Shown in pieces: positions 1 through 30,727 of a stretch of 30,727 bases of DNA. Position 1 is the first letter of the stretch; each line of letters opens with the position of its first letter. The position numbers were made by a program, and so were the translations under genes. The DNA lies in assembly GCA_947174735.1 (NCBI GenBank), contig CAMWKC010000002.1, positions 1-30,727 on the forward strand, read 5' to 3'. Source of the stretch: an uncultured Porphyromonadaceae bacterium. Its GTDB lineage: Bacteria > Bacteroidota > Bacteroidia > Bacteroidales > Muribaculaceae. The notes beneath the pieces are model-generated. The model was not told the DNA's origin. It saw only the letters and a list, made by a program, of their open reading frames with translations, and searched no databases.

Positions 1-45
1 GTGGTAATATATACAACCAACTATAGTATTTTATAATATACATTT

Positions 46-92
46 AGTGGAGAGCTAGGTAATCATAAGTTATGATTACCTAGCTCTCCACT
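46..92. terminator. Long perfect inverted repeat, probable terminator
   Basis: Two 23-base arms (46-68 and 70-92) are perfectly complementary around a single central base. The repeat lies about 50 bases past the stop of the minus-strand membrane-protein gene. No strong U tract follows on either strand, so intrinsic termination is inferred from position and stem strength. It could also terminate a convergent gene outside the window. Confidence 0.6.
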
Positions 93-143
93 TAAATCAA
101 AGAGCATCATATCGCTGAATTTCTTTCGTCAATATAAATTGAA

Positions 144-458
144 TCATCTTGAAGATGCTATAATTGAACCGAAGAATATCAAAAGTATAATAATTCCGAT
201 AAATGAAATCACTAATCCTGCGATTGCAAGTCCACGCGGTCTCTTAAAAATACCGATAAAGGAGAAGAGAGCACCAAGAAACCAAAGAATAAAATCGAGT
301 ACCGGTACCCAACAGAATACAAAGGTCAGAAGTGCGAGGATGAAACCAGCTACTCCCAATCCATTGCTTTTCCTGTCAACATTGACATAGACAGTCTGTG
401 TCTGACTCCCAGGAGTTCCGAAATTCGTCTGTGACGAATCAAGATTGTCGTCTTCCAT
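144..458 (-). CDS. Small membrane protein, DUF4190-like
   Basis: This 104-residue protein has a polar N-terminus of about 30 residues rich in Asn, Gln, Ser and Thr. Two hydrophobic hairpin-like segments follow, at about 33-68 and 75-100, joined by a short basic loop (KRPRG). The arrangement, with glycine-rich helices and the GLGVAGFILALL start of the first segment, resembles the small DUF4190-type membrane proteins common in Bacteroidetes; this is a resemblance, not a proven membership. It lies 152 bases downstream of the SH3-protein gene on the same strand, so it may be the last gene of the envelope cluster or stand alone. No catalytic motif is visible. The function is unknown. Confidence 0.7.
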   Translation of the reverse strand: MEDDNLDSSQTNFGTPGSQTQTVYVNVDRKSNGLGVAGFILALLTFVFCWVPVLDFILWFLGALFSFIGIFKRPRGLAIAGLVISFIGIIILLIFFGSIIASSR

Positions 459-610
459 ATAATAAAATAAATAGATGCTATGCTCTATCCCAAAGCAAGC
501 AAAGTTTAAAATAAATTAAAAGCGTGGGATAATTCGCTATATTATCAGAGTAGCCACAGGTAATTTAAAACCTTTATAAACTAAGAATCAGAATTTTATT
601 TAATATCATC

Positions 611-1642
611 TTAGTCATTATTACATGGCCGATATTGTTCACCATCTTCAAAGATTATTCCATTATAATAGAAAGTCTGTTCAGGACTTTCCCCATAATA
701 TGTGACTCCGTCTTGTTCCAAACCTGAAAAGTTTTTTTCAATCACATAATTCAGACCCATAAAATCCCATTTATACCATTCTATCATGTTTCCCTTTATA
801 CGTCCGAGTCTGACATAACAAGAAGCAGGTATAATCTGTCCTTTATCATTTAAACCATTCATTTTTTCGGTATATACCATAATTAGATTACCCTGTCTTG
901 CAAATTCCATCATTCCATCTTTACTCCGGTACGTTATATTCTCTTTCGGAGCGTCGGAAGGGATTGTCGAAAGATCGTAGTCATAGTCATTAGCATACCA
1001 AAAATATTCTCCTGATACAAAGCCGGAAGCACCATTCCCAAGATCTATTTCAAACCAAGTATCGTACTCAGAAGTCACATGTTTTTTCTTCACTTTATAG
1101 ACTTTACCCATAGGAGCTTTGCCGATAACGGTTCCGTTTACGGGTGCTTTACGGATATTGATATTATGGGATTGGGCAGAAACTACCCATCTTTGGCGGT
1201 TAGGATCAGGGAAAATCAGTTGAGCCTTTTCCATCATAAGCTTTACTGAATTTTTTACAGGGTCATATTCCGCTTTCCAACAGAAGGTTTCGTCAAGTTG
1301 AATAAGCTCTACATCATCGAATCCCGGATCACTATAAAGGGTTACTGTGAATTCCACTTCATTATCCTTAAACTTAGGATTACTAAAGATAGCTAAATAA
1401 GCCCACGGAGCATCCTCTATATAACCTTGGTAATAACCATAGGGTGATGAATATCCTTCTATCTTCAAATTTGGATCAGGCTTTTCAAATGATGAGATAA
1501 AATTATTGGGCCAACTATAAAACTCTTTATCATAATTTATGAATTCCCACTCACCATTCGGAAAACCAGCATACATTATCAGTTCTCCGGTTAGCCATAG
1601 AAAAAACAATACTAAAAATCGTTTGATGTTTATACTACACAT
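611..1642 (-). CDS. Secreted protein with bacterial SH3 domain
   Basis: This 343-residue protein begins with a short basic stretch and a hydrophobic segment (about 8-25) that reads as a signal peptide. Residues 26-150 are an unassigned region rich in aromatic residues. Residues about 155-218 look like a bacterial SH3 domain: NIRKAPVNGTVIGKAPMGK, then a TWFEID strand and GASGFVSGEYFW, the usual end of SH3_3 domains. Such domains usually bind peptidoglycan or a protein partner outside the cytoplasm. The rest (220-343) is not recognised. The gene starts 8 bases after the stop of the preceding lipoprotein gene, so the two are almost certainly co-transcribed. The SH3 call is good; the biological role is unknown. 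Confidence 0.8.
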   Translation of the reverse strand: MCSINIKRFLVLFFLWLTGELIMYAGFPNGEWEFINYDKEFYSWPNNFISSFEKPDPNLKIEGYSSPYGYYQGYIEDAPWAYLAIFSNPKFKDNEVEFTVTLYSDPGFDDVELIQLDETFCWKAEYDPVKNSVKLMMEKAQLIFPDPNRQRWVVSAQSHNINIRKAPVNGTVIGKAPMGKVYKVKKKHVTSEYDTWFEIDLGNGASGFVSGEYFWYANDYDYDLSTIPSDAPKENITYRSKDGMMEFARQGNLIMVYTEKMNGLNDKGQIIPASCYVRLGRIKGNMIEWYKWDFMGLNYVIEKNFSGLEQDGVTYYGESPEQTFYYNGIIFEDGEQYRPCNND

Positions 1643-1650
1643 AATCTATT

Positions 1651-2820
1651 TTATTTATTCATTTTGCTCACGTTCACTACTTTGAGAGTAAAAGAGTAAG
1701 TCTTTCCCTCATAAGAAGTCATCTTACCTGTATAGGTATCTTTAGTAAGAGTACCGATAAAAGTACCGGTTACTTCTCCTTTGTCGTTAGTTTCTTCAAG
1801 AGTAAGTTCTCCGGTACGGTCGTTAAAGGCCTTTACGCTAAGTTCCAGTGTGTTTTTTGTACCATATCGGTCATAATAGTAGCTACCATGTTTCATTCCT
1901 TTATCAAGATTCAAATGGATAGCATACTTTCCTCCAAGTTTACCCGCTAACTTATATGGTCCATAAGAAAGACGTTCTATCTTACCCGGATCTTCGCCAT
2001 GGGCTTTAACATAATTGCTATATTCGTCTCCACGAGGTTCATAATTTTTGAAAAATGAATCTTGTGATGGGGTGTTCATTGTAATGGCTATCAATGATTC
2101 ACCTTGGTGAAATGAATACTTAAACGGTATCTGTACACTACCACGCCCCGGAATATCCTTACCCGGCTTTATTTCTGTATGGTGGTCTTCATATCCCATG
2201 TGCATATAATCATATTGCCATGTTGTAGAATATTCATCGCCTCCTATAGGTTGGTCAGTAGTATTTTTAAGGGTGTAATATCCCTCACCTATTTGATACC
2301 CATACTCAACCTCTACAGTGATAGTAGGTCCGAGATTCTTAATTGCACCTTTTCGAGAAGCTACATACTCGTTAAATAATTCTGTAGAAAGATTATCCAC
2401 ATTAATCATGACTTTAGCAAGTTTTTCATCAGTCATATCAGAATGTAGAGCTCCAAGTTTACGGGCAAACAGGATTTTGCTTTCAGGATATTTAAAAAGT
2501 CCTTTCGTTTCATTCACAGTTATATTTCCATTCGGAAGTAATGTGACCAACATTGAGAGACCGTTATCGAAGGTGACGTAATATGTATTTTCTTTCTCTC
2601 CATCTTTTACTGAAATACTGTCAGGATTATATGTCAAATCAATTTTATCAGCATATTCAGCAGCAGGATAATAAGATAGTATCGAATCGATTTCATTACG
2701 ACTTACATATTGTGCAAATCTATCGGCAAATGTTTTTACTTTTGTTGTGCGCTTGTCGGTACATCCTGTAATAGTTAAAGCCACAATAACCGAAAAAACT
2801 GTAATTATTTTTAGTTTCAT
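1651..2820 (-). CDS. Lipoprotein of unknown function
   Basis: Starting at 2820, the 389-residue product opens with a lipoprotein signal peptide (MKLKIITVF..., lipobox ITGC, Cys20). An in-frame ATG at 2865 would add 15 residues and overlap the upstream stop as ATGA. I prefer 2820 because it puts the basic-hydrophobic-lipobox order at the N-terminus and has an A-rich start context. The mature protein has no domain I recognise. The last 100 residues or so (GKLGGKYAIHLNLDKG... GTFIGTLTKDTYTGKM) look like the beta-rich repeats that measure calorimetric-type or MORN-like surface proteins, but this is weak. The gene sits between the transglutaminase-like gene and the SH3 gene and probably shares their transcript. 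Confidence 0.8.
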   Translation of the reverse strand: MKLKIITVFSVIVALTITGCTDKRTTKVKTFADRFAQYVSRNEIDSILSYYPAAEYADKIDLTYNPDSISVKDGEKENTYYVTFDNGLSMLVTLLPNGNITVNETKGLFKYPESKILFARKLGALHSDMTDEKLAKVMINVDNLSTELFNEYVASRKGAIKNLGPTITVEVEYGYQIGEGYYTLKNTTDQPIGGDEYSTTWQYDYMHMGYEDHHTEIKPGKDIPGRGSVQIPFKYSFHQGESLIAITMNTPSQDSFFKNYEPRGDEYSNYVKAHGEDPGKIERLSYGPYKLAGKLGGKYAIHLNLDKGMKHGSYYYDRYGTKNTLELSVKAFNDRTGELTLEETNDKGEVTGTFIGTLTKDTYTGKMTSYEGKTYSFTLKVVNVSKMNK

Positions 2821-2861
2821 TTTATTTATACACGTAAAAGTGAAAAAGGCAGATAGTCGGT

Positions 2862-4355
2862 TCATAACCTTATTTTGTGTACTTCCGGTCTGGCGTTCAG
2901 AAACTCAGCGGCCAGATAGCCGGCTTTGGCACCAATACATGTCGGGTCGCAAACTGTGTAGGTCTGGCCGTCGATAGAGACTGTAGCTCCTTTTACATTG
3001 GTACCGGGCGAGAATTTTACTGCTGTAGCGAGATGAAGAGGGAATTTCAGGTAGACCACATCGAGACCGAGAACGGCATTCACAAGTTTTGCAAACATTA
3101 TAGCACGGTCTTCGCAGTCGTTGTAGGGGTAGTAGAAATTCTCGTCAAAGAAGAATGGCTTTTCACGGCCGAACTGATCACCGTCGGTCATGTATTCAAA
3201 GCCATAGTTATGAAAACTGAGCAACAGATTGACCGCTTCTTCTTCTCCGAGTCCTTCGGTAAGAATTTCCATTACCGGAAACAGAGTAGACTGTAACTGT
3301 TCGCTGACCGGAGCAAGACCGTAGATGTGCCAGTCAACCTGCGGATAAGAGTTGAAAAATTCTACTACCGAAGAGTTGACAGTAACTTCAAACGGTGGTG
3401 CTTTCTTCCACGAAGCCGATGAATAGGTCTTAGCAGCCGAGACTTTCGGTGACAGACGTGGATATCGGTCAATAGTCATTCTTATCGGTGTCGGCGACTT
3501 ACGAAAATCACCGCTATAGGTATAAAAAGACGTATTTTCGTCAGTCATCTGTCCGCGTATAAAATATGCCTTACCGTCTATATTATAATATGGTTGGCCG
3601 TAGAGAGTATGAGATGGATGAAACATCACCATAAGTTTCCCACCTTTAATACCGAGACGACAATCATAACCCGACTGATTGAGAAGTGCAACAGTAAGAA
3701 AAGCCTGACTGTCGGCAGATTTCGGATAAAGTGTAGCTGCGACCTTCTCTATCAGCAGAAGATAAGCCCAGTCACACAGTTGCAACTCTTCACGCAGACG
3801 CAGACAATCATTCAGCAGCGGTTCCAATTTTTCGTTGGCTGTAAGTTGTTTCCATGTCTTTGCCAGTGATGAGTTGTCAGTAGCATTTAGGGAAAGTGCT
3901 GATGTATCAAACTGCTCTATACCGCATTGGGTATTGAAGAATGTAAAATTGACCGGATATGTTTTCCGTATTTCTGGTGTAATCTTCGGAATAGTAACAG
4001 GAATATCCGGTATAGATTTTTCTGGTTCGGTTACACCACTTATCACGACTTTACGTGGCTGTACAGGGCTGTCATCACGTACTACAATAGGCTTTACTGG
4101 TTTAGGTTTTGTCGGAATTTCTCTGCTTGGTTCTTTTTTATACGCTTTCCACTCTCCGGCTATCATAGCGGCATACTCCTCATTGAGCTGTTTTCGATAC
4201 AGCTCAAATTCTGTTTTCTTCTCCTCTCGGAAGCGTTCAAACTCAGCTTTCTTTTCCTTACGAAAATTTTCGAAATCAGAAGCCGCAGTGTTTTGAGCTT
4301 GCACACCGATAAGAGAAAAAAGCAGTATTATGATCAGGAAAACCGATAGTCTCAT
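2862..4355 (-). CDS. Secreted transglutaminase-like protein
   Basis: This 497-residue protein has a clear signal peptide (1-20, ending VQAQ). Next comes a charged coiled-coil (about 26-75) built from EKKAEF/REEKKTEF-type repeats, then a proline-rich linker (75-130), an unassigned middle, and a C-terminal transglutaminase-like fold. The probable Cys-His-Asp triad is visible as Cys414 (NDCEDRA), His441 (PLHLATA) and Asp470 (VCDPT). Members of this superfamily include transglutaminases, cysteine peptidases and peptide-crosslinking enzymes; which reaction applies here cannot be read from sequence. Export suggests a periplasmic or surface substrate. A hairpin at 4387-4426 separates it from the LamG gene upstream. 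Its stop overlaps a possible upstream ATG of the next gene. Confidence 0.82.
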   Translation of the reverse strand: MRLSVFLIIILLFSLIGVQAQNTAASDFENFRKEKKAEFERFREEKKTEFELYRKQLNEEYAAMIAGEWKAYKKEPSREIPTKPKPVKPIVVRDDSPVQPRKVVISGVTEPEKSIPDIPVTIPKITPEIRKTYPVNFTFFNTQCGIEQFDTSALSLNATDNSSLAKTWKQLTANEKLEPLLNDCLRLREELQLCDWAYLLLIEKVAATLYPKSADSQAFLTVALLNQSGYDCRLGIKGGKLMVMFHPSHTLYGQPYYNIDGKAYFIRGQMTDENTSFYTYSGDFRKSPTPIRMTIDRYPRLSPKVSAAKTYSSASWKKAPPFEVTVNSSVVEFFNSYPQVDWHIYGLAPVSEQLQSTLFPVMEILTEGLGEEEAVNLLLSFHNYGFEYMTDGDQFGREKPFFFDENFYYPYNDCEDRAIMFAKLVNAVLGLDVVYLKFPLHLATAVKFSPGTNVKGATVSIDGQTYTVCDPTCIGAKAGYLAAEFLNARPEVHKIRL

Positions 4356-4386
4356 AACGTATAAAAAGGTGAAAAAATAGATAAGT

Positions 4387-4426
4387 GAGAATCCACCGAA
4401 AGCGTTACCGTCTCCGGCGGATTCTC
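4387..4426 (-). terminator. Intercistronic hairpin, probable (partial) terminator
   Basis: A 12-bp stem (4387-4398 with 4415-4426, one G-U pair in the minus-strand RNA) is followed on that strand by a U-rich run near 4367-4380. It lies after the LamG lipoprotein gene and before the transglutaminase-like gene. No Bacteroidetes-type promoter is visible between hairpin and next start, so it may lower rather than stop transcription. Confidence 0.6.
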
Positions 4427-4451
4427 CTAAGATTTTAATATCAAGAACTGA

Positions 4452-6116
4452 TTACTGTCTTGCGTTGTAGATTTCCTTAACTTCTTCAGCTGTTAACAAG
4501 CGCGAATCATAAATTCGGAAATTATCTACAGTAAAATTCGAGGTAGTGAGAGAATAATTATAGAAAGTTGCTTTACCTCCTATTATAAATGAATTTGGAT
4601 AAGATGTTTCACTCTCTGCACCATTTCTGGTTTCAGTAATTGTACTTGCTCGTTTTCCGTCAATGTAGAGAATTGAGGTCCAAGTTCGCTCATAATAGGA
4701 TTTATCAGTATATTCACTAATAATTGCAATATGATGCCATGTGTTACCTGTTATATTACTATGGATGAAACTTCTATCATCATTTTTGTAATTACTTTCA
4801 TGTGAATTATTATTTGCATAACATACAAACTTCAATCTGCCACTATCCATTGAGAGGGTAAAGCGGTTATAATTATCTGAGCATTTGGAATAAAATATAA
4901 CACCGTCATTAAGGTCTTTTACCCAAAAACTTATTGAGAAAGTCTTATTGGAAATCATACCGTAAGGTATCAGGATTGAACTTTCATTAGCTTTTGAGAA
5001 CTGAGCTGCCTGACCTGATATACCGGTTACGAACGTTGGGTCATTAATACCGAAACCATCATATTCGCCCATTGTATCATCATAGTTATCATTCAGGGTA
5101 TAGTAGGCTGCCAATCCGTTGGTCACAACAAGTTTACCGGGATCGTCACCAGGGCCTGGTTCATCACCTTCCCCCGGAGTTGTACCACTGCCACTACTGG
5201 TTATATTTACAGTAATAGTCTGGTCAATAATGCCGTCTGAGATAATAAAAGTAGATACCATATCACCTGATACCAAGCTACGATCAACCGTAACGATTAT
5301 CACAGAGTTACCTCCACCATTTACAGTACCTTGTGTAGCTGACAGACTTAGAGCCGGAGTAGTAATGTTATTGGCTCGCCATGTTAAAGGTGCATTACCT
5401 GTATTGCGGATAGTAAAAGTCTGCTGGGTAAGATCAGAGCCGAAGTTCAGTGTCGTAGGTTCGATGACCATGTTGCTGCTTGTGTTGCGAGGTGCGCAGG
5501 AAATGGTCAAAGGATAGGAATTGCCGAAGGCTTGTAGGTTGACAACAGTAGTCTTAGGTTCGGAAATGTAATTGCGGTCAACCGAGAACGTGATGCTCTG
5601 AGTACGTCCGGCCTGAATCGAACCGCCAAGCTGAGAGGCCGATAGCCAGGGATTATTGCCGAGATTGAGCGACCACTCAGCGGTAGTATTACCGTTGTTT
5701 TTGATTGTTACACTCATATCGGTCTGTGTAGTACCGAAATTAAGCGAAGAGGGATTGATAACAATCTCAGCTACTTCGTTTACTTTAGTTAGCTGAATAT
5801 CGCATCGGTTTTCCTGACCTGCCACAACATTGACAGTACGTGTATTGGTGTTGTAACCGGTCTTTGAGAATTGCAGCGAATACTGTCCCGGCTGCATAGC
5901 AGTAAAAGAAAAAGTACCGTCACTTCCGGTAGTTGTGCTTCTACCGTTAGCGAGAATCGAAACAGTAACTCCGGAAATAGGTTCTGTTCCGGTACCTGAC
6001 TCAGTTACATAGCCTGTTATGGAACCTGTGGACTCCTCAGGCTCTTCCGTACAAGAAGTAAGCGAAAGTATAGTCACAAGCAACGCAAGTGACAGAAGTT
6101 TGAAAATACTTTTCAT
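4452..6116 (-). CDS. Multidomain surface lipoprotein: carboxypeptidase-regulatory, BACON-like and LamG-like domains
   Basis: This 554-residue protein has a lipoprotein signal (lipobox LTSC, Cys22) and an acidic spacer. A carboxypeptidase-regulatory-like beta-sandwich spans about 32-110 (GSITGYVTES... GVTVSI... TGSDGTFSF). Two similar beta domains follow at about 115-208 and 214-306, each opening with INPSSLNFG or IEPTTLNFG, as in BACON or ASPM-SPD2-Hydin-like modules. A Gly/Pro/Glu/Asp linker covers 308-328. The C-terminal part, about 332-554, has LamG/concanavalin-like features (NGLAAYYTLND, WHHIAII, LYIDGKR, VDNFRIYD). Such modules usually bind carbohydrate or protein at the cell surface, and no catalytic domain is seen. 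It is 42 bases downstream of the DUF5683-like gene, so co-transcription is likely. Confidence 0.85.
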   Translation of the reverse strand: MKSIFKLLSLALLVTILSLTSCTEEPEESTGSITGYVTESGTGTEPISGVTVSILANGRSTTTGSDGTFSFTAMQPGQYSLQFSKTGYNTNTRTVNVVAGQENRCDIQLTKVNEVAEIVINPSSLNFGTTQTDMSVTIKNNGNTTAEWSLNLGNNPWLSASQLGGSIQAGRTQSITFSVDRNYISEPKTTVVNLQAFGNSYPLTISCAPRNTSSNMVIEPTTLNFGSDLTQQTFTIRNTGNAPLTWRANNITTPALSLSATQGTVNGGGNSVIIVTVDRSLVSGDMVSTFIISDGIIDQTITVNITSSGSGTTPGEGDEPGPGDDPGKLVVTNGLAAYYTLNDNYDDTMGEYDGFGINDPTFVTGISGQAAQFSKANESSILIPYGMISNKTFSISFWVKDLNDGVIFYSKCSDNYNRFTLSMDSGRLKFVCYANNNSHESNYKNDDRSFIHSNITGNTWHHIAIISEYTDKSYYERTWTSILYIDGKRASTITETRNGAESETSYPNSFIIGGKATFYNYSLTTSNFTVDNFRIYDSRLLTAEEVKEIYNARQ

Positions 6117-6158
6117 TTTTGTTAGTTATAAGGTTATTATTTATATTGTTATGTAAGA

Positions 6159-7028
6159 TTAGAAATTCATCGCAAAGCCTATACCTACTCCGTTGTCTGT
6201 CACAACAGGTGTAAATGAATATTGATAGGGCCGCTTGTTTACCACCACTCTGCGACGCCCGGGCGCTACGGCAGCGTCAATCAGATTATACAGATATACA
6301 GCGGCTGTAGCACCTATAGCTATATTACGTCCGGTTTCCCATGAAGATTTCTTATTACGATAGAAATCGAAATGCTGCGGCCGTTCCTTCATCTTTTTTG
6401 CGTAGTTAGCACGCTGGTTCTCGCAAAGTATTATAGCTGCTGCTCCTACAGCTGTACCGCCTAAAAACAAACCGCCTTTCAGATAACTGCCCTTAGTAAA
6501 CTGACCGACACCCGGAATAAGGGAATAAAACACAGGAGCCGCACCATAAGATGTAGTGAGGGTGATACGATCGCTGTAACTGCCTTTACCCGGCTGAGTA
6601 TTGTCGTTAACTGTGTAAAGCACTGTGACGATATACCGATTGTTCTTACGTTCCCAATATTCATCGATTGCACGGCAGATAAGATTTATCTGTTTACCCT
6701 TTTCACTGGCTTCAAGTGTAAACTCCTGAGTCTTAACCGGTCCACTACCACGCTCAGCCCGCTTCTCTATCTTTACATGGCTGTCTATTACTATACCTCG
6801 CTCATGTTCAAGCTTTGAGGTAAGATTAACTACTGCCATCTGGCGTGCTTCCTCCAGAGAAATTCCTGAACCTTGTGCTGAGATAAAGATATAACCCTGG
6901 CTTTTCGGAACAGGCAGTGAAGAAGTCATCCAGCGTGGTTTAAGTCGGTCAGACTTATCAGTAGCGCTTACAGATGTTATACTAAACATCAATACCGCTA
7001 TCAACAGAAATATACGGTTTAACATCAT
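6159..7028 (-). CDS. Envelope protein with LPP20-like N-half and DUF5683-like C-half
   Basis: The open frame extends upstream to 7157, but 43 of those residues would overlap the preceding gene. The start at 7028 gives a proper signal peptide (MMLNRIFLLIAVLMFS, ending SVSA) 10 bases after the upstream stop. The 289-residue product has a first half resembling LPP20-type lipoprotein domains (SLEEARQMAVVNLTSKLE, followed by a strand-rich part). The second half has the motif SLIPGVGQFTKGSYLKGG (about 169-186) and two glycine-rich hydrophobic segments, as in Bacteroidetes DUF5683 membrane proteins. It probably acts at or in an envelope membrane. It is the second gene of the cluster that starts at 7671. 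The function is unknown. Confidence 0.78.
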   Translation of the reverse strand: MMLNRIFLLIAVLMFSITSVSATDKSDRLKPRWMTSSLPVPKSQGYIFISAQGSGISLEEARQMAVVNLTSKLEHERGIVIDSHVKIEKRAERGSGPVKTQEFTLEASEKGKQINLICRAIDEYWERKNNRYIVTVLYTVNDNTQPGKGSYSDRITLTTSYGAAPVFYSLIPGVGQFTKGSYLKGGLFLGGTAVGAAAIILCENQRANYAKKMKERPQHFDFYRNKKSSWETGRNIAIGATAAVYLYNLIDAAVAPGRRRVVVNKRPYQYSFTPVVTDNGVGIGFAMNF

Positions 7029-7038
7029 CGTAGAGCAA

Positions 7039-7671
7039 TTAACGATTTTCTTTCTGTTGCTGACGGAAACGTTCAAGTTCTTCGCGGTAGGAATTGCGGA
7101 ACTGTTGTTCATGAAATTCCACACCAAGACGTTCGTCCTCATTGATAGTAGCTGCACCGGCTATCTTTTCGGCATCGTTAGCCGGAATACTTATACACAC
7201 CGAACATTCGTACGTACCGTCAGAAAGACGATAACGGTTTGAACAGATGACACGACAGTTTTTAACTACGCCTTCAGCCATCGAACCTACATCCTGACGT
7301 ATATCTCCTTCGTTTGAGGTTTTACCACTGGCCTGAAGTTTTGCGCGATACCCTTTTTCTACATTAATTACAAGTGACTCAAGACGATCTACAAGGTTAG
7401 CTTTTGCAAACAATATAGCCTGATGATAAGCAAAATCACGATCTTCGTCTATAGCCGAGCCGTATGAACGAAACTCATTGGCCGGTGCATTCATAGATTC
7501 CTGCTGACATTCATCAATCTCTTCTTTAACTTTGCTTACTGTACGCGGACCATTATTACCCTGCGTTGTATATTCCGGATAAGAAGCTTTGACTACTTTT
7601 TTTGCACTACAGGAAGGCAGGCCAAGCGATATCATAAGTACCGCTATTAAGCTTAATGACAGTCGTTTCAT
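7039..7671 (-). CDS. LPP20-like lipoprotein
   Basis: This 210-residue protein begins with a lipoprotein signal peptide (lipobox LPSC, Cys21). The segment AYHQAILFAKANLVDRLESL (about 81-100), followed by strands ending in YECSVCISIPA, matches the general pattern of LPP20-type domains: an Ala-rich helix that starts a small alpha/beta fold. The C-terminal 30 residues are a charged helix ending in QQQKENR. The next gene, 10 bases downstream, has a similar N-terminal half, so the pair may form one complex. It is the first gene of the envelope cluster. Its upstream region holds the inverted-repeat pair at 7710-7867 and no recognisable minus-strand promoter. Confidence 0.78.
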   Translation of the reverse strand: MKRLSLSLIAVLMISLGLPSCSAKKVVKASYPEYTTQGNNGPRTVSKVKEEIDECQQESMNAPANEFRSYGSAIDEDRDFAYHQAILFAKANLVDRLESLVINVEKGYRAKLQASGKTSNEGDIRQDVGSMAEGVVKNCRVICSNRYRLSDGTYECSVCISIPANDAEKIAGAATINEDERLGVEFHEQQFRNSYREELERFRQQQKENR

Positions 7672-7709
7672 TGGAATTACGTATTATGAAAGTTATAAGT
7701 AGGAGGTCT

Positions 7710-7867
7710 TATCTCTTAGTAAGAGATACTTTTATACGTAACTCTCTAATAATCAATGGTCCGATAATTGATTTGTTAAACAGAAATAAAAAATTACATA
7801 AAATATTAGTATTTTTAAGCTGATTTTTATAATTTTGCATCAATTTAGTATCTCTTACTAAGAGATA
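7710..7867. repeat. Pair of 21-bp inverted repeats flanking a promoter segment
   Basis: The arm at 7710-7730 and the arm at 7847-7867 are identical over 21 bases when one is reverse-complemented; 116 bases lie between them. Each arm is itself nearly palindromic (TATCTCTTA, one G or C, TAAGAGATA), so read as direct repeats they still match at 20 of 21 positions. The right copy extends to a 27-base palindrome (7845-7871). The pair could be recombination sites of an invertible promoter segment or two operators for one dimeric regulator. No recombinase gene is present in the window. Confidence 0.85.
7830..7837 (+). promoter_or_regulatory. Candidate -7 promoter element inside the inverted-repeat segment
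   Basis: TAATTTTG fits the Bacteroidetes -7 consensus TAnnTTTG. A weak -33 match (TTAG, 7806-7809) lies 20 bases upstream. The expected start of transcription, near 7844, falls at the edge of the right-hand repeat. Confidence 0.5.
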
Positions 7868-7909
7868 CTAACATTTTGATAATAGAAAGTTAAAATATAT
7901 TATCACAAC

Positions 7910-7917
7910 TATCTTTG
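7910..7917 (+). promoter_or_regulatory. Candidate -7 promoter element before the small ORF and HAD gene
   Basis: TATCTTTG fits TAnnTTTG exactly. No good -33 TTTG is seen 19-21 bases upstream. A transcript from here would start about 15-20 bases before the 31-codon ORF and would serve the HAD phosphatase gene. Confidence 0.4.
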
Positions 7918-7940
7918 TAATACAGCAGCTTAGCTTCGGC

Positions 7941-8036
7941 ATGGAAGTAAAGAGAATTAAGTACGATAAAATCACGATAGCTTTTGATAATGCAGAACAT
8001 ATTATTTTTCTTGGGTGGTTGGGAGGATTTAGTTAA
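7941..8036 (+). CDS. Possible 31-residue leader or small protein
   Basis: An ATG-initiated frame (MEVKRIKYDKITIAF...) ends at 8036, 9 bases before the HAD phosphatase start. It follows a good -7 element at 7910-7917. The product has a charged N-half and a hydrophobic, glycine-rich C-half (HIIFLGWLGGF). It matches no small protein I know. It could be a translated leader, a small membrane protein or the remnant of a larger gene. No Shine-Dalgarno sequence is visible. The reading is tentative. Confidence 0.35.
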   Translation: MEVKRIKYDKITIAFDNAEHIIFLGWLGGFS

Positions 8037-8045
8037 ATTCGCGTT

Positions 8046-8696
8046 ATGGATACAGTGATATTTGATTTTGACGGCACACTTGCCGATACCCGCGAGAGCA
8101 TTATAACCACAATGGCAGAAACTATGCGTGTTTTAGGTCGTCCCGATGCTGATGCAGAGATGATGACTTCAATGATAGGACTACCTTTGAAGGAGGGTAT
8201 ACGCAGAGCGGCAAGAATTGAGGATGAGAAAGCGCTTGACGATGCCGTTACACTTTACCGTAAGATTTATAAAGATACTGCTCCGCACACTATAAAGCTT
8301 TATCCCGGTGTGAAGAAGACATTAGCAACTCTTGCCGCCGAGGGTTACAGGCTTGCTGTGGCTACCAGCCGTGGTAAGGAATCACTCAAACAGATGCTTG
8401 AGACGATGGTAATAGACCAACTGTTTACTGTACTGAAAGCTGACGAAGATGTAATAAATAAGAAACCCGCACCTGATATGGTACGGGATATACTGTCTGA
8501 GCTGAACTGTTCGCCGGCTGATGCTATGATGGTAGGTGATACTTCATTTGATATTGAGATGGGTAAAAGTGCAGGAGTGAGGTCGTGTGGTGTCACATAC
8601 GGAAATCATAATCGCTTTCAGCTCATCGAAGCCGGAGCTGATTATGTGATCGATTCGATTACAGAAATTATACCTTTACTAACATCTCAAAGCTGA
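8046..8696 (+). CDS. HAD-family phosphatase, phosphoglycolate phosphatase-like
   Basis: This 216-residue protein has all four HAD motifs: DFDGT at 7-11 (nucleophile Asp7, acid Asp9), ATS at 106-108, Lys140 in KKPAPD, and GDTSFDIEMG at 164-173. A helical cap lies between motifs I and II, as in the phosphoglycolate phosphatase/beta-phosphoglucomutase subgroup. The cytosolic enzyme presumably removes phosphate from a small sugar phosphate or phosphoglycolate; the exact substrate cannot be read. The length is normal for the family. It ends only 2 bases before the end of the convergent GH53 gene, so the two transcripts must overlap. Confidence 0.9.
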   Translation: MDTVIFDFDGTLADTRESIITTMAETMRVLGRPDADAEMMTSMIGLPLKEGIRRAARIEDEKALDDAVTLYRKIYKDTAPHTIKLYPGVKKTLATLAAEGYRLAVATSRGKESLKQMLETMVIDQLFTVLKADEDVINKKPAPDMVRDILSELNCSPADAMMVGDTSFDIEMGKSAGVRSCGVTYGNHNRFQLIEAGADYVIDSITEIIPLLTSQS

Positions 8697-8698
8697 AT

Positions 8699-9955
8699 TT
8701 AAGGTATAAGAATCTTGCCTTTACGACTTATATAGAAACCTGGCAGAGTAGGATCTGTTACGGGAAGTCCTTTAAGGTCGAACCATAGCGACTCCACAGG
8801 AGAGTCAGTATTAATGCAGTTAACGTTATTGCCGCTTTCGGCAAAACTACATATTGTCGTAAGAGCTGAACAGGCACATCCGGTAGTGCTGTCGAATAGA
8901 GGTGCATTATACCACCCTGAGAGCGATGTGCTGTAGGCATTGTATTCAAGCCACCACCAGAATAATCCGGTTACAGAATTATGCTGTTCAAGCATATCGA
9001 CAAGATCGCGTGCAAACTGATTCTGTCCCTCATCGGAATAAGGATAATCAACTTTCTGATCAGTACCGGGCACTTCCCATTTATAGGAATAACCTGTCTC
9101 AACCACCATAATTCGTTTATCACCGAAATGCTGTTCGAGATCTTCGATAGCACGATTAAGCGATGAAAGAGGACCGTGAAAATATGGGTAATAGCTGAGA
9201 CCTATAATGTCGTAGTCGACATCAAGGAGTTGCATCCAATCGTAGAAGTTGCGCTGTACATCGGGGGTAGCCACACGTTCGGTGTGTAGTACTATGCCTG
9301 CGTCGGGACACACTTCACGACAGGCTTTTATAGCATGACTGAGCAAGTCACCGAGACGATGCCAGTTAGCATCCGAACCCATAAATGTTTTCTTCAGTTC
9401 TTTGTCAGATGTACCTACAGGACCCCAGAGCATACCGTAACTTATTTCATTGCCGGGTTGAATAAAGTCAGGCTGTGCACCGGCTTCGGTAAGTGTCATG
9501 AGCACATCACGTGTATATTCATACAGGGTCTGTGCTAAAGCCGTATCGTCAAGATCTGCCCATGCGGTCGGAGTCCACTGTGCACCAGGATCTGCCCATG
9601 TATCGGAATAGTGAAAGTCAAGCATAAGTGCAAAGCCTTGTTGCTTGATACGCTGGCACAGCGGTAAAATATAGTCAAGCGACTGGCATGCATTGGTATC
9701 AGCACCCGGCCCTTGATAATTATCCGGATCAACGAACAGACGTACCCGCATCGCATTCATGCCCTGTTCATACAACCAGGGTAGCAATTCAGATACAGGT
9801 CTGCCGTCGTGAGTCTTATACTGCGCACCTGCTTCTTCATACTCAGGCAACAATGATATATCTCCACCTACATATCTATCGGCAGCAGCCACAGATACCG
9901 CATTCATCAGTAGCGCCAGAGACAGCATCAGATATAAACGTTTGATAATTTTCAT
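8699..9955 (-). CDS. Arabinogalactan endo-beta-1,4-galactanase, GH53
   Basis: Starting at 9955 the protein has 418 residues and a signal peptide (MKIIKRLYLMLSLALL... VAAAD); an ATG at 9967 would add only four residues. The GH53 barrel is recognisable from VGGDISLLPEYEEAG, MRVRLFVDP, LDFHYSDTWADPG, QPGNEISYGMLWG and MVVETGYSYKW. Glu170 (acid/base, in GNE) and Glu286 (nucleophile, in ETG) are present. GH53 enzymes cut beta-1,4-galactan, as in type I arabinogalactan side chains of pectin. The last 40 residues (ESLWFDLKGLPVTDPTLPGF...) look like a short type IX secretion sorting tail, implying surface export. No SusC/SusD pair is nearby. The gene starts 26 bases after hipA and may share its transcript. 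Confidence 0.92.
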   Translation of the reverse strand: MKIIKRLYLMLSLALLMNAVSVAAADRYVGGDISLLPEYEEAGAQYKTHDGRPVSELLPWLYEQGMNAMRVRLFVDPDNYQGPGADTNACQSLDYILPLCQRIKQQGFALMLDFHYSDTWADPGAQWTPTAWADLDDTALAQTLYEYTRDVLMTLTEAGAQPDFIQPGNEISYGMLWGPVGTSDKELKKTFMGSDANWHRLGDLLSHAIKACREVCPDAGIVLHTERVATPDVQRNFYDWMQLLDVDYDIIGLSYYPYFHGPLSSLNRAIEDLEQHFGDKRIMVVETGYSYKWEVPGTDQKVDYPYSDEGQNQFARDLVDMLEQHNSVTGLFWWWLEYNAYSTSLSGWYNAPLFDSTTGCACSALTTICSFAESGNNVNCINTDSPVESLWFDLKGLPVTDPTLPGFYISRKGKILIP

Positions 9956-9981
9956 AATACAAATCATTTAATAATAAAAGT

Positions 9982-11097
9982 TTAATATGAACGTCGCAGT
10001 TCGGCACAATTGTCACTTACCTGTTCTATAATTTCACGGCACTTTTTTTCACTTATTTTAATTTTAGTTCCCACAGCTATGAAATCAGAAAGTGTCGGAG
10101 TACCTGTACCGTTAACTGAGGTAGCATGCTGACCGTTATAGCCTTCTGTACATAATGTCAGATCATAGGCAGGAGCAAGACGCCATTCCCACTTACCTGT
10201 AGAATTACGTTCAACCAAAAAACTGAAATTCTTACAATGATCGTCTTTGTTGTCAGTGAAATAATTGAATATCATACGACGGAACATTTCCTCTACATCG
10301 CTTGGGTTTTGAGTCAGATAGCCAGTTAGCGCAAGTAGATTGCTATAATCAAGTATCGGTGTAGCTAACGATACATTAAGTAGTCCTCCGGCTGTAGCTA
10401 CATGTAGGCGACCTCCGTCAGAGGCAATATCAAATCTACGGCAAGCAAAAAACCTATCATTAACAAGTCTGAAATCAGGTACATCAATCCCACATTTCCG
10501 AGCTACTTCATTATAGCGGTATTCCTGCTGTCCAATGTCTCGTGGGTCGTATATATGACGAAACTTTATAATCCAATGACCTTCTGTATCTGAGAAAATT
10601 GCTTTCGGACGTGCTCCGCCGCTGTTGCCACTGTTAGAAAGTAATAACTCTGCATCATAGTCCTGTTTCTCTTTCAGTATTTCTAATGCTTTTGCCTGAA
10701 GTAAATCAAAATCATCTGTCTCTTTACCGATGATAATATTTGTTTCAGGTCGATAGGTCAAGGCACCCATACCATTTTCTCCTACTATACTGAGACGGTC
10801 AAGAACAGATAAAGTAGCATCATCAATACCTTCGTGCATAAGGACTTTATGCAACAGATAACGTCCGTAAACGTCGGGTAGACTATCTTCAAAGATTCCG
10901 AAACTGCCATTAAAAGGAGTAGGTTTGGCAATGAATAAACCAGCTTTCAGCGGAAGTTCGAGCGGTGATATGCTGAAACCATCCCCAATCCATTGTGCAT
11001 CGTATTCAAATGTGCATAAACGGTTATCGGGAGTCAGAGAAAGAATACCTACCTGACGGTTATGGAATAGCACATGAAGTCGGTTGATCTTTTTCAT
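9982..11097 (-). CDS. hipA: HipA-like serine/threonine kinase toxin
   Basis: This 371-residue protein has a HipA N-terminal subdomain (about 5-115) and the HipA kinase fold. Visible motifs are the glycine-rich SGNSGGARPK loop (156-165), the catalytic DNKDDHCKNFSFL stretch (Asp285 by analogy with the TDGHAKN motif of E. coli HipA) and LAPAYDLT (metal-binding Asp312). In E. coli HipA phosphorylates glutamyl-tRNA synthetase and triggers persistence; the target here is unknown. Its ATG overlaps the TGA of the helix-turn-helix gene by four bases, the classic antitoxin-toxin order. It is somewhat shorter than E. coli HipA (440). All the key kinase motifs are present, so it is probably active. Confidence 0.9.
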   Translation of the reverse strand: MKKINRLHVLFHNRQVGILSLTPDNRLCTFEYDAQWIGDGFSISPLELPLKAGLFIAKPTPFNGSFGIFEDSLPDVYGRYLLHKVLMHEGIDDATLSVLDRLSIVGENGMGALTYRPETNIIIGKETDDFDLLQAKALEILKEKQDYDAELLLSNSGNSGGARPKAIFSDTEGHWIIKFRHIYDPRDIGQQEYRYNEVARKCGIDVPDFRLVNDRFFACRRFDIASDGGRLHVATAGGLLNVSLATPILDYSNLLALTGYLTQNPSDVEEMFRRMIFNYFTDNKDDHCKNFSFLVERNSTGKWEWRLAPAYDLTLCTEGYNGQHATSVNGTGTPTLSDFIAVGTKIKISEKKCREIIEQVSDNCAELRRSY

Positions 11098-11450
11098 TTC
11101 TTCCTGTGATAAGCTTTTTTCTTACCCATATTTTTACGTATCTGAGTGAGTTCCTCCATCGTTGAATATTTTGGAGCAGAAAATACGTTTCTGAGTTCCG
11201 TTACGTAGCCAAGTGCCGTCGCCAACAGAATCAGGTTTCTGAGTGAGATGAGAGCTTTCTGTTCAAAGCGTGAGATATTGGCTAAGGCCACGCCTGACTG
11301 CCGAGCTACCATTTCACGAGTAAGACCTTTCTCAATACGGCGTTTGCGGAAATCATCAGCTATCTGCCGAGCTACTTCATCACAATCGGGAGGCATATAG
11401 CTTTCTAATAAAGCTAACATATTATCTGTATTGTTCATATTAGGTACCAT
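11094..11450 (-). CDS. hipB: HipB-like helix-turn-helix antitoxin
   Basis: This 118-residue protein has an XRE-type helix-turn-helix at about 34-88 (FRKRRIEKGLTREMVARQSG, then ANISRFEQ) and a basic C-terminal tail ending KKKAYHRKK. It is followed by hipA with a 4-base overlap, which supports the role of antitoxin and autorepressor. A second ATG at 11438 is possible and would give 114 residues; neither start has a Shine-Dalgarno sequence. A strong promoter at 11473-11504 would place transcription start near 11467. The N-terminal 30 residues before the HTH are longer than in E. coli HipB. Confidence 0.85.
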   Translation of the reverse strand: MVPNMNNTDNMLALLESYMPPDCDEVARQIADDFRKRRIEKGLTREMVARQSGVALANISRFEQKALISLRNLILLATALGYVTELRNVFSAPKYSTMEELTQIRKNMGKKKAYHRKK

Positions 11451-11472
11451 ACAGCTTAAATATTATCAGTTA

Positions 11473-11504
11473 CAAAAATAAGAATAATTTATGATACTGT
11501 CAAA
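11473..11504 (-). promoter_or_regulatory. Promoter of hipBA
   Basis: On the minus strand TTTG (11504-11501), exactly 20 bases, then TATTTTTG (11480-11473) matches the Bacteroidetes housekeeping consensus TTTG-N19-21-TAnnTTTG. It lies 22 bases before the hipB start. Autoregulation by the HipB protein is expected, but no obvious palindromic operator is seen. Confidence 0.72.
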
Positions 11505-11533
11505 CCAGATTTAGTATTTCGGGAATAATTTTA

Positions 11534-11541
11534 TAAATTTG
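11534..11541 (+). promoter_or_regulatory. Candidate -7 element for dtd
   Basis: TAAATTTG fits TAnnTTTG and lies 27 bases before the dtd start, back to back with the hipBA promoter. The -33 element is not convincing. Confidence 0.5.
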
Positions 11542-11568
11542 CAGTAATAATATTAAATATCTGATTTC

Positions 11569-12021
11569 ATGCGATTAGTGATTCAGCGTGTGAGTGAGGC
11601 GTCGGTATCAATAGGCGGAGAGTTACACAACGCAATAGGAAGAGGTCTGATGGTTCTTGTCGGTGTAGCTGATGGTGACACAGCTGCCGATGCGGAGTGG
11701 CTTGCAGCCAAAACTGCAGCCATGCGTATATTTCCCGATGACAACGGTGTGATGAATCGTTCTCTGATAGAGATAGAAGGCGAAGCATTGGCTGTAAGTC
11801 AGTTTACGTTGAATGCCTCAACAAAGAAGGGTAACCGTCCGAGTTATATACATGCGGCCGGACACGATGTGGCCATACCGCTCTACGAGCTTTACTGCGA
11901 ACAACTTACAAAACTGTTAGGTCGGGAGGTAAAACGTGGTGTGTTCGGAGCTGATATGCAGGTAAGTCTGATAAATGACGGACCGGTAACGATTGTCATT
12001 GACTCACGTCTGCGCGAGTGA
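11569..12021 (+). CDS. dtd: D-aminoacyl-tRNA deacylase
   Basis: This 150-residue protein is the usual length of DTD. It starts MRLVIQRVSEASVSIGG, the conserved N-terminus of the family. It has the SQFTLNA signature (77-83, usually SQFTLYA) and NDGPVT (136-141), whose Gly-Pro pair rejects L-amino acids in the active site. DTD hydrolyses the ester bond of D-aminoacyl-tRNAs, and of glycyl-tRNA(Ala), in the cytosol. The gene is transcribed alone: divergent from hipBA and closed by the palindromic terminator at 12112-12158. The Asn in place of the usual Tyr in SQFTL-x-A is a small deviation and probably harmless. Confidence 0.95.
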   Translation: MRLVIQRVSEASVSIGGELHNAIGRGLMVLVGVADGDTAADAEWLAAKTAAMRIFPDDNGVMNRSLIEIEGEALAVSQFTLNASTKKGNRPSYIHAAGHDVAIPLYELYCEQLTKLLGREVKRGVFGADMQVSLINDGPVTIVIDSRLRE

Positions 12022-12111
12022 TTTGTTGATAAGTATTAAATGGATACAGCTCGAGATATACGCGGTCAGATATGAGTATGCCGAAGCATTAGTCTTTACT
12101 TAATAAAATTA

Positions 12112-12158
12112 ATATTGAAAGCTCTGTGTCTGATTATCAGACACAGAGCTTTCAATAT
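12112..12158. terminator. Perfect 23-bp inverted repeat after dtd
   Basis: The arms 12112-12134 and 12136-12158 are perfectly complementary around one base, with AT-rich outer ends. It lies 90 bases after the dtd stop and has the same arm length as the repeat at 46-92. The plus-strand tail is only moderately U-rich. Confidence 0.7.
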
Positions 12159-12384
12159 ATAAATCAGTAATATATATCCATACCATAACCTATAATCCGT
12201 TTTAACTGACCTCTTTGACAATTATAACCTACAACAGACAATAAATTTTTTATCTGTACCTGTTACATTTTAATCATTGAATCGTATCTATGATGTAAAG
12301 CCTCTGAAAACAGATAGTCTGACATCTTTATTCACTGACTGACCATAAGAAATAACATTATCCCAATAATCTAAAATTCATATT
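12159..12384 (+). other. AT-rich intergenic region before first beta-barrel gene
   Basis: No ORF, RNA gene or clear promoter is visible. The stretch from the dtd stop at 12021 to the barrel start is 363 bases, and only the palindrome at 12112-12158 stands out. A TTTG at 12214-12217 and TAAATTTT at 12242-12249 resemble -33 and -7 elements but are 24 bases apart, too far for a normal promoter. Confidence 0.5.
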
Positions 12385-14532
12385 ATGAACATATACCGTA
12401 TGCTACTGTTAATAGTGGCAGTTCTCCCTATACATCTTTTCGCACAAACGCCCAATGATTCTTTGACATCACATTGGGAACAAGAACTTGAACTTAAAGA
12501 AGTCGTAATAGTAGCGAAACGTCCGGTTGTAAAGCAGCAAGATGGTAAACTCGTATACTTTGTAAAGAATGATCCTTATGCCAAAGGTCTTGATGGTGTA
12601 ACCATACTTGATCGTATACCTCGTGTTTCCGTTAATAACGGAACAGTATCTGTAGCCGGCAAGGATAACGTTCGTTATATCATTGACGGTATACTGATGG
12701 AACTTAGCGCATCGGCAATGGCAATGCGTCTCCAAAACCTGCGCGCCGAAGATATTGAAAAAATCGAGTTGCTGACTACCCCTCCTTCACGATATGCAGC
12801 GGAACCTAATGCCGTGTATATTTCAATTACCACACATAATGAAACCCTCGGTACAAAAGGAAGCGTGTATGGCTCGTTGAATTATGGCGATAAGCTGCGC
12901 GAGTACTTCAGCGGGAGTATAAGTCACACCACAAAAAAGTGGGATATGTCGCTTGATGCAAGTATGTCAAACTACTACTCCACCAACGACAACGATATGG
13001 AATATTCGTTTTTAGACGGTTCTTCCTCCCGTATTTCCTCAACTCAGACTAAATCGCATCTGTTTGATGCCGGTTTTAATGCTCTATTCAGATATAAATT
13101 TACATCTGACATGAATATCGGTATGATTGCGAACTATAATTATGAATCCGTGTCGAGCAAAGGAACGAACTTCACTAAATATGGAGAATATACCTCATCA
13201 TCGCAATCTTTTACTAAATCGAGACCAAATAATGCGCTGACACTTACCGGCTTTTACGACTGGACTTTCGGTACCAAAGGAGAATCCCTGCAGTTGACCT
13301 ACAACTATTTCAACCGTCATAGCCCTACTTTATCTGACATTACAACCACATATAGCAATGACTCTGAGGATTATGGCGTGAACGAGGATGGAAAAACCAT
13401 CTACCGTTTCCATAGCGGAAAAGCCGACTTTAAACTGCCGTATAGCTGGGCACAACTGGAAACAGGCGTCGCTTATACCGATATTCTTAATTCCTCCGAC
13501 AACTTTTTGGAGCAGACCTCTATGAATGGTTCCGCACTAAATAGGAACTCCGACATTTTTGACTATTCAGAACGTATAGCAGCTGCCTACATTACGGCCT
13601 CACGTACTCTTGGCGCAGGTTTCTGGGGTAAGGTCGGCCTCAGATATGAATACACACGCACCAAAGGAACACAACAGTCTGCCGACCACGTTGACCGTGA
13701 CAAATACGGGCATCTGTTTCCGTCAATTAATCTCTCATGGAATAAAGGCCGTATCGGCTCGTTCAACATCAGTTACTCCATGGGCATGGGACGTCCCAAC
13801 CTTTGGGAGCTAAATCCTTTCAAATACTATTCCACTACCGACGAGTATGCTGCCGGAAATCCGGCTCTTAAACCAACTATCTATAACAATGCCGAAATAA
13901 ATTACTACGGATTAGGAGGACTCTATGCCGTGCTTTACACGTCGTTTGCCTCTGATGCTATCGGCTATATCCGTAGATTTGATGAAAATGGTGTTATAAG
14001 CACACTGCCATATAATTGTCTCTCTACAAACAAGACAGGATTGTATGCCAATTACAAACGTACGTTCTTTGGCAGATGGGAAATGAAAGTAGGCGGTGAG
14101 GTATTTCGCACATTCTCACATAGCGATGTACCTGATTTCAAAATCAGTAGTATGGAAGACTGGTCGGGTAAATTAGAAGTTTCATCCGACATAATGCTTA
14201 ACAGGCCGAAAACCCTGATATTCGCAGTCCAGTTTACCCACTTCTTTCCATGGCAGCAGAACCTAATCAATTATGAATCTTTCCAACTCTTCAATCTCTC
14301 GCTCCGCTATTCCCTGCTCAACAACCGTCTAAATCTGCAATTGAAAGCAAATGACATTTTCGGCTGGAATAAAACAAGATCAAAAGAACGCTATGCTGAC
14401 TATACGATACGACAAACGTTTAACGCCCATACAGCCTATGTCCTGTTTGGAATAAGTTACAGATTCGGACGCGATAAAGTCAATGGAGTATGGCGCGCCT
14501 CTAAAGAAGACCAATCAAGCAGAACAAAATAA
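12385..14532 (+). CDS. Outer-membrane beta-barrel protein, TonB-receptor-like (OMP_b-brl_3 type)
   Basis: This 715-residue protein has a signal peptide (1-20, ending LFAQ) and a plug-like domain from about 37 (LKEVVIVAKRP, NVRYIIDGILM, IEKIELLTTPPSRY). A long beta-barrel of about 550 residues follows, rich in alternating aromatic strands and ending in ISYRFG plus a short polar tail. This is the architecture of the Bacteroidetes outer-membrane beta-barrel family related to TonB-dependent receptors, lacking the N-terminal carboxypeptidase-like domain of SusC. The ligand is unknown and there is no SusD partner. A second member of the same type lies at 17023-19116, with a regulator gene between. 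A hairpin at 14596-14625 ends the transcript. Confidence 0.85.
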   Translation: MNIYRMLLLIVAVLPIHLFAQTPNDSLTSHWEQELELKEVVIVAKRPVVKQQDGKLVYFVKNDPYAKGLDGVTILDRIPRVSVNNGTVSVAGKDNVRYIIDGILMELSASAMAMRLQNLRAEDIEKIELLTTPPSRYAAEPNAVYISITTHNETLGTKGSVYGSLNYGDKLREYFSGSISHTTKKWDMSLDASMSNYYSTNDNDMEYSFLDGSSSRISSTQTKSHLFDAGFNALFRYKFTSDMNIGMIANYNYESVSSKGTNFTKYGEYTSSSQSFTKSRPNNALTLTGFYDWTFGTKGESLQLTYNYFNRHSPTLSDITTTYSNDSEDYGVNEDGKTIYRFHSGKADFKLPYSWAQLETGVAYTDILNSSDNFLEQTSMNGSALNRNSDIFDYSERIAAAYITASRTLGAGFWGKVGLRYEYTRTKGTQQSADHVDRDKYGHLFPSINLSWNKGRIGSFNISYSMGMGRPNLWELNPFKYYSTTDEYAAGNPALKPTIYNNAEINYYGLGGLYAVLYTSFASDAIGYIRRFDENGVISTLPYNCLSTNKTGLYANYKRTFFGRWEMKVGGEVFRTFSHSDVPDFKISSMEDWSGKLEVSSDIMLNRPKTLIFAVQFTHFFPWQQNLINYESFQLFNLSLRYSLLNNRLNLQLKANDIFGWNKTRSKERYADYTIRQTFNAHTAYVLFGISYRFGRDKVNGVWRASKEDQSSRTK

Positions 14533-14595
14533 TTAATTCAGATAATGTGAACGTGAGTCACAACGATTTTATAACATTTTTCTCATGCAAGAACG

Positions 14596-14625
14596 GAAGC
14601 TTTCGGCAGTGATGCGGAAAGCTTC
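14596..14625 (+). terminator. Rho-independent terminator after first beta-barrel gene
   Basis: A 9-bp stem (GAAGCTTTC at 14596-14604 with its complement at 14617-14625) and a 12-base loop are followed by the U-rich stretch ATTTATTTTATTTAT. It lies 64 bases after the barrel stop. Confidence 0.75.
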
Positions 14626-14713
14626 ATTTATTTTATTTATACTTTTGCAGACATATAGCCCCTACACCTCTAAATACTTATCTTTACATATACTCCGGTA
14701 GGTAATTTATCAG

Positions 14714-14721
14714 TAATTTTG
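14714..14721 (+). promoter_or_regulatory. Candidate -7 element for the TPR/HTH regulator
   Basis: TAATTTTG lies 12 bases before the ATG at 14734, which would give a very short leader. A second match, TACTTTTG at 14640-14647, lies just after the terminator and may be the real one. Neither has a good -33 element. Confidence 0.4.
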
Positions 14722-14733
14722 CCATAAAACCAA

Positions 14734-16398
14734 ATGAATATGAAAAACCTGTTACCCCTCGTTTTCCTCCTCATATCAGCTATATTTATCATCAGCTGTA
14801 ATGAATCAGCTTCTGATAAGCTTAACATAGCTTCACAACTCTCCGGCAAGCGACCCGACAGTGCATATACTATTCTGCGAAATATAGATTACAGTAGTCT
14901 TAAGACAGATTCGCTCAAAGCCCGCTACATACTTACCAAAGCGTTAACCAATATCCGTGTCGGACGTTCCCTTATTACCGATACATTGCTGAATGATGCA
15001 GCTGCTTACTACATTTCAATAGGTGACACATCAAACTGGGTAATAGCTTCACAATTACTATCAGGTTATGACTTCATAAAAGGCGACTCCGAATCGGCAT
15101 TACGTCGTCTTGAAGATATGGTGCCACGAATTAAGAATCCTGAATTGCTATGGGATACCTATATCCATCTCCTTGAAGTATCAATCAATAGTCAGAATTA
15201 TATAAATGCATACGTTTACGCAGACTGGTTACTGAATCATACTAATGTGCCGGAACAGATATTGAAATTCGCCTCGGCAAAAAGTACAGCTCAATATATG
15301 CAAGGGAATTATGCTGAAGCTCTTGCTCTATACGACAGTATTATCGGTATAGGAGTCACAGATAAAGTTAATCCGGAAGTCTACAGAAAATTTTATCGTG
15401 GATATGCAGAGACTCTTGACGGATCCGGACATTCAGCGGAAGCTATCAAGGTGATGAACAGAATTTACCACCACGAAGAACCTGTCAATGATATTGAGAA
15501 TATATACAGACAAATTTCCTTATCTCAGTTTTATGCAAATTCAGGTAATACAAATAAAGCACAAGAGTTGCTTGACAGCATAAACTATGATGCAACTCAA
15601 CCAATGTTTGAGATTTATGGCTATATCGGTATGTTGAAAGCTGCCTTAAAGTTTAAGGAATCCGGTAGACTTCCTTCCGTACTAATGCATAACGTTACCA
15701 GAAATCTGTATCGCAATTATAAGTTTTCCCAGTTTGACCGACAGACAGCTCTGGAGTCTGTGATAGAACTTAACGATGACATATATAAACTGAAAATACA
15801 GCGCCAACAACTCTGGCTACTCGTATTTGGCATTTCTCTTTTTGTGATTGTCAGTGGTATAATTGTATATTTCATACTGCAACATCGAAAGCAACGTCTC
15901 GTAGAGGCTGAAGAACGTGCCGAAACACTGGAGCAGATGTTGAAAGATATAGAAAAAACCGAAGAAAGAAAAGCCGATTCATCTGACAGCGACAAACTGA
16001 AAGCAGCTTTACTTCGTCAGCTCGGAATATTCAAAACCTTTGCAGGTATACCCACCCAACAGAGCCGTGATGCCCTTAAGAAAATTTCAACTGTAGGTAA
16101 AAATGAAGTCTCAATAGAGTCTTTAGTTGATTGGCCGGAATTCTACTCAATGATTGATAATCTGTATAACGGTTTTCATACAAAACTCATCAGAAAATAT
16201 CCAGATATATTCAATGATAAGGAGCAACAGATTATAGTGCTGCTTAAAGCCGGTTTCTCAACAAAAGAAATCTCGGTCCTCTCCGAACAGACGTCAGCCA
16301 CAATTTACACACGTAAATCAGTTATCCGTAAGAAGCTCGGAACCCTTGAAAACGGAGATTTTATCAGCTATCTGGACGAACGAATTAAAGCCTTCTGA
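14734..16398 (+). CDS. Lipid-anchored TPR sensor/HTH regulator
   Basis: This 554-residue protein begins with a lipoprotein-like signal (lipobox-like IISC, Cys22). A helical TPR-like region spans about 30-340, for example YMQGNYAEALALYDSIIG. A single transmembrane helix lies at about 360-382 (LWLLVFGISLFVIVSGIIVY), followed by a coiled-coil (385-412). The C-terminal part (about 490-540, FNDKEQQIIVLLKAGFSTKE then SATIYTRKSVIRKKLG) looks like a LuxR-type helix-turn-helix. This order suggests a periplasmic sensor that acts on DNA from the membrane, as in other Bacteroidetes TPR-TM-HTH proteins. It sits between two beta-barrel genes and probably controls one or both. The Cys in the N-terminal signal could also be a simple membrane-anchor residue. 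Confidence 0.82.
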   Translation: MNMKNLLPLVFLLISAIFIISCNESASDKLNIASQLSGKRPDSAYTILRNIDYSSLKTDSLKARYILTKALTNIRVGRSLITDTLLNDAAAYYISIGDTSNWVIASQLLSGYDFIKGDSESALRRLEDMVPRIKNPELLWDTYIHLLEVSINSQNYINAYVYADWLLNHTNVPEQILKFASAKSTAQYMQGNYAEALALYDSIIGIGVTDKVNPEVYRKFYRGYAETLDGSGHSAEAIKVMNRIYHHEEPVNDIENIYRQISLSQFYANSGNTNKAQELLDSINYDATQPMFEIYGYIGMLKAALKFKESGRLPSVLMHNVTRNLYRNYKFSQFDRQTALESVIELNDDIYKLKIQRQQLWLLVFGISLFVIVSGIIVYFILQHRKQRLVEAEERAETLEQMLKDIEKTEERKADSSDSDKLKAALLRQLGIFKTFAGIPTQQSRDALKKISTVGKNEVSIESLVDWPEFYSMIDNLYNGFHTKLIRKYPDIFNDKEQQIIVLLKAGFSTKEISVLSEQTSATIYTRKSVIRKKLGTLENGDFISYLDERIKAF

Positions 16399-16491
16399 AC
16401 CCGTTTAGATACCAAAAGTCCTTATTTAGATTTTTAATATAGATATATACTGATAATCAGATTATTATATACTAATTATTTAGATAATTTA

Positions 16492-16530
16492 TAAGCTCAT
16501 TTAGTAGGTGAAAGCCACTAAATGAGCTTA
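16492..16530 (+). terminator. Hairpin after the regulator gene
   Basis: 14-base arms (16492-16505 and 16517-16530) are perfectly complementary around an 11-base loop. No long U tract follows; instead the right arm runs into a -7-like element at 16529-16536. The hairpin may end the regulator transcript. Confidence 0.6.
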
Positions 16531-16536
16531 ACTTTG
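16529..16536 (+). promoter_or_regulatory. Candidate -7 element for the small lipoprotein and second barrel
   Basis: TAACTTTG fits TAnnTTTG and begins in the last two bases of the hairpin. The -33 position falls within the hairpin and has no TTTG. It is 55 bases before the lipoprotein start. Confidence 0.45.
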
Positions 16537-16591
16537 CAATGTCGAAACCGCAATATTTCGTATCAAAGTTAAACATTAAATTTCAAAAATC

Positions 16592-16990
16592 ATGACACAA
16601 AACAGACTGCTTATTTTGCTGTTGATTCTTGTCTCGCTGGTCATTTTACCGGCTTGCGAGGCCGGTTCAACCAAAAGTAAAATCGCTAATACCATGCGTG
16701 AGTATATCGAAGCCGGACTTACCGATGAAGAAACCTTCGGATTCGTCGGCCTCTCCAATCATCGGGATACAGTATTCATGGGTGTAACACGTCCGTGTGT
16801 AGGTGTAATATATACAATAACCAATAAAGAATACGGTGAAAAAACACGATATTTTGCCGATGTTATCTTCTCTGATGATTATAAAACAGCCCTCTGCGTA
16901 AAAGAATGTGATTTCGATCCGATTGAATTTGTAGAAGAGAAAATTAAAGAAAAATTCAAGGAGAAAATTCAGGAAAAACTGAAGAAGTAA
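16592..16990 (+). CDS. Small lipoprotein of unknown function
   Basis: This 132-residue protein has a lipoprotein signal peptide with lipobox LPAC (Cys22). The mature part is a compact alpha/beta region (GFVGLSNHRDTVFMGVTRPC... YTITNKEYGE) with three Cys residues after the lipid Cys. A Lys/Glu-rich helix ends the protein (EEKIKEKFKEKIQEKLKK, about 115-132), a likely coiled-coil or interaction helix. No family is recognised. It is 32 bases upstream of the second beta-barrel gene and probably co-transcribed with it, so it may be a periplasmic or outer-membrane partner of the barrel. Confidence 0.75.
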   Translation: MTQNRLLILLLILVSLVILPACEAGSTKSKIANTMREYIEAGLTDEETFGFVGLSNHRDTVFMGVTRPCVGVIYTITNKEYGEKTRYFADVIFSDDYKTALCVKECDFDPIEFVEEKIKEKFKEKIQEKLKK

Positions 16991-17022
16991 TAAAATATCA
17001 TATCTGACTCAAAATAATAATC

Positions 17023-19116
17023 ATGAAAACCATTATAACTCTCATATTCGCTGTTGTCACTACTATATCAGTGAAAGCACAGACAAATAACACTGAGACT
17101 GACAGTGTGACTTATACCCTCGGAGAAGTGGTGGTAAAGGCTAATCCACGAATAACTTCTCTTAAAGGTGACGCTCTACTCACCCGTGTAGCAGGCACTC
17201 AGCTTGAACATGCAGGCACTGCAAACGATGTGTTGACTCAGATACCTATGATACTTGGTTCAGATGGTAATTTCGAAGTATTTGGCAAAGGAAATCCGGC
17301 AATATATGTCAATGGCAGGCTATTACAGGACACATCTGACCTTGCACATATAAGTTCTGAGAATATAAAGAACGTGGAAGTTATAACTAATCCCGGAGCT
17401 AAATACAGTGCCTCTGCTAAAGCTGTAATCAACATTACACTGAAGGCACCGCAGGGGGATGGTATCAGTGGTCTTGTCCGCGCACAAGGTTCGTTGCAGA
17501 AATATTTCTACAATGCAGAGCAACTCAATCTGAAATATCGTACCGGTGGCTTGGAAGTATTTGGTAATTTCAGTTATTCCGAAGGGAAAAAGGAGGATGC
17601 AGCGACTAACGATATGTTAACACGTTCATCCGTCCTTTGGAATCAGATAATGGAACAATATGGAAAAATTAAACTCCGCGATTTTTATGGTAAAATCGGT
17701 TTCTCATACATGTTTAATCCTCAGCAGTCAATAGGAGCATATTATGCTAACGGAGTCAGTAACGCTAATGCGCATTACTCGGTAATCAGCAGGATTTTAA
17801 GTAATAGCACATTATATGACGAACTCTCTGTGGATATACATAAAAAGTCCCACACAATACCCAATCATCGTATGAATCTATATTATACTGGTATAGCCGG
17901 TAGACTTGGTATAGACTTCAATATGGATTTTATGTGGCAGAAGAAAGTCGCCGATCTTTTTAATAATGAGCTGAGCGGAAATTTTGAAGATGCGCAAATC
18001 AGTTCAGGTACCACAAATCACGGTCGGCTGTTTGCTGAAAAACTTGTGTTCAGTTATCCTGTCTGGAAAGGCAGAATAGAATTTGGCGAAGAATATACCT
18101 CTTCATGCTTCATAACGGATTACATCACAAATGCCTCTTTACTAATAAACACTACATCACGGGTTAATGAGAATAATATTGCCGGATTTATACAATTTGC
18201 CCAGCGTTTCGGAATGTGGAATTTCGGAGCAGGATTAAGATATGAGCATGTCACTTTCAAATACCTTGAGAATGGACAGAAACGTGATGACATGAGCCGC
18301 AGTTACAACAATCTGTTCCCGTCTGTAACATTCTCTACCATGTTACAGAGAGTACAGTTAGCTCTGAGTTACACTTATAAAACCCAAAGACCTACCTATA
18401 GTGCGCTTGACGGAACGATAAACTATATTAACCGTTTCACATTTGAAGGCGGTAATCCCTATCTGAAACCGGAAAAAATACATAATATACAACTTGCCGG
18501 AGTATGGAGTCATTTTTTCGGACAGCTTTCATACTCTTACAAGAAAGACCCTATTCTTAATACAACTCTTCCTTACGGAGAGGATGGAGAGATAAAACTT
18601 ATCACAAAGGAGAATTTTCCGAAGATACGACAACTTGAAGCGTTTGTAGGAGGCCAGTTTCAGCTAAGCAGCTGGCAGCCTAAAATAAATGCCGGACTCA
18701 TCACACAATGGTTGACTATTGATTATACCGGAGAGCGTAAGAGACTTAATAATCCGATAGGTCTTATCCAGTTTCAAAACGCAATTCATCTTCCTTATGA
18801 TATCTGGCTGAATATTGACCTGCAATGGATGAGTGCCGGAAACGGAGAAAATGCTAAAATCACATCAACCTCCTATCTGAACGCAAAACTCCACAAGGCT
18901 TTTTTCAATAACCGATTCAATATTACCTTGGAAGCTAACGACATCTTTAATAAAAACATAAGAAGCTTTACCCTCTACAATAAAGACGTTACAATCTTTA
19001 AGTCCAGTCATATCACTAACCGGACATTCCACTTAACCCTGCAATACACTTTCAACGTAACGCGTGACCGTTATGCCGGAAAAGGCGCAGGAAATGACGA
19101 ACTTAACCGGTTCTGA
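17023..19116 (+). CDS. Outer-membrane beta-barrel protein, TonB-receptor-like (OMP_b-brl_3 type)
   Basis: This 697-residue protein has a signal peptide (1-20, ending VKAQ), then a plug-like domain (TLGEVVVKANPR at 32-43, PAIYVNGRLLQD at 92-103, IKNVEVITNPGAKYSAS at 115-131). A large barrel follows, whose last strand is followed by YAGKGAGNDELNRF, the tail typical of this Bacteroidetes family. Sequence layout resembles the barrel at 12385-14532, but there is no run of near-identity, so the two are diverged paralogs. It presumably imports or exports an unknown ligand across the outer membrane. The stop codon coincides with the left end of the MITE-like element at 19115. Confidence 0.85.
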   Translation: MKTIITLIFAVVTTISVKAQTNNTETDSVTYTLGEVVVKANPRITSLKGDALLTRVAGTQLEHAGTANDVLTQIPMILGSDGNFEVFGKGNPAIYVNGRLLQDTSDLAHISSENIKNVEVITNPGAKYSASAKAVINITLKAPQGDGISGLVRAQGSLQKYFYNAEQLNLKYRTGGLEVFGNFSYSEGKKEDAATNDMLTRSSVLWNQIMEQYGKIKLRDFYGKIGFSYMFNPQQSIGAYYANGVSNANAHYSVISRILSNSTLYDELSVDIHKKSHTIPNHRMNLYYTGIAGRLGIDFNMDFMWQKKVADLFNNELSGNFEDAQISSGTTNHGRLFAEKLVFSYPVWKGRIEFGEEYTSSCFITDYITNASLLINTTSRVNENNIAGFIQFAQRFGMWNFGAGLRYEHVTFKYLENGQKRDDMSRSYNNLFPSVTFSTMLQRVQLALSYTYKTQRPTYSALDGTINYINRFTFEGGNPYLKPEKIHNIQLAGVWSHFFGQLSYSYKKDPILNTTLPYGEDGEIKLITKENFPKIRQLEAFVGGQFQLSSWQPKINAGLITQWLTIDYTGERKRLNNPIGLIQFQNAIHLPYDIWLNIDLQWMSAGNGENAKITSTSYLNAKLHKAFFNNRFNITLEANDIFNKNIRSFTLYNKDVTIFKSSHITNRTFHLTLQYTFNVTRDRYAGKGAGNDELNRF

Positions 19117-19247
19117 GGCTGTTGCAAAATACCCTCTTTGTAGAGACATGCCTTTTAGATGTTAATATAAGTAATTGATTCTCAATTTAACATATTACCT
19201 ACATGTCCTTACAAGTATTATGTCATTGAGTTTTACAACAGTCTCTC
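19115..19247. mobile_element. MITE-like element or insertion sequence remnant
   Basis: The left end GAGGCTGTTGCAAAA (19115-19129) and the right end (19231-19247, reverse complement GAGAGACTGTTGTAAAA) form an imperfect terminal inverted repeat. Inside, TTTGTAGAGACATG and the reverse complement of a segment near 19190-19220 (TTGTAAGGACATG) continue the symmetry. Similar ends occur on some Bacteroidales insertion sequences. There is no transposase and no clear target duplication. The element is about 133 bases and touches the stop codon of the upstream barrel gene. Confidence 0.5.
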
Positions 19248-19311
19248 AACTCTTTCATCTCGTAAATTTTCCTGAAGATATTAAAAAACAGGGAGACATT
19301 AGGAGATTTTG

Positions 19312-20331
19312 ATGTTCGAAGAAAAAGGCGTAAATTTGCGCAGGAGCCACCCGCAGTATTCCCCGGACTTCTCCGGTCAGTCGGAAGCGGCTCCGCAAAA
19401 AGAGGATATGAGAAGAGATGTTAACAGGTACATACGTTTTGACTGGGCTATGAAACGTATGCTTCGCGATAAGGCGAACTATAAGGTGCTCGAAGGTCTT
19501 CTGACCTCACTGTTGAGTAAGGAAATACGTATAAAGGCACTGCTTGAGAGCGAGAGTAACCGTCAGTATGACGAAAACAAGCAGAACAGGGTGGATATAT
19601 TAGCTGAGAACCGTGAGGGTGAGAAGATACTCATCGAGATTCAGAACGAGACGGAGGATTCGTACTTCCACCGTATGCTGTTCGGCACTTCGCGTCTTGT
19701 GAGCGAGTATCTGCGCAAAGGACAGGATTACGGGAAGGCGGTCAAGGTGTACAGTGTGAACATAGTGTATTTTGACCTCGGCACGGGTGACGACGATGTG
19801 TATGTGGGCACTACGGAATTCCGGGGGCTTCACACCGGCACACTGTTGGAACTTCCTAAGTCATGGGCTGAGAAATACAATGCTTCCAAGGTACACGATA
19901 TATTTCCGGAGTATTATGTGCTGCGTGTCAATAATTTCGATCGCTGGTCACGCACACCGCTCGACCAGTGGATGTATTTCCTCTCAACGGGCACCATACC
20001 CGATGATGCCACAGCACCGGGTCTTGATACAGCCCGTGAACTTATGCGTGTTGATTCGCTTTCCCCCGCACAACGCAATGATTATTATGCCTATTTGGAC
20101 TCGATGGTAAGCGCACGAAGCATGATGGAGACCGCTCACAATGAAGGTCTGTGGGAAGGTAAACTTATCGGTCGTGAAGAAGGTATGCAGATAGGTATAG
20201 AATTAGGCATGGAGAAATTACGCACTGAAATGGCTGTAAAGCTTAAGAAAGCCGGCGTAGCGTTTACTACTATAGCCGAAGCTACCGGATTATCTACTGA
20301 GGAAATTGAACGACTCAATATCAACGATTAG
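19312..20331 (+). CDS. Rpn-family PD-(D/E)XK recombination-promoting nuclease/putative transposase
   Basis: Starting at the ATG at 19312 (an AGGAG motif lies 6 bases upstream), the protein has 339 residues. Residues about 38-250 match the PD-(D/E)XK Rpn/PDDEXK-transposase family: RFDWAMKRMLRDKANYKVLE, then the nuclease core RVDILAENREGEKILIEIQNE with Asp95, Glu109 and Gln111. The rest ends in a helical tail (LWEGKLIGREEGMQIGIELG) typical of these proteins, which are common and multicopy in Bacteroidales. Rpn proteins cut DNA and promote RecA-independent recombination in E. coli, but the role of this longer Bacteroidetes type is not established. The MITE-like element lies immediately upstream. 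Confidence 0.87.
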   Translation: MFEEKGVNLRRSHPQYSPDFSGQSEAAPQKEDMRRDVNRYIRFDWAMKRMLRDKANYKVLEGLLTSLLSKEIRIKALLESESNRQYDENKQNRVDILAENREGEKILIEIQNETEDSYFHRMLFGTSRLVSEYLRKGQDYGKAVKVYSVNIVYFDLGTGDDDVYVGTTEFRGLHTGTLLELPKSWAEKYNASKVHDIFPEYYVLRVNNFDRWSRTPLDQWMYFLSTGTIPDDATAPGLDTARELMRVDSLSPAQRNDYYAYLDSMVSARSMMETAHNEGLWEGKLIGREEGMQIGIELGMEKLRTEMAVKLKKAGVAFTTIAEATGLSTEEIERLNIND

Positions 20332-20381
20332 ATAGAGACTATATAGAATTTAGTAGATATAGTTTAGTAGATATATAGAAG

Positions 20382-20431
20382 GAAGAATGTGTCAGAGCTT
20401 TAATACGGCAGAAAGCTCTGACACATTCTTC
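20382..20431. terminator. Bidirectional terminator between Rpn gene and pyr operon
   Basis: 20-base arms (20382-20401 and 20412-20431) are perfectly complementary around a 10-base loop. It lies between two convergent genes, 50 bases after the Rpn stop and 36 bases after the pyrB stop, so it can serve both strands. Confidence 0.8.
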
Positions 20432-20467
20432 TATTTAAACTTACTTCTGTTGAAGCTTATAAAATAT

Positions 20468-21556
20468 TTACTTCGGACGTGATTCGCAGTAGAGACAGCG
20501 ATAGGCACCGTCTTTTTCAGCTGAGGGTCGGAAGATAGCTTCAACACCATTCTCAATGTTCGAGATACAGCGGCGGTTAGAGCATACATGCTGTCCGCGT
20601 ATAGCATCAGCAGGTACAAGATCGGGCTTTGAATTGTCGGCTTTGGCCCACTCTAACAGACGCAGCATAAGAGCCATACGAACGAATTTACCGTTCTCAA
20701 CCTGACGGAAATAGGCGGCACGTGGGTCGGAATCAACTTCTACGGTGATTTCATTCACACGGGGCAGCGGGTGAAGTATACGCATGTGAGGACGGGCAGT
20801 TTTCAGTTTTTCGGGATCGAGTATAAAGCTGTCCTTTACACGCTCAAACTCGTCTTCATCAAAGAAGCGTTCTTTCTGAACACGGGTCATGTAAAGTACA
20901 TCGAGTTCCGGCATTACTTCTTCCATAGTCTCGACTTCTTTATAGTCTATACCGTTAAGGTCGCATACCTCATGTTTCATATAGTCGGGCAGACGCAGCT
21001 GTTCAGGAGCGATAAGCACAACCTTCACACCTTCGTAACGTGACAGAGCTTTGATGAGAGAGTGCACAGTACGGCCGAATTTCAGGTCACCGCAGAAGCC
21101 TATCGTTATGTTGTCAAAACGTCCTATCTCACGTTTGATAGTCAGCAGGTCAGTAAGAGTCTGAGTTGGATGACTGTGACTGCCGTCTCCGGCGTTTATA
21201 ACAGGTATACGCGAGTTCATAGCAGCGACAAGAGCTGCTCCTTCCTCATGATGACGCATAGCTATAATGTCGGCAAAGCAGCTTATTACCTGCACAGTAT
21301 CAGCTACAGTCTCGCCTTTGCTCACAGAACTGCTCTTGGCATCGGCAAAGCCAAGCACATTGCCGCCGAGTTCCATCATGGCAGCCGTAAAGCTAAGACG
21401 TGTACGTGTCGATGGTTCGTAGAAGAGTGTGGCAAGTTTCTTGCCTTTGCACACTTCTGAATACTTCTCGCGGTTGGCTATAATGTCAAGGGCGAGGTCA
21501 ATGATTTCGTTAAGTTCCTCTTTTGTGAGGTCAGTAGGGTCTATAAGATGACGCAT
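20468..21556 (-). CDS. pyrB: Aspartate carbamoyltransferase with C-terminal PyrI-like zinc domain
   Basis: Residues 1 to about 305 are a full ATCase catalytic chain, which joins carbamoyl phosphate and aspartate. Visible are STRTRLSF (49-56), the mobile loop SSSVSKGE (75-82), HPTQTLTD (129-136), TRVQKERF and HPLPRVNE. The protein is 362 residues, about 55 longer than usual. The extension has Cys325-X4-Cys330-X23-Cys354-X2-Cys357 with CSNRRCISN and CLYCE, the exact spacing of the zinc site of the E. coli regulatory chain PyrI (Cys109/114/138/141). The nucleotide-binding half of PyrI is missing. It is the last gene of the pyr operon, 3 bases after pyrE. The fusion probably keeps the zinc-domain contact that stabilises the enzyme without allosteric control. 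Confidence 0.95.
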
Positions 21557-21559
21557 TGC

Positions 21560-22198
21560 TTATGAATTGATCCAGGATTCGTCAGATGGATTTGACATAA
21601 ATTTCTTGAGACGTGCTTCGTCATTGGGAGCTATATAACCTTGCTCAACAGCTACCCCTACGAGAGTATCGAAGTCACTAAGCGAATAGTTAGTAACTCC
21701 GGCAGCTGCTAACCGGTCAAGGCCTTTCTTCATACCGTAAGTGAAGATACTTACTACACCGAGAACTTCAGCACCGGCTTCACGCAGAGCCTCAACCACC
21801 TCAATACAGCTGCCGGCAGTCGAAATCAGGTCCTCAATCACGACTACCTTAGCTCCGGGTTCGAGGCGTCCTTCGATACGGTTGTTACGGCCGTGGTCTT
21901 TGGCACTGCCGCGTACATAGCCCATAGGTTTATCAAGAATCCAGGCAGCTATAGCGGCATGGGCTATACCGGCCGTGCTTGTGCCCATCAGAACCTCAGC
22001 CTCCGGAAAACGTTCTGTAACAGTGGCAGCAATAGCCTCTTCAACCACTTTGCGAGCTTTAGGAGAAGTAAGTATCAGACGATTATCGCAGTATATAGGA
22101 CTTTTAATACCGCTGGCCCATGTGAAAGGTTCATCAGGACGCAGGAATACTGCCTTGATGTCAAGCAGTTCTTTGGCTACTTTCTCTTTTGTTGTCAT
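21560..22198 (-). CDS. pyrE: Orotate phosphoribosyltransferase
   Basis: This 212-residue cytosolic enzyme transfers phosphoribosyl from PRPP to orotate, making OMP. The PRPP-binding motif is VVVIEDLISTAGS (118-130), and the flexible catalytic loop is KDHGRNNRIEG (100-110). The N-terminal FTWASGIKSPIYCDNR (25-40) is the orotate-side region of the family. The length is normal. It is 23 bases downstream of pyrF and 3 bases upstream of pyrB, so all three are co-transcribed. Confidence 0.96.
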   Translation of the reverse strand: MTTKEKVAKELLDIKAVFLRPDEPFTWASGIKSPIYCDNRLILTSPKARKVVEEAIAATVTERFPEAEVLMGTSTAGIAHAAIAAWILDKPMGYVRGSAKDHGRNNRIEGRLEPGAKVVVIEDLISTAGSCIEVVEALREAGAEVLGVVSIFTYGMKKGLDRLAAAGVTNYSLSDFDTLVGVAVEQGYIAPNDEARLKKFMSNPSDESWINS

Positions 22199-22221
22199 GA
22201 CTGTTCAGATGTGTATGATAA

Positions 22222-22950
22222 TTATTGCTCAAGAAATTCCTTAACACAGCGACGATAAGCGGCTACAGGGTCGGAAGCGGCTGTTATGGGACGGCCTACG
22301 ACGATAAAATCCGAACCTATCTCACGGGCACGTGCCGGAGTGGTTATACGTACCTGATCATCAGCTGCAGCATCGGCAAAACGTATGCCCGGAGTCACGG
22401 TGATAAAATCCTTACCGCAGGCTTCCTTCACCAATGCTGATTCAAGAGGCGAACAAACCACGCCGTCAAGTCCGGCTTCGCGTGCATTACGTGCATAATG
22501 AGCGATAGTGTCATTTATACCGGCATTGATAAGCAGCTGTTTCTGCATAGCCTCCTCCGAAGTCGAAGTCAACTGTGTCACGGCTATTAGCAACGGACGT
22601 GTACCATCGGCACGTGTCAGACCTTCGAGAGCGGCACGCATCATCTCAACTGTGCCCGAAGCGTGTACGTTAGTCATATCCACATCAAGAGCCGAAAGTA
22701 CTTTCATAGCCTTACGCACCGTATTAGGAATATCGTGTAGCTTTAAATCCAGAAATATCTTATGGCCGCGACGCTTTATTTCGCGTACTATTTCGTTTCC
22801 GGCACCGTAATAAAGCTCCATACCTATCTTAACGAAGGGTTTACGCTTCTCGCCTTCAAACTTATCCAGAAATGCCAGCGTTTCCTCAGCCGATGGAAAA
22901 TCGCAGGCTATAATTACATCACGCATATATTGTGTCGTTAATTTTGTCAT
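22222..22950 (-). CDS. pyrF: Orotidine 5'-phosphate decarboxylase
   Basis: This 242-residue enzyme decarboxylates OMP to UMP, the last step of the pathway. The catalytic Asp-x-Lys-x-x-Asp motif is DLKLHD at 68-73 (Asp68, Lys70, Asp73). Other family marks are IIACDFPS near the N-terminus, the phosphate-binding VTPGIRF and IVVGRPIT near the C-terminus. The length fits the B. subtilis/E. coli-type subgroup of short enzymes. The gene is 11 bases after pyrD. Confidence 0.96.
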
Positions 22951-22961
22951 TGTTATTTGTT

Positions 22962-23888
22962 TCAGTGTGCTGCACCGATTATGTCGCGCAGAGCACTGAT
23001 ATGCAACCGGTCCATTTCGAAGGGAAGTGTTTCTATAATCTCCTTACAGGCGTATGGGTCACGCAGATTGGCAGCACCTACCTCAACAGCTGTGGCACCG
23101 GCCATCATCATCTCTATTACATCAGAGGCACTTGACACACCTCCACAGCCTATAACCGGCACACTGCAGGCACGACTCACCTGCCATACCATACGCAATG
23201 CAACAGGGAATACTGCCGGACCTGAGAAGCCGCCCATTTTGTTGGCGATGACAGGACGACGTGTACGTATATCAATACGCATACCTAAGAGAGTATTAAT
23301 AAGACACAATCCGTCAGCCCCGGCTTCTTCAGCCGAACGTGCTATGGCTACTATGTCGGTTACGTTAGGAGTCAGCTTAACATACAGTGGTTTGGTTATT
23401 ACCTTTTTTACCTCACGTACAACCTCAGCTACAGAATCACAACAAGTACCGAAACTCATACCGCCTCCGTGCACATTCGGACAGCTGACATTAAGTTCGA
23501 TTATAGCTACCTGTTCCTCACGGTCTATCTTAGCACAACATTCCACATATTCGTCTATCGAAAAACCGCTAATGTTAGCTATTATCGGTTTGTGAAATAC
23601 TTCGTGCATTTTCGGAAGCTCCTCAGCTATCACGGCATCGATACCGGGATTCTGAAGACCAACCGAATTAATCATGCCTGCCTCACATTCAGCCACACGG
23701 GGCAAAGGATTCCCGTAACGTGCATCACGAGTAGTACCCTTGAATGAGATTGAACCTAATATGTCAATATCATAAAACTCACTCATACCGTAACCGAAAC
23801 CGAAGCAACCGCTGGCCGGTATAACAGGATTGTCAAGACGCACACCGCTAAGCGTTACACTCATGTCATGGGAGTAATTCATTTCCAT
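22962..23888 (-). CDS. pyrD: Dihydroorotate dehydrogenase B, catalytic subunit
   Basis: This 308-residue protein is the FMN-binding catalytic chain of the NAD-linked class 1B enzyme that oxidises dihydroorotate to orotate. Visible are [18 protein letters not shown] (Lys50), NSVGLQNPG and the active-site [13 protein letters not shown] with Cys136, the catalytic base of class 1 enzymes. It works with the electron-transfer subunit PyrK just upstream. The start at 23888 is chosen because AGGAGG at 23901-23896 lies 7 bases before it, an unusually good Shine-Dalgarno for this group. That start overlaps the pyrK end by 10 bases, which suggests translational coupling. Confidence 0.95.
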
Positions 23889-24625
23889 ATCAGTTCCTCC
23901 TTTCTGAATACCGGACCTTCTTTACATACCCGTTTTGAACCTCGTGTTGTTTCTATGCTACAACACATGCAGGCACCGAAGCCGCAGCCCATGCGTTCGT
24001 CGAGACTCAACTGACCGTCACACGGTACTGTCTGAGCTACAGCCCGAAGCATCGGTGTCGGTCCGCAAGCATAATAGTAATCATACGCACCGGCCTCCAA
24101 TCCTTTTACTATATCGGTTACAAAGCCGTGTACACCGCGTGTACCATCAGCAGTTGAAACGTATGTTTCAAGTCCAAGTGCTTCGAAATCGTCAGCCAAC
24201 ACTACGTCGGCCGATGTATTGAAGCCAAGTGCCACAATAGGATTCTGACCGGCATCTTTGAGATCACGGGCAAGACGAAGCAGCGGTGCTACACCGATAC
24301 CGCCGCCGAGCAATAACGGAGACCGGTATGCTTCTTCTATCCAGAAACCGTTACCCAGACCTGTAAGCACATCAAAAGTATCGCCGGCCTTAGCACGGCT
24401 CATGATAGCTGTTCCTCCGCCTACTACATCGTAAAGCAACGTGATACTATGGTCATCATAGTCACACAACGATATAGGACGGCGCAGATATTTTCCGTCT
24501 ACGGCAAGATTGACAAACTGTCCGGGAGCCGTCAGGTATTGTGTATCGCCACCAAGCACCATAACCCATGTCTTAGGGGCTATCTGCTCGTTGCGTAGCA
24601 CTGTATATATATCTTTCTTATACAT
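23879..24625 (-). CDS. pyrK: Dihydroorotate dehydrogenase B, electron transfer subunit
   Basis: This 248-residue protein passes electrons from PyrD to NAD+ through FAD and a [2Fe-2S] cluster. Visible are the FAD-binding RRPISL (48-53), the NAD-binding GGGIGVAPL (107-115), the CGPTPML motif (187-193), and the cluster ligands Cys214-X4-Cys219-X2-Cys222-X11-Cys234. All four are present, so the subunit should be functional. It overlaps pyrD by 10 bases and follows pyrC after 21 bases. Having pyrK and pyrD adjacent shows that the organism uses NAD rather than quinone for this step. Confidence 0.95.
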   Translation of the reverse strand: MYKKDIYTVLRNEQIAPKTWVMVLGGDTQYLTAPGQFVNLAVDGKYLRRPISLCDYDDHSITLLYDVVGGGTAIMSRAKAGDTFDVLTGLGNGFWIEEAYRSPLLLGGGIGVAPLLRLARDLKDAGQNPIVALGFNTSADVVLADDFEALGLETYVSTADGTRGVHGFVTDIVKGLEAGAYDYYYACGPTPMLRAVAQTVPCDGQLSLDERMGCGFGACMCCSIETTRGSKRVCKEGPVFRKEELIWK

Positions 24626-24646
24626 TGTCTTATGATTTGTAAGGTA

Positions 24647-25957
24647 TCAGTCTTCGATAGCAGATGAAAGCGATTCATATACTACCCGTCCGCGGTAAAT
24701 AGTCATTACCGCATTTCCTTTGAGCTGCATACCTTCAAATGGTGTACTGTGACCCATTGAAACAAATTCAGCAGGGTCAACTGTCCATTCACGGTTAAAA
24801 TCAACTAACGTCAAATCAGCTGTCGCACCTTCGCACAATTCTGTTTCCATCCCTAACAGTCTGCGCGGTGTTATCGACATGACTTCCACAAGACGTTCAC
24901 GACTCATTAGTCCGCTCTCTACCATTACAGTATTGACAGCACCAAGCGAGGTTTCAAGTCCTACGACACCCATAGCACTCAGTTTCAGTCCGCGACTTTT
25001 CTCTTCGGCTGAATGAGGGGCGTGATCAGTAGCTATTACATCTACCGTGCCGTCGATTATACCCTGCCGCAGTGCCTCACGGTCACGCAAATCACGTAAA
25101 GGAGGATTCATCTTGAAACGTCCATCTTCCTGAAGGTCACTATCGCTGAAAGCAAGATAATGCGGACCGGTCTCACAACTTACCTGCTGACCACGTGCTT
25201 TGGCACGACGCACAAGTTCAACACTTTCAGCTGTTGATACATGGCATATATGCAGACGGCAGCCAGTCTCGGCAGCTAATTCTATATCACGTTTGACCTC
25301 GGCCCACTCGCTCTCGGAACATATTCCTTTGTGGCCGTGTTCACGGGCATAGTTACCGTCATGTATGTAGCCGCCGCGCAACAGCGAGTTGACCTCGCAG
25401 TGCACGGCGAAGAGATTTTTATCACCTAACGTTTCCATAGCCTGACGCATTGTGTCGGCTTCCTGCACACCGTTGCCATCGTCTGAGAATCCGGCTATAC
25501 GACTCATATCAATACCATCTGCATCAATAGGAGTATGTCCCTTACGTTCACGTGTGATAGTAAGATAAGGACGCACTTCAATAACGGCGTCACGGTCTAT
25601 GATATCAAATTGCTGCTGAAGTGTGTCGGCACTGTCTGGGGCCGGTAAGACATTAGGCATAGCACATACTGTAGTAAATCCGCCACGCGCCGCCGCACGT
25701 GTACCGCTGGCTATTGTCTCTTTGTATCCATAGCCGGGCTCGCGCAGGTGAACATGCATGTCCACCAGACCGGGCATCAGGTGCAATCCGCGGGCATCAA
25801 TAACCCGCATATCCTTTTCAGACTCTATGGCCGGCGCTATCCGGCTTATGACTGTGCCGTCGGTAAGAACGTCGGCATTTTTAAAGCCGCCGTCAAGCCA
25901 TACCGAGGCTCCCTTTATAAGTAAGCGTTTCTGAGACACGCCGTTTTCTCTGGTCAT
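24647..25957 (-). CDS. pyrC: Dihydroorotase, class I
   Basis: The open frame extends to 26083, but that would translate through a terminator hairpin and overlap a promoter. The start at 25957 (MTRENGVSQK) gives 436 residues, a normal class I length. Zinc ligands lie in DMHVHLREPG (His68, His70), VHCE, ICHVS and ATDHAPHS, the last including the catalytic Asp. The enzyme cyclises carbamoyl aspartate to dihydroorotate in the cytosol. It is the first gene of the operon; a strong promoter and an attenuator-like hairpin precede it. An ATG inside the hairpin at 25990 is in frame, but seems a poor start. Confidence 0.94.
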   Translation of the reverse strand: MTRENGVSQKRLLIKGASVWLDGGFKNADVLTDGTVISRIAPAIESEKDMRVIDARGLHLMPGLVDMHVHLREPGYGYKETIASGTRAAARGGFTTVCAMPNVLPAPDSADTLQQQFDIIDRDAVIEVRPYLTITRERKGHTPIDADGIDMSRIAGFSDDGNGVQEADTMRQAMETLGDKNLFAVHCEVNSLLRGGYIHDGNYAREHGHKGICSESEWAEVKRDIELAAETGCRLHICHVSTAESVELVRRAKARGQQVSCETGPHYLAFSDSDLQEDGRFKMNPPLRDLRDREALRQGIIDGTVDVIATDHAPHSAEEKSRGLKLSAMGVVGLETSLGAVNTVMVESGLMSRERLVEVMSITPRRLLGMETELCEGATADLTLVDFNREWTVDPAEFVSMGHSTPFEGMQLKGNAVMTIYRGRVVYESLSSAIED

Positions 25958-25971
25958 ACTGACTGTATTAT

Positions 25972-26007
25972 AAAAAAGGAGGCACCTCATACAGATGAGT
26001 GTCCTCC
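25972..26007 (-). terminator. Attenuator-like hairpin in the pyrC leader
   Basis: On the minus strand a stem of three blocks (GGAGG/CCTCC, CAC/GTG, TCAT/ATGA with single-base bulges, 12 bp, loop CTGT) is followed directly by six U residues, 14 bases before the pyrC ATG. Because the promoter at 26030-26061 lies upstream of it, transcripts into pyrC must pass it. A weak alternative pairing of leader bases at 26012-26016 with the stem at 25982-25986 (5 bp) could act as antiterminator. Confidence 0.75.
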
Positions 26008-26029
26008 GTGTGGTGCGGTATTTCGACGC

Positions 26030-26061
26030 CAAAATTACTACTTTTTTTCCACCCTGCCAAA
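26030..26061 (-). promoter_or_regulatory. Promoter of the pyr operon
   Basis: On the minus strand TTTG (26061-26058), exactly 20 bases, then TAATTTTG (26037-26030) is a full match to TTTG-N20-TAnnTTTG. Transcription should start near 26024, giving a leader of about 67 bases before pyrC that contains the hairpin at 25972-26007. Confidence 0.78.
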
Positions 26062-26089
26062 TCCCTCTCCTTTTTTCATTCAAGAAATC

Positions 26090-27667
26090 CTAATCCTCAA
26101 CCTTTTCGCTTATCCAGCCATCAAGTCGACGAGTAGAAGTGTTAAAATTAGCACCTATAAGATATATTTTCTTATCTGAAGCTAAATAAGGAAGCCAATA
26201 ATGTTTATTATGAATTTGGGCCATAGCCGCCTCAGCCGTTTTATCTATTTTAAATTCAAAAATATATACATAAATACTTGTACTCACCACAAGGTCTATG
26301 CGGCCGTCAGAAGTTTTCATTTCCATATTAACATAAAAGCCTAACAGAGTATAGAGCAGATATATAATATTTTGGAAATGCGATTCAGATGGTCTGTACT
26401 TCTCTGAATAAGGCACTCCGGCTACCATACTGGTCAAATGCTTCATAAAGCCCGGAATGTCGCCATTACGTACCTCTCTGACAAATGAAGCAATGTCAAA
26501 ATCAGTACGTGAAGGAACAGAAGCGGTATAAAACGGAAGCAAGTATTTCAGAAATCCCTGTTTTACTTCAGCATTAGGATAATCGAGTGTTACCATTCCT
26601 AACTCCCTATCATAACTGACCATCGTCAGATAACCTGATTGATAGAGAGCCGGTATAGGATCTTTGGTTACTATACCGGAAGATTTCAACACTTCCTCAC
26701 CCACTGTATATCCTGACAGATCTTTAAGTATCCAATCACCACTCCGAAGCAGTTTAACAAGATAACTCGGTGTACCGCTCTCAAACCAATAGTTATCCAT
26801 ACGATTAGCACTAAACACATTCATTAAGCTGAACGGATTGTAAATTCCTTCTGTACCCACGGCAAAATGATAACCGTCATAACGGTGTTTCAGTTCTTCA
26901 AACGTCTGATTAACAGTCAACCCTGTTTTCTCACTCAACAATCTGATTCCCTCAGTAAAATAAATTCTGAGTTCTCTGTCACTGATACCGCATAATCCGC
27001 TATAGGCCTCCTCAAAAGAAATATCCCGCAGATTATTGAGATCAGAAAATACAGATACTTTACTGAAACGTGCTACTCCTGTAAGCATAGCAAACTCTAT
27101 ATGGCGGTCTTCTGTCTTCAGAGTCGAATAAAAATCTCTTAGCACTACACGTAGTTCTTCCGCATAAACCTTATCGTCAATAGCATTGAGTAAAGGTTTA
27201 TCATATTCATCAACCAATATTACTACTTTCTTATTACTAGTCTCAGCTGCACGGCGTATTATTGACCCGAATCTCAGACCGGGTGAGGTATATGTATTAT
27301 TAATGCTATATTTCTTCTCCCACCTTTGCAAATATGAATCAAGCACCTCATTCAAACCTTCTATATTGCGATAATCTCCGGAATTAAGATCTATATGTAA
27401 TACCTCATGCGGCTCCCAGTCGTCTGCAAGAGTTGACAGAGCTAATCCTTCAAATAAATAACGCTTACCTTCATAATAAGCTTCTATCGTAGAAAGCAGA
27501 AGACTTTTTCCGAAACGACGCGGTCGTGACAGAAAGTAGAACTGTCCTTGTTTGATAAGCTTGTGTATATAAACTGTCTTATCAACATAAACATATCCAC
27601 CTTCTCTGATTTTAGCGAAAGTTTGTATTCCGACCGGATATTTCAATTCCCCGTCTGTCTGTTTCAT
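26090..27667 (-). CDS. AAA-ATPase-like protein with C-terminal PD-(D/E)XK domain
   Basis: This 525-residue protein belongs to the two-domain family common in anaerobic Bacteroidales (AAA-ATPase-like plus PDDEXK_9). The N-terminal part has YPVGIQTFAKIREGGYVYVD, a Walker A-like RPRRFGKSLLLS (48-59, Lys54) and Walker B VVILVDEYDKPLL (148-160, Asp153). The C-terminal nuclease-like core is GRIDLVV (Asp458) and IFEFKID (Glu471, Lys473). Members are usually multicopy and of unknown role; a link to mobile elements or defence is often supposed. It has its own promoter and lies just upstream of the pyr operon on the same strand. There is no sign of damage. Confidence 0.9.
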   Translation of the reverse strand: MKQTDGELKYPVGIQTFAKIREGGYVYVDKTVYIHKLIKQGQFYFLSRPRRFGKSLLLSTIEAYYEGKRYLFEGLALSTLADDWEPHEVLHIDLNSGDYRNIEGLNEVLDSYLQRWEKKYSINNTYTSPGLRFGSIIRRAAETSNKKVVILVDEYDKPLLNAIDDKVYAEELRVVLRDFYSTLKTEDRHIEFAMLTGVARFSKVSVFSDLNNLRDISFEEAYSGLCGISDRELRIYFTEGIRLLSEKTGLTVNQTFEELKHRYDGYHFAVGTEGIYNPFSLMNVFSANRMDNYWFESGTPSYLVKLLRSGDWILKDLSGYTVGEEVLKSSGIVTKDPIPALYQSGYLTMVSYDRELGMVTLDYPNAEVKQGFLKYLLPFYTASVPSRTDFDIASFVREVRNGDIPGFMKHLTSMVAGVPYSEKYRPSESHFQNIIYLLYTLLGFYVNMEMKTSDGRIDLVVSTSIYVYIFEFKIDKTAEAAMAQIHNKHYWLPYLASDKKIYLIGANFNTSTRRLDGWISEKVED

Positions 27668-27693
27668 ATTCGTTTCAAATTAAATTTTACAGA

Positions 27694-27725
27694 CAAAATT
27701 AACAATTGCCTTCTACACTTACAAT
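27694..27725 (-). promoter_or_regulatory. Promoter of the AAA-ATPase/PD-(D/E)XK gene
   Basis: On the minus strand ATTG (27725-27722), 20 bases, then TAATTTTG (27701-27694) is near consensus. It lies 26 bases before the start. A 10-bp inverted repeat (27706-27715 with 27738-27747) overlaps the -33 element and could be an operator. Confidence 0.6.
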
Positions 27726-27795
27726 AAAAATAAGAGATAGAAGGCAAGAAAATAGTAGATATTAACGGCTTTTATATTTTTTTGGGTATAAAGTA

Positions 27796-27827
27796 CTTGG
27801 CCTTTCCGATAAAACAAGCTAACTTTG
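27796..27827 (+). promoter_or_regulatory. Promoter before the Big2 lipoprotein leader
   Basis: CTTG (27796-27799), 20 bases, then TAACTTTG (27820-27827) is close to the Bacteroidetes consensus. It would produce a leader of about 180 bases. Confidence 0.6.
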
Positions 27828-27832
27828 CACCG

Positions 27833-28011
27833 TTTTTTGAAATAGCGTCTGTCCCAGACAACGCATAATGCACCCGCTTGGGTACAATAATGTATCTTCT
27901 TACTGGTGCAAACAAATGTGGAAGCGCAACTTAACTGCCCTGACACACACTTTGATAATTTCAGAATAAATCATCAAATCTAAACTAAATAAACTAAAAA
28001 AAGTAACAAGT
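27833..28011 (+). other. Long 5' leader, possibly structured
   Basis: No ORF of note lies in these 180 bases. Small hairpins are possible: GTCTG/CAGAC (27847-27851 with 27855-27859) and ACCC/GGGT (27872-27875 with 27880-27883), the second enclosed by TGCACC/GGTGCA (27869-27874 with 27906-27911). The last 60 bases are A-rich and unstructured. This could be an mRNA leader with a regulatory fold or a separate small RNA; it matches no riboswitch I recognise. Confidence 0.4.
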
Positions 28012-28788
28012 ATGAAAAAGTTTGCTTGGATGCTTGCCCTCGCTCTGCCTGTGGCTGCTACATTTACCTCTTGCGGTGATGATGACGACCAGAAATCAAT
28101 CACACTTAACAACACTACTGCAAGTGTAAACTATGAGAACACCATAGAACTTAAAGCTTCTGAGAAGAATGCTGTATGGAGTTCAAGCGATGAATTTATC
28201 GCTACTGTTAACGATAAGGGCGTAGTAACAGGTCATCACGTAGGTGAGGCTATCATAACTGCCTCTAAAGACGGTGCAAGCGCAAGCTGTAAGCTCACAG
28301 TTACAGAGACCAACCACGACTATGTGCTTCCTCTCATGACATGGAATGCTTCTTACACTGCAGTTAAGAATGCTGTTAACAATCTTGTACTTGACACTGA
28401 AAGCAGCAAGGAGAACGAGTTACTCGTTTACGGTACTGGCTCAGCTGACGGTTTCCCCTGGTACATTTACAACTTTGAGACTACCGGTCTGGCTTCTTCT
28501 TCTTTAACTGTTGAATTCACAGATGAGGAAAGCTATACTGATATATGCGATTATCTTGACCAGTACTTCAAGCAGATAAGCTTCAACGATGATACTTTTG
28601 TTGCCTCTTATGCTAATGCTAACAGTGTAGCCGACGCAAAGATTATAGCTGAAGTAAGCGCTGACTTCGAAAATAGTATCGTAACTGCTTCGTTTGTTCC
28701 AAATAACGGTACTCGTAGCTCAGTTAATGACTTCCGCGCTATCTTCGATACTCACAAAGCTATCGCTGCTCAGAAGGCTAATAAGTAA
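28012..28788 (+). CDS. Lipoprotein with Big2 (Ig-like) domain
   Basis: This 258-residue protein has a lipoprotein signal (lipobox FTSC, Cys21) followed by an acidic run, DDDD, of the kind linked to surface export in Bacteroidetes. Residues about 29-98 are a bacterial Ig-like domain of Big2 type (SITLNNTTASVNYENTIELK, then VWSSSDEFIATVNDKGVVTG and GEAIITASKDG). The C-terminal 155 residues are unassigned, with many Thr, Ser and aromatic residues. Uniform codon use and the strong promoter suggest high expression. It is 53 bases upstream of the Lys/Ala-repeat lipoprotein, so the two may be co-transcribed. The function is probably surface adhesion or binding, but is not shown. Confidence 0.83.
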   Translation: MKKFAWMLALALPVAATFTSCGDDDDQKSITLNNTTASVNYENTIELKASEKNAVWSSSDEFIATVNDKGVVTGHHVGEAIITASKDGASASCKLTVTETNHDYVLPLMTWNASYTAVKNAVNNLVLDTESSKENELLVYGTGSADGFPWYIYNFETTGLASSSLTVEFTDEESYTDICDYLDQYFKQISFNDDTFVASYANANSVADAKIIAEVSADFENSIVTASFVPNNGTRSSVNDFRAIFDTHKAIAAQKANK

Positions 28789-28841
28789 GCTGATTCCAAT
28801 AAGCGGATATCTTATATATTAACTTTTCATCTTTCGAACTC

Positions 28842-29387
28842 ATGAAAAAGTTGTTTTCAGTTTTCTGTGCTGGTGCTTTCGTAGCTCTAGCCACTTCATG
28901 CGGCGGTAATAATAATAAAGCTGCCGAAGATGACGCTACAGTTGTAGCTGCAGAAGAAGTAACTATGACCTGCGATTCATGCAATGACTGCAATGGTCAG
29001 TGCGGCAAGCCGGATTGCAAGTGTGATACTACCGTCACTGCTACCGAAGTAATCGAAGAGATTGCTGCTCCTGTAGAAGAAGCTAAGGACAAAGTGGAGG
29101 CAGTAGCAAAGGATGCTGCTAACAAGACTTCCAACGCTGCTAAAAAGGCAACTGATGCTGCCAAAAAAGCAACTGACGCTGCTAAAGATGCCGCTAAGAA
29201 AGCTACCGATGAGGCTAAGAACGCTGCTGATAAAGCTGTAGATGCAGCTGCTAACAAGGTTAATCAGGCTAAACAGGCTGCCATCAAGGCCACTAAAGAT
29301 GCTGAGAACGCTGTCAAAGATGCAGCTGCTGAGGAAAAAGCTAAGGCTCTCCGTGAGAAAATGAAAAACCGCAATAAGGAGAACTGA
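28842..29387 (+). CDS. Lipoprotein with cysteine cluster and Lys/Ala-rich repeat
   Basis: This 181-residue protein has a lipoprotein signal (lipobox ATSC, Cys20). A short cysteine cluster lies at 44-61 (Cys44, 47, 50, 54, 59, 61), a spacing suited to binding a metal or forming disulfides. From about 80 to 165 it is an Ala/Lys/Asp-rich helix with imperfect 7- to 11-residue repeats (AAKKATD, AAKDAAKKATDE, AAKNAADKA). This gives a long amphipathic helix like late-embryogenesis-abundant or apolipoprotein-like proteins. The end is basic (REKMKNRNKEN). No known family is recognised. A strong terminator follows at 29421-29473. Confidence 0.8.
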   Translation: MKKLFSVFCAGAFVALATSCGGNNNKAAEDDATVVAAEEVTMTCDSCNDCNGQCGKPDCKCDTTVTATEVIEEIAAPVEEAKDKVEAVAKDAANKTSNAAKKATDAAKKATDAAKDAAKKATDEAKNAADKAVDAAANKVNQAKQAAIKATKDAENAVKDAAAEEKAKALREKMKNRNKEN

Positions 29388-29420
29388 TAAACGAAGTAAC
29401 CAATCGGGTTGCTGATAAAT

Positions 29421-29473
29421 ATAAAACAGGAAAGACGTCGCAAACAACTATTGCGGCGTCTTTCCTGTTTTAT
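29421..29473 (+). terminator. Rho-independent terminator with 23-bp stem
   Basis: The arms 29421-29443 and 29451-29473 pair along 23 bases with one G-U pair and a 7-base loop; the right arm ends in a U-rich stretch. It lies 34 bases after the Lys/Ala-repeat gene and ahead of the MATE gene. Confidence 0.85.
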
Positions 29474-29546
29474 GTGTATCGGCCCCTCCGATATTTCGGA
29501 TTACTTCCACATTCCTTTCGGACTTCCCGCCGAATTTTCTGCCACT

Positions 29547-30727
29547 ATGGAAAAAACTATATCAAAGCCGCAGAATTCCGACCGTCTGCGCGAACTTGCC
29601 ACCGCACCGGTATGGCGTCTTTTAGTAAAGTACAGTCTACCCGCCGTAGTCGGTACTGTTGTCAGTGCTGTATATAACATCATTGACTCAATCGTAATCG
29701 GACATGCTATCGACGACCCTAATGTTGTAGCCGGTATCGCTGTCACATTTCCGGTAATGATGTTGGCCACAGCTCTCGGCATGCTTATCGGTGTCGGTGC
29801 GGCTACACGTATCAGTATTGTCATGGGACAGAAAGACAAACCTATGGCTGAATTGATATTAGGCAACTGCGTTATGCTTACCTGTGGTATCGGTCTGGCC
29901 TATATGGGAGTCTTTGCTGCTTTCCTCAATCCGTTGCTAAAACTTTTCGGCGCCTCACCTAATTCACTGCCTTACGCACGCGAGTTTCTGCTATGGGTAC
30001 TACCGGGTATGGTACTGATGAATCTTACATTCTCTTATAATAATGTGATGCGTGCAACAGGCTATCCCGGTAAGGCAATGTTTACCAATATAATAGGTGC
30101 TGTACTGAATGCTATCCTCGCACCTCTGTTTCTCTTTGTGTTTAAATGGGGAATACGTGGTGCAGCTATAGCCACAGACCTTTCTATGGTAGTTACTGCC
30201 TTCTTCGTGATGAGTCACTTCTTTAAGAAATCGAGTGAGCTACATTTCGTCCGCGGCACCTTCCGTCTACATGCAGATGTAATCAAGTCAGTCATATACA
30301 TAGGTATGGCACCTTTCCTTATCAGTGTGGCCGGTTCAGCTATAAATGCCATTGTCAATAACTCGTTGCTGAAATACGGTGGTGATGACGCTATAGCTTC
30401 TGTAGTAGTATTCAACCGTTTCGTCACAATCTTTGTCTTTATCGTAATGGGTATATGTCAGGGTATGCAACCTATATTAGGTTACAACTATGGCTCCGGA
30501 CGCTTCGATCGTCTGTTTCGTACTCTCTGGCTTGCAGCAGGTACAGCTGTTATAGTGACAACTACCGGTAGTCTTGTAGGTGCCTTTAACCCACGCACCA
30601 TAGCCTCAATGTTCATGCAGGACGAACAGCAGATAACATGTGCTATTAACTGTCTGAAGATAACTACCATGGGTTTCTGGATGGTCGGATTCCAAGTGGT
30701 ATGTACCAACTTCTTCCAATCTCTTGG
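29547..30727 (+). CDS. MATE-family multidrug/cation antiporter (truncated at window end)
   Basis: A plus-strand frame opens at the ATG at 29547 (MEKTISKPQNSDRLRELATA) and stays open to the window end, 393 codons, so the stop is outside. The product is a polytopic membrane protein. It has the MATE pattern YSLPAVVGTVVSAVYNIIDS, IGHAIDDPNVVAGIAVTFPV, GVGAATRISI and MGQKDKPMAE near the N-terminus, the FGASPNSLPYAREFL loop and the GICQGMQPILGYNYGSGRF stretch of the second half. MATE pumps export drugs or metabolites in exchange for Na+ or H+. The gene follows the terminator at 29421-29473, so it is transcribed separately. No promoter is seen in the 70 bases between. Confidence 0.92.
   Translation, partial: MEKTISKPQNSDRLRELATAPVWRLLVKYSLPAVVGTVVSAVYNIIDSIVIGHAIDDPNVVAGIAVTFPVMMLATALGMLIGVGAATRISIVMGQKDKPMAELILGNCVMLTCGIGLAYMGVFAAFLNPLLKLFGASPNSLPYAREFLLWVLPGMVLMNLTFSYNNVMRATGYPGKAMFTNIIGAVLNAILAPLFLFVFKWGIRGAAIATDLSMVVTAFFVMSHFFKKSSELHFVRGTFRLHADVIKSVIYIGMAPFLISVAGSAINAIVNNSLLKYGGDDAIASVVVFNRFVTIFVFIVMGICQGMQPILGYNYGSGRFDRLFRTLWLAAGTAVIVTTTGSLVGAFNPRTIASMFMQDEQQITCAINCLKITTMGFWMVGFQVVCTNFFQSL

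Follow-up and report, generated by a model that had tools for sequence, protein, structure and literature searches.

A probable invertible promoter facing away from a presumed envelope gene cluster, and a family of similarly built segments in Bacteroidales

The window, by which we mean the whole stretch of DNA analysed here (30,727 nucleotides from an uncultured gut bacterium, apparently of the Muribaculaceae), very probably carries a promoter inverton that now points away from the neighbouring gene cluster and would leave it in the OFF state. This reading is based on arms whose cores are mirrored and specific to the locus, on an outward promoter, on relatives that are found inverted, and on a tyrosine recombinase that adjoins such pairs in other genomes. 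It would add an apparently non-capsule envelope cluster to the genes under promoter inversion, and more than 100 relatives in related gut bacteria are built to the same plan.

The left arm (7710–7730) and the right arm (7847–7867), both given on the plus strand, match at 21 of 21 positions when one of them is inverted, and 116 nt lie between them (7731–7846), as the preliminary description had stated. The left arm contains the 17-nt site ATCTCT-TAGTA-AGAGAT at 7711–7727, with its core at 7717–7721, and the right arm contains the site ATCTCT-TACTA-AGAGAT at 7850–7866, the core of which (7856–7860) is the mirror image of the left one. The left arm is itself palindromic (7710–7728), and the right arm lies within a 27-nt palindrome (7845–7871) consisting of 13-nt arms around one base. 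Read as direct copies (7710–7730 and 7849–7869), the arms match at 20 of 21 positions, which also agrees with the earlier account. Allowing up to three mismatches, 0.04 matches to the palindrome TATCTCTTANTAAGAGATA were expected in the window and two were found; because none of 100 shuffles of the window had two matches, we do not attribute them to chance. The 2.49-Mb assembly of the same genome has six places that match TATCTCTTANTAAGAGATA with up to three mismatches, and the exact matches are only those at the two arms of the window. A palindrome match on another contig of this assembly (C132) was discarded as a chance occurrence because it is partnerless and falls within a coding frame.

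A Bacteroidetes −7 element, TAATTTTG, is located at 7830–7837 on the plus strand, 12 nt from the right 17-nt site and pointing right, and is the predicted invertible promoter. The window thus shares with promoter invertons a segment bounded by inverted repeats and an outward TAnnTTTG inside it, at one arm. Because this promoter points away from the minus-strand cluster that begins at 7671, the cluster is classified as OFF. The minus-strand image of the element, CAAAnnTA, is absent from 7600–8060, which includes the narrower region (7672–7930) where its absence had been noted before; the nearest approaches in 7600–8060 are only two GAAAnnTA sequences, at 7688 and 7885. By coordinate arithmetic, inversion would place TAATTTTG at 7740–7747 on the minus strand, approximately 69 nt before the start codon at 7671, in keeping with the position shortly before 7671 proposed earlier. 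In the assembled orientation, the promoter faces a gene for a HAD-family phosphatase (8046–8696, plus strand, by domain match). A second plus-strand −7 element, TATCTTTG, lies outside the segment at 7910–7917, between it and 8046, and therefore the HAD gene seems to own a fixed promoter.

The site ATCTCT-nnnnn-AGAGAT recurs in pairs across Bacteroidales. The palindrome with at most two mismatches was found in 26 of 61 genomes (the own genome, 36 of the same genus and 24 from other families), with many of the matches forming pairs that have mirror-imaged centres, and a relaxed site, ATCTCTNNNNNAGAGAT, is present in 73 of 101 genomes of the genus, against 7 of 101 for the pattern read backwards. 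When one genome per species was scanned for two sites spaced by 170–200 nt, at least 120 stretches were obtained, and the matches listed include Phocaeicola, Bacteroides gallinarum, Segatella copri, Dysgonomonas mossii, and many Muribaculaceae. The viral collection had no match to the pair pattern, and the plasmids had none to the segment of the window. Among 142 distinct adjacent exact pairs, the two cores are mirror-identical in 134 and directly identical in none. These pairs have 61 different cores, which differ between loci, and random re-pairing of the cores gave a mean of 5.6 mirrored pairs with a maximum of 14. TAGTA, the core found in the window, is more frequent than any other (20 of 142). 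Of the eight exceptions, at least two (L024 and L151) are, judging from their coordinates, arms of neighbouring segments.

All exact sites of two isolates, Phocaeicola vulgatus ATCC 8482 (10 of 10) and P. massiliensis (18 of 18), stand in mirrored pairs with spacings of 175–189. All nine pairs of P. massiliensis share the core TAGTA, so that an exchange between loci is conceivable. In the fragmented assemblies of the genus, 36 of the 76 sites listed stand in exact pairs (by inspection), one is only partly covered by the matches listed, and 39 have no exact partner. Of these 39, 24 have a partner with a mirrored core and at most 3 of 12 mismatches at a distance of 100–290 nt, which none of 780 random-core trials produced. 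The other 15 have no partner in this range even with three mismatches, and three of them are at most 130 nt from a contig end. In one contig of 4917 bases (G012:C109), sites with mirrored cores are located near both ends (51–69 and 4849–4867); either the contig breaks at the sites or a larger stretch is invertible.

The preliminary description held that two operators for one regulator would explain the arms equally well. In this explanation, one dimeric regulator of a divergent promoter region binds both arms, in accordance with the palindromic nature of each arm, the match as direct copies and the partnerless sites in the genus assemblies. Operators should be independent and non-mirrored, and one would not expect the two of a pair to carry mirror images of a core that varies between loci, or to have degenerate partners with the mirrored core. 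They would also have no reason to keep a fixed distance from an outward promoter, to bound segments that are found inverted, or to adjoin a recombinase, as described in the following paragraphs. We therefore reject the claim of equal merit and regard an operator pair as very improbable. The notion that the segment is a small MITE-like mobile element with the arms as its terminal inverted repeats has even less to commend it and can practically be set aside. In its favour are the presence of several copies in a genome and the short inverted repeats at the ends, but the insides are mostly unrelated (162 pairs make up 73 similarity clusters, of which 60 are singletons within the spacing range of 130–250), the cores differ from locus to locus, and the promoter is nearly always directed outward.

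Inversion itself is visible among the relatives of the window segment. A comparison of loci with similar flanks and similar segments, drawn from 138 mirrored pairs, yielded 117 rows, which are not independent of one another; 112 had the same orientation and five the opposite one. In L016 (from genome G005) and L112, the segment is reversed (92.3% identity over 259 nt), whereas the flanks are parallel, with 89.5% over 210 nt to the left, a stretch that includes the left arm, and 77% over 176 nt to the right. The breakpoints are at the arms or within 20 nt of them, and there are also matches between some short repeats at other places in these loci. L135 and L148 are two contigs of one assembly, and their segments are reversed relative to each other between parallel flanks of 96.7% over 1780 nt on the left and 40 nt on the right (arm included). 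The flank evidence for the remaining three inverted rows is mainly one-sided. In the contig G033:C2, the first 81 nt are a perfect reverse-complement copy of its own right flank, suggesting that both orientations or junctions were present in the reads behind the assembly. Of 24 same-genus contigs (three own contigs and one from each of 21 other genomes), nine carry a site no more than 300 nt from an end, compared with an expectation of 1.2, and none of 20,000 simulations reached this number. At L129 (2286–2921), the inverton of an isolate is located between mirrored flanks that are exact for 212 nt; because the similarity continues imperfectly beyond that point, it looks like a real inverted duplication and was left out of the inversion count. 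The arrangement is as if this inverton could drive either of two inverted gene copies.

The promoter keeps a nearly fixed distance from an arm. In 127 of 136 mirrored pairs, an outward TAnnTTTG lies within 30 nt of an arm, at one arm only in 124 and at both arms in three. Its distance from the arm is 12–15 nt in 118 of 132 cases, with a mode of 13 nt (12 nt in the window), and inward-pointing −7 elements amounted to five cases. Nine of the 136 pairs have no such −7, and at least one of these carries TAACTTTC instead. The state of each switch was assigned by a crude rule that looks for an open frame directed away from an arm and no farther than 600 nt from it. Applied to 128 mirrored segments with one clear promoter, it gave 55 OFF and 21 ON; in a further 32 both sides had such frames, and in 20 neither side did. 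Taken together with the arms, this anatomy of the relatives supports the earlier proposal of an invertible promoter facing away from the minus-strand cluster.

Several of these loci have distinctive neighbours. Six pairs in Phocaeicola (L103, L125 and L160 in P. vulgatus, L097 and L100 in P. massiliensis, and L102 in P. sartorii) are all OFF. Each precedes a small gene for an HTH protein, which is AraC-type in L103 and was recognised by eye in the other loci, and large genes come next, with DUF4988 in L125. The large surface-like protein of these loci may be akin to BT1927, which is discussed below. In L236 (G013:C43, 1450–16674), an inverton and its own recombinase precede a long co-directional gene run that encodes FHA, caspase (Peptidase_C14), PP2C phosphatase, and Sel1-repeat proteins and a protein kinase with BACON, apparently a eukaryote-like signalling set under phase variation. 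By eye, an FHA-like protein resembling that of L236 also stands first in L127, and L024 and L201 have a different first protein in common.

A candidate for the enzyme was found beside the pairs. Frames of 400 aa and of the same appearance adjoin the pairs in L009, L011, and L026, and the one in L026, at 244–1446 of that locus, has the domains Arm-DNA-bind_5, Phage_int_SAM_5, and Phage_integrase, i.e., it is of the tyrosine type. Relatives of this recombinase are present in 74 of 101 genus genomes at E ≤ 1e-30. A recombinase-like gene also adjoins the pair at L160 of P. vulgatus ATCC 8482 (NC_009614.1), one of five pairs in that strain. Among the best 30 loci of the matches listed, a site lies at most 500 nt beyond the 3′ end of the recombinase gene in 16, and in three more it lies within 730 nt; none of the same 30 has a site on the 5′ side, and 14 have none within 500 nt. 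Two controls were made with other tyrosine recombinases. In the first, 20 loci were taken from genomes without the cognate type, which are mostly poor in sites because of this choice, and none of the 18 placeable loci had a site. The second control used the best 30 Phage_integrase loci of 12 site-rich genomes, one of which proved to be of the cognate type; none of the other 29 had a site in about 1500 nt on either side. When kinship is ignored, genomes that have the recombinase at E ≤ 1e-100 contain a site in 56 of 64 cases, and those without it in 17 of 37. Genome G007 has six sites and no recombinase of the cognate type at E ≤ 1e-30. In the 18 of 31 recombinase sequences that share the same first six residues, the residues R, K, R, H, and Y, which we presume to be catalytic, are invariant.

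The own assembly, which is 72% complete, contains no recombinase of the cognate type (best match, E 0.002). Its only two Phage_integrase proteins are XerC/D-like and were set aside as the enzyme, as they show no Arm-DNA-bind_5 domain and other recombinases do not adjoin the sites in either control. The same genome has a second pair of arms on contig C48 (2095–2298) with a spacing of 187 and two mismatches in its left arm. Its promoter is 15 nt from the right arm and points away from a minus-strand gene to the left of the pair (953–1966), the product of which is 42% identical over 323 aa to a protein of L013; the latter matches the UpxY model with E 8.5e-18, below the cut-off. With two pairs in one genome, a single enzyme acting in trans could serve both.

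From these observations, we propose the following course of events. A tyrosine recombinase supplied in trans would bind the two near-palindromic sites and bring them together, and strand exchange within the 5-nt core would turn the segment round. As assembled, the promoter would fire rightward and leave the minus-strand envelope cluster behind it in the OFF state. Inversion would move the start of transcription to the vicinity of the left arm, roughly 60 nt ahead of the lipoprotein gene at 7671, and switch the cluster ON. A conserved 5′ RNA hairpin formed by the arm was also considered. The predicted ON leader does fold the arm, but it is no more stable than shuffled sequences (z −0.33; 63 of 200 shuffles at least as good), and we dropped the idea for this reason.

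The distance between the two sites of a pair follows a ladder. In a set of 162 mirrored pairs with at most one mismatch per arm and spacings of 60–400, most of which come from the search at 170–200, the spacings bunch at 174–176, 185–188, and 197–199. In the range of 171–201, 142 of 146 pairs fall into three bands of 7–8 nt, which were chosen post hoc, and four fall into the eight positions in between. The 60 segments without a detectable relative show the same bunching (best period 11.6, R 0.59), which none of 2000 jittered sets reached, and the pattern is repeated in 35 pairs found without a spacing condition, 30 of which are in range; spacings of 222, 244, and 271 are also present among the latter. 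As an out-of-sample set, we used 18 new pairs (spacing 100–290) drawn from the unpaired-looking genus sites, none of which had been used in the old set. They fit the period of 11.30 and the phase fixed on the old set with a mean cosine of 0.60, a value attained by none of 5000 jittered sets, and their own best period is 11.25; the five pairs longer than 212 fit with a cosine of 0.65 and the 13 shorter ones with 0.58. Among 393 genomes of the order, exact pairs at spacings of 139–169 occur only in G488 (163, 164, and 164), one rung below that at 175, and in the own genome (139), and there are none at 201–231.

Helical phasing is expected in short DNA loops, and the ladder of about 11.3 bp suggests such phasing, although shared descent of the lengths may conceivably be its source. 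In a joint reading, which we hold to be about equally open to belief and doubt, the spacing is quantised by one turn of supercoiled DNA (rungs near 163–164, 175, 186, 198, 230, 241, and 253) because the recombinase-bound sites have to face each other when a short loop brings them into direct contact. The mirrored 5-nt core would act as an address, so that a single recombinase could turn many segments of one cell while keeping them from recombining with each other. Its odd length, which rules out self-complementarity at the centre, would make inversion more likely than deletion. The segment in the window would fall short of the commonest length by about three turns. We found no report of the spacing ladder in the literature searched.

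The spacing of the window, 139, is the shortest of the 162 mirrored pairs, the next being 163 in this set found mostly by the 170–200 search, and it matches the phase of the ladder only in part (cosine −0.26 to 0.60, depending on the period chosen between 11.0 and 11.4). The segment may accordingly be a former inverton that is now locked OFF, either because the strain has no recombinase or because 139 bp are too short for good synapsis. The recombinase missing from the own assembly, the short and partly phased segment, and the two mismatches in the second pair on C48 would fit this alternative, whereas the perfect arms, the mirrored cores, and the intact −7 element of the window show no visible decay, and the assembly is incomplete; we consider a locked switch unlikely. 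In preferring a promoter inverton, we counted against it the single orientation in which this locus is assembled, the lack of a cognate recombinase in the own assembly, the short segment, the predominance of equal orientation among the compared loci, the 15 partnerless sites, the 14 recombinase loci without a site, and G007.

The presumed target is a cluster of co-directional minus-strand frames at 144–7671, delineated from open reading frames and domain matches. It starts with a lipoprotein-like protein of 210 aa (by eye; 7039–7671) that belongs to no Pfam family, followed by a DUF5683 protein (6159–7028), a protein with CarboxypepD_reg, BACON, and Laminin_G domains (4452–6116), and further frames at 2862–4355, 1651–2865, 611–1642, and 144–458. 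One cluster protein has a sub-threshold SH3_3 match, and the others have no family. The CarboxypepD_reg/BACON/Laminin_G and DUF5683 proteins correspond to the surface or regulatory genes that lie beyond one arm of an inverton, and the products of the cluster are probably located at the surface. The 7039–7671 protein has no relative in the collection of genome contigs and, besides itself, six weak matches in a search of 60 relative genomes. The order of the lipoprotein, the DUF5683 protein, and a 497-aa protein (2862–7671 in the window) is kept in G020:C64 (L242, 1332–4381), in a genome that has no such sites, and the CarboxypepD_reg/BACON/Laminin_G gene is extra in the window. On the other side, the HAD gene is also found in the genus member G069 (G069:C4), where DNA homology starts only at 7969, to the right of the segment; despite the shared gene, G069 has no homology to the segment itself.

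A search rule that can be applied to sequence alone requires a pair of ATCTCT-n5-AGAGAT sites, mirror images in their cores, and a TAnnTTTG that points outward; this rule also names a candidate recombinase and predicts which arm spacings are able to invert. In the literature searched, we found nothing relevant on the arm string AAGAGAT, on helical spacing, or on invertons of Muribaculaceae. Such motifs usually appear in figures and supplements, so that we do not claim novelty for the arm motif, which may be among those already published. The promoter inverton is a known kind of switch and is well supported for the window, and no record of the envelope cluster as its target was found in the literature searched.

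The following comparisons are based on published descriptions of the systems. According to PMC11892184, invertons can be arranged in groups, which are linked to invertase groups by proximity, and five of the repeat motifs match those of a 2019 survey. In P. vulgatus CL10, a promoter between inverted repeats before upxY was found by PCR to invert (PMC13114119), and this locus is reported to be strain-specific. Like the window, such capsule (upxY) invertons have a −7 promoter between inverted repeats; the CL10 locus also has an upstream recombinase gene, which is defective there. UpxY-like proteins, below the model cut-off, adjoin some of the present pairs as well, whereas the presumed target in the window is apparently not a capsule locus. 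CCGG, the HpaII site of the CL10 inverton, is absent from the three segments of P. vulgatus ATCC 8482 that were examined among its five. A large capsule inverton of Bacteroides is served by the tyrosine recombinase Tsr19 (PMC3090145), and other Bacteroides invertons control resistance genes and adjoin their invertase (PMC8748976). Both have a promoter segment between inverted repeats and a local recombinase, which the window lacks, and the latter share with the window a −7 element of the TAnnTTTG type. The S-layer gene BT1927 of B. thetaiotaomicron is phase-variable, and mutation of one repeat locks its promoter (PMC12548429); that promoter is located between inverted repeats as in the window, although the species and the target differ. 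In Phocaeicola, the present sites precede an AraC-type gene and then a large gene resembling that of a surface protein. With regard to action in trans, a parallel is Mpi of B. fragilis, a single recombinase that turns many scattered segments (as told in PMC5903667). Mpi is a serine recombinase, in contrast to the present candidate of the tyrosine type, and the two would be alike in serving many segments from a distance.
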